Source of the DNA: a virus
IMG/VR virus record: IMGVR_UViG_3300039048_000028
Coordinates: 1 to 38,884 of that record
Direction: 5' to 3' (one strand)
DNA: 38,884 nucleotides
This document shows, piece after piece, positions 1-38,884 of this stretch (position 1 is its first letter; each line of letters begins with the position of its first letter). The notes beneath the pieces are model-generated. The model saw only the letters and a list, made by a program, of their open reading frames with translations. It was not told the origin of the DNA and did no database searches. Both the position numbers and the translations under genes were made by a program.

Positions 1-942
1 GGAATCTTGGAACCAAAAGGTCAACCACAAAAGACTTCAGAAGAACCGAAAGCAGAACCATCAGAAAATCCTGTGGAACAGGAAGTTCAAAACAGTCAAG
101 CTCAGTCTGAAGCAACTGAAGAACAAATTTCTGAAAATACTGAGACAGAAGAAACTACAACAGAATTACAAGAGGAACCCAATCTCCACCGATTAAAAGT
201 CAATGGTCAAGAGATAGAGGTCAGCCTCGATGAACTGAAGGCAGGTTATTCTAGAGACTCAGATTACCGACAAAAAACTCATAATTTAGGTATGGAAAAG
301 CGTGAGCTTGATAACCAAAAGGAGAGTTTTCGTCAAACTTATGATACTCGACTACAAGAACTCAATGATTTAATTGCAACTGCTGACGCAACTGTCAGAC
401 AAGAACAAGGAAGTCATGATCTTCAAAAGCTTTGGGAAGAAGATCCAACAGCTGCAGCACGACTGGATTACCAGATGAGACAAAAAACTAGGCAGCTAGA
501 TGATGTACGATCTAAAGCAAGAGAAGCTCAACAAAAACAATACGATGAATTCCTTAATACACAGCGAGAGTTAGCAGCACAAAAAATACCTGAGTTTGCA
601 GATCCTAATAAAGCAGATCAATTTAAAGTTAGTATGCGTAATTCATTACGTAATTATGGTTTTAATGATCAAGAAATAGGATCACTTGCTGACCATAGAT
701 TTCTTATGGTAGCAAAGGATGCAATGAATTATCAAAATTTGAAAGATAAAAAACCTATCGTTCAAAAGAAGGTAGCTAATGCTCCTAAAGTAGTAAAAGC
801 TGGTGTTGCAAAATCATCAACAAGTTCTGGTAGAGAAGGCATAAGAAATAAAATCAATCGGTTAAGCAAAACTGGACATCTTAAAGATGCACAGAGTGCT
901 ATAATGGATATGATTAATCTTAAATCTCAACAAAGGAAATAA
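1..942 (+). CDS. Capsid scaffolding-like protein, 5' end cut by window edge
   Basis: The frame is open from base 1, so the true start probably lies outside the window; a TTG at 7 is the first possible internal start and is unlikely. The first ~55 residues are Glu/Gln/Thr-rich and disordered. A short ordered segment follows (LKVNGQEIEVSLDEL, ~63-77), then a long charged helical region rich in K, E, Q and R (~90-210), and a basic C-terminus. An acidic, low-complexity, coiled protein directly before the major capsid gene (5-base gap) is the usual position and composition of a phage scaffold. Homology was not tested; function rests on composition and position. Confidence 0.7.
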   Translation, partial: GILEPKGQPQKTSEEPKAEPSENPVEQEVQNSQAQSEATEEQISENTETEETTTELQEEPNLHRLKVNGQEIEVSLDELKAGYSRDSDYRQKTHNLGMEKRELDNQKESFRQTYDTRLQELNDLIATADATVRQEQGSHDLQKLWEEDPTAAARLDYQMRQKTRQLDDVRSKAREAQQKQYDEFLNTQRELAAQKIPEFADPNKADQFKVSMRNSLRNYGFNDQEIGSLADHRFLMVAKDAMNYQNLKDKKPIVQKKVANAPKVVKAGVAKSSTSSGREGIRNKINRLSKTGHLKDAQSAIMDMINLKSQQRK

Positions 943-947
943 AAACA

Positions 948-1889
948 ATGGCACAACCAACTAATACGTTTGATACGTATGATTCAGTAGGTGAAAGAGA
1001 AGATCTTTCTGATGTTATCTATAACATCTCACCTACAGATACGCCATTCCTAAGCTCAGCAGCTAAGACACAAGCTACTGCAGTCCTTCACGAATGGCAA
1101 ACCGATGCACTAGCATCTGCTTCAACTTCTAACGCAGTTATCGAAGGGGATGAAGCAACTTTAGACGCTGTTACTGCAACAACTAGATTATCTAACTCTT
1201 GTCAAATTATGGACAAAACAGTTGTAATCTCAGGTACGCAAGAAGCAGTTGACAAAGCTGGTAGAGCATCTGAATTAGCTTACCAAATCGCTAAAAAAGC
1301 TAAAGAGCTTAAAAGAGATATGGAAGCACAAATTACAACTAACAATGCAGAAGTTACAGGTTCAGCTACTGCTGCTAGAGAAATGGGTTCTCTTGGAGCT
1401 TGGGTTGCAACTAACGATGTAATGGGAACTTCTGGTACTTCTGGTTCAGTAGGTAATACTGCTAGAACTGACGGTACTCAGAGAGCTTTCACTGAAGATC
1501 TTTTAAAATCTGTAATTAAATCAGTATGGAATGAAGGTGGAGATCCAACTATGATTATGGTTGGTCCTTTTAATAAACAAAAATTATCAGGATTCACTGG
1601 AAACAGCACTAGATTTGATGCAGGTGCAGACGCTACATTATACACTTCTGTAGATGTATACGCTTCTGACTTCGGTCAATTGCAAGTTGTTCCAAATAGA
1701 TTCTCTAGAGATAGAGATTGCTATGTTCTTGATATGAATTATTGGGGAATCGCATTCTTAAGAGATTTCACAATGCATGAATTATCAAAAACTGGTGACT
1801 CTGAAAAAAGACAGCTTTTAGTAGAAGCTACTCTTGAGTCTAGAAATGAAGCAGCATCAGGTCTTGTTGCTGACTTAACAACTTCATAA
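948..1889 (+). CDS. Major capsid protein, DUF5309/SU10-type HK97 fold
   Basis: 313 aa. The N-terminus reads FDTYDSVGEREDLSDVIYNI followed by SPTDTPFLSSAAKT and HEWQTDAL, the signature opening of the DUF5309 (SU10-like) major capsid family, an HK97-type shell protein. Length fits the family. The middle segment MIMVGPFNKQKLSGF and the late DMNYWGIAFLRDF also match the family pattern. An AGGAAATAAA sequence precedes the ATG. It follows the scaffold gene and is followed by a strong hairpin, which fits a highly expressed gene whose transcript is protected or attenuated at the 3' end. Confidence 0.93.
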   Translation: MAQPTNTFDTYDSVGEREDLSDVIYNISPTDTPFLSSAAKTQATAVLHEWQTDALASASTSNAVIEGDEATLDAVTATTRLSNSCQIMDKTVVISGTQEAVDKAGRASELAYQIAKKAKELKRDMEAQITTNNAEVTGSATAAREMGSLGAWVATNDVMGTSGTSGSVGNTARTDGTQRAFTEDLLKSVIKSVWNEGGDPTMIMVGPFNKQKLSGFTGNSTRFDAGADATLYTSVDVYASDFGQLQVVPNRFSRDRDCYVLDMNYWGIAFLRDFTMHELSKTGDSEKRQLLVEATLESRNEAASGLVADLTTS

Positions 1890-1903
1890 TAATATTATTT
1901 GTT

Positions 1904-1933
1904 TGGGCGAGTAACCTTAAATCTGCTCGCCCA
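1904..1933 (+). terminator. GC-rich hairpin after the capsid gene
   Basis: A perfect 8-bp stem (TGGGCGAG paired with CTCGCCCA) with a 14-nt loop starts 14 bases after the capsid stop codon. It is the most GC-rich hairpin near here, but no T tract follows it, so it is more likely a partial terminator, attenuator or 3' stabiliser than a full intrinsic terminator. Confidence 0.6.
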
Positions 1934-1994
1934 GCAGTATTTCAAACAATTGAAGATCTGAGATAGGTTAGGATCGGAACAATTAAGGAATAAA

Positions 1995-2342
1995 ATGAGA
2001 ACATTAAACGACTATTTTATATACGGTGAAATCGCAGACGTATCAACAGCATCATCAACTTACGTAGCAGTACCTGATGGTGGAAAAATTATAAAAATTA
2101 TTACAGCTTTACAAGGTGCTATCTCTGGTGGAGATGCAGCAATTACTTTTGAAATTGGTGGAACTGCAGTTACAGGTGGAGCAATCACAGTTGCTAACTC
2201 AGGTTCAGCAGCAGGTGATATTGACACAGCAGAACCTACTGCAGCAAATTTAGTAGCTGAAGGTGGATCTATCGAAATGATTACAGATGGTGGTTCTACT
2301 GGAGCTAAAAAACTTGGCGTAACATTTGTTATAAGAAGATAA
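1995..2342 (+). CDS. Small head protein, possible capsid decoration protein
   Basis: 115 aa, preceded by AAGGAATAAA at good spacing. The sequence is rich in Gly, Ala, Thr and Val with short alternating stretches (ITFEIGGTAVTGGAITVANS) and no cysteine, looking like an all-beta virion protein. Position immediately after the major capsid gene is where many phages keep a decoration or head-fibre protein. No family signature was recognised, so the role is inferred from position and composition. Confidence 0.6.
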   Translation: MRTLNDYFIYGEIADVSTASSTYVAVPDGGKIIKIITALQGAISGGDAAITFEIGGTAVTGGAITVANSGSAAGDIDTAEPTAANLVAEGGSIEMITDGGSTGAKKLGVTFVIRR

Positions 2343-2347
2343 TTAAA

Positions 2348-2387
2348 TAGGATTAATGTTCCTGGAACGTTCTGGGAACATATCCTA
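2348..2387 (+). promoter_or_regulatory. Strong intercistronic hairpin
   Basis: Stem of TAGGAT + ATGTTCC paired with GGAACAT + ATCCTA (13 bp with a 2-nt TA bulge on the 5' side) and a 12-nt loop that itself holds GAACGTTC. It sits in the 64-nt gap between two head genes, 13 bases upstream of the next ribosome binding site (AAGGAG at 2393-2398). Probably an RNA processing or stability element; no T tract. Confidence 0.5.
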
Positions 2388-2406
2388 AACAAAAGGAGAA
2401 TAATAC

Positions 2407-2685
2407 ATGAACTATGGTTTAAGACATGGAACTGTACATAAGCTAACTTCTGGAAGTTCATCTTCTGCTAGTTCAGCTTTTTCAGCTAATATAGAATACA
2501 TAAGAGTTGTAGGTACTATTGCTTGTCATATACATATAGCAGTATCACCAACAGCAACTACAAGTACTACTTATTTACCTGCAGGAGAAGTTGAAGTTAT
2601 TAAAGTTTCAGCTGGAGAAAAAATTGCAGTATTAAGAATTGGTGGTTCTGATGGAGAACTATACGCTACAGAATTGACTGAATAA
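2407..2685 (+). CDS. Small virion-type protein, unknown
   Basis: 92 aa with an AAGGAG binding site. Ser/Thr-rich N-terminus (LTSGSSSSASSAFSA), then beta-type sequence with VVGTIACHIHIAVS and a C-terminal VEVIKVSAGEKIAVLRI stretch. Similar all-beta small proteins occur in phage head/tail blocks. Its stop overlaps the next start by one base. I do not recognise a family. Confidence 0.6.
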   Translation: MNYGLRHGTVHKLTSGSSSSASSAFSANIEYIRVVGTIACHIHIAVSPTATTSTTYLPAGEVEVIKVSAGEKIAVLRIGGSDGELYATELTE

Positions 2686-3023
2686 TGGGTAAAGTAAGAT
2701 CAGTAGAATACGATAACGGAATAGTAACTAAATATATCCAAGAATCAGATGGTAAGTTAACTATCAACAATCAACAAAATGTTAACCCTTTGTTGAAAAG
2801 AAATAAAGACTTATACAATCATGATCAAGGATGGCTTTCTAAGTCTAAAGAAATGAAAAGAGTTGCTAGTGTTCCACCTCTGGTCTTACAAGTATGGGCA
2901 CATGAATACAATGGTAGTAGAAATTGGTTTGCCTTACCTAAAGAAACACAACAAAAAATTATGAGAATGAAACTAAACTCAAGTGAGTTTAGATATTTTA
3001 GAACAGCAGAAGGATCATTGTAA
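2685..3023 (+). CDS. Conserved small phage protein, unknown
   Basis: 112 aa, coupled by one-base overlaps to both neighbours. Contains the aromatic-rich segment VLQVWAHEYNGSRNWFALP and a C-terminal MRMKLNSSEFRYFRTAEG. Proteins of this size and pattern occur next to head genes in short-tailed phages, but no function is known to me. Likely a minor virion or assembly protein. Confidence 0.6.
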   Translation: MGKVRSVEYDNGIVTKYIQESDGKLTINNQQNVNPLLKRNKDLYNHDQGWLSKSKEMKRVASVPPLVLQVWAHEYNGSRNWFALPKETQQKIMRMKLNSSEFRYFRTAEGSL

Positions 3024-3265
3024 TGGCAAAGACACCAGCATGGCAACGTAAAGAAGGTAAATCACCATCAGGTGGATTAAATGCAAAAGGTAGAGCTAGT
3101 TATAAAGGTGGTACTTTAAAAGCACCAACAAAATCTAAGACTAGCAAAAGACGTGCCTCATTTTGTGCAAGAATGAAAGGCATGAAGAAAAAATTAACTT
3201 CAGCTAAAACAGCTAGAGATCCTAACAGTAGAATTAATAAAGCATTAAGAAAGTGGGCATGTTAA
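3023..3265 (+). CDS. DUF6321-like small basic protein
   Basis: 80 aa, very basic. The line AWQRKEGKSPSGGLNAKGR near the start and SFCARMKGMKKKL followed by TARDPNSRINKALRKWAC at the end match a small protein widely seen in marine phages (DUF6321 type). The basic charge suggests nucleic acid contact; the biochemical role is unknown. One-base overlap with the preceding gene. Confidence 0.75.
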   Translation: MAKTPAWQRKEGKSPSGGLNAKGRASYKGGTLKAPTKSKTSKRRASFCARMKGMKKKLTSAKTARDPNSRINKALRKWAC

Positions 3266-3931
3266 ATGGCATTATCATCATATTCAGAATTAAAATCATC
3301 AGTAGCTAATTGGTTAAACAGAACAGATTTAACTGATGAGATTGCTGACGATTTTATTAAACTTACAGAAGCTGATTTTAACGCAAAGTTAAGAATCAGA
3401 GCTATGGAACAAATAGACACTATTACAATAGATTCAGAAACAGAAACAGTACCAACAGGATTTATTGCAGTTAGATCATTTTATATTTTATCTAGCTCAG
3501 TTAAATATCCTTTGGAATATATTACACCAGCTAATATGTTTGAAACAAAAGGAGGTTCTAGAACTGGAAAGCCTAGAGCTTACACAATAGAGAGTGATAA
3601 TGAAACAGAAACTTTTAGATTTGGTCCTTCTCCTGATACTAGCTACACTGGTTATCTTTCATATTACAAAGCTATATCACCTCTTAGCGTCTCTAACACA
3701 TCCAATTGGATGCTCGCAAATCATCCTGCAGTATATTTGTATGGATCCCTTTATCATGCATCTAACTTTCTTGGTGGAATAGATCCACAACAAGCACAAA
3801 ATTGGTTAGCTATGTATTCTACAGCTATGGAAAGATGTGAGCAAAACGACAAACAAGATTCATATGGTGGTGCACCTGTTACACAAAGAACAGATGTTCA
3901 AACCGACTTATCATTTTATAGGACTAGATAA
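3266..3931 (+). CDS. Head-tail adaptor protein
   Basis: 221 aa. The N-terminus YSELKSSVANWLNRTDLTD followed by an acidic helix (FIKLTEADFNAKLRIRAME) is typical of the phage adaptor/connector family (P22 gp4-like or T7 gp11-like), which caps the portal and joins it to the tail. The middle has DTITIDSETETVPTGFIAV and the C-terminal third is helical. The next gene starts inside its stop codon, and that gene is a tail protein, consistent with a connector module. Confidence 0.75.
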   Translation: MALSSYSELKSSVANWLNRTDLTDEIADDFIKLTEADFNAKLRIRAMEQIDTITIDSETETVPTGFIAVRSFYILSSSVKYPLEYITPANMFETKGGSRTGKPRAYTIESDNETETFRFGPSPDTSYTGYLSYYKAISPLSVSNTSNWMLANHPAVYLYGSLYHASNFLGGIDPQQAQNWLAMYSTAMERCEQNDKQDSYGGAPVTQRTDVQTDLSFYRTR

Positions 3932-5391
3932 TGCAAGTACCTTTTGGAGAATGGCTACCAGATCAACCTGACCATGGAAAACAAGGAGCAAATGTTGCTA
4001 CTAATGTTTATCATGCATTAAATACTTATAAAAGATTTCCATCTTTAGTAGCTTATAGTTCAAATACTACAAGCACAGATTCTAAAGGTGCAGGTTCATT
4101 TAGAGATAACTCTAATACAGTTTATAACTTTGTAGCTACAAGAACAAATATTTATCAGTTAACTTCAGGAGCTTTTACATCACGTAAAGCAAGTTTAACT
4201 GGTGGACATACAGATTTTTGGACATTCACACAATTTGGTGAATATGTAATAGCAAGTAATGGAGTAGATGCACCACAATATTATTTAATGGGAACATCAA
4301 CTAACTTTGCTAATCTTAGTGCAATTCAAACTGCAGGAACAGTTCCTACATTTAGAGTTTCAGGAGTTGTTCGAGACTTTTTAGTTACAGGAAATATTAC
4401 AAACGCAACAAACAGAATTCAATGGTCAGGCATTAATGATATTACTGTCTGGTCTGGTAAACAATCTGATTCACAAGATCTTCCAGGATCTGGTGGTCAG
4501 GTAGTAGCTATAACTTCTGGAGAGGTTGGATATGTGTTTAGACAAAACCAAATAATTCGTATGGACTATGTTGGTGGAGCTACAGTATTTAGGCTATCAG
4601 TTATATCTCCAAACAGAGGAGCTGTATATGGAAGAACAGTTTGTCAAGATAATAGACAAATATTCTTTTATGCTGATGATGGTTTCTATCAAATAAATGG
4701 TGATCAAATTATGCCTATTGGTGTAGAAAAAGTTAATAGATATTTTGATCTTAATTTAAACAAAGCATACTCAGATAGAATTTGTGCAGCAGTAGATCCA
4801 TTTAACCAATTAGCTATGTGGTTATTTCCAAGTACATCAAACGCAGCTAATACAACAGGTATTTGCGATAAAATAATTATTTATAATTATGCTACTAAGA
4901 AATGGTCTTTAGCAAATGCTAATGCTAGTACAATATTCTCACAGTTTGTTGGAGCTTATACTGTAGAATTAATGGATATTTTATCTCAAAACTTAGAAAA
5001 TATTAATGCTGCATTAGATACAGATTTCTGGTCAGGTGGACAAGTTCTACTTGGTGGAATTGATAGTGATTACAAAGCTGCAATTTTTTCAGGAACAGAT
5101 AATGAATGCGAAGTAGAAACAGCAGAAATAGAACCTTTTCCTGGAATGAGAGCTAATATAACAGGTGTTAGACCTATTGTAGATGCAACAGCAACATTAA
5201 CAGTAAAAGCTAGAGAACGATTAGCAGATACAGAATCTGAAACAAGTTCAGTTTCTATGAGAGATAGTGGAATTAATCCAGTTAGAAAATCTGGAAGATA
5301 TATAAGAGCAAATGTAAAAGTACCATCAGGTACTACATTTACTCACGCACAAGGAATAGACCTTGTAGCATCAAGAGCAGGAGTAAGATAA
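3931..5391 (+). CDS. Tail tube/stabilisation protein (gp10- or gp12-like)
   Basis: 486 aa. It opens with VPFGEWLPDQPDHGKQGA and Y-R-P-type residues (YKRFPSLVAYS), as in the phage tail/packaged-DNA-stabilisation proteins that follow the adaptor. Repeated short beta segments with FVATRTNIYQL, YVIASNGVDAPQYY and FRQNQIIRMDYVGG suggest a beta-propeller. A helical insertion (~345-360) and a C-terminal beta domain follow. Family assignment is by pattern and gene order (adaptor, then this), not by alignment. Confidence 0.7.
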   Translation: MQVPFGEWLPDQPDHGKQGANVATNVYHALNTYKRFPSLVAYSSNTTSTDSKGAGSFRDNSNTVYNFVATRTNIYQLTSGAFTSRKASLTGGHTDFWTFTQFGEYVIASNGVDAPQYYLMGTSTNFANLSAIQTAGTVPTFRVSGVVRDFLVTGNITNATNRIQWSGINDITVWSGKQSDSQDLPGSGGQVVAITSGEVGYVFRQNQIIRMDYVGGATVFRLSVISPNRGAVYGRTVCQDNRQIFFYADDGFYQINGDQIMPIGVEKVNRYFDLNLNKAYSDRICAAVDPFNQLAMWLFPSTSNAANTTGICDKIIIYNYATKKWSLANANASTIFSQFVGAYTVELMDILSQNLENINAALDTDFWSGGQVLLGGIDSDYKAAIFSGTDNECEVETAEIEPFPGMRANITGVRPIVDATATLTVKARERLADTESETSSVSMRDSGINPVRKSGRYIRANVKVPSGTTFTHAQGIDLVASRAGVR

Positions 5392-5537
5392 TGTCAGATG
5401 AAGTTAATATAGATAATGTAAGATATTCAATGGAAGCACAAGAGTATTTCCAAAGACAATTGGAAGCTAGTGTTAATGAATTAATAAATAAAAATAATAC
5501 TGAAAGCGATAAAGCTTACAGTTGGTTTATGAATTAG
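5391..5537 (+). CDS. Small acidic helical protein
   Basis: 48 aa, starting with an ATG that shares its first base with the previous stop and ending just before the ribosome binding site of the tail fibre gene. Sequence begins MSDEVNIDNVRYSMEAQ and is predicted helical and acidic. It fills an otherwise empty 150-base gap in a densely packed operon, which supports it being real. Function unknown. Confidence 0.6.
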   Translation: MSDEVNIDNVRYSMEAQEYFQRQLEASVNELINKNNTESDKAYSWFMN

Positions 5538-5545
5538 GGAGAATC

Positions 5546-7843
5546 ATGGCAGGAAGTTATATAGGAAAATACGATACAACAGCAGGAAATAATTCAACTA
5601 CTTCAACAGGTTCAGTATCTGTTGCAGAGGGAATGTTACCTTCTAATATTAATAATGCCTTTAGAGATTTAATGGCAGATATTAGACAGTTTTATAATTC
5701 TGTTGAATGGATTGAATATGGGGATGGAGCAGGAACATACACACCAGCTTACGCATCTTCTACAAGTTTTACAATTGCAGGAGCTAATGTAACTTCTGTT
5801 TACCATGTTGGACGTAGAGTTAAAGTAGTAGCATCTACACCAGGTACAATTTATGGATCAATTACAGCTGTTGCTTTTTCAACTAATACAACAGTTACAG
5901 TTGCTTGGGATTCAGGATCTCTTTCAGATGAAGCTATAACTTCAGTACACATTGGAGCTATTAGTGCAACAAATACTTCATTACCTGAAACTACAGCTAT
6001 AACTGGAGATTATACATTAGATGTATCAGGAGATATTATTCTTGATGCTGATGGAGATAATGTAACTCTTAAAGCAGCAGGAACTACTGCATTAGATTTT
6101 GTTTTAAATGGAGCAACAAGTACAACATTAGATGCACCTGGCGATATTCATTTAGACGCAGATGGTGGAGATATAAAATTTTATGATGGAGGCACTCAAT
6201 TTGGAGAAATTACTAATTCATCAACAGATTTAGTTATTAAATCTACAACATCAGATAAAGATGTTTTAATTAAAGGTAATGATGGTGGAAGTGCAATTAC
6301 TGCATTAACATTAGATATGAGTGAAGCTGGAAAAGCTACATTTAATAATGATGTAATCGTTTCTGGTTTAACTGCTAGTAGAGCTTTGACTACAAATGGT
6401 TCAAAACAACTTACATCATCAGCAGTAACTGCTACAGAATTAGGATATTTAGATGGCGTTAGTTCAGCTATTCAAACTCAACTAGACGCTAAAGCAGCAA
6501 CAACTTATGTAGATAATGCAGTTGCAGGACTTAGAACTAGAATAGTTGTAGAAGCAGCAACAACTGCCAATGTAACTCTTTCATCAGATCTTCAAAATGG
6601 AGATACAATTGATGGAGTAACTCTTGCTACAGGAGATCAAGTCTTAGTTAAAAATCAATCTACTGATAGTCAAAATGGTATTTACACAGTTGTTTCAAGT
6701 GGAACAGCTAGTAGATCTACTGAGTATGATGCAATAGCAGAAATATCAGGACAAATTGTCGTTGTTAATCAAGGATCAACTAATGACAATACTATGTGGA
6801 TGTGTACTACAAATACATCAGCTACATTAGGATCTGATTCAGTTTCATTTACAAAAATTACACCACAAAATATTGGAGACGTAACTTTAACTGGAACACA
6901 AACTTTAACAAACAAAACATTAACAGCACCAGTATTAAGTGGATCAAGCTCAAGTGCTGGTTCAATATTATTTAAAGAAGATACTGATAATGGAACAAAT
7001 TCAGTTACATTAATTGGTCCAGCAGCAACAGCTGATGTAACAGTAACTTTACCAGCAGCAACAGACACATTGGTTGGTAAAGCAACAACAGATACATTAA
7101 CTAACAAAACTTTAACTTCACCAACATTAACAACACCTAAAATTGCTGACGCAGGTTATATTGCAGATGCTAATGGAAATGAACAAGTTGTATTTCAAAC
7201 AACATCTTCGGCAGTTAATCATTTAGAAGTTACTAACGCAGCAACAAGTAATAATCCAGTTTTAGGAGCTGTAGGTGATGATTCTAATATTGGAATTACA
7301 TTAACACCAAAAGGAACAGGTGAAGTAGTTATAGCAGCAGGTAATCTTAATTATGGTGGAACAGCAGTTACATCTACTGGAGCTGAATTAAATAAACTAG
7401 ATGGTGTAACAGCAACTGCTACAGAATTAAATTATCTTGACCTTGCAACATTAGGAACAAGTGCAGCATCTAAAGTATTATCAACAGATGCTAATAATTT
7501 GACAAAAATAACAGGTGGTGTATATTTAGAAGAAGATACATTAACATTTGATGCAACGCAGGATTGGGATGTTAGAGCATCTCCAGTTGCTAAAGTAACA
7601 TTAACAGCTAATGTAACTTTTGATGCACCAACTAATCCAACAACTGGACAATTCATTTCAATTGTTTGTATTCAAGATGGAACAGGAAGTAGGACTATAG
7701 CTTGGAACTCAGTATTTGAATTTGCAGGTGATGAAGCACCTACAGCTACAACAACTGCTTCTAAGGGAGATATGTTTAATTTTAGGTATAATGGATCTAA
7801 ATGGCTTGAGGTTGGTAGAAATCTTAATTTAACATTATCATAG
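5546..7843 (+). CDS. Long tail fibre protein with repeat motifs
   Basis: 765 aa from the ATG at 5546, chosen because GGGAGA lies just upstream; upstream in-frame codons lack a binding site. N-terminal segment (~1-60) includes FRDLMADIRQFYN, typical of the virion-attachment part of such fibres. The middle has beta-strand repeats, including two copies of TLTNKTLT followed by AP/SP, and an ATELGYLDGVSSAIQTQLDA block repeated later as ATELNYLDL. The last ~95 residues (AKVTL...RYNGSKWLEVGRN) are nearly repeated in the gene at 10958-11452. Likely receptor-binding fibre. Confidence 0.85.
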   Translation: MAGSYIGKYDTTAGNNSTTSTGSVSVAEGMLPSNINNAFRDLMADIRQFYNSVEWIEYGDGAGTYTPAYASSTSFTIAGANVTSVYHVGRRVKVVASTPGTIYGSITAVAFSTNTTVTVAWDSGSLSDEAITSVHIGAISATNTSLPETTAITGDYTLDVSGDIILDADGDNVTLKAAGTTALDFVLNGATSTTLDAPGDIHLDADGGDIKFYDGGTQFGEITNSSTDLVIKSTTSDKDVLIKGNDGGSAITALTLDMSEAGKATFNNDVIVSGLTASRALTTNGSKQLTSSAVTATELGYLDGVSSAIQTQLDAKAATTYVDNAVAGLRTRIVVEAATTANVTLSSDLQNGDTIDGVTLATGDQVLVKNQSTDSQNGIYTVVSSGTASRSTEYDAIAEISGQIVVVNQGSTNDNTMWMCTTNTSATLGSDSVSFTKITPQNIGDVTLTGTQTLTNKTLTAPVLSGSSSSAGSILFKEDTDNGTNSVTLIGPAATADVTVTLPAATDTLVGKATTDTLTNKTLTSPTLTTPKIADAGYIADANGNEQVVFQTTSSAVNHLEVTNAATSNNPVLGAVGDDSNIGITLTPKGTGEVVIAAGNLNYGGTAVTSTGAELNKLDGVTATATELNYLDLATLGTSAASKVLSTDANNLTKITGGVYLEEDTLTFDATQDWDVRASPVAKVTLTANVTFDAPTNPTTGQFISIVCIQDGTGSRTIAWNSVFEFAGDEAPTATTTASKGDMFNFRYNGSKWLEVGRNLNLTLS

Positions 7844-7850
7844 GAGTAAT

Positions 7851-8471
7851 ATGTTTGCATTAATAGAAAATCAACAAATAACTAAATTTTATAATAGTAA
7901 CAAAGGTGTTACTATTGGAGATAATCAATATCCAAAATCTATATTTACTTTATGGTCTGAAGCTGAAAGAAATGCTATTGGCATTTTTAAAGTTACAGTA
8001 GATGAAACTAATAAAAAAGATGAAAAATGGTATATCAATACTAATATTTCTTATGGAGTAGAAAGCAATAAAGCAGTAGGTTCTTATGGAATTGCAACAC
8101 CTAGACCACATGAAGATATTTTATTTACACAACAAGATAGTGATGATGAAATATTACCTAGTGATAAATCTGTAGGTGATGTAAAAACTGAAGGATTAAA
8201 AACACAATTAATTAGAACAATTAAAGAACAAGCTGCAGGAGAACTTCAAAAAACAGATTGGTATATAACTAGAAAAGCAGATGCTGGAACGGCAGTACCA
8301 AGTGCAATCACTACTCATAGAGCAGCAGTGAGAACTAAATGTGCAGAAATGGAAACAGCTATTACAAACGCTAGTGATACACCAGCTTTAGAAGCTTTAT
8401 ATAAATATACAAGACAAGAGGATGGTTCAACTACAAGACCATTAGGTGAACTTCCAATATTGGAGAGTTAA
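7851..8471 (+). CDS. Tail fibre assembly-like protein (DUF4376-like)
   Basis: 206 aa. The C-terminal half carries KTDWYITRKADAGTAVPSAI followed by THRAAVRTKCAEMETAI and TPALEALYKY, a pattern found in DUF4376 and tail-fibre-assembly proteins that sit next to fibre genes. The N-terminal half (ALIENQQITKFYNSNKGVTI) resembles the short beta domain of those proteins. Its position directly after the long fibre supports a chaperone or minor tail role. Confidence 0.72.
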   Translation: MFALIENQQITKFYNSNKGVTIGDNQYPKSIFTLWSEAERNAIGIFKVTVDETNKKDEKWYINTNISYGVESNKAVGSYGIATPRPHEDILFTQQDSDDEILPSDKSVGDVKTEGLKTQLIRTIKEQAAGELQKTDWYITRKADAGTAVPSAITTHRAAVRTKCAEMETAITNASDTPALEALYKYTRQEDGSTTRPLGELPILES

Positions 8472-9868
8472 TGATTATTATACCAGCTAATACTTTATCA
8501 ACTGGTGCTTTTCAAGTTGATAATTCATTAAGATTTGAACCAAATGATAATGATCACTTAGAAAGAGATCCATCAAGTTCTGGTAATAGAAGTACATTTA
8601 CTATTTCTTTTTGGATGAAACTTTCTCAAATATCTACTGGAACTATGTTTATAATAAATAGTAATACAGCAGGTGATGATTATTTTGTTATTAGAATGGA
8701 AAATCATAAAATAGAATGCCTTGCTTATAATAATGGTAGTAAAGTATTATCTTTTAGTAGTAACGCACTTCTGCGTGATCCCAGCGCCTGGTACCATGTC
8801 GTAACTGCTATTGATACAACACAAGGAACTGAGGCTAATCGTTTTAAAATGTATTTAAATGGTTCTCAAATAACTTCTTGGGCAACAAGTGATTATCCTA
8901 GCCAAAATGCAACAATGCAATGGAACCACACAGAAAATCATTTTATAGGTTGCTTTACTGAAGGTGTTTCTAATTTTCGAGGTTACCTTGCTGAAATAGT
9001 TAATATAGATGGCAGTCAACTTGCTGCTTCTAGCTTTGGAGAATTTAACGAAGATAGTCCGACAATTTGGCAACCAGTAAAAGTATCTGGTTTAACCTTT
9101 GGAACAAATGGATTTTATTTAAATGTTCCAGGAACTGGAACAGCACAAAATGCTTCTGGAATGGGTGGCGATAGCTCAGGCAATGGTCATCACTTTTCAT
9201 CTAGTGGTTTAGCTGCAAATTCTAGTGTTACTGATACACCAACTAATAACTTTGTAACTTGGAATCCTGTAGATAGTGGCAGAACTTACTCAGGCAGTAT
9301 TGATTTAAGTGAAGGTAATCTAAAACAATCTAATGCAAATGATGCTTCTTTAATATCAACTATAGCTGTAAATTCAGGTAAATGGTATATGGAATTTAAA
9401 TGTGAAGATGCTGATAATACAAGAACTTTTGGAATTATAGATATTGCAGAATTAAATGGATATGTTGGTCATTCTTCAGTAGCATCAGCAATTTCATATG
9501 GATACAAATCTTCTGACGGAACTTTATGGATAGGAACATCAGAACAGGCTTCTAGTGTTGGAACAACATCTGCTGGAGATATTGTTTCTATGCTTATTGA
9601 TTTAGATAGTGGAACAAAAACTATTAAATGGAAAAAAAATGATTCTGATTTATCTGGAACTACACAATTAACTATAAGTCACACAGGATATTATTGGGGA
9701 ATTATTTGTAGATGTGATGGTGCACAAGTTATTAATGCAAATTTCGGTAATCCAGCATATGCAATCTCATCAGGAAACACAGATGCTAATGGTTATGGCA
9801 ATTTTGAATACGCAGTACCTAGTGGTTATTACGCATTATGTACTAAAAATTTAGCGGAGTATGGATAA
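8471..9868 (+). CDS. LamG- plus SPRY-like tail adhesin
   Basis: 465 aa. Residues ~35-190 read as a concanavalin/laminin-G-like domain: FTISFWMKLSQ, then PSAWYHVVTAIDT and RFKMYLNGSQI, the standard LamG core. Residues ~300-440 resemble a SPRY domain: SGKWYMEFKCEDADNTRTFG, then SYGYKSSDGTLWIG, VSMLIDLDSGTKTIKW and YYWGIICRCDG. Both fold types bind glycans or proteins, so a host-surface-binding role is likely. Located between fibre genes and overlapping the preceding stop by one base. Confidence 0.75.
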   Translation: MIIIPANTLSTGAFQVDNSLRFEPNDNDHLERDPSSSGNRSTFTISFWMKLSQISTGTMFIINSNTAGDDYFVIRMENHKIECLAYNNGSKVLSFSSNALLRDPSAWYHVVTAIDTTQGTEANRFKMYLNGSQITSWATSDYPSQNATMQWNHTENHFIGCFTEGVSNFRGYLAEIVNIDGSQLAASSFGEFNEDSPTIWQPVKVSGLTFGTNGFYLNVPGTGTAQNASGMGGDSSGNGHHFSSSGLAANSSVTDTPTNNFVTWNPVDSGRTYSGSIDLSEGNLKQSNANDASLISTIAVNSGKWYMEFKCEDADNTRTFGIIDIAELNGYVGHSSVASAISYGYKSSDGTLWIGTSEQASSVGTTSAGDIVSMLIDLDSGTKTIKWKKNDSDLSGTTQLTISHTGYYWGIICRCDGAQVINANFGNPAYAISSGNTDANGYGNFEYAVPSGYYALCTKNLAEYG

Positions 9869-9869
9869 T

Positions 9870-10955
9870 ATGGCTTATGTAGATGAAAATTTAAACGACC
9901 CAACAAAATTGTTCAATACTGTTTTATATACAGGAAATGGATCATCACAATCAATTTCAGGAGTTGGATTTCAGCCTGACTGGATATGGTTAAAATCTCG
10001 TTCTGGTACTTATGGTGCTTATAATCCACAAGCATATGATGTTGTTAGAGGTTTTGGAGCTACTAAAGATTTAACACCAGCTAGTACGGCAGCTGAAGGA
10101 GTAGATAGTGGTGCACATGGTTATATTTCAGCAGTTGGAGCAGATGGATTTACATTAACTGCAGGCTCAACAAATAGTAATCAAAATAATGGTTCTTCTA
10201 CTACTTATGTAGCTTGGAATTGGTTAGCTGGTGGCTCATCATCATCAAACTCAGATGGTAGTATAAGTTCAAATGTTTCTGCAAATACTACAAGTGGTTT
10301 CAGTATTGTGTCTTATACAGGAACAGGGTCAAATGCTACGATAGGTCATGGGTTAGGTGCAGTTCCAAAAATGATTATAAACAAAAGTAAAGCAAGTGGA
10401 GAACATTGGGGATTTTACCATGCCTCAATGGGAAATGGAAAAGCATTAGCACTTAATTTACATGATGCTGCAGGAACAAATTCTAGTTATTGGAATAATA
10501 CAACCCCAACATCTTCTGTTTGGTCTGTAGGTACATCTCCATTAACAAATCATTCAAACGCATCAATATCTTATCTATTCGCAGAAAAACAAGGCTTCAG
10601 CAAGTTTGGAAGCTACACAGGTAATAATTCAAATGATGGAAATTTTATTTGGCTCGGTTTTCGCCCAGCTTGGATTTTATTTAAGTCATCTGATAGTGGT
10701 CAACATTGGCACTTGATTGATAGCAAAAGAGAAACATTTAATGATGACGATGCTGCACAATTATCACCAAATAATAACTCTAGTGAAGCAACAGTAAAAA
10801 CAGATAGAGGGACAGCTAAAGTAGATTTTCTTTCTAATGGTTTTAAATTAAGAAGTGATGGATCATCTTTCAATGGTACTAATGCAATGATCTACATGGC
10901 TTTCGCAGAAGCACCTTTCGTAAATTCAAATGGAGTACCTTGTAACGCAAGATAG
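9870..10955 (+). CDS. Tail fibre/adhesin protein (DUF7483-like)
   Basis: 361 aa from the ATG at 9870, preferred over the ATG at 9861 because GGAG at 9856-9859 then has a normal spacing. Two internal repeats of the kind LYTGNGSSQSISGVGFQPDW and YTGTGSNATIGHGLGAVPKM are each followed by a beta-rich stretch; a third YTGNNSNDGNFIWLGFRPAW occurs later. These match the repeat domain of marine phage adhesins. The frame overlaps nothing, and the next fibre gene starts 3 bases downstream. Confidence 0.72.
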   Translation: MAYVDENLNDPTKLFNTVLYTGNGSSQSISGVGFQPDWIWLKSRSGTYGAYNPQAYDVVRGFGATKDLTPASTAAEGVDSGAHGYISAVGADGFTLTAGSTNSNQNNGSSTTYVAWNWLAGGSSSSNSDGSISSNVSANTTSGFSIVSYTGTGSNATIGHGLGAVPKMIINKSKASGEHWGFYHASMGNGKALALNLHDAAGTNSSYWNNTTPTSSVWSVGTSPLTNHSNASISYLFAEKQGFSKFGSYTGNNSNDGNFIWLGFRPAWILFKSSDSGQHWHLIDSKRETFNDDDAAQLSPNNNSSEATVKTDRGTAKVDFLSNGFKLRSDGSSFNGTNAMIYMAFAEAPFVNSNGVPCNAR

Positions 10956-10957
10956 TT

Positions 10958-11452
10958 ATGGCATTTATTAATTCTATACCTTCATCTATTTCTATTGCAA
11001 CTTCAGATATACAAGCTGATGCAATTACTAACGCAAAGATTGCAGATGATGCAATTAACAGCGAACATTATACAGATGGAAGTATTGATACAGCTCATGT
11101 TGCAGATAATCAAATTACTACTGCAAAAATAGGTTATGCTGAAGCTACTCTTACAGATGGATCTACAATATCATGGGATGCCTCTACTTCAGATGTAGCA
11201 AAAGTTACACTTGCAGGAAACAGAACTTTAGCAGCAGCATCAAATGGAACTACAGGACAATTTGTTTCATTACTTATAATTCAGGATGGTACAGGTTCTA
11301 GAACTATTACTTGGAATGCTATTTATGAGTTTAAAGATGATGAAGCTCCAACATTAACTACAACAGCATCTAAAGGAGATTTATTTATATTTAGGTATAA
11401 TGGAAGTAAATATTTAGAAGTTGGAAGAAATACAAATTTAACATTAAGTTAA
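10958..11452 (+). CDS. Short tail fibre protein sharing the long fibre C-terminus
   Basis: 164 aa. The N-terminus has a repeated ITNAKIADDAINSEHYTDGS-type pattern (alternate I-x-x-A-K-I-A-D), as in trimeric fibre shafts. From ~residue 75 it matches the last ~95 residues of the 765-aa fibre: both contain QDGTGSRTI, DEAPT, TTASKGD, FRYNGSK and LEVGRN. That shared module is probably a trimerisation or receptor-binding tip. Confidence 0.75.
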   Translation: MAFINSIPSSISIATSDIQADAITNAKIADDAINSEHYTDGSIDTAHVADNQITTAKIGYAEATLTDGSTISWDASTSDVAKVTLAGNRTLAAASNGTTGQFVSLLIIQDGTGSRTITWNAIYEFKDDEAPTLTTTASKGDLFIFRYNGSKYLEVGRNTNLTLS

Positions 11453-11453
11453 T

Positions 11454-11783
11454 ATGGCAAATACTTTTAAATTTAAAGGAGTTGCATTAGCAACAAGTAG
11501 TGAGACTGCATTATTAACTGCAGCATCAGATGAGACTTTAATTATAAAGTCTATATTGGTAACTAATAATACAAGTAATACACCAACATTATCATTAGAT
11601 GTAGCAGATAATTCAGCTAGTGCTGAGTATACTATACTTAAAACGCATACTCTTGCTGCTAACACATCAGGAGAAGTTTTTACTGGATCACCTTTAGTTT
11701 TAGAACCTTCTGATGCAATAAAAGCTACAGTTAGTAGTTCAGATTCAGTTCATTTTGGTATATCATATATGTCAGTAACATGA
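11454..11783 (+). CDS. Small beta-rich virion protein
   Basis: 109 aa, starting 2 bases after the preceding stop. Thr/Ser/Ala-rich beta-type sequence with ETLIIKSILVTNNTS and LVLEPSDAIKATVSSSD, resembling small phage structural proteins often found beside fibre genes. No enzymatic motif. It overlaps the next start by 4 bases. Function unknown; probably a minor tail component. Confidence 0.6.
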   Translation: MANTFKFKGVALATSSETALLTAASDETLIIKSILVTNNTSNTPTLSLDVADNSASAEYTILKTHTLAANTSGEVFTGSPLVLEPSDAIKATVSSSDSVHFGISYMSVT

Positions 11784-12211
11784 TCGAATTAATAAATGTA
11801 CCAACTAAAAGCGTTAACGAAGTTTGGACATTAGTCAAAACAGACATCGCTAACTCTTTAAATAGATCCAATGGTTATGCTTTAGCAGACCATATTAAAA
11901 AGTGGATTAATGAAGAAAAAATGCAGTTATGGATCCTATGGGATAAAGAAGCTGCAAAAGAATCCAAGTATTATGGATTAGTAGTAACAGAAGTAATACA
12001 AAGACCATTACAACGTTGTCTTAATATTAAAATAATGACAGGTAGACATCGTGAAAAATGGCAACATTTAATTAAACACATAGAAGATTTTGCGTGGTTA
12101 AATAATTGTGATTTGCTAGAATTAGTAGCAAGACCTGGTTGGAAGAAAGTTCTTAAACCATTTGGTTATACAGAAAGCCATGTATTATTAGAAAAAAAAA
12201 AGGAGAAATAA
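11780..12211 (+). CDS. GNAT-like small protein, T7 gp13-like position
   Basis: 143 aa, ATGA overlap with the preceding gene. The segment KYYGLVVTEVIQ, the central LNIKIMTG and the C-terminal CDLLELVARPGWKKVLKPFG then YTESHVLLEK fit the GNAT N-acyltransferase fold as it appears in short-tailed phages, where it sits among internal virion genes. Whether it keeps acetyltransferase activity is unclear; no clean acetyl-CoA loop is visible. Confidence 0.68.
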   Translation: MIELINVPTKSVNEVWTLVKTDIANSLNRSNGYALADHIKKWINEEKMQLWILWDKEAAKESKYYGLVVTEVIQRPLQRCLNIKIMTGRHREKWQHLIKHIEDFAWLNNCDLLELVARPGWKKVLKPFGYTESHVLLEKKKEK

Positions 12212-12214
12212 CAT

Positions 12215-12973
12215 ATGTCATTTGGAGGAGGAGGAAGTGGAAGTGGTACAAGTACACAAACTACTGTAGCACAACCATACGCACCTGCAGAACCAGCATT
12301 AAATCAGATTTTATCTGAAGCTGGTACTATATATGGGCAAGGACCAGCAGGAGCTGGTTACGTTGCTCCAAGCACACAAACTATGCAAGGATTAGCTGCA
12401 CAAGAACAATTAGCTAATGCTGCTAACCAACAAATATTAGGAACAATACAGGGTCAGTATACCAATCCTTTCTTATCTCCTTTGATTGCACAAGCTGGTC
12501 AAGATATATATTCTAGTGTTGCTGGACAATTTAGTGGAGCTGGTAGAACACCAACTTCACCTTTAGCTCAAGCAACTGTAACAGGACAAGTAGCTCAAAA
12601 AGCATTACCTCTTGCATTTGGACAATTAGAAAGAGAACGAGCTAGACAATTATCTACAGCACAAAGAGTACCAAGTTTAACAGCTGTAGGAGGAGCATTA
12701 GAAGATATACAAGCAGAACAACAATTAGCACCACAAAGAGCTTTAGAACAATACTACGCTACTGTTGCACCTATTGGTTTTGGAATGCCAATACAAAATA
12801 GACAAACAATTGGTCCACGAGCTAATCCTGTAGGAATGGCTGCAGGTGGAGCAATGTCTGGAGCAGCTTTAGGATCTATGATGGGTCCTGGATTTGCAAT
12901 GGGTGGATTAGCAGGAGCTGGTCTTGGAGCAGCACTTGGTGGTGGTTTCGGATTACTAGGAGGGTTATTATAA
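12215..12973 (+). CDS. Internal virion/DNA-ejection-type protein
   Basis: 252 aa. Gly/Ser-rich start (SFGGGGSGSG), then a Gln/Ala-rich helical middle (QQILGTIQGQY, LERERARQLSTAQR), and a glycine-rich hydrophobic C-terminus with GAALGSMMGPGFAMGGLAGA. Proteins with a helical body and glycine-zipper membrane tail in this position are commonly ejected with the DNA and insert in the host envelope. That role is inference from architecture. Confidence 0.62.
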   Translation: MSFGGGGSGSGTSTQTTVAQPYAPAEPALNQILSEAGTIYGQGPAGAGYVAPSTQTMQGLAAQEQLANAANQQILGTIQGQYTNPFLSPLIAQAGQDIYSSVAGQFSGAGRTPTSPLAQATVTGQVAQKALPLAFGQLERERARQLSTAQRVPSLTAVGGALEDIQAEQQLAPQRALEQYYATVAPIGFGMPIQNRQTIGPRANPVGMAAGGAMSGAALGSMMGPGFAMGGLAGAGLGAALGGGFGLLGGLL

Positions 12974-13071
12974 TGGATAAATTGATACACGAAGTTAAAC
13001 ACTATTGGAATGATCACAAAAAAGTTGTGATTGTTGCAGGTATTATTTTAGCTGTTGCTATAATTTTATAA
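12973..13071 (+). CDS. 32-aa single-span membrane protein
   Basis: Starts in the stop codon of the previous gene (TAATG) and ends 2 bases before the next ribosome binding site AGGAG. Basic/aromatic N-terminus (MDKLIHEVKHYWNDHKK) followed by one hydrophobic span (VVIVAGIILAVAIIL). Clean packing between neighbours supports it. Could be a minor virion membrane peptide or a small holin-like protein; no family recognised. Confidence 0.6.
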   Translation: MDKLIHEVKHYWNDHKKVVIVAGIILAVAIIL

Positions 13072-13080
13072 GGAGAAATT

Positions 13081-14022
13081 ATGTCAGGTGGAGGAGGATC
13101 ATCTTCAGATTCAGGTGGTGGAAATGATATGCAAGTTTCAGGAATGGAAGCTGCATTATCACAAGAAAAAGGTATAAGCACACACGCAGATACTAGAATT
13201 TCAGATAGATCATTTTCTACTGGTGAAGGAGGTGGTGGATCTGGAGATCATAGAACCATGAATATGGGTTATGCAGGTGTAACACCTCATCATGCTAGTA
13301 TAAATCCTAAAACTGGAAAGTTTGAAAGTGGTGGTTTTGTAGATTCAGATGATGAATACGATACACCTGACAAACATCATTGGCAAGATACTCAAAAACG
13401 AATTAAAGAACATGGTACTGACGTTCAAAAAATGTCAGATGAGGAGTATAAACAATTTAATAAAGAGCTTAATGAATACTATGGTACAGAAGGTGTTAAA
13501 TATGAACCATATGGTAGAGCAGGTCAAGGAACTGTAAATCTTACATTTAAAGAACATTGGGATAATATAGGAAGGCAATATCCTATAACAAAATTATCTC
13601 CACTTGGTAGATTTTTAATGGCAAGTGGTAGAAATGCTAAAGAATTTTTAACAAGTGATTACGGTACTTATAAATATGGTGGTCCAGGTACAGATAAAGG
13701 TGGATTATTAGGTCGTTTAGGAGCTGGTGATGGTAGTTCATGGGCAGCTACAGAACAAGATAGAGCTTTAATGAATAAGCTAGCACCTGATGCACCTTAT
13801 ATAGTATCAGGACAAGAACAACCTGATTCAGTTGCACAAAATTGGTTTGATAATACAAATTCAAATCAAAATGAATTCTTTTTTAAGAATCAATATAGTA
13901 CAGCTAAAGCAAAACAATTATCAATATTAGGCAAACCTTCACCTTATCGTTGGTTAGCTGTAAGTCAAAGTCCATACTATGACTTTTTAAAAAGAAATAA
14001 TTTAGACAAAGGAATATTATAA
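13081..14022 (+). CDS. Probable internal virion protein, unknown
   Basis: 313 aa with an AAGGAG site. N-terminal ~65 residues are glycine/serine-rich and disordered (MSGGGGSSSDSGGGNDMQ). The rest is mixed, with ITKLSPLGRFLMASGRN and a basic, aromatic C-terminus. It sits within a set of internal-protein-type genes and overlaps the next start by one base. No domain recognised. Confidence 0.55.
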   Translation: MSGGGGSSSDSGGGNDMQVSGMEAALSQEKGISTHADTRISDRSFSTGEGGGGSGDHRTMNMGYAGVTPHHASINPKTGKFESGGFVDSDDEYDTPDKHHWQDTQKRIKEHGTDVQKMSDEEYKQFNKELNEYYGTEGVKYEPYGRAGQGTVNLTFKEHWDNIGRQYPITKLSPLGRFLMASGRNAKEFLTSDYGTYKYGGPGTDKGGLLGRLGAGDGSSWAATEQDRALMNKLAPDAPYIVSGQEQPDSVAQNWFDNTNSNQNEFFFKNQYSTAKAKQLSILGKPSPYRWLAVSQSPYYDFLKRNNLDKGIL

Positions 14023-15215
14023 TGAGTATATGGGATAACACATATGTAGGAACTATTTGGGATAAATGGAGAAAAGGAGAGTATGCAGAAAAATCTTATC
14101 CAGGTATCCAAGATTATGGAAATAGTGTAAATTTTCAAAGACATACTACAGAAGCTACTGGTAAAAAGAAAAAAACTACAAAAAAAGGTTATTACGAAAA
14201 AGAACAAGAAAAATTAGAAAGTGAAGTTGGTACAGTTAATGTTGGACCAGGTAAATCTATCAATATAGATTATAATAAAAAAACAAATGAAATGATGGGT
14301 GACCCATATATGAAACCAGGATGGGCACATCAAACTAATACACAAACAGGTGCAAAAAGTACTGCAGATGCATACTATGCAAACGAAATAGGACTTCATA
14401 AAAATTATAAAAAATCAGAATTTACAGATAAAGATGGAGAATCTATTTCTAAAGTATCTGGTATGGATTGGAATGCAGTTAAAAAACATTGGAAAGATAA
14501 AGGTGGGATGGATGCACTTATGGCTAATCCTGCATTTACTTTAGGTTTAGCATTAATGCAATCATCAGCTAAAGGCAAAAGAATAGACGAAAATATATTA
14601 GATAATTTTGTTAAAGCTACTAACATTTCAGCAGAATACAAAGATAGAGTTAAAGCTAAAGGTGGAATATACGAAGCTACTGCAGATCAAGTGGCTAGTG
14701 TAAAAGCTACTTTAAATACTATGGGAACTTCTGCACCAAATTGGTTAGAAGCAGCTATTAAACCTGGTAATCAAGGTGCTCAATATGAAGCAGCAGTCGA
14801 AAAGATTGCTATTGAAATGCAAAAAAGATTAGAAACTGAAAGAGAAAAAAATCCAGGAAAGAAAATTACATTTGATGATGATTTTAGAAGAAAAGTTATA
14901 GAAGATCTTATAAGAAAAAAACAAATTAAAGTTAAAGGTGGATTTCTTTGGTTTGATGCAACACTTGAATCAGGAGATTTTTCTAAACTTAAAGCTAGAG
15001 CAGAAGGTGGTCCAGTAGAAGCTGGTCAACCTTATCTTGTAGGTGAAAAAGGACCAGAGGTTATAATACCTAATTCAGATGGCAATGTACTTGCTAATGA
15101 TGATTCACAAATATTTGCTATGCTATTAGCATCAAACCCACAATTACAGAACGTATCTAGACAAAGAGCTGAAAGAATTCTTAGATCTAGATTCCCTGAA
15201 TATTTCGAGGTATAA
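14022..15215 (+). CDS. Virion protein with tape-measure-like C-terminal motif
   Basis: 397 aa. Near residues 328-350 it contains AEGGPVEAGQPYLVGEKGPE followed by VIIPNSDG, the well-known motif at the C-terminus of many tape-measure and internal virion proteins. The N-terminal half is lysine-rich and hydrophilic. It is much shorter than a siphophage tape measure and lacks long hydrophobic repeats, so an internal/ejection protein of a short tail is more likely. One-base overlap with the previous gene. Confidence 0.62.
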   Translation: MSIWDNTYVGTIWDKWRKGEYAEKSYPGIQDYGNSVNFQRHTTEATGKKKKTTKKGYYEKEQEKLESEVGTVNVGPGKSINIDYNKKTNEMMGDPYMKPGWAHQTNTQTGAKSTADAYYANEIGLHKNYKKSEFTDKDGESISKVSGMDWNAVKKHWKDKGGMDALMANPAFTLGLALMQSSAKGKRIDENILDNFVKATNISAEYKDRVKAKGGIYEATADQVASVKATLNTMGTSAPNWLEAAIKPGNQGAQYEAAVEKIAIEMQKRLETEREKNPGKKITFDDDFRRKVIEDLIRKKQIKVKGGFLWFDATLESGDFSKLKARAEGGPVEAGQPYLVGEKGPEVIIPNSDGNVLANDDSQIFAMLLASNPQLQNVSRQRAERILRSRFPEYFEV

Positions 15216-15217
15216 TT

Positions 15218-15853
15218 ATGGTTACAAAGTTTATAATTAGAGGATTTAGTAAAAAGTTTAAAGGTGTTCAAAAACTTAAACCACAAAAGGTTAAAGTTAA
15301 ACCTGAATTTTTAACTGATAAACAAATAAAATTAAGACAACAAAAAATAGCAGATCAAAATATTAGAGAAACATTTGGAGCAGATAGTGGTAGTTTTTCT
15401 GGTGTTAGTGCAAGATCTCTTGAAACATTAAGAGGTGAATCTGTAGCTTTAAATTTAGCTAACAGAAAATTTTTTAAAAGATTTGGAAGTGAATTAAAAA
15501 GTTCAAGAAAAAGAACAGCTATAGGTATTAAAGGTAGAAAATTAAAAGTTAAAACACCTACAGCTCCATCTTGGAAACAAAAAAAAGCAGGAGTTGTTAT
15601 AGGATCTGGATTACCAAAATCTAAACCAGTTCTTAAATTTGCTAAAGGTAAAGGTGGTATAAAAGCATATAAATCTGCAGATCTTGCAGCTAATAAAATT
15701 TATACTAAAACAATGAAAAGATTTACAAGTAAAGAATCTACAAGTCCATTTAAAACATTTACAAAAAAAATTCCTAAGAAATATTCTACTGCTTTACATG
15801 ATAGTAGAGAATTAAGACATTATAAAAAAGTAAGAAAAGATTGGGGATTCTAG
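15218..15853 (+). CDS. Basic protein of unknown function
   Basis: 211 aa, strongly lysine-rich throughout (e.g. KLKPQKVKVKPEF, KGRKLKVKTPTAPSWKQKK), with a C-terminal HDSRELRHYKKVRKDWGF. The charge suggests DNA or RNA contact, perhaps an internal virion protein that touches packaged DNA. Tight spacing to both neighbours (2 and 0 bases). No family recognised. Confidence 0.55.
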   Translation: MVTKFIIRGFSKKFKGVQKLKPQKVKVKPEFLTDKQIKLRQQKIADQNIRETFGADSGSFSGVSARSLETLRGESVALNLANRKFFKRFGSELKSSRKRTAIGIKGRKLKVKTPTAPSWKQKKAGVVIGSGLPKSKPVLKFAKGKGGIKAYKSADLAANKIYTKTMKRFTSKESTSPFKTFTKKIPKKYSTALHDSRELRHYKKVRKDWGF

Positions 15854-18800
15854 ATGGCTAACGACATCAGAATGCAGGATCCTCGTTTGAGAGATCCTAT
15901 TAATAATATATCTGATGGATTAAAAGATCCCACACAAGACAATACACCAGGATTCTTTCAATCCTTGCGTAATCCTTATCATCTTATATTAGAAGAATCA
16001 TTACCTGCCTCTCTATATCAATGGATAACTGGTAATACTAAAAAGAAACAAGCTGAAGAAGCTTTAAGATTTATACAAAACAATCCAGACTTAAAAGACA
16101 CAAAGTTATATAAGACTGCTGAACGTAAATTACAAAGATTTGGTTACTTATTAGATGAAGGACCAATGTCTATAGACTTCAAAGAAGTTGGGAATATGAT
16201 TAAAAAAAATCCTAAACTCTTTGGAGCTGAACTTGTTAATATGTTAATGGCAGATCCTTGGCTAATGGCTATGCCTCTTGGTTGGGGTAAATTAGGCAGA
16301 GGTGTTGTTAACTCAATTAAGTTAAGACACGCTGACAAATTAAAATGGTCTAAACAAAAAATAGCAAGAAAAACTGGTGAAGCAGTTGATGACCTAAAAG
16401 TAGGTGGATTTGCTACTCTTGCTACACCCTTTGTATTTTCATCTGTATGGCAACTATCTGAAGATAGAACAATGGAAGCTAAAAGAACTACAATTGAAAC
16501 TACTATAGGAGCTACTGCTGGAGCTTTATTTTCTGTAGGCTTTGCAGGTATGGGTGAACTAGCATCAAGAATGACTAGAACACCTAGAGTATTAGCAAAC
16601 CAAGCAGTTGATAAAGTATTAAAAAAACATAGTCCTGATTTAAGTAAAGCAGTACGTTATAATAAAAAAGGATTCTTTAATTCAGTTGATGATTTAATTG
16701 AAGAAATTAAAAAACAACAAAAAGATATTGATGATCCTGTAAATTTTGAAAGAATTAAAGCAGATATTACAGTAGCATTAAGACAACTTAATGAAAATGC
16801 TAAAGACGCATCAATAGCTACAAACTTTAAAGTAGCTGCATCATTAGCAGGTATAGGTGCTACAGCTCAATTCCTTACAGCAGATGATGAAAAATTAATG
16901 GCATCAGCTAAAGGAGCTGCAGTAGGTGCTAGTATTTGGGGAGCAGGTAAACTGTTTATGATGGCTGGAGCTAAAGCTAAACCAGCATATGATCAAGCAG
17001 CACTATCTACTGAAGCAGCATTAGATACTATGAAATTAATTACTGTTAAGCTGAATACAGCAGCAGTAGAATTATCGAATGTAGTAAAATTAAATTTACC
17101 AGATGCTATAGATTCTAGACGTAAGATATTTTATTACCTAGCTGGAGCTAGAGGCACATGGGATAAAAAAGGATCAAGATTTATTCCTGACAATGCTAAA
17201 CCAAGATTAGATGAAGTTCCTAATTTCTTAAATAAAAAAGAAATGGATGGAGCTATAGCTATTAGAAAAACATTTGATAAGTTTTACGATATCTTTGGTA
17301 ATGACGCTGGATTAATTACACATAAAAGAAGAAACTATCTTCCTTTATTATGGAATCAATATAATCCAAAAGATCAAGCATTTAAATTTATGACTGATTA
17401 TGATGCTCCATTACAAAAAGTAACTGGTCCATCAGAAAAATTTCAATTTGGTAGATCTAGTACATTTAGAGATATTAATAGAGGATTTAGAAAAGGATAT
17501 ACTATAAGAGAAGGATTTGATGATCCAGCAGAACTTATAAAAATATATGGCTTTGCAGCAAGTAAAGCTATGGCTACAAGAGCTTTAATTAAAAATTTAG
17601 AAATTTCTAAAGTTAATAATAGACCTTTAATGTATAGAACACTAAAGGGTCGTACTTACGCTGACGATCAAAACTATACTAAATTTCAACATCCTTACTT
17701 TGATGATGGTGGACAACAAACTGTATTTGTTCATAAAGGTATGGTTAATTCTTTAAAGATGATCTTTGATGCTAGAGAAGAACAAGCATTAATGGGTGCA
17801 CTCTTTACTACCAACTTAATGATGAAAAGATTAGCTGTTGGTTTTTCATTCTTTCATGCAGGTGCATTAGTAGAATCAATGTTGTTTGCAGGAACAAAAT
17901 GGAATTCAGTTAAACAAATACTAAATCCTAGAGCTAAGCCTGAAATCTTAAAGATGATCAATGATCCTAAGCATCATATGAAAGAATATGGTCATGCGAT
18001 TAAACGTTTAAAAAGACATGGATATAATGATGTTGTAAGGTTTGCACAAGGTACAGGATTACAAATTTCAGTTCCAGAGGACGTAGGATTTGATAGATTT
18101 TATTACAATATAAGAGGTATAGATACATTTCTTAAAAGTCATTTTGGAATTTCTACAGGTGGTAAAGCCGAAAAAGTATTTAGATGGTTTGATAAAATAA
18201 CTTGGGATAGAGTTTTTACAGCAGCTAAACTACATACGTTTATGACTGTATTAAACAACCCAACTAAAATGGGTGTTAAAAATCCTATGGCTATTATGCC
18301 TGGGGATAACCACGCTACAGTATATCGTAAAGCTACACAAGCAGCACAGTTCACTAATGATGCATTTGGTGGACAGAATTGGGAAATGATTGCTAATAGG
18401 ATTCAAACCCCACTTCTAAAAAGAATGATGCAGACTACATTCCAACCTGGATCTAGAGGGTATATGCAATTATTACTCTTTGCTCCTGATTGGACAATAT
18501 CAAATGTTAGAATTATAGCTAAATCATTACCAGCATTTGAGTCTGATCCTGCTTTACGAAGAATGTATCAATATTATTTTGCAAGAGCTGCACTTACATA
18601 CGCAGCTGCAGGATCTATACTAAATGAATTATTTAGTGGTAAATCTCTATTAGAGAATACAGATCCTACAAGAATTGACTTAGGGAATGGTGAAGTGTTA
18701 ACATTTTCTAAACAGTTAATGGAACCTTTTCATTGGATTACAGATCCACAATCTACTGGTCTTAAAAAGATTGGTTCTCTACCTAGAACTACAATAGAAG

Positions 18801-19111
18801 TATTAACTAATAAACAATACTTAACTACTAAGTGGAGTCCAAACATCACTAAAAAAGATGATGAGGCTATTGAAAAAGGTTTAAAACTAGGTGGTCATGT
18901 TGGTATGAGATTCTTACCAATCTGGCTACAAACAGCATCACGAAGTATTGCTGAAGGCTTAGAGAAAGATGGCTTGAGTGCCGATCTTGCAGCTGATGTA
19001 GCAGTAGATTTTGTGTTAGGACAAAGTGGTCATCCTAGATACCAAGGACCACGATATACACAATATAAAACGAAAGGGTTAGTAAGGTCTCCTTACGAAA
19101 CGTTATTTTAA
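15854..19111 (+). CDS. Large internal virion/ejection protein (1085 aa)
   Basis: The longest gene here. N-terminal ~150 residues are hydrophilic. Several hydrophobic stretches follow: ATLATPFVFSSVWQL (~190-205), TTIGATAGALFSVGFAGMGE (~215-235), VAASLAGIGATAQFL (~325-340) and KGAAVGASIWGAGKLFMMAG (~350-375). The remainder is mixed with aromatic-rich helices and a basic tail. Size, membrane-like patches and last position in the virion block match large internal core proteins that form an ejection channel. No catalytic motif (no lysozyme or transglycosylase signature) was seen. Confidence 0.65.
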   Translation: MANDIRMQDPRLRDPINNISDGLKDPTQDNTPGFFQSLRNPYHLILEESLPASLYQWITGNTKKKQAEEALRFIQNNPDLKDTKLYKTAERKLQRFGYLLDEGPMSIDFKEVGNMIKKNPKLFGAELVNMLMADPWLMAMPLGWGKLGRGVVNSIKLRHADKLKWSKQKIARKTGEAVDDLKVGGFATLATPFVFSSVWQLSEDRTMEAKRTTIETTIGATAGALFSVGFAGMGELASRMTRTPRVLANQAVDKVLKKHSPDLSKAVRYNKKGFFNSVDDLIEEIKKQQKDIDDPVNFERIKADITVALRQLNENAKDASIATNFKVAASLAGIGATAQFLTADDEKLMASAKGAAVGASIWGAGKLFMMAGAKAKPAYDQAALSTEAALDTMKLITVKLNTAAVELSNVVKLNLPDAIDSRRKIFYYLAGARGTWDKKGSRFIPDNAKPRLDEVPNFLNKKEMDGAIAIRKTFDKFYDIFGNDAGLITHKRRNYLPLLWNQYNPKDQAFKFMTDYDAPLQKVTGPSEKFQFGRSSTFRDINRGFRKGYTIREGFDDPAELIKIYGFAASKAMATRALIKNLEISKVNNRPLMYRTLKGRTYADDQNYTKFQHPYFDDGGQQTVFVHKGMVNSLKMIFDAREEQALMGALFTTNLMMKRLAVGFSFFHAGALVESMLFAGTKWNSVKQILNPRAKPEILKMINDPKHHMKEYGHAIKRLKRHGYNDVVRFAQGTGLQISVPEDVGFDRFYYNIRGIDTFLKSHFGISTGGKAEKVFRWFDKITWDRVFTAAKLHTFMTVLNNPTKMGVKNPMAIMPGDNHATVYRKATQAAQFTNDAFGGQNWEMIANRIQTPLLKRMMQTTFQPGSRGYMQLLLFAPDWTISNVRIIAKSLPAFESDPALRRMYQYYFARAALTYAAAGSILNELFSGKSLLENTDPTRIDLGNGEVLTFSKQLMEPFHWITDPQSTGLKKIGSLPRTTIEVLTNKQYLTTKWSPNITKKDDEAIEKGLKLGGHVGMRFLPIWLQTASRSIAEGLEKDGLSADLAADVAVDFVLGQSGHPRYQGPRYTQYKTKGLVRSPYETLF

Positions 19112-19113
19112 TT

Positions 19114-19314
19114 ATGAGCAGAGTTACTGAAAATAAAGAAGAAATTCTTAAGATACATGGTTCTATTGATCTTATTAATCAAAGGATCGACACTATAGAA
19201 AATAATCACCTATCTCACATACAGTCTAGCATTGCAAGAATACAATGGATTATGACTGCTGTAGGTTTAGGTGTGCTAGCACAGGTGTTAGTATTAGTTA
19301 CTAAACATTTGTAA
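19114..19314 (+). CDS. XhlA-like holin-accessory membrane protein
   Basis: 66 aa: a helical N-terminal part with heptad-like spacing (ILKIHGSIDLINQRIDTIEN) followed by IQWIMTAVGL and GVLAQVLVLVTKHL, one transmembrane segment at the C-terminus. This coil-then-membrane layout is the XhlA (haemolysin/holin accessory) pattern. It opens the lysis-type block two bases after the large virion gene. Confidence 0.65.
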   Translation: MSRVTENKEEILKIHGSIDLINQRIDTIENNHLSHIQSSIARIQWIMTAVGLGVLAQVLVLVTKHL

Positions 19315-19538
19315 TGAAATTTACCTTAATGATGTTTATATGCTCTTACGTTGCAGGAGAGTGTATGCCTCCACATCCTATGCCTACAAAATATGATAAT
19401 ATATATACTTGTATGGAAGCAGGATATGAAGAATCATTAAGAAAATTAAAAGAAATTGGTTCAAAAGATGTTAATGAACATGAGATTTATCTCAGATTTG
19501 TTTGTGCACGTGCAAAAGAACCAAAAGTAACAACATAA
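19314..19538 (+). CDS. Small secreted Cys-containing protein
   Basis: 74 aa, one-base overlap with the previous stop. Begins with a short hydrophobic, signal-like segment (MKFTLMMFICSYVAGECM), followed by IYTCMEAGYEESLRKLKEIG and a late VCARAKEP. Paired cysteines after a signal-like start suggest an envelope protein. A similarly built small protein lies at 21996-22205. Function unknown. Confidence 0.55.
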   Translation: MKFTLMMFICSYVAGECMPPHPMPTKYDNIYTCMEAGYEESLRKLKEIGSKDVNEHEIYLRFVCARAKEPKVTT

Positions 19539-19591
19539 AGTTGTACCTTAGTTGCTAGACTTATTCACCGAATAATTGTAAAAGCGTATAT

Positions 19592-20296
19592 ATGCTATGT
19601 AAATCAATACTTGTAATAAGCGACCAACACGCACCCTATCACCACATAGATACGCTTGACTTTTTAGCAGCAATAAAGAAAAAGTATAAGCCTGACACAG
19701 TAGTGAACATAGGTGATGAAATGGATTGGCATTCAATATCATTCCATGATTCTCACCCTGGACTCTACTCACCTAGTCATGAGCTTCAAGTTGCTAGAGA
19801 GTTTTTTAAAAACTTGGAGAAGCTTTTCCCAAAACAATATGTCATGGATAGTAATCATGGCAGCCTTGTATTTAGAAAAGCTACACGACATGGGTTGCCA
19901 CACGAAGTATTTAAGTCTTATAATACTATGTTAGGTGTAGGCAAAGGTTGGACTTGGCATGAAGATTTGATTTTAAAAGCATCCAATGGTCAAAAAATTT
20001 ACTTCTGCCATGGTAAATATAAAGATGTTCTTAAAGTGGCACAGCAATATGGTATGTGCACAGTTCAAGGACATTATCACACAAATTTTAAAATAGACTA
20101 TTGGAGCAATCCAAACGAATTACTTTGGGGTATGCAGGTGGGTTGTTTAATTAACATGAAAAGTTTAGCTTTTGAATATAATAAACTTCAGAAGTCTAGA
20201 CCAGTAATAGGAACAGGAGTTATCATTGATGGATTACCTAAACTAATCCCAATGGTTTTAAAAGACAATGGCAGATGGAACAGAAAAATTACCTAG
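19592..20296 (+). CDS. Metallophosphoesterase
   Basis: 234 aa. The calcineurin-like metal-binding blocks occur in order: SDQHAPYHH (D-x-H, ~10-18), VNIGDEMDWHS (GDxxD), VMDSNHGS (GNHE-type block), YFCHGKY and the final GHYHT (GHxH). Length is normal for the family. Substrate is not evident; phage enzymes of this kind may act on nucleotides, RNA 2',3'-cyclic ends or phosphoproteins. No clear ribosome binding site precedes the ATG at 19592. It overlaps the next gene by 29 bases. Confidence 0.88.
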   Translation: MLCKSILVISDQHAPYHHIDTLDFLAAIKKKYKPDTVVNIGDEMDWHSISFHDSHPGLYSPSHELQVAREFFKNLEKLFPKQYVMDSNHGSLVFRKATRHGLPHEVFKSYNTMLGVGKGWTWHEDLILKASNGQKIYFCHGKYKDVLKVAQQYGMCTVQGHYHTNFKIDYWSNPNELLWGMQVGCLINMKSLAFEYNKLQKSRPVIGTGVIIDGLPKLIPMVLKDNGRWNRKIT

Positions 20297-20714
20297 AGGT
20301 ATAAGAAATAAAAATCCAGGCAATATCAAATTAGGTACTGACTGGGATGGGTTGGCATCGGAACAAACCGATCCAACTTTTTGTATTTTTGATGAAGCTG
20401 TAATGGGTATTAGAGCTTTAATGAGAATACTTTTAACATACAGATTTACTCACAAAAAAACTACAGTAGACGAAATTATTTCTAGATGGGCACCACCCTC
20501 TGAGAATGATACTAACGCTTACATAGACTTTGTTTGTAAAGAACTTAACGTAAAACCTTTGGATAAACTTGACAATAGTATTGAACATTATTTACCACTT
20601 GTTAAATCAATTATCCGAATGGAAAACGGCAAACAACCATACGATGATGAGTTGATTGTAGAAGGGATGTACAAAGCATGGGAAGGATATCCAACTGGTT
20701 CTTCAGCCTCTTAG
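20268..20714 (+). CDS. Putative peptidoglycan hydrolase/endolysin
   Basis: 148 aa. GIRNKNPGNIKLGTDWDGL, then FCIFDEAVMGIRAL, RILLTY and IISRWAPPSENDTNAYI form the signature of a phage lysin family (lysozyme-like, structural protein P5-like) that cuts cell-wall glycan. A small catalytic-domain-only size and its place next to holin-like genes support an endolysin role. Its 5' end overlaps the phosphoesterase by 29 bases in another frame. Confidence 0.78.
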   Translation: MADGTEKLPRGIRNKNPGNIKLGTDWDGLASEQTDPTFCIFDEAVMGIRALMRILLTYRFTHKKTTVDEIISRWAPPSENDTNAYIDFVCKELNVKPLDKLDNSIEHYLPLVKSIIRMENGKQPYDDELIVEGMYKAWEGYPTGSSAS

Positions 20715-20731
20715 AGCACTGGGGATCTAAA

Positions 20732-20830
20732 ATGCATGTATATGCGTGGAACAAAAAATACAGTAAACGAAAACATATTCTGTACAAAGGTGAACGTACA
20801 GGAAAATTTTATACATTAAAAAGGAAATAA
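20732..20830 (+). CDS. 32-aa basic peptide
   Basis: Begins MHVYAWNKKYSKRKH and ends with TGKFYTLKRK one base before the next ATG. It fills the gap between lysin and holin-like genes. Very basic and aromatic; no family recognised. The ribosome binding site is weak (GGGGATC upstream), so expression is uncertain. Confidence 0.45.
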   Translation: MHVYAWNKKYSKRKHILYKGERTGKFYTLKRK

Positions 20831-20831
20831 T

Positions 20832-21212
20832 ATGTGGTTGAATTTACTATCAATGGGTCTTAAGACAGCAGGACACATTTACAAAAATAAACAAAAAACA
20901 AAAATGCTAATGTCAGATGCACAATCAATGCATGCTGAAAAAATGGCAAGAGGTGAAATTGAATATAAAGCGAAAGTTATTGAGAGTAATGATAAGGGCT
21001 GGAAAGATGAGTTTGTTCTTGTTCTTGTTTCCCTTCCTATTCTTGTATTGGTTTATTCTATTTTCACTGACGATCCTACGGTTCGTGATCGACTAGATGT
21101 TTTTTTTGAATATTTTAAACAACTGCCCTACTGGTATCAGGCAATATTTATAGGAATAGTTTCAGCAATTTATGGTCTTAAAGGTGCTGATATAATGCGT
21201 AAGCCTAAATAA
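20832..21212 (+). CDS. 3-TM holin-like membrane protein
   Basis: 126 aa, AAGGAAAT binding site. N-terminal amphipathic part (MWLNLLSMGLKTAGHIYKN), a charged central segment, then hydrophobic spans FVLVLVSLPILVLVYSIF and YWYQAIFIGIVSAIYGL. This matches the layout of the GTA/phage 3-TM holin family, with GWKDE just before the first span. Position after the lysin supports a holin role. Confidence 0.7.
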   Translation: MWLNLLSMGLKTAGHIYKNKQKTKMLMSDAQSMHAEKMARGEIEYKAKVIESNDKGWKDEFVLVLVSLPILVLVYSIFTDDPTVRDRLDVFFEYFKQLPYWYQAIFIGIVSAIYGLKGADIMRKPK

Positions 21213-21421
21213 TGTCAGAAGATTTTTTAGAAATTATACGAGAGTACAAAGAACAAGTGCGAGTACTCAAAGAACAGATTTCAGAATTAGAAGATGCAAA
21301 CAAATCTAAAGATGCAGCTCTTAAAAGAGCATTGCAGAAGTTAGAATATACTACTTCAGATTTGGAGAAAGCTAATAAAGAAATCAATGATCAAAAAACA
21401 GTGGAAAAAAAATCAGAATAG
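21212..21421 (+). CDS. Coiled-coil protein in lysis block
   Basis: 69 aa, almost wholly charged heptad sequence (YKEQVRVLKEQISELEDANK ...). Overlaps the holin stop by one base and the next gene by 35 bases. No membrane or signal segment, so it is not a classical spanin on its own. May pair with the neighbouring membrane protein at 21574-21999. Confidence 0.55.
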   Translation: MSEDFLEIIREYKEQVRVLKEQISELEDANKSKDAALKRALQKLEYTTSDLEKANKEINDQKTVEKKSE

Positions 21422-21581
21422 TGAACATATAGTTGGTCCATGTAAATGGTGCCAAGAAGAATTAGTTAACACTCAAGCATTTGTAGCATTTGTTGACAAG
21501 TCTAAAGCTTGTATTAAATGTTATAGAAAATCAGGACATATGTTACCATTCTGGGATAAGGAAAATAAATTTAATGAATAA
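21387..21581 (+). CDS. Zinc-ribbon-like small protein
   Basis: 64 aa with CKWC (~19-22) and CIKC (~42-45) pairs about 20 residues apart, the spacing of a small zinc ribbon. Basic N-terminus. It overlaps the preceding gene by 35 bases and the following start by 8. Could bind nucleic acid or another lysis/virion protein; no family recognised. Confidence 0.6.
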   Translation: MIKKQWKKNQNSEHIVGPCKWCQEELVNTQAFVAFVDKSKACIKCYRKSGHMLPFWDKENKFNE

Positions 21582-21999
21582 ACAACCATTAAATATTGGA
21601 GAAGAAGCAAGAGTTCAAATGCCTATGAAAACAGTTGCTAGTTTAATAGTAATTGTAGCAATGGGTGTATGGGGTTATTTTGGAATAATAGAAACTCAAA
21701 ATAAAATTTCAACTCGATTAGAATTAATGGAGAAAGATCTTGAAGAAAATACAGAGTTTAGGATAAAGTGGCCTAGAGGACAATTAGGTTCTCTACCTGC
21801 AGACTCTGAACAGTTCATGATGATTGAAGATTTATATAAGACTACAGACAAATTAAATAAACATATTGAGAATATGGCTTTAAACAAAGTAAATATAGAA
21901 TTTTTAAGAAAACAAATGGATAAGGTTTTAGAAGATATTGAAAAATTAAAAGATGCTAATCGTGAGATTGGTTATAAGAATGGGAGTTACTCACAATGA
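21574..21999 (+). CDS. Membrane-anchored coiled-coil protein
   Basis: 141 aa from the ATG at 21574, chosen because it overlaps the previous stop tightly and retains the whole anchor. After ~16 hydrophilic residues comes one span (VASLIVIVAMGVWGYFGI), then a periplasmic-type region with charged helices (ISTRLELMEKDLEENTEF; FLRKQMDKVLEDIEKLKD). Single anchor plus coiled coil resembles i-spanin-type architecture. Role is inferred. Confidence 0.6.
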   Translation: MNKQPLNIGEEARVQMPMKTVASLIVIVAMGVWGYFGIIETQNKISTRLELMEKDLEENTEFRIKWPRGQLGSLPADSEQFMMIEDLYKTTDKLNKHIENMALNKVNIEFLRKQMDKVLEDIEKLKDANREIGYKNGSYSQ

Positions 22000-22205
22000 T
22001 AGAGTCTGTGGTTGCCCTTTTGATGTTTATAAACGGAGAGATTAAAGAACACCTTGTGCAAGAAAACATGGCAGCATGCCTTCGTGGAAAGCGTCATGCA
22101 GAAAGAGAATACTCTGAATCTGTATCCTATAAATGCTATAAAGGTAAAGCAGAAGTAGAACTGTACAAAGGAAGAAAATATATTAAAGCTCTAATATTAG
22201 AGTAA
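21996..22205 (+). CDS. Small Cys-containing protein with hydrophobic start
   Basis: 69 aa, ATGA overlap with the previous gene. Starts MIESVVALLMFINGEIKEH, then ACLRGKRHAEREYSES and YKCYKGKAEVELYKG. Two spaced cysteines after a hydrophobic start match small proteins found in marine phage lysis/virion blocks. Possibly exported. Function unknown. Confidence 0.55.
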   Translation: MIESVVALLMFINGEIKEHLVQENMAACLRGKRHAEREYSESVSYKCYKGKAEVELYKGRKYIKALILE

Positions 22206-22330
22206 TGGAAAAGCCTAATAAAAAACGTAATCCTTTTGCAAAGCAATTAAGACATTGGCGATATAGAATTATTAAAAGTAAAAAAAAATATCAACGAAAA
22301 AATAGAGATAACTCTATAGAATTAAGTTAG
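22205..22330 (+). CDS. 41-aa basic protein, last gene of plus operon
   Basis: TAATG overlap with the preceding gene. Nearly all Lys, Arg, Asn and Gln (MEKPNKKRNPFAKQL, RHWRYRIIKSKKKYQRKN). It ends 17 bases inside the convergent oxygenase gene, so the two operons meet tail to tail with no spacer and no visible terminator. Function unknown; charge suggests nucleic acid binding. Confidence 0.5.
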   Translation: MEKPNKKRNPFAKQLRHWRYRIIKSKKKYQRKNRDNSIELS

Positions 22331-22994
22331 AAGGTTTTGGTTCTTCCTCTTTTGGTTTACCAAATACATTAAAACTAAATGATCTACGTTCACCTTTAGT
22401 TCTAAAAGGATATACCATGTGGTACATCCACCAAGGAAAGATATAATAATCTCCAACCTTTGGTCTAATTCTAACTGTATTGTTGGAGAACAGGTGGACT
22501 TGTCCAAATTGCATTTCTATACTACCTGCAGATGGATAATGATCGTTATCTTCTTTTTTCCATTCTTCTTCAATACCTTCAGGAAGTTTAAGATAACCTA
22601 CACAAGATATATGACAATTAGTATGGTAATGAGCTGGGTTAAAATCTCCAGCAAATGTACGAACGTACCATCCTGATTTAAATACTATTTTTTGTAATTC
22701 TTTATGGTTCTCAGGATGAGCTGCTATATAAGCATCCATTAATTTACCAAAGTAAGTTCCCCATTTAGCAAATGTTTCAGGTGATATAATTAATTCTTGT
22801 TTAACATTACCTACAAGTTCATCAGAAAAATCATGAGTCTTTTTTTTTACTTCATGATTCATAAGATGTTCACAATCTTTATTAAAATCATCAATAAGTT
22901 CTTGTGGTAATTTACAATGTCCAATAGATGGACCAAATGGTCTATATATTTTTAATTCTTTATTATCTTGATTTAAATTGCTATAATGACTCAT
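22314..22994 (-). CDS. 2OG-Fe(II) oxygenase (2OG-FeII_Oxy_5-like)
   Basis: 226 aa. Iron- and 2-oxoglutarate-binding elements are visible: FNPAHYHTNCHISCVGYL (first metal histidines with the beta strand), GDYYIFPWWMYHMVYPF (second histidine) and GERRSFSFNVFGKP (the conserved Arg that holds 2-oxoglutarate). Such oxygenases are common auxiliary genes of marine phages; substrates may be protein residues or DNA bases. It is the last gene of the leftward operon and overlaps DUF3310 by 4 bases. Confidence 0.82.
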   Translation of the reverse strand: MSHYSNLNQDNKELKIYRPFGPSIGHCKLPQELIDDFNKDCEHLMNHEVKKKTHDFSDELVGNVKQELIISPETFAKWGTYFGKLMDAYIAAHPENHKELQKIVFKSGWYVRTFAGDFNPAHYHTNCHISCVGYLKLPEGIEEEWKKEDNDHYPSAGSIEMQFGQVHLFSNNTVRIRPKVGDYYIFPWWMYHMVYPFRTKGERRSFSFNVFGKPKEEEPKPSNLIL

Positions 22995-23230
22995 GAATAA
23001 TCCCTTTCTATTATCATTTCTAAATAATGGATAGCCTTCTCTATATCTTTTTTCTTACCCTTCTTTTTGTGTCTGCATATATACTTAATGGCATTACCTT
23101 CGGCATATGGTAAGTTATTTTCATTAATAAAATGAGCAGGTTGAATGTTCATACCTTTGTAATGATCACCATCTACCTGTCTATTTAAACTATCATAAGT
23201 AATATCTTTAAATATATTTGTATCAGTCAT
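22991..23230 (-). CDS. DUF3310 protein
   Basis: 79 aa with the DUF3310 signature: QVDGDHYKGMNIQPAHFI, then NNLPYAEGNAIKYICRH, KKKGKKKDIEKAIHYLEM. This small family is frequent in phages and is sometimes annotated as nucleotide-kinase-like; its reaction is not established. ATGA overlap with the oxygenase downstream and 8 bases with the gene upstream. Confidence 0.88.
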   Translation of the reverse strand: MTDTNIFKDITYDSLNRQVDGDHYKGMNIQPAHFINENNLPYAEGNAIKYICRHKKKGKKKDIEKAIHYLEMIIERDYS

Positions 23231-23534
23231 TGAAGGAAAGCCTATAGTTTTTATTTTTATGTGGTCTGGATGCTTGGTTTTTTATAACTTTAGTTTGCAT
23301 ATCGGTTAAACTATATATATCAAGTTTCATAGCTTTTGCAAACTTCATAGATGCATATTGTGAATTTATATCGGCATAATGACAAATTATTTTAAAGTCA
23401 TTAGAATTGCTTGAAAGCCAAGCAATAGCCTCTCTTTTATCTATAATTTTGTATTTATCTAAGCCTTCATACATGGCATCTTCTATTGCTTGAGTAACGA
23501 TAGCTCTGAACAATTTAAGTTCAGGACTTTTCAT
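23223..23534 (-). CDS. Conserved phage protein, unknown
   Basis: 103 aa. ELKLFRAIVTQAIEDAM, KREAIAWLSSNSNDFKIICH and a basic C-terminus resemble a small phage family with pattern A-x-x-D-A ... A-x-x-W-L ... D-F-x-x-[VI]-C, found near replication genes. Biochemical role unknown. Overlaps neighbours by 8 and 14 bases. Confidence 0.68.
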   Translation of the reverse strand: MKSPELKLFRAIVTQAIEDAMYEGLDKYKIIDKREAIAWLSSNSNDFKIICHYADINSQYASMKFAKAMKLDIYSLTDMQTKVIKNQASRPHKNKNYRLSFND

Positions 23535-23703
23535 CTATAACTTCATATGTCATTCGTTGATCTACAGCATCAACTTCTTGCCAATTTAAAGTTCTTGGAT
23601 CTATAGCTTTAAGAGTCTTAAGTGCTTCTTTATCATTCTCTGCATTAATATATATTTCAGTATACGCAGGTAAAATAACCCATCTCTTAAATTTATAAAT
23701 CAT
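23521..23703 (-). CDS. 60-aa hypothetical protein
   Basis: Begins MIYKFKRWVILPAYTEIYIN and continues AENDKEALKTLKAIDP, an alpha/beta-looking small protein. Overlaps both flanking genes (14 and 4 bases), as expected for a coupled operon member. No family recognised. Confidence 0.55.
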   Translation of the reverse strand: MIYKFKRWVILPAYTEIYINAENDKEALKTLKAIDPRTLNWQEVDAVDQRMTYEVIDEKS

Positions 23704-24026
23704 ATATTATTTTTACGTCTACTAGCTTCTAACGTTCTAAATAAATCGATAATAATTCCTTCTTTATCTCTTTTGTTTTCAAGTGTGCTCGCTTCAACCT
23801 CTGCATCAAATAATTCTTGTATTGCATCTTTATATGTGTCACTTGCGTAGTATGCTTGTTCTTTAGCAGATATACTTTTATCATTTGAATTACCTGCAAT
23901 ATGGAGAGCTTTCTTTCTCTTAAGAAGCCTATCCAAATACTTAACATTAGCATTAGCTTTAGCAGAAGTTTCATCTGTACTTGCAAGATACCTCAAGGCA
24001 TCTTCTAATCGTATTTCTGTAATCAC
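23700..24026 (-). CDS. Conserved helical phage protein (GTG start)
   Basis: 108 aa. The start is a GTG at 24026 with a strong AAGGAGGATAAGA site. LEDALRYLASTDETSAKANA, VKYLDRLLKRKKAL and the Tyr-rich EQAYYASDTYKDAIQELF fit a frequent helical phage family of unknown function that neighbours SSB and recombination genes. May help in recombination or replication; this is inference from position. Confidence 0.65.
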   Translation of the reverse strand: MITEIRLEDALRYLASTDETSAKANANVKYLDRLLKRKKALHIAGNSNDKSISAKEQAYYASDTYKDAIQELFDAEVEASTLENKRDKEGIIIDLFRTLEASRRKNNI

Positions 24027-24110
24027 TCTTATCCTCCTTCAAATATAATTTATATAATCTTAATACCAAATCAGGGTTATTATATGTGTTTATACCCATC
24101 ATTTCTAGTT

Positions 24111-24320
24111 CTAATTTGAACAAATACATCCGTAAAAATCACCACTACCGTCATTCATAATATATGCATTCCATTCTTCATGATATGTAGTTAGATTTAA
24201 ACGTAAAATATCACAAAGATCAAAACAATCTACTTCAGTTATTATTTTTAGATGAGCTGTCATTTGTTTTGTTACTTCTATTAGATAATACATTCCATCG
24301 TTTAATATTATCAACTCCAT
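24111..24320 (-). CDS. 69-aa hypothetical protein
   Basis: ATG at 24320 has AAAAGGATAAGTT in front. Sequence includes MELIILNDGMYYLIEVTK and VDCFDLCDILRLNL, ending DFYGCICSN. Four cysteines in a short protein. Its first 86 bases overlap the zinc-ribbon gene in another frame; both have good binding sites. Confidence 0.5.
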   Translation of the reverse strand: MELIILNDGMYYLIEVTKQMTAHLKIITEVDCFDLCDILRLNLTTYHEEWNAYIMNDGSGDFYGCICSN

Positions 24321-24417
24321 AACTTATCCTTTTTAGTTCACATTCAGCACAAAGATAAAAATCTTTGCTTACTTTTATTATTGCTAAATTTTCACATTGT
24401 TTGCATTGGAGGATCAT
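24235..24417 (-). CDS. Small zinc-ribbon protein
   Basis: 60 aa with CKQCENLAIIKVSKDFYLCAEC cut here as CKQC (~5-8) and CAEC (~23-26), a compact zinc ribbon. GGAGGGTCTTT precedes the ATG. The C-terminal half is low-complexity Asn/Ser/Lys where it overlaps the next gene, so the ribbon is the functional part. Possibly nucleic-acid binding. Confidence 0.58.
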   Translation of the reverse strand: MILQCKQCENLAIIKVSKDFYLCAECELKRISYGVDNIKRWNVLSNRSNKTNDSSSKNNN

Positions 24418-24453
24418 AAAGACCCTCCAACGTTTCTAACCATAGAGGGATGT

Positions 24454-24930
24454 TTAGAATTGATCATCAAAATCGTCAGCTTTTTTTTCATTAGAATTTT
24501 TTTTAGCTTCTAATATATCTCTAACGACAAGATCTAAATGCGTATGTGTTTCAGGTTTTAATTCTTTACCTGAAGATAACCACGCAGATATAAGATTACT
24601 CATTGTCAATCTATATTTTTCTTTCCATTGAGCATCTGGATCTTTTGATACTGTTGCAGTTGGAGTAGCACCATTAGGTACTGCTACCTCGCCACCAAGT
24701 AATTCAACAGAAGTGGCTGTTTGATACCACTTACCATTTTTACTTTGTCTTGCTGGCTGTGCTGTGATTTTTAATCTTGCACCTTTTTGCCATCCCTCTG
24801 CACCTATTGCTTCACCATAAACTGTCATTTCAGTACCATCATCTTTGGTAATGTAAATACTATATTTACCTCCACCATCTCTTGATGCGAATGAACGTTT
24901 ATGACTACATTCAAAAGTTTCAGTTTCCAT
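24454..24930 (-). CDS. ssb: Single-stranded-DNA-binding protein
   Basis: 158 aa from the ATG at 24930, which has AAAGGAGACAGATA directly upstream; an earlier in-frame ATG at 24981 has none. N-terminal beta-rich OB-like part (METETFECSHKRSF, KYSIYITKDDGTEMTVYGEA, ARLKITAQPARQS), a flexible linker, a helical segment (~110-140) and the acidic aromatic tail DDFDDQF, which mimics the C-terminal SSB peptide that recruits replication partners. Lies beside the RecB-like nuclease. The OB fold is inferred; the tail is plain. Confidence 0.75.
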   Translation of the reverse strand: METETFECSHKRSFASRDGGGKYSIYITKDDGTEMTVYGEAIGAEGWQKGARLKITAQPARQSKNGKWYQTATSVELLGGEVAVPNGATPTATVSKDPDAQWKEKYRLTMSNLISAWLSSGKELKPETHTHLDLVVRDILEAKKNSNEKKADDFDDQF

Positions 24931-24994
24931 TATCTGTCTCCTTTTGTTGATTTGTTTTATTATATTGCCTATTTTTTGCATAACACTATATAGA

Positions 24995-25762
24995 CTATTT
25001 TAGGCATTTAGTCCATATATCTTGTGCGAATTCTTCAGCTTCAGGAGTACCCTTCCAACGAAAGTTGTCGCATACCAAAGGGAATATGCGTACAACGTCC
25101 TCTTTGGTTTTGCATATATCTAGTATATGCTCTATGTGTTTCATGGCATTGATAAGTACATTTAACTCATCTCTTTCTACCATATCCACAGCATAATTAT
25201 CTGTTGGAGAACAATATAATAACATTGTTTCTTTACCAAATAAATCTCTATATAGGCATTGTTGCCTAACATCAGCAGCCTTTGGATACCATTTAGGATC
25301 TACTATGCCACCTTTAGTTTTTAATCGTCTAATATATGCTGTTGCCTTAGTATCTACTATGACATCTTTGAACTCAAAGTCAGTCTTTCCGACTACATCA
25401 TATTTTAGACCATATTTATCACCTTTAATCTGTTTTTCATTCTGAAACGAGACTATCTCACCAAACTCTGGTAAATTCTCCACAAATTTATGTGCGATTA
25501 TTCCAGACCATTCACATTCATCATCTACTTGAGAACCTTTACATTCGTTCACATATTGTTCTCTAGCATATTTTGTGATATCTTGTTCTTTAGTGATTTG
25601 GTTTTTTAATGCATGATAAGCAGCATCCTCAGCTGCTAATCCCATCTTCATTCTTGCATTGGGTTCTGACTCAAAATCAAACAACTCATTGATAATCCAA
25701 AATGGTGGGGAATCAATAAACGTATTAGTCTTGGAGGCAGAATGTCTATATTCAATTTTCAT
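24995..25762 (-). CDS. PD-(D/E)XK nuclease, RecB/Cas4-like
   Basis: 255 aa from the ATG at 25762 with AAGGAGATAATT upstream. Catalytic core VVGKTDFEF ... VIVDTKAT gives the D...DxK signature near residues 125-145, preceded by the N-terminal SASKTNTFIDSPPFWI motif and a conserved GLAAEDAAYHAL helix with the H/E type residues, and followed by the Q-rich helix DVRQQCLYRDLF (QxxxY). This is the standard order for RecB-like exonucleases. Together with SSB it probably forms the phage recombination/end-processing pair. Confidence 0.85.
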   Translation of the reverse strand: MKIEYRHSASKTNTFIDSPPFWIINELFDFESEPNARMKMGLAAEDAAYHALKNQITKEQDITKYAREQYVNECKGSQVDDECEWSGIIAHKFVENLPEFGEIVSFQNEKQIKGDKYGLKYDVVGKTDFEFKDVIVDTKATAYIRRLKTKGGIVDPKWYPKAADVRQQCLYRDLFGKETMLLYCSPTDNYAVDMVERDELNVLINAMKHIEHILDICKTKEDVVRIFPLVCDNFRWKGTPEAEEFAQDIWTKCLK

Positions 25763-25774
25763 AATTATCTCCTT

Positions 25775-26074
25775 ATGGTTATTAATATTCAAAAGTTTAT
25801 TAGTGATACCTATAACATACCTATGAATATGTTAAAAGGTAAAATTAATGTAAAAAATAGCGAACAATACAAACTATATAATGTATGTATTTTAATGAGT
25901 TGGCTATTACACCCTACGAAAAAGTATGGGTGTAAGAGCACAATAGCTCGTCTCCATTCATCTAAAATGAATAGAGTTTATAGACTCAATTCTCTTTATC
26001 ATAACAATATAAAGTTTAAATCTTTAGTTGATAAAGTAATAAAAGATTATAAAAGAAACTATGCGTCAGATTGA
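25775..26074 (+). CDS. Stand-alone DnaA domain-IV-like protein
   Basis: 99 aa from the ATG at 25775. INIQKFISDTYNIPMNMLKG resembles the first helix pair of DnaA domain IV, which recognises DnaA boxes. YKLYNVCILMSWLLHP matches the basic-loop helix (R-x-x-x-Y-L) loosely, and TIARLHSSKMNRVYRLNSLY the DNA-contacting helix. No AAA+ part is present. Only 12 bases separate it from the divergent nuclease gene, so its leader must overlap that gene or be absent. Likely marks or blocks an origin; homology is weak and needs a profile search. Confidence 0.6.
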   Translation: MVINIQKFISDTYNIPMNMLKGKINVKNSEQYKLYNVCILMSWLLHPTKKYGCKSTIARLHSSKMNRVYRLNSLYHNNIKFKSLVDKVIKDYKRNYASD

Positions 26075-26558
26075 AAAACCTGAATTAATTTCTACCATAC
26101 GTGATAAGAAAAAAGTATGGTTAAACATTAGAGAATCTAGACTAATGTATATGTTTCACCGAAAGCTTATATCTATGGAAGAATATGAAGCAGGTTCACG
26201 ATATAGACTTATGTGTGAACTTATGGGTGGAGGTACCGGAAACGTTATGAAAGAACGTGTTGACGGTTCCAGTACCGACTTTATTACTTCATCTCTTGGA
26301 GCTGCGTTAGCAGTTAAAGATTGTGATGAACAAATAGGCAAAATACACGCAGAATGCATGAAGTTATTTTGCTGGTTTAATTATGGTATTATAGAAATAG
26401 CAGATATTTTAGGCTTGTCAGAACGTAAATGTTCTAATAGAGTCCATGAAGGTCTTGCTAGACTAGCAATATATTATGGGTACACGAAAGTGCACAACAC
26501 TATCAGAGGACAAGGAACTAAAAATAAAGGACAAAAAGTACCTAAAGTGGGTAGCTAG
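26061..26558 (+). CDS. DUF6456-like HTH regulator
   Basis: 165 aa. It has RLMYMFHRKLISMEEYEAGS with YRLMCELMGGG, then CFWFNYGIIEIADILG-like helix-turn-helix residues (GIIEIADILGLSERKCSNRV) and the closing HEGLARLAIYYG. The order G-x-R-[YF]-R, then helix-turn-helix, then L-x-x-L-A-x-x-Y-G matches DUF6456, a domain of alphaproteobacterial transcription regulators and their phages. Probably controls early-to-late gene expression. 14-base overlap with the gene before and 83 with the HNH gene after. Confidence 0.68.
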   Translation: MRQIEKPELISTIRDKKKVWLNIRESRLMYMFHRKLISMEEYEAGSRYRLMCELMGGGTGNVMKERVDGSSTDFITSSLGAALAVKDCDEQIGKIHAECMKLFCWFNYGIIEIADILGLSERKCSNRVHEGLARLAIYYGYTKVHNTIRGQGTKNKGQKVPKVGS

Positions 26559-26898
26559 TAATCCTTGTATACTCTGTCAACAAAATGGGTGTAATGCTCA
26601 CCATATACAATATGCTCAACACAGAGGTATTGGGCAGAAAGTTGGTGATCAATTTACTGTTCCATTGTGTGTAAAACATCATAATCAATTACATAATTGT
26701 AAGATGTCAGAACGTCAATTTTGGGAAAAAATAGACATTGATCCACTACCAATATGTAGTATATTCTACGATCATTACTACAATATGTGGAAAAACAAGA
26801 ATTTCTTCTATGATGACAGCCAATTATGGATAAAAGTATATAATAAACTTGTACCTAAGATACAAAACAGCGTTGATTTTCTACTGCAACCCAAATAG
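26476..26898 (+). CDS. HNH nuclease, DUF968/Ref-like
   Basis: 140 aa. SNPCILCQQNGCNAHHIQYA (C-x2-C ... HH), then GIGQKVGDQFTVPLCVKHHN and QLH: the zinc-finger plus betabeta-alpha metal motif of DUF968/Ref-type HNH nucleases, which phages use in recombination. The frame has no later good start, so its first 83 bases overlap the DUF6456-like gene in another frame. Works most likely with the SSB/RecB-like pair in DNA processing. Confidence 0.82.
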   Translation: MGTRKCTTLSEDKELKIKDKKYLKWVASNPCILCQQNGCNAHHIQYAQHRGIGQKVGDQFTVPLCVKHHNQLHNCKMSERQFWEKIDIDPLPICSIFYDHYYNMWKNKNFFYDDSQLWIKVYNKLVPKIQNSVDFLLQPK

Positions 26899-26933
26899 TT
26901 ATAGTAGTTATCCTCGCCAGAGGTATGTAAATT

Positions 26934-27200
26934 ATGAGCAAAATATTAAAGTTTCCAAAAGTAAAAAAACCTTACTCTGATAAATTTCTTACTGGAGTAA
27001 AGCCTAATGCTATAGGTGATTTTATTAAAGAACAAAATCCTCATTTATCAGTAAAAGCTGCAGATGCTATGGCACTTGCTATTATCTATTCAACTTATCT
27101 CCAATTAGTATTTGAAGAAGAAGGCAACCATATCGTTCCATCTATGGATGAGTTCGATACTTACATTTGGGCAGCTCATGACAAAAAAACGTTACACTAA
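26934..27200 (+). CDS. Hypothetical 88-aa protein
   Basis: Preceded by an AGAGGT site. Basic N-terminus (MSKILKFPKVKKPYSDKF), then a hydrophobic helix AADAMALAIIYSTYLQLVFE and an acidic end. No family recognised. Overlaps the next gene by 23 bases. Confidence 0.55.
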   Translation: MSKILKFPKVKKPYSDKFLTGVKPNAIGDFIKEQNPHLSVKAADAMALAIIYSTYLQLVFEEEGNHIVPSMDEFDTYIWAAHDKKTLH

Positions 27201-27480
27201 AAAAAAGAAATCAGTTAAAGACCTTGACACTAATGACATACCTTATACCAAGGTACGTGTTGAATGGGTGGATGCATTAAGTGATTCAGCCTGGGCATCT
27301 GAAAAAGAATTTAAAAATATGAAACTTGCTAATCCTGTTAATGAAGGATGGATCTTTCATAAAGATCGTAAAGCTATAAAACTTTTTGCAAGTTATGATA
27401 AAGAAGAAGACGGTACAATAACTTTTGGTGATCGTACTATGATTCCTAAATCTTGGGTAATTAAAATTACAGAGATCTAA
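27178..27480 (+). CDS. Hypothetical 100-aa protein, last gene of this operon
   Basis: Started at the ATG at 27178 because the upstream in-frame region reads as a shadow of the previous gene. Lysine-rich start (MTKKRYTKKKKSVKDL), then VRVEWVDALSDSAWASEKEF and FASYDKEEDGTITFGDRTMI, a small beta-type domain. Its stop codon lies at the very edge of structured region A on the opposite strand. No family recognised. Confidence 0.58.
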   Translation: MTKKRYTKKKKSVKDLDTNDIPYTKVRVEWVDALSDSAWASEKEFKNMKLANPVNEGWIFHKDRKAIKLFASYDKEEDGTITFGDRTMIPKSWVIKITEI

Positions 27481-27814
27481 CTGGGCGAGCTACGCCAACA
27501 AGTGACGACTTCTTTTACAGTAATCTAGAATTACCAACTCGTTACCCAGTTAAATTTTAAAGGACACACCATTAATCTAATTAGGAAACCCATGCAGTAT
27601 CTTGCGTGCTCATCCTGCTTAGTCTAGACCGAGATGTAGGGTGATGTGTCCATCAAAATTTAGGTAAGGTAGTGGAAAAAGAACCTTTCGGTGGTATACC
27701 ATAACAATCTCACTACCTCACAGGAGCTAACGAACCTGCCAGTCTCCCAGCAGGCTCTATCTACTTATTTGGTCATATGATTTGATCACTAAGAACTTAG
27801 CCAAATAAGATAGA
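27479..27814 (-). ncRNA. Candidate structured RNA A (five helical domains)
   Basis: Gene-free stretch of ~336 nt between convergent genes, richer in GC than its surroundings (24 of 60 bases at 27661-27720). Five abutting domains, 5' to 3' on the minus strand: P5 27814-27801/27772-27756 (14 bp, 3-nt bulge); P4 27757-27750/27739-27732 (8 bp); P3 27721-27711/27674-27664 (11 bp, closing an ACC-GAAA-GGT hairpin); P2 27662-27645/27568-27551 (8 + 7 bp with a near-continuous internal loop); P1 27551-27538/27489-27479 (11 bp with a 3-nt bulge). P2, P3 and P4 each contain one G-U pair only if read as minus-strand RNA; on the plus strand the same positions are A-C mismatches. Matches no RNA class I know. 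Confidence 0.72.
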
Positions 27815-27827
27815 ATTTATAAAATTT

Positions 27828-28103
27828 TTATTCAGGCGATATTGGATCTGTTAAAGTCGCCATTTGTTCTAACCTAGTTTTAGGTTCATCATCTTTTAAT
27901 GTTTGATTTTCTAATCTTTCTTTAGAAAGTTTTAATTCAGCTTTAACATGATCTTTAGCGTGTTCTAAAACTTTAACTAATTCTGGATAATTTCCATAAA
28001 AAATTCCATAAATAGATAAATCATTGATCGCTGACGTCACTCGGTTTAGACCTCTTATTCTTTTTTCTATCCGAAGTATCTCGCTGTCTGTTTTGATTGT
28101 CAT
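27828..28103 (-). CDS. Hypothetical 91-aa helical protein
   Basis: ATG at 28103 preceded by AAGGAGATGGAAG. Highly helical and charged: ILRIEKRIRGLNRVTSAIND, LVKVLEHAKDHVKAELKLSK. It is the last protein gene of the long leftward operon and directly precedes structured region A in the same transcript direction. No family recognised. Confidence 0.6.
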   Translation of the reverse strand: MTIKTDSEILRIEKRIRGLNRVTSAINDLSIYGIFYGNYPELVKVLEHAKDHVKAELKLSKERLENQTLKDDEPKTRLEQMATLTDPISPE

Positions 28104-28191
28104 CTTCCATCTCCTTAATTTTACGTTTTAGTTTATCAATTTCTAATTGCTTAGTAGCAACTAAAGCTCTTAAAGCATTTTCATTACTCAT
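28021..28191 (-). CDS. Small coiled-coil protein overlapping its neighbour
   Basis: 56 aa, starting with an ATG that shares its first base with the upstream stop (TAATG). LRALVATKQLEIDKLKRKIK is a clear short coiled coil; the C-terminal part is basic. Its last 83 bases overlap the downstream gene in another frame, and that gene's ribosome binding site lies inside it. Likely real by its coupled start; function unknown. Confidence 0.55.
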   Translation of the reverse strand: MSNENALRALVATKQLEIDKLKRKIKEMEDDNQNRQRDTSDRKKNKRSKPSDVSDQ

Positions 28192-28400
28192 TATTGTCCT
28201 CCTGCGTTATCTAAAAAGCCTCTACATCTTTTTATATCAGTTTGATATTCTTTAATCCATTCTTGTGCAATCAAAGAATGTTTATCTTTAAGAAAGCCAC
28301 AAGCTATAGCATTATCTAAAACTGATATAGCTTCAATACAATCGTCTAATTCCATTTGTACTTTTTCTATTTCAGTTTTTAAACTTGGTTTAAATGTCAT
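28191..28400 (-). CDS. Hypothetical helical protein, 69 aa
   Basis: GGGAGGAGCG precedes the ATG. LKTEIEKVQMELDDCIEAIS and WIKEYQTDIKRCRGFLDN are helical with two cysteines. Overlaps the upstream gene by 4 bases and the downstream by one. No family recognised. Confidence 0.58.
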   Translation of the reverse strand: MTFKPSLKTEIEKVQMELDDCIEAISVLDNAIACGFLKDKHSLIAQEWIKEYQTDIKRCRGFLDNAGGQ

Positions 28401-28660
28401 CGCTCCTCCCTATTTATTGGTCTATGAATTTCTAGTACTTTATCTTCTAATTGTTTATTTGCAACTTTTAATTTTGCAATTTCTCTATGAAGTTCACCAT
28501 TAAGTTTTTGATGATTAGTTTCAATAATTTCTAGATTTTGTACATATTCATTAAGACGATCTATTTCTTTTTTAAGTTCTAAAATCTCTTTATCTTTATC
28601 TTTTAGAACCTCGCTCAATGAACGAGGCTCTGGATTTTTGATTTTATCACGCAGCTTCAT
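28397..28660 (-). CDS. Coiled-coil protein, 87 aa
   Basis: AAGGTGAAAG precedes the ATG. From ~residue 16 on it is continuous heptad-type sequence (LKDKDKEILELKKEIDRLNE, YVQNLEIIETNHQKLNGELH). Overlaps its neighbours by 14 and 4 bases. Probably an oligomeric adaptor; no family recognised. Confidence 0.58.
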   Translation of the reverse strand: MKLRDKIKNPEPRSLSEVLKDKDKEILELKKEIDRLNEYVQNLEIIETNHQKLNGELHREIAKLKVANKQLEDKVLEIHRPINREER

Positions 28661-28991
28661 CTTTCACCTTTTCAATAATAGCAACATTACCTGCAATAAA
28701 GTCACCAGGAACACAAGTTCTACCAGTTCTTTCTTGCCAAGTATACCAAGCTTTAGTTGCTTTATCATTTTTAACAAAAGGACTTTTCATTTTACTTTCT
28801 TCATCACAATAAATATCAAAAGTCCTATTAGATACATCTTTATCATATCCATGTAATATTTCAATCATATCACATCCGATATGTTTATACATATCTTGAA
28901 ATGTAGGTTTCTTAGTATATTCGTGTGTTTCTGTACCATTTTCAGGTCCATTATCACCCATTATTGCTTTCCATAAGTGTAATCTATACAT
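28647..28991 (-). CDS. DUF3846-like protein
   Basis: 114 aa. MYKHIGCDMIEILHGYD, then FDIYCDEESKMKSPFVKNDK, ATKAW and IAGNVAIIEKV fit DUF3846: G-x-x-I-E, then Y-x-D-E-E and a final G-[ND]-x-x-I. The family is common in phages and plasmids; its role is not established. AGGAGGAAAT ribosome site. An insertion with WYTWQERTGRTCVPG lies between core strands. Confidence 0.65.
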   Translation of the reverse strand: MYRLHLWKAIMGDNGPENGTETHEYTKKPTFQDMYKHIGCDMIEILHGYDKDVSNRTFDIYCDEESKMKSPFVKNDKATKAWYTWQERTGRTCVPGDFIAGNVAIIEKVKDEAA

Positions 28992-28999
28992 ATTTCCTC

Positions 29000-29368
29000 C
29001 TATACGTTTTTCTTGCCAAACAGAACTCTACCTTCTGAATGGATTTGTTCTAATACACCTTTTTGAACCATTAAACCTAATACATATCTAACAGCACTAT
29101 CAGTTGTTTTACCAACTCTAGCTTCTACTTTAGCAGTCATTTCTCTAACATCAAATGCTTGATTAGTTAATGTATTAGCTATATCTCTTAAATTTCTTTC
29201 AAGAGCTGCAGTTGCTTCTCTTGGTTTTGGTAATTGTACTACTCGAGATCCAATATCTCGTCTCATACATTTTTCCATAAGTTGTTGTAACTCAGTTTGG
29301 TTAATTAACTTATGTTTCATTAATATAGCTAAAGCTTTATGTACGTCTTTAGGTATTTTAATCATCAT
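29000..29368 (-). CDS. Winged-helix-like protein, 122 aa
   Basis: Start set at 29368 because CTGGAGGAAA lies just upstream; an earlier in-frame ATG at 29386 lacks a site and overlaps more. The C-terminal half (REMTAKVEARVGKTTDSAVR, YVLGLMVQKGVLEQIHSEGR) has the helix-turn-helix and wing pattern of a DNA-binding winged helix. N-terminal helices KIPKDVHKALAILMKH. May be a phage transcription factor; inference from fold pattern. Confidence 0.6.
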   Translation of the reverse strand: MMIKIPKDVHKALAILMKHKLINQTELQQLMEKCMRRDIGSRVVQLPKPREATAALERNLRDIANTLTNQAFDVREMTAKVEARVGKTTDSAVRYVLGLMVQKGVLEQIHSEGRVLFGKKNV

Positions 29369-29552
29369 TTTCCTCCAGTTCTTCAATTGTTATATTATAT
29401 TTTTTACTATCTACTCGGACATCACAATCTGCTTTATTATCTTCAAAGTCAGTTGTTAAACCATGTCCATCAATAGTAGCATTAAGATTATCCATTAAAA
29501 ACTTTTCAATGGCTAACATTAATTCATAAGAATCATCTAATTTATCTTTCAT
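29358..29552 (-). CDS. Acidic small protein, 64 aa
   Basis: Asp/Glu-rich (MKDKLDDSYELMLAIEKFL, TTDFEDNKADCDVRVDSKK, ending LEENDD). Overlaps both neighbours. Acidic small early proteins of phages sometimes mimic DNA or inhibit host enzymes, but nothing specific is visible here. Confidence 0.52.
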   Translation of the reverse strand: MKDKLDDSYELMLAIEKFLMDNLNATIDGHGLTTDFEDNKADCDVRVDSKKYNITIEELEENDD

Positions 29553-29776
29553 TGTTCATCTCTATCTGTACCTTCAGGTACGAATCTAACTTGAACTTGA
29601 ATATCACCATGATCACAATCCCAAGCTTCTTTTAAAGAATTGATTAATGATTCTAATTTAGATATTTTCATCATTTCATCATTAATTAAATGATTTTGCA
29701 TACGTAAAGGTTTTTTCTTTTTACCTTCACTATATTCTCTATCATATTTATATATAGCTAATTTATCTATCCACAT
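29549..29776 (-). CDS. Hypothetical 75-aa protein
   Basis: TTAGGAGAAAT site upstream. Mixed sequence: MWIDKLAIYKYDREYSEGKK, ISKLESLINSLKEAWDCDHG, IQVQVRFVPEG. A late beta stretch is visible. Its stop overlaps the next start. No family recognised. Confidence 0.55.
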   Translation of the reverse strand: MWIDKLAIYKYDREYSEGKKKKPLRMQNHLINDEMMKISKLESLINSLKEAWDCDHGDIQVQVRFVPEGTDRDEQ

Positions 29777-29783
29777 ATTTCTC

Positions 29784-29942
29784 CTAATTTAAGTATTTTT
29801 TAACATTATTAATTACTAATTCACAATATCTAAGCATTTCGACAAAGTAATTTCTTCTTTTACCTTCTCTCTCTTTTTCTACCTGCTTAATTGCTTTATC
29901 AGTAATTTTATCAATAACTTTTAATTGTTCTTCAGTTTTCAT
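29784..29942 (-). CDS. 52-aa helical protein
   Basis: Starts with an ATG sharing one base with the upstream stop and ends 8 bases before the next ATG; its last codons hold that gene's AGGAG. KTEEQLKVIDKITDKAIKQV and YFVEMLRYCELVINNVKKYL are amphipathic helices. The gap it fills would otherwise be empty in a dense operon, which supports it being translated. Confidence 0.58.
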   Translation of the reverse strand: MKTEEQLKVIDKITDKAIKQVEKEREGKRRNYFVEMLRYCELVINNVKKYLN

Positions 29943-30556
29943 TAGTTTATTCTAAAGCCTCCAGAATGTTCGGCAAAGTTTGCAAATTCTTCAATATACT
30001 CTGCGTTTATTGGATAAGATGTTTCATCAAATTTAACACTTTGATAATGCATTAATATTTCCCATCTTTTATAATTTTCTGGATCATGATGTTCCATATC
30101 TGCAGGACAAGTTATTAATTTAGATTTAGGTTCAGATATATTATCAAATAGAAATTTTGCAGCATCTTCTAACATTTGATTAAATTTTTCTTTGTTAGGA
30201 TAATCAGCTTCATATTTCTTTTGTCTTTCTTTAGCTAAATCCATTTTCTCTCGAAGTCTTTTAGCAATATCTCTTGCTCTATCTTCTTCAATTAAATGAT
30301 TGTCATTAAAATGACCTCTTTTAGCATCTTCTTCAGTTAATATATCTGGACATACTTCACAAGTAAAATTCCAAATAGGTCTCCATGCCCAAGAATTAGC
30401 ACGAAAGTAATCACCTGGATTCTCTGCTCTAAATTTATCTTGAGCTTCCCAGTATATTTCTTTTTCTTCTTGTGTAGCATTATCCCAATCAATTTCTTTT
30501 GGTTTAACACTACCAGTTTTTACAGTTGGTCTTTCACCATGTAAGTCAAATCCCAT
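29942..30556 (-). CDS. Conserved phage protein with DYFRANSWAWRPIW motif
   Basis: 204 aa, AAAGGAGGAAAT site. The opening MGFDLHGERP, the block PGDYFRANSWAWRPIWNF and a C-x2-C (CEVC) are the hallmark of a frequent phage family of unknown function (G-F-D-x-x-G ... Y-F-R-x-N-x-W-x-W-R-P-x-W). The rest is helical, including RARDIAKRLREKMDLAKERQ. A pair of competing hairpins precedes it. Confidence 0.7.
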   Translation of the reverse strand: MGFDLHGERPTVKTGSVKPKEIDWDNATQEEKEIYWEAQDKFRAENPGDYFRANSWAWRPIWNFTCEVCPDILTEEDAKRGHFNDNHLIEEDRARDIAKRLREKMDLAKERQKKYEADYPNKEKFNQMLEDAAKFLFDNISEPKSKLITCPADMEHHDPENYKRWEILMHYQSVKFDETSYPINAEYIEEFANFAEHSGGFRIN

Positions 30557-30574
30557 ATTTCCTCCTTTGTTTAT

Positions 30575-30609
30575 TTGGGCATACGCCCAACCAAAAGAGA
30601 TTGGGCGTA
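30575..30609 (-). promoter_or_regulatory. Two mutually exclusive hairpins in a leader
   Basis: On the minus-strand transcript a 9-bp hairpin (TACGCCCAA with TTGGGCGTA, 10-nt loop, 30609-30582) shares its 3' arm with a second 6-bp hairpin (TTGGGC, ATAC-type loop, GCCCAA, 30590-30575). The second ends just before the AAAGGAGG site of the gene starting at 30556. Only one can form at a time, an attenuator-like arrangement. Confidence 0.5.
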
Positions 30610-30618
30610 GGCAATATT

Positions 30619-31230
30619 TTATTTATTTTCTAACATCATTGGATTAAAGACATTCTTTGGAAGATCTAAATTAATCTTCTGAGATGCCATTTCACGATGT
30701 ATAACACCAACAGCAGTGTCCAAAGGCAAACCAGCATTTAAACTATGTTTACATCTTTTAGCAGATAACTCTAATAGTTTTAAAGCTCTACCTTTTGGAC
30801 TAGCGTAATATGCTCTTTCAGTTTCAGAATGGCATAATTTCTTAAATAATGGTTCATGTTTACTTGGATCTTGTAAATCTCCATGTTTAAAATGACCATC
30901 ATGAAATTTTCTAACTTTATTCCATTTATCTAACTGAACAGTTAAAGCATTTACTGATTTATCTAATTTACGTTTTAACTCTAATTCAATAAGTTCTTTC
31001 TCAGATTTAAACTTATGATAATCTTTATAAAGTTTTTCTACATCTTTAGTTAACTTATCTATTTTTAGAGCTTTCATAAACTTAGGATAATTATTATCGG
31101 CAATATCATTTATCTCATCAACCATTTCTGATTTTAAAGAATTTTTTCTATTGTCGTATTCATTATCTATAGTAAAGTTCCAATAATCCATTTCAGTTTG
31201 TCTTATTGGTCTCATTATTTTATCAGTCAT
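30619..31230 (-). CDS. Hypothetical helical protein, 203 aa
   Basis: Opens MTDKIMRPIRQTEMDYWNFT, then long charged helices (KDVEKLYKDYHKFKSEKELI, ELKRKLDKSVNALTVQLDKW) and a C-terminal AVGVIHREMASQK. Seems all alpha with coiled-coil parts. Adjacent gene starts one base upstream. No family recognised. Confidence 0.55.
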   Translation of the reverse strand: MTDKIMRPIRQTEMDYWNFTIDNEYDNRKNSLKSEMVDEINDIADNNYPKFMKALKIDKLTKDVEKLYKDYHKFKSEKELIELELKRKLDKSVNALTVQLDKWNKVRKFHDGHFKHGDLQDPSKHEPLFKKLCHSETERAYYASPKGRALKLLELSAKRCKHSLNAGLPLDTAVGVIHREMASQKINLDLPKNVFNPMMLENK

Positions 31231-31231
31231 A

Positions 31232-31519
31232 TTAAGCTACCTTTGTTGTTTGTTCATTTTTAATTGATTCTGATTGAAGTTTCTCAACTCTTTCTTGAGT
31301 AGATCTAGCTTCTTTATCACCATCAACTAACTTATGTCCTCTAATTACAACTGTTGCAGCTGCAGTTTGTTGTCCGATAATATTACCTTCTCGAACTCCA
31401 ACTTCTTTGATTACTTCATCAGCAATCTTAACCTGCATAGCTATATTTTTATACATTTTATAGAACTTTGAATGTACTCTGTTATACAGCTCTTGTGTTG
31501 TTTCTTGCTTTTTTTCCAT
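31232..31519 (-). CDS. Hypothetical 95-aa protein
   Basis: Start at 31519, where GGAGGAAAAAA precedes the ATG; an in-frame ATG at 31546 has no site. MEKKQETTQELYNRVHSKFY, then hydrophobic KIADEVIKEVGVREGNIIGQ and QTAAATVVIRGHKLV, with a charged end. Overlaps the upstream gene by 38 bases. No family recognised. Confidence 0.55.
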   Translation of the reverse strand: MEKKQETTQELYNRVHSKFYKMYKNIAMQVKIADEVIKEVGVREGNIIGQQTAAATVVIRGHKLVDGDKEARSTQERVEKLQSESIKNEQTTKVA

Positions 31520-31676
31520 TTTTTTCCTCCTTTCTTTTAAATTCAAATGGTATTACATCATCTAATGTATCTGGTGTTGCTTTGTCTATACATTGCACAA
31601 TACCGATACAAAGTCTTAAAGGATAAGTAACTGCACGAACAGTATACTCACCTAACTTTTCTATACGCTTCATCAT
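31482..31676 (-). CDS. Hypothetical 64-aa protein
   Basis: AAGGAGGT stands before paired ATGs. YTVRAVTYPLRLCIGIVQCI is a hydrophobic segment, followed by DKATPDTLDDVIPFEFKRKE and a lysine-rich end. Could be membrane-associated. No family recognised. Confidence 0.52.
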   Translation of the reverse strand: MMKRIEKLGEYTVRAVTYPLRLCIGIVQCIDKATPDTLDDVIPFEFKRKEEKNGKKARNNTRAV

Positions 31677-31857
31677 ACCTCCTTTTCTTTTTTAACATAC
31701 GATCGTATTTTTTTTTAACTTGATAAAATTCTTCATCAAATTGCTGTGTACCAGGAATTGGGTCCACGTCAGCAGTGAGCCAATTCCAACCTTTTCTTAT
31801 AGCGATGCTACCAACGCCATAACAAACAAATTTAATAAAATGAAATATTCCATTCAT
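31648..31857 (-). CDS. Hypothetical 69-aa protein with hydrophobic start
   Basis: MNGIFHFIKFVCYGVGSIAI forms a hydrophobic N-terminal segment, then RKGWNWLTADVDPIPGTQQF and a basic coiled end (YQVKKKYDRMLKKKRRYDEA). Overlaps neighbours by one and 29 bases. Likely membrane-bound; no family recognised. Confidence 0.53.
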   Translation of the reverse strand: MNGIFHFIKFVCYGVGSIAIRKGWNWLTADVDPIPGTQQFDEEFYQVKKKYDRMLKKKRRYDEAYRKVR

Positions 31858-32252
31858 TAGTTCCTTTCTTTTTTGTTTTTAAAGTACCATCTATAAGCAT
31901 TATCATTTAGCTTATCTAACTTTTCTCTTATCTTTTCTGGATTATTAACTATATTAGGTCTATTTTTTGGTTTACGTCTATTAACCCAAGCATCTAATGT
32001 TTGAACAGGATCTGCTTTTAATATAGTTCTTGGATCCCAATTATAGTTATCACATATAGCTAATAGTTGTTCAGCTAAACATCTGTTTTCACATTTTTCT
32101 ACTTTCTGATATTGTTGAAATGTTACATCTATCACTTCAGCTACTTTTTCTTGTGATAGTCCATTCCACATTCTATGTAGAAGTAATTGTCCAGCTATTT
32201 GTTTAGCATTATTTAAAAACTTAAATTTCTTTTTTTGAGTTTCTAATTCCAT
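31857..32252 (-). CDS. Xre-family helix-turn-helix regulator
   Basis: 131 aa, AAAGGAGAATGT site. LLHRMWNGLSQEKVAEVIDV then TFQQYQKVEKCENRC and LLAICDNYNW form the Xre/Cro helix-turn-helix: L-S-Q-x-x-V-A-x-x-[IL] ... Q-x-Y-x-K-x-E. N-terminal basic stretch and C-terminal extension are short. Likely represses or sets timing of the leftward operon it belongs to. No integrase was found, so a lysogeny repressor role is not implied. Confidence 0.82.
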   Translation of the reverse strand: MELETQKKKFKFLNNAKQIAGQLLLHRMWNGLSQEKVAEVIDVTFQQYQKVEKCENRCLAEQLLAICDNYNWDPRTILKADPVQTLDAWVNRRKPKNRPNIVNNPEKIREKLDKLNDNAYRWYFKNKKERN

Positions 32253-32551
32253 ACATTCTCCTTTCCATATAATTTATTAAGAACAAGCAGTTCTCGTGTA
32301 GACGAACTGGTTGGTCGAGTTATAACTCTGATTGATGGTTTACCCTCTCTAAATATTTTAACTAATGTTATCCATCCTAACTTTGGATATAATATTTCGA
32401 GATATATAGGTTTAATCCAATATGGCTTCCACCAATCTAAATGTTCTTGTTGTATTGAACCACTAAACTTCTGCTTGAACATTAGATTTACTGCTCTTGC
32501 TAGATTTATTGGTTTTTCCTTGAACTTTCCTTTTATTTTTACTCGGTACAC
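32243..32551 (-). CDS. Hypothetical 102-aa basic protein (GTG start)
   Basis: Starts with GTG behind AGGAGGTAAAGA. Basic and aromatic: MYRVKIKGKFKEKPINLARA, YWIKPIYLEILYPKLGWITL, PSIRVITRPTSS. Overlaps the Xre gene by 10 bases and the next upstream gene by 89. No family recognised. Confidence 0.55.
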   Translation of the reverse strand: MYRVKIKGKFKEKPINLARAVNLMFKQKFSGSIQQEHLDWWKPYWIKPIYLEILYPKLGWITLVKIFREGKPSIRVITRPTSSSTRELLVLNKLYGKENVWN

Positions 32552-32663
32552 TCTTTACCTCCTTACAGTCAGTAAATTTACTTAACCATAATAAATGTTC
32601 TGCATATTGTTTAGCAGTCCATCCTTTTGGTACTTTAGTTTGTTTTTTCATTTTTTTTTCCAT
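32463..32663 (-). CDS. Hypothetical 66-aa basic protein
   Basis: KQTKVPKGWTAKQYAEHLLW (a small helical part) followed by a Lys/Ser-rich tail (KTNKSSKSSKSNVQAEV). The tail overlaps the next gene by 89 bases in another frame. Start may be at 32663 or four codons later. No family recognised. Confidence 0.48.
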   Translation of the reverse strand: MEKKMKKQTKVPKGWTAKQYAEHLLWLSKFTDCKEVKSVPSKNKRKVQGKTNKSSKSSKSNVQAEV

Positions 32664-32799
32664 ATTTATTTTCCCATCTAATTTTACCTGCTTTACTTTT
32701 TTTCCAATAAGTAGATATATTTTGTTTCATATTATTATGATTATCAGCATCTTCTGAAACAGGTATTTTACCATGTCTAGTAAATCGTTTACCTCTCAT
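32635..32799 (-). CDS. Hypothetical 54-aa basic protein
   Basis: Start at 32799 with ACAGGAGTAAT upstream; the frame upstream is a shadow of the preceding gene. MRGKRFTRHGKIPVSEDADN, then MKQNISTYWKKSKAGKIRWE. Positively charged. Overlaps the next gene by 29 bases. No family recognised. Confidence 0.52.
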   Translation of the reverse strand: MRGKRFTRHGKIPVSEDADNHNNMKQNISTYWKKSKAGKIRWENKYGKKNEKTN

Positions 32800-32800
32800 A

Positions 32801-33049
32801 TTACTCCTGTTCTCTAAATACAGGACAACAAGGTAATTCCTGAACATTAGTAAATAATGCTCCTGCGTTATTACCTTCATCATCTCTGCTTGGTGTTATT
32901 ATAGTTCCATTATCTAAATGTAATTCACATGGTTGATAATCCCATCCTAATAATTTTTTAGTATCTTTGGGATTTAACCATTCTACTTTAACAATAGTTT
33001 TTCCAACTAAATGTTTATTTACTAAATCTTGCCAATATTTATTCTTCAT
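32801..33049 (-). CDS. Hypothetical 82-aa protein
   Basis: YWQDLVNKHLVGKTIVKVEW, then WDYQPCELHLDNGTIITPSR and DDEGNNAGALFTN. A small beta domain of the kind seen in phage early genes, in which L-x-L-x-D-G-x-x-I-x-P is common. Start overlaps the previous gene by 11 bases. Function unknown. Confidence 0.58.
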   Translation of the reverse strand: MKNKYWQDLVNKHLVGKTIVKVEWLNPKDTKKLLGWDYQPCELHLDNGTIITPSRDDEGNNAGALFTNVQELPCCPVFREQE

Positions 33050-33155
33050 ATAATACTCTCTCTATTAGTTTAATACATTCTTCAGGCTTACCATTTTGAA
33101 GTTTGGCTATTGCTTTAAGTAATAATTGTCTATGATATTCACTATGTAGTTTCAT
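33039..33155 (-). CDS. 38-aa helical protein
   Basis: Strong GGAGGGTAGC site; ATGA overlap with the preceding stop. MKLHSEYHRQLLLKAIAKLQ then KPEECIKLIERVLYEE: two amphipathic helices. The strong binding site and coupled start make translation likely. Function unknown. Confidence 0.58.
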   Translation of the reverse strand: MKLHSEYHRQLLLKAIAKLQNGKPEECIKLIERVLYEE

Positions 33156-33400
33156 GCTACCCTCCTTATTGCGTGTATATAATATCTTCTTCTGTATGAA
33201 TCTGGTTCAATTTCTGGATTATATTTTTTTTGAAATATTTTTCTAATAACAGTATGGTTATCACTCCAATATGTTTGTTCATACACTCTATTTTGTGGAA
33301 ATGGTATACGCACTCTAAATGGATTCTTTCGAGAACCTACATCTGCATTTTTTGCTGTATCCCAATCATCATATACAAATTCTACTTCAAATATTTTCAT
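33152..33400 (-). CDS. Hypothetical 82-aa protein
   Basis: Start at 33400 behind AAGGATAATTAT. MKIFEVEFVYDDWDTAKNAD, then NPFRVRIPFPQNRVYEQTYW and a basic end. Aromatic-rich beta-type. Couples to the next gene by ATGA. No family recognised. Confidence 0.55.
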   Translation of the reverse strand: MKIFEVEFVYDDWDTAKNADVGSRKNPFRVRIPFPQNRVYEQTYWSDNHTVIRKIFQKKYNPEIEPDSYRRRYYIHAIRRVA

Positions 33401-33404
33401 ATAA

Positions 33405-33740
33405 TTATCCTTTATTTTTAATTTTTGAAGTTTCAAAAACTATACTATCATCATCAAAATCATGTAGTTCTTCTTGTACATATGGTATTGGACAAGTCAT
33501 AAGCCACTCTCTAAATTCATTATATTTAAATTTCTTTTGAGTTGCTTGAGGCGTTGATCTCCAAACATTATTTACAGTACATTCTTTAGCACCTATTATT
33601 TTTCGAAGATTACTTATATTACTCTCTATATTATCTAATATTTTTACAGATACTGGATCTTGCCATGGATCTTTACCTTTCCAATCTTGATCTATTTTAA
33701 AATCAAATATCATTTCTACACACATTAAGTTTTTACTCAT
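33405..33740 (-). CDS. Hypothetical 111-aa protein, first gene after terminator B
   Basis: AAGGAGGATAT site. MCVEMIFDFKIDQDWKGKDP, IESNISNLRKIIGAKECTVN, EFREWLMTCPIPYVQEELHD. It lies ~50 bases beyond a strong intrinsic terminator, so the downstream leftward genes need either read-through or a promoter in that gap. No family recognised. Confidence 0.57.
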   Translation of the reverse strand: MSKNLMCVEMIFDFKIDQDWKGKDPWQDPVSVKILDNIESNISNLRKIIGAKECTVNNVWRSTPQATQKKFKYNEFREWLMTCPIPYVQEELHDFDDDSIVFETSKIKNKG

Positions 33741-33791
33741 ATATCCTCCTTATTAAAGAGCCGAATCTTCGATTCGACATTATTGTTTTTT

Positions 33792-33828
33792 AAAAAAAAA
33801 CTAGGCGACTCATTGGGCTGTCGCCTAG
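33792..33828 (-). terminator. Intrinsic terminator, minus strand
   Basis: On the minus strand: CTAGGCGAC, a 10-nt loop, GTCGCCTAG (perfect 9-bp stem, 33828-33801) followed immediately by nine T (33800-33792). This is the clearest terminator in the window. It ends transcription coming from 35288 and defines the 3' end of structured region B. Confidence 0.9.
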
Positions 33829-34340
33829 TAAATTAGATATTTCAGAAGGCTCTATCAGTTAATGACTTAAGAGTTCTTATATCTGATTCTAAATATCCCT
33901 CATTTATTCTATATATCTCACTCGCCAACAGGTTTCCTTACTCCAGTCAAAGACTGAAACGCCTTGCATTTCGAAATACAAGGACTGCTGTTGAAATCCT
34001 AAGGGTTGTTAGTATAATGTAAGTGTAATACTAGATAGTCTCTTAAGATTACCTACTATATGTGCGTCCTTATCCTAAAGCATTGTTGCCCAGTACGACT
34101 CAAACTTGGTAGACTAACTTCCAAGATTTTTCACACACTCTGTAGTGGCTTACCACTCATACCAGATGGTTGTTTCACCCAGCGAGAGAGATATACAGGA
34201 TTTGTAAAATTATTTAATGAATACTTACAGCGTCATCATTTACCATTTTTATCTGTAAGTGCATTGCAGTGGAAAAATGGTGAACAAACCACATATTCAT
34301 TAACAGGCAATCGCCTGCCGAGTAGGCACAGGCGATAGCC
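33792..34340 (-). ncRNA. Candidate large structured RNA B (~550 nt)
   Basis: Gene-free 608-base gap. Visible pairing (plus coordinates): hairpin 34306-34317/34329-34340 (8 + 3 bp around one mismatch); 10-bp helix 34214-34223/34294-34303 enclosing an H-type pseudoknot (8 bp 34223-34230/34253-34260; 12 bp 34239-34250/34273-34284, one C-A mismatch on this strand); hairpins at 34144-34157, 34105-34125 and 34010-34033; three-way junction 33926-33993; long hairpin 33835-33884; then the terminator. Loop 34111-34116 is complementary to 34036-34041. Strand call rests on the terminator and a U-G pair at 33967/33978. Size and ornate style recall GOLLD/ROOL RNAs; class not established. Confidence 0.75.
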
Positions 34341-34348
34341 AGTTCTTC

Positions 34349-34570
34349 TTACTTCACTAATTTATCAGTTTTCGCTTTTAGCAAAGTTTCTAATGTCTCA
34401 ACTCTTTTCTCAAGAACACCAACACGAATAGTCGCTTGATTCTCTTGTATCCAAGTAGATCTAGACTTATATTTTGGATTGCCTAGTGCTATTTGTTGTT
34501 CCACATATGCTCTCCTTTCTTCAGGTGATTTAGACTCCCTGTAAGAAACGAATGGTTGTTGTGTAGACAT
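34349..34570 (-). CDS. Hypothetical 73-aa protein with C-terminal coil
   Basis: AGGAGGATATAT site. MSTQQPFVSYRESKSPEERR, then a coil VGVLEKRVETLETLLKAKTD. Ends 9 bases before the first hairpin of region B. No family recognised. Confidence 0.58.
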   Translation of the reverse strand: MSTQQPFVSYRESKSPEERRAYVEQQIALGNPKYKSRSTWIQENQATIRVGVLEKRVETLETLLKAKTDKLVK

Positions 34571-34584
34571 ATATCCTCCTATAG

Positions 34585-34767
34585 TTAAATTGATTGATTT
34601 TCGCTAGAAAAAGCAATCAATGGATTCTTCTTCATTTGATATCTCATTTCCTCATCTAGTCTCTCTCTTTCGACAGAAACTTCAGGGAATGGGAACTCGT
34701 AGTATAGTGAGACATAACTGCCACACCTATCTACATCTCTCTCTACTATATCATCTATATTAATCAT
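34585..34767 (-). CDS. Hypothetical acidic 60-aa protein
   Basis: ATAGGAGAGTCT site, overlapping the end of the preceding membrane protein gene. MINIDDIVERDVDRCGSYVS, FPFPEVSVERERLDEEMRYQ. Acidic, with an aromatic YYEFPFPE patch. No family recognised. Confidence 0.52.
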   Translation of the reverse strand: MINIDDIVERDVDRCGSYVSLYYEFPFPEVSVERERLDEEMRYQMKKNPLIAFSSENQSI

Positions 34768-34912
34768 AGACTCTCCTATCTGTTAAATATATTACATTAA
34801 CAAAACCTGCTAATGACACCAATAGTCCAGTCCAAGTATATGGACTATGAACTGCTAATATTATTCCTAGCACAGTTAAAATAAAACTGGCTAATATACC
34901 GAATAATCTCAT
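34760..34912 (-). CDS. 50-aa two-span membrane protein
   Basis: AAAAAGGAGAGAGT precedes the ATG. LFGILASFILTVLGIILAV is one span; WTGLLVSLAGFVNVIYL a second; then a charged tail TDRRVYD. The tight binding site and overlap with the next start support it. Could be a small early membrane protein. Confidence 0.65.
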   Translation of the reverse strand: MRLFGILASFILTVLGIILAVHSPYTWTGLLVSLAGFVNVIYLTDRRVYD

Positions 34913-34946
34913 ACTCTCTCCTTTTTATGTTAGTTATTTATAATTA

Positions 34947-34976
34947 TAAGCGATTACTACTAAACATAATCGCTTA
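34947..34976 (-). promoter_or_regulatory. 9-bp intercistronic hairpin
   Basis: TAAGCGATT paired with AATCGCTTA, 12-nt loop, in the 127-base gap between two leftward genes. No T tract follows on either strand, so it is probably a processing or stability element rather than a terminator. Confidence 0.45.
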
Positions 34977-34989
34977 CAATTTATAGTTG

Positions 34990-35043
34990 TTATATCAGTA
35001 ATAAGACACCAAATATGGTCATTAGGTAAAATAACTGACTCAT
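34990..35043 (-). CDS. Possible 17-aa hydrophobic leader peptide
   Basis: ATGA overlap with the upstream stop; sequence MSQLFYLMTIFGVLLLI, one membrane-spanning stretch. No separate binding site, so translation would rely on coupling. Too short for confidence; recorded because it is the only open frame in this gap and precedes a hairpin. Confidence 0.25.
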   Translation of the reverse strand: MSQLFYLMTIFGVLLLI

Positions 35044-35288
35044 TTGAATCTTTTCTTAACTATTGATTCAATCATCTTGCCATTTTTAGCAAGTGTATCA
35101 GTTATTTTCTCCACTTCTTTGGGAGTCAAACCACTAAACCATTTAAAGAATTCACCATAAGTACCAACTATATCTATCTTATGTGTAATTTCTATTTTAT
35201 CAGGTATTTTAAAAGGATTAATCTGTGTATTATCATATCCCTTTTTAACCTTATTACCTAACTTCTTAACTGATTTAACTATATTCAT
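35040..35288 (-). CDS. Hypothetical basic 82-aa protein, first leftward gene
   Basis: TAGGAGATATAT site. MNIVKSVKKLGNKVKKGYDN, then KIDIVGTYGEFFKWFSGLTP and KMIESIVKKRFK. Basic with an aromatic centre. As the first gene of the leftward operon it is probably expressed early. A hairpin (35307-35337) sits in its leader, 11 bases from the binding site. Confidence 0.57.
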   Translation of the reverse strand: MNIVKSVKKLGNKVKKGYDNTQINPFKIPDKIEITHKIDIVGTYGEFFKWFSGLTPKEVEKITDTLAKNGKMIESIVKKRFK

Positions 35289-35306
35289 ATATATCTCCTA
35301 TATTAT

Positions 35307-35737
35307 GTGCATTCGATTTAACCCTTCGAATTAGCACTTATTAGTATGTCTATTGATACATCAGTAATCAAGATAACTATATATATCAATAGTTTGAGTC
35401 ATATTCGGTAATCGATTAATCAACTGATTTCGCCAAGAGTTAATCGACTACCTAATATATTAACAACAATTAGTTCTTGCTGTGTACTTCAGCGACTTCG
35501 ACACGACAGCACAACGATGACTGTCCATTGATAACAATTCAAGTGTCGATAGTCGACAGCAAGAAATAATTATAAACAAACAGAGACAAATCTTTGATTT
35601 GACAATGACGACAAATAAGACAGCGATTTATCGCTGACATTGAATTCGATGGGTTTTGAATTCACCCCAATCAATCCGACATTTATGTCGATTGTTTGTA
35701 TAGGGGGGTTTTATACGAATAGACTCCAAGTGGGTCT
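35307..35737. promoter_or_regulatory. Divergent intergenic region with ~10 tandem hairpins (region C)
   Basis: The 475-base gap between divergent operons (35289-35763) has no gene. Perfect or near-perfect inverted repeats follow one another: 35307-35337, 35350-35392 (9 bp), 35407-35452 (13 bp, one G-U if minus-strand RNA), 35475-35564 (9 + 4 + 6 bp, then a three-way junction), 35587-35601, 35621-35636, 35641-35664 (7 bp), 35672-35694 (10 bp), 35698-35716, 35721-35737. Short GACAA words recur at 35586, 35601 and 35610. I see no convincing sigma-70 promoter. Candidates: long 5' leaders, a third RNA, or an origin. Confidence 0.6.
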
Positions 35738-35763
35738 TTAACAACAACAACAGGAGAAATAAT

Positions 35764-36198
35764 ATGATACCTTTCGCAGCAGGAGCAATGCACCTTCTAA
35801 GATTAGGAACAGGGGCAGTTTTGCGTTCTACTAGAAAATTATCGCCTTATACTGTTAAAATAGTCAAAGGTACTAAACCTCACAAAATTACAAAAGGCGT
35901 GAGAAAAGGTACTATAATCCAGAAAAAAAAGACTGGATTCGCTACTCAAAAAGTGAAGAAAGGCGAATTCGGACACGGCAAAAAGAAAAAATGGATTACT
36001 AAAGAACTTAGACCATGGGCTGAGTCTATAGTAGGTAAAAAAGGCGTTTTAGCTAAATTTGGCGTAAAACAAAAAGGCAGAGCTAAAGTACTAGATAGGT
36101 ACGCTGCATCTCACAGACACCTTAGAAAGCATAAAAAGCTTTATGGGGCAGGTCTAGGTGGAGCAGTAGCTTGGGATATTTTAGATAGAGACGATTAA
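35764..36198 (+). CDS. Basic 144-aa protein, first gene of rightward operon
   Basis: CAGGAGAAATAAT site after an unstructured AACAACAACAAC stretch. Hydrophobic start (MIPFAAGAMHLLRLGTGAVL), then very basic (TKPHKITKGVRKGTIIQKKK, GHGKKKKWITKELRPWAE), C-terminal LYGAGLGGAVAWDILDRDD. May bind DNA and membrane. Its start marks the end of region C. No family recognised. Confidence 0.57.
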   Translation: MIPFAAGAMHLLRLGTGAVLRSTRKLSPYTVKIVKGTKPHKITKGVRKGTIIQKKKTGFATQKVKKGEFGHGKKKKWITKELRPWAESIVGKKGVLAKFGVKQKGRAKVLDRYAASHRHLRKHKKLYGAGLGGAVAWDILDRDD

Positions 36199-36335
36199 TG
36201 GCTAGAAAGTTTAAAGACTTTATAGCACATGAACCAGTACACCATAAGACATCTATCGGAAGAAATCCGAGTAAATGTAAAATGAACAAACATAAAAGGC
36301 GTCAGTTTAAAGCCTACAAAGGACAAGGAAAATGA
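36198..36335 (+). CDS. 45-aa basic protein
   Basis: TAATG overlap with the previous gene. MARKFKDFIAHEPVHHKTSI, then SKCKMNKHKRRQFKAYKGQG. Very basic with several His; one cysteine. Coupled start supports translation. Function unknown. Confidence 0.58.
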   Translation: MARKFKDFIAHEPVHHKTSIGRNPSKCKMNKHKRRQFKAYKGQGK

Positions 36336-36484
36336 GAAGTTATTTAATGTTTCCAGTAATAGATAAGATTTCTACGAAATGGCTAAAAAAATCGTGGAAA
36401 AAGCGAGACGCTTTGTCTAAAAATCTAAAAGACCCCAAGTTTCGAGCTAAAGCTAAAATAAAGGATTATAAATCGAGTCTATAA
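36332..36484 (+). CDS. 50-aa basic protein
   Basis: ATGA overlap with the previous gene and TAATG overlap with the next. MRSYLMFPVIDKISTKWLKK, then SWKKRDALSKNLKDPKFRAK. Strongly basic, helical. Function unknown. Confidence 0.58.
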   Translation: MRSYLMFPVIDKISTKWLKKSWKKRDALSKNLKDPKFRAKAKIKDYKSSL

Positions 36485-36723
36485 TGAGTAAAAGTCTAGA
36501 AAAATTAGCAGATAAGATGATTCGACTGTCTCCAGAGGAGCAGCAGAAGCTACAACTAATTATAAAAGCTAAATTACTTCCAGAAATAGCTAAGCAACAA
36601 CAAGGTTTACTAGAACAACAAATAAAAAATCCTCAAATGGCAGCTATGGGTCAACGTCCAGGTGGAAATATGCCTATGCCGAACTCAAGAGACGCTGCTA
36701 TGAGGGGATTATTACGAGGATAA
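36484..36723 (+). CDS. 79-aa helical protein, unknown
   Basis: MSKSLEKLADKMIRLSPEEQ, then KLQLIIKAKLLPEIAKQQQG and a Pro/Met/Gly-rich end (GQRPGGNMPMPNSRDAAMRG). Unlike its neighbours it is not strongly basic. Linked to both sides by overlaps of one and 4-base spacing. No family recognised. Confidence 0.57.
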   Translation: MSKSLEKLADKMIRLSPEEQQKLQLIIKAKLLPEIAKQQQGLLEQQIKNPQMAAMGQRPGGNMPMPNSRDAAMRGLLRG

Positions 36724-36727
36724 TATT

Positions 36728-36997
36728 ATGGTAGCAAAGTATGTAGCAGGATTGACTATAAATCAAATGGCTAAAGCATATACAGCAGTTAAAAAATTGC
36801 CTAAAGCTAAAAAACCAGTAGGATTTAGAATACCAAAGAAAACAGGATGGAAAAAACCATTTTTTCCTAAATCTAAATGGATGCCTGAATATTCTCCTTA
36901 TGATGTAGCTACAGATTTAGGAGCTGCAGGATTGATTGTAGGTGGATATGCTGGATATAAAAAACTGACTAATGGAAAAAAAAAGAAAGGAACATAA
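36728..36997 (+). CDS. 89-aa basic protein with hydrophobic C-terminus
   Basis: TAKAYTAVKKLPKAKKPVGF, FRIPKKTGWKKPFFPKSKWM, then a hydrophobic end VATDLGAAGLIVGGYAGYKK. The combination of a basic domain and a glycine-rich membrane-like segment resembles the gene at 35764. Function unknown. Confidence 0.55.
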   Translation: MVAKYVAGLTINQMAKAYTAVKKLPKAKKPVGFRIPKKTGWKKPFFPKSKWMPEYSPYDVATDLGAAGLIVGGYAGYKKLTNGKKKKGT

Positions 36998-37111
36998 ATG
37001 CCACAAGTAGGAAATAAAAAATACCCATATACAAAAAAGGGTAAAGCTGCAGCGAAAAAAGCAGCGAAAAAAGCAGCTAAAAAAAAGGGAAAGAAAGTTA
37101 GATATGGCTAA
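36998..37111 (+). CDS. 37-aa histone-tail-like Lys/Ala-rich protein
   Basis: Starts directly after the previous stop and overlaps the next start by 8 bases. MPQVGNKKYPYTKKGK is followed by AAAKKAAKKAAKKKGKKVRY: the A-A-K-K repeat typical of histone H1-like tails that neutralise DNA. Likely DNA-compacting; inference from composition. Confidence 0.6.
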   Translation: MPQVGNKKYPYTKKGKAAAKKAAKKAAKKKGKKVRYG

Positions 37112-37445
37112 TAAAAAGAAAAAAAAGAATGTTAAAAAGGCTGCCAATGTAGTTGGGTTTTGGAAGCAGACTAAAAAATCTGCTAAAAAAAACTGGAAAA
37201 AAGTTTCTACAGCAACTACGCCTGTTTATAGCAAATATGTGAAGCCAACTGTTGGTTTAGCTACTTCTACAGGTAAAATTGCTACAAATATTGGTAAAGC
37301 TCTTTTAAGATTTCCTGGTCCAGCATTAGCTTTAGGTACTTTGGCATCAACAGTTAAAATAGGTCCAAGAATTCAAAAAAGACCTCTTAGAAGAACTGTT
37401 ACGCAACCACAATATGGTAAATACGGTGGGAAATGGATGGTATAA
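37104..37445 (+). CDS. 113-aa basic protein, unknown
   Basis: MANKKKKKNVKKAANVVGFW, KQTKKSAKKNWKKVSTAT, then GLATSTGKIATNIGKALLRF and KIGPRIQKRPLRRTV. A Lys-rich head, hydrophobic middle and Arg-rich tail. One-base overlap with small terminase. Function unknown, but the series of basic proteins here points to a shared DNA-linked job. Confidence 0.57.
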   Translation: MANKKKKKNVKKAANVVGFWKQTKKSAKKNWKKVSTATTPVYSKYVKPTVGLATSTGKIATNIGKALLRFPGPALALGTLASTVKIGPRIQKRPLRRTVTQPQYGKYGGKWMV

Positions 37446-37750
37446 TGGAAGATAAGCAAGAAGATAAACAAAATCATGGTGGTAAAAGAGAAGGTGCTGG
37501 TAGACCTTTAGGAGCTAAAACTAAAAAGCTGTGGAAATCTATGGAAGAAATGGCTGGAAAATACCAACATTCTCCTTTGGATTACCTTTTATCTGTGTTA
37601 AACAATCCTGCAAGCTCACCTGAACGAAAAATGTATGCAGCTGAAAAGGCAGCACCTTTTGTTCATCCAAGGTTAGCTAGTACAACTTCAAGAGTAGGGA
37701 TAGATGAACCAGTCCAAATCAAAGTCCAATGGCAAAAAGAAGAAAGTTAA
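37445..37750 (+). CDS. terS: Small terminase-like protein
   Basis: 101 aa from the ATG overlapping the previous stop. HGGKREGAGRPLGAKTKKLW is the N-terminal pattern of small terminase subunits (GGKR-x-G-A-G-R-P), followed by PLDYLLSVLNNPASSPERKM and AAEKAAPFVHPRLAS, the typical body. It recognises phage DNA for packaging and feeds the large subunit, whose gene overlaps its 3' end by 47 bases. Confidence 0.8.
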   Translation: MEDKQEDKQNHGGKREGAGRPLGAKTKKLWKSMEEMAGKYQHSPLDYLLSVLNNPASSPERKMYAAEKAAPFVHPRLASTTSRVGIDEPVQIKVQWQKEES

Positions 37751-38884
37751 GATAATTGAGGTTCCTTATAAACCTCGAGAATATCAAAGAGAAGTACACA
37801 ATACTAGAAAAAGATTTAGTGTCCTAGTTTGTCACAGACGATTTGGGAAATCAGTACTTTCAATAAACGAATTAATTAGAACAGCAGCAGACAAGCCTAG
37901 GAGTTTATGTGCATTTATAGCTCCGACTTATAGACAAGGTAAAGCTATTGCTTGGGAATATTTAAAATTTTATACAAAACCACTAATGCAGTTTGGTGGT
38001 AGTAGGAATGAAACTGAATTAAGAATAGATCTTTTTAATGGATCACGTATTCAAATATTTGGTGCAGACAATCCAGATTCAATTCGAGGAATGGGATTTG
38101 ATGCAGTCGTCTTAGACGAATATGCTATCATGGCTCCTCGAGTATGGACTGAAATTGTAAGACCTGCAGTGGCTGATAAATTAGGATGGGTACTATTTAT
38201 CGGAACACCAATGGGGCATAATCAATTCTGGGAAGTATTTGACTATGCTCAACGAGGTCATAAAGATTGGTATGGGAAACTATATCGAGCATCTGACACC
38301 AATGTCATTCCAGAGGAGGAACTGGAGCAGGCACGTGCAATCATGACGCCTGAGCAGTTTGAACAAGAATTTGAATGTTCGTTTACTGCAGCAGTGTCAG
38401 GAAGTTATTATGGACGTCTGATAACTAAAGCCGATAAAGAAGGAAGAATTGGCTACGTGCCTGTAGACGAAAACGTAGGTGTGGAAACCTGGTGGGATTT
38501 GGGGATCGGAGATAGTACAGCTATTTGGTTTGCACAAAGAGTTGGACAAGAGGTACACCTAATAGACTATTACGAAAACTCAGGAGAATCATTAGCACAT
38601 TACGTTGATGTACTTTCCGAAAAAGATTATGCTTATTCTGATCATATTGCACCTCACGATATAATGGCAAGAGAATTAGGAACAGGTAAATCTAGATATG
38701 AAGTTGCACAAGAATTAGGTTTAGAATTTCAAGTAGCTCCAAAACTAGAAGTAGATCATGGTATTGAATCTGTAAGAAATGTTTTACCAGACTGTTGGTT
38801 TGATAGAACAAAGTGTAAACAAGGATTAGATGCTTTAAGACAATATAGAAAACAATGGGATGAGAAGAACCAAGTTTTTAAAAA
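37704..38884 (+). CDS. terL: Large terminase (packaging ATPase-nuclease), 3' end cut
   Basis: Starts at the ATG at 37704 inside terS and is open to the window end, so ~393 residues are visible. Walker A is CHRRFGKS (~38-45); Walker B with catalytic Glu is VVLDEYA (~135); coupling motif IGTPMGH follows. The nuclease domain begins with WWDLGIGDSTAIWF (first metal Asp) and holds HIAPHDI. It drives packaging of DNA into the procapsid and makes the cuts. The last part of the nuclease domain, with its third acidic residue, lies beyond the window. Confidence 0.95.
   Translation, partial: MNQSKSKSNGKKKKVKIIEVPYKPREYQREVHNTRKRFSVLVCHRRFGKSVLSINELIRTAADKPRSLCAFIAPTYRQGKAIAWEYLKFYTKPLMQFGGSRNETELRIDLFNGSRIQIFGADNPDSIRGMGFDAVVLDEYAIMAPRVWTEIVRPAVADKLGWVLFIGTPMGHNQFWEVFDYAQRGHKDWYGKLYRASDTNVIPEEELEQARAIMTPEQFEQEFECSFTAAVSGSYYGRLITKADKEGRIGYVPVDENVGVETWWDLGIGDSTAIWFAQRVGQEVHLIDYYENSGESLAHYVDVLSEKDYAYSDHIAPHDIMARELGTGKSRYEVAQELGLEFQVAPKLEVDHGIESVRNVLPDCWFDRTKCKQGLDALRQYRKQWDEKNQVFK

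Follow-up and report, generated by a model that had tools for sequence, protein, structure and literature searches.

The 608-nt gap at positions 33741-34348 of the window, by which is meant the whole 38,884-base stretch of DNA that was analysed (IMG/VR virus record IMGVR_UViG_3300039048_000028), was found to encode a structured noncoding RNA on the minus strand, and both its structure and its strand are well supported. The homologue searches and the comparative structural analysis support the conclusion that the 289-nt core of this RNA represents a previously undescribed RNA family of marine phages.

Organization of the RNA locus

The gap is located between minus-strand open reading frames at 33405-33740 and 34349-34570 in the ORF list, and the RNA locus sits inside a leftward operon of small genes, in an early position. 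The phage encodes a Terminase_6N-type large subunit (TerL), which is closest to that of Pelagibacter phage HTVC106P (50% identity), followed by that of Methylophilales phage Venkman EXVC282S (49% identity).

A preliminary description of this DNA had proposed that the gap is without credible coding potential and carries a single ornate RNA of about 550 nt, with an elevated local GC content and a minus-strand intrinsic terminator. The gap was confirmed at 608 nt; a 92-aa plus-strand ORF (34060-34338) is present in the window and is broken in the homologous locus L004 (homologous loci are designated by L numbers), and no reading frame was found to be conserved across the members compared. The GC content is 0.377 in the RNA and 0.401 in the core, compared with 0.286 and 0.314 in the flanking genes. 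The terminator is also present at 33829-33792 and is a strong one, with a 10-bp stem and a U-tract; it was missed by a simple terminator scanner, whose loop limit was 8 nt against a loop of 10 nt. The proposal of a structured minus-strand RNA was therefore retained, but not that of a single 550-nt unit, because the locus consists of the core and separable modules, as follows, in 5' to 3' order of the RNA except that parts are listed under the core or arm to which they belong.

34306-34340, minus strand: 5' hairpin, GGC-UAUCGCCUG..CAGGCGAU-UGCC; equivalent strong hairpins lie ahead of the core in most members
34215-34302, minus strand: separable 88-nt element, with interleaved helices ACCAUUUU/AAAAUGGU crossing CUUACAG/CUGUAAG, within the outer helix UAAUGAAUA/UAUUCAUUA
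33909-34197, minus strand: conserved core of the new family, 289 nt, 178 bits with covariance model R1
34182-34197, minus strand: P1 5' strand (P1a 34197-34188, conserved U 34187, P1b 34186-34182)
33910-33925, minus strand: P1 3' strand (P1b 33925-33921, conserved U 33920 in a U.U mismatch, P1a 33919-33910)
34147-34179, minus strand: P2 arm (P2a 34179-34177/34149-34147; P2b 34170-34167/34155-34152)
34157-34163, minus strand: pseudoknot 5' strand GGUAUGA in the P2 loop, with covariation
34011-34017, minus strand: pseudoknot 3' strand UUAUACU, pairing with 34157-34163
34034-34146 (approximate limits), minus strand: P3 domain and start of P4, a large variant common to L004, L184 and L181
33926-33993, minus strand: P5 arm, in which CAACAG (33993-33988) pairs with CUGUUG (33931-33926) and encloses P5a and P5b
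33962-33983, minus strand: P5a hairpin, with the palindromic tip UUCGAA (33975-33970), a proposed self-kissing loop
33940-33960, minus strand: P5b hairpin, with a UUU loop in the window
33830-33908, minus strand: 3' domain, window/L004 type; the tail modules at this place differ in other phages
33792-33829, minus strand: intrinsic terminator, ACTAGGCGAC-10 nt-GTCGCCTAGT followed by a U-tract (10-bp stem, 10-nt loop)

The minus strand at 33790-34348 was predicted to fold with -157.1 kcal/mol, compared with -130.6 +/- 6.2 for shuffled sequences (z -4.3), and none of 100 shuffles was as good. The plus strand of the same region also folds well (z -4.9), and folding energy alone therefore shows structure, not strand. 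The strand was assigned as minus because the scores of the homologue model, the P5b loops and the G.U pairs fit that strand. In L184, the model scored 177 bits on the RNA strand versus 28 on the opposite strand. The P5b loops in homologues are GAAA, GCAA, UUCG or small and U-rich, the GNRA and UUCG loops fitting the minus strand only, and G.U pairs that replace Watson-Crick pairs exist on the minus strand only. The minus-strand G.U pair (C.A on the plus strand) pointed out earlier at 33967/33978 is present, and a C-G pair occupies the same position in L004.

The signs of expression as RNA are the terminator and the features specific to the minus strand. No clear promoter was found directly upstream of the RNA in the window. 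A sigma-70-like site (TTGAAA-16-TATAAT, 33991-34018, plus strand, 11/12 match) lies antisense to the core and may be due to chance; 12 sites were found versus 10.2 expected.

Homologues and consensus structure of the core

The first relative, L004, was reached via a 73-aa neighbour gene. Use of a conserved downstream protein family (A2) as the query yielded 60 loci, some of them with a related RNA at the same place, and a motif scan identified further members, including some in other gene contexts. The family contains 19 distinct aligned sequences and one more in L267, all from IMG/VR marine phage contigs; this total of at least 20 members is a lower bound, as the scans required exact motifs. 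With covariance model R1, members scored 148-231 bits and other places at most 24 bits. Most cores are 226-257 nt long (overall range 226-289), and as a rule there is one copy per record. Members in L262 (IMGVR 3300030117_005342) and in L233, L255 and L242 were observed amid quite different genes, and a protein of L233 resembles proteins of Roseobacter, Pelagibacter and Caulobacter phages.

Several individual queries were uninformative: motif TTCAACAGCAGTCC gave, among the matches listed, chance matches only; motif GGGCAACAATGCTTTA gave chance coding matches in addition to L004; and the P2 pattern gave one chance match in genome contigs, in Lacticigenium, which lacked the remaining core parts. 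The sequence CCTGTTGGCGAGTGAGA matched L004 only.

No homologue was found when the window RNA and the L249 and L255 cores were compared with INPHARED by blastn, and the isolate genomes HTVC106P, Venkman EXVC282S and HTVC010P contain no copy of the core. Rfam 15 gave no match at the gathering cut-off in the window or in 19 related loci, and E-value scans (E <= 10 for the window region; also L210 and L249) gave chance matches only, in agreement with the earlier impression that the RNA belongs to no known class. The GOLLD model (RF02032) did not match the window at E <= 10; nor did the ROOL model (RF03087) give a match, either in a direct search that had no working positive control or when all Rfam models were run on the region at E <= 10. 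Of the two options that the preliminary description had offered, a new class or a diverged member of a class such as GOLLD or ROOL, the former was thus supported and the latter was not, both models being negative. Among open-licence papers, none was found to describe an RNA of this kind in pelagiphages or other marine phages.

Comparison of the members showed a core fold that is closed by P1 and pseudoknotted, with variable P3 and P4 and a two-hairpin P5 arm, and showed selection for structure, not protein. The named structure contains 46 pairs, including the pseudoknot, and is 96.5% paired across the 19 distinct sequences, compared with 78.5% +/- 0.8 in shuffles and at most 47.5% with slid partners. 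Compensatory double changes occur at 36 of the 46 pairs, versus 18.7 +/- 2.2 in shuffles, and none of 500 shuffles reached the observed values on any of the five measures, these pair counts being subject to the caveat that the structure was partly read off the alignment used for counting. The covariation across homologues for which the preliminary description had called was thus found.

P1 consists of 10 pairs, a conserved U.U mismatch and 5 pairs; all 285 of its 285 cells are paired, and double changes were found at 10 of its 15 pairs. P2a and P2b are both 100% paired, with double changes, and the P2 arm contains a conserved asymmetric internal loop, GAANA/AA. All seven pairs of the pseudoknot between the P2 loop and a strand approximately 90-150 nt downstream have double changes, and the pseudoknot is 93.2% paired, some of the misfits (L255) arising where a perfect helix is displaced by one column in the alignment. 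P5 is located directly on P1 and comprises six pairs, which are 100% paired and five of which have double changes. The sizes of P3 and P4 depend on the subtype, and covariation is seen within subtypes. When the window was compared with L004, both bases differed in 11 of the 120 predicted pairs, and no pair was broken.

A minimum-energy alternative, in which the 5' strand of P1b pairs with the P2 loop, was rejected as the consensus: it is not retained in the types of the window and L186, whereas covariation of P1b and of the pseudoknot is seen in every subtype.

Exchange of the core and of its neighbouring modules

Comparison of related phages showed the core to be an exchangeable accessory cassette. 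L250 and L239 share 98.8% identity in their upstream flanks and 92.5% in their downstream flanks, while their cores are 74% identical and of different subtypes; the cores of L212 and L214 are 97% identical and their flanks approximately 66% identical. In L002, the leader is 97% identical and ordinary genes are found in place of the core. Furthermore, of the 36 distinct loci whose sequence extends far enough upstream of the shared anchor gene, only nine carry the core, which is therefore regarded as a dispensable, accessory element.

The 88-nt element is found without the core in L002 (4095-4182) and downstream of the core in L178 (4577-4665), and is absent from L004. One of its helices covaries, CUUACAG/CUGUAAG being replaced by CCUACAG/CUGUAGG in L178, and the interleaved helices are likely to form a double pseudoknot. 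Tail modules are inserted exactly at the 3' base of P1: L006, L210 and L214 run from P1 straight into TAACAATAACATAGGAG (with one difference in L214), and two different modules are inserted at this position in L217 and L212. Since the 88-nt element, the core and the tail modules change in position or presence, the locus can be described as a site at which structured RNA modules are exchanged.

Phages were also seen to exchange at least three more structured tail modules, whose boundaries fall exactly at P1. One, which follows the core in L184, L181, L217 and L267, contains a terminator; one, in L212 and L267, has an apparent H-type pseudoknot (UCCUA/UAGGA x GCCUAC/GUAGGC); and one, in L250, L257 and L239, is closed by UAGUCUAGG/CCUAGACUA. 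In L267, at approximately 1190-1300, a second P1 3' strand and terminator tail are located after a run of N, beyond the first core and a gene, apparently representing two cores in one operon. In addition, a GC-rich hairpin without a U-tract follows the gene of the 73-aa family (L009, L013, L007, L008, L002 at 4700-4790, and others); it is present even where there is no RNA core and may be a processing or stability element.

Proposed self-association and possible roles of the RNA

The tip of P5a is a six-base palindrome in all 20 members, UUGCAA in 17 and UUCGAA in three (the window, L184 and L181), and no single-change intermediate between the two was found among the 20. The tip sequence is found once per core and nowhere else in the core, which makes an intramolecular partner unlikely. 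In the tree, the window groups with L004 (UUGCAA), apart from L184 and L181, near which the internal branches are weakly supported. Because the window and its sister L004 differ, and L184 and L181 form a separate branch, the tip would have switched at least twice, the evidence for switching comprising few independent events. In a cryo-EM study of OLE, ROOL and GOLLD, palindrome switches at adjacent nucleotides were taken as evidence of intermolecular pairing, and such a GC/CG switch occurs in GOLLD L21a (PMC12286853). By analogy, we infer that the core RNA is probably able to pair with its own copies via the palindromic P5a loop.

The explanation considered probable, with moderate confidence, is that the locus encodes a phage RNA of the new family that is trans-acting, self-associating and early, with a possible scaffold or decoy role. 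The RNA would be transcribed together with the leftward small-gene operon, and the terminator, or processing in the members without one, would free a stable RNA that would act in trans and associate with itself through the P5a loop. Against this explanation, many members have no obvious terminator, and some of the members may act inside an mRNA. In the least certain step, the RNA might bind a macromolecule of the host or the phage during infection, as an RNA-based scaffold or decoy. Nearly identical phages often have one core replaced by another, which suggests a changing partner, for example a host factor or a defence; an antagonistic partner behind the rapid exchange of subtypes is a conjecture. 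A related and decidedly more tentative proposal is that the swapping of this self-associating, pseudoknotted cassette RNA within module arrays reflects conflict with hosts or competitors, that is, RNA counter-defence or competition.

Alternatively, the RNA might be a cis-acting regulator (riboswitch, attenuator or antiterminator) of the downstream operon genes, which is considered unlikely. The RNA is co-directional with the operon and inside it, in an early leftward position, and a terminator follows the core in the window, L184, L181 and L217, as would suit such a regulator. However, this terminator is part of an exchangeable tail that is absent from L006, L210, L214, L186 and L246. Furthermore, there is no constant class of downstream gene, since the gene encodes 111 aa in the window and 82 aa in L004 and is different again in L006, L178, L257 and L262, and the L233/L255 type and L262 occur in unrelated gene contexts.

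It is improbable that the RNA is a selfish or mobile element, whether ribozyme-like or retro-mobile, that spreads between phages with little benefit to them. The precise module edges at helix bases, the changes of context and the presence or absence of the core among near-identical phages would be consistent with mobility, but no encoded protein, disrupted exon or target-site pattern was found, there is as a rule one copy per record, and recombination at shared flanking hairpins and helices accounts for the mosaic without self-mobility. Because the riboswitch and the intron or mobile-element readings are both argued against, the trans-acting reading was favoured.

That the RNA is a diverged GOLLD or ROOL member is very improbable: its location in a phage, ornate pseudoknotted fold and likely self-association are reminiscent of both, but the Rfam scans of the window region, L210 and L249 gave chance matches only, the direct searches were negative, the core is much smaller, and there are no tRNA genes in the window or in 21 member loci. 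Least credible of all is a short protein-coding gene, or a DNA-level element whose inverted repeats mimic RNA, as the 92-aa plus-strand ORF and the good folding of the plus strand might suggest, because the ORF is broken in L004 with no frame kept in the family, compensatory changes keep G.U pairs possible only on the minus strand, and the GNRA and UUCG loops form only there.

The trans-acting, self-associating RNA proposed here can be compared with several known RNAs. GOLLD and ROOL are large ornate phage RNAs for which, to our knowledge, no function has been established. GOLLD is frequently, although not universally, found in the neighbourhood of tRNA genes and forms a homomultimeric 14-mer cage, ROOL forms a homo-octameric nanocage, and the phi29 pRNA, a small RNA, self-associates through pairing between loops. 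The core, with its pseudoknot and proposed kissing loop, resembles ROOL, a noncoding RNA of phages or prophages with pseudoknots and conserved kissing loops, and differs in giving no model match, in its smaller size and in not being near tRNA genes. Like GOLLD, it is phage-encoded and ornate, without a known protein partner, and has a palindromic loop with a GC/CG switch (PMC12286853); many GOLLD RNAs exceed 800 nt, in contrast to the 226-289 nt found here, and the helices differ, with no tRNA nearby. OLE is similar in that it is proposed to form a homodimer via a loop that changes from one palindrome to another (PMC12286853), but it is larger, has protein partners and is found in extremophilic Gram-positive bacteria, and no Rfam match to it was obtained here. 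Multimerisation of the phi29 pRNA is mentioned in the same study (PMC12286853); the pRNA works with a phi29-type packaging ATPase, whereas the window phage has a Terminase_6N-type TerL, and the structures differ. The manA, wcaG and PhotoRC-II RNAs are likewise structured RNAs of marine phages, tied to particular downstream genes (PMC2864571), whereas the RNA described here has no Rfam match and no fixed downstream gene.

With cores of 226-289 nt, the family is compact. It is carried by marine phages related to pelagiphages and provides a natural set of subtypes swapped within near-constant backgrounds. Its size brings the core within reach of chemical probing, mass photometry and cryo-EM, and the GC/CG switch at the P5a tip would allow selection for self-association to be tested cleanly. 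The multi-module RNA arrays in one operon suggest that ocean phages carry more functional RNA than has been annotated.

Two other gaps of the window were also observed to fold well. The 347-nt gap at 27481-27827 (minus strand) has no good ORF (z -3.9) and possibly encodes another structured RNA, and the gap at 35289-35763, which separates divergent operons and contains many inverted repeats (z -6.9), is probably a control region with operators.
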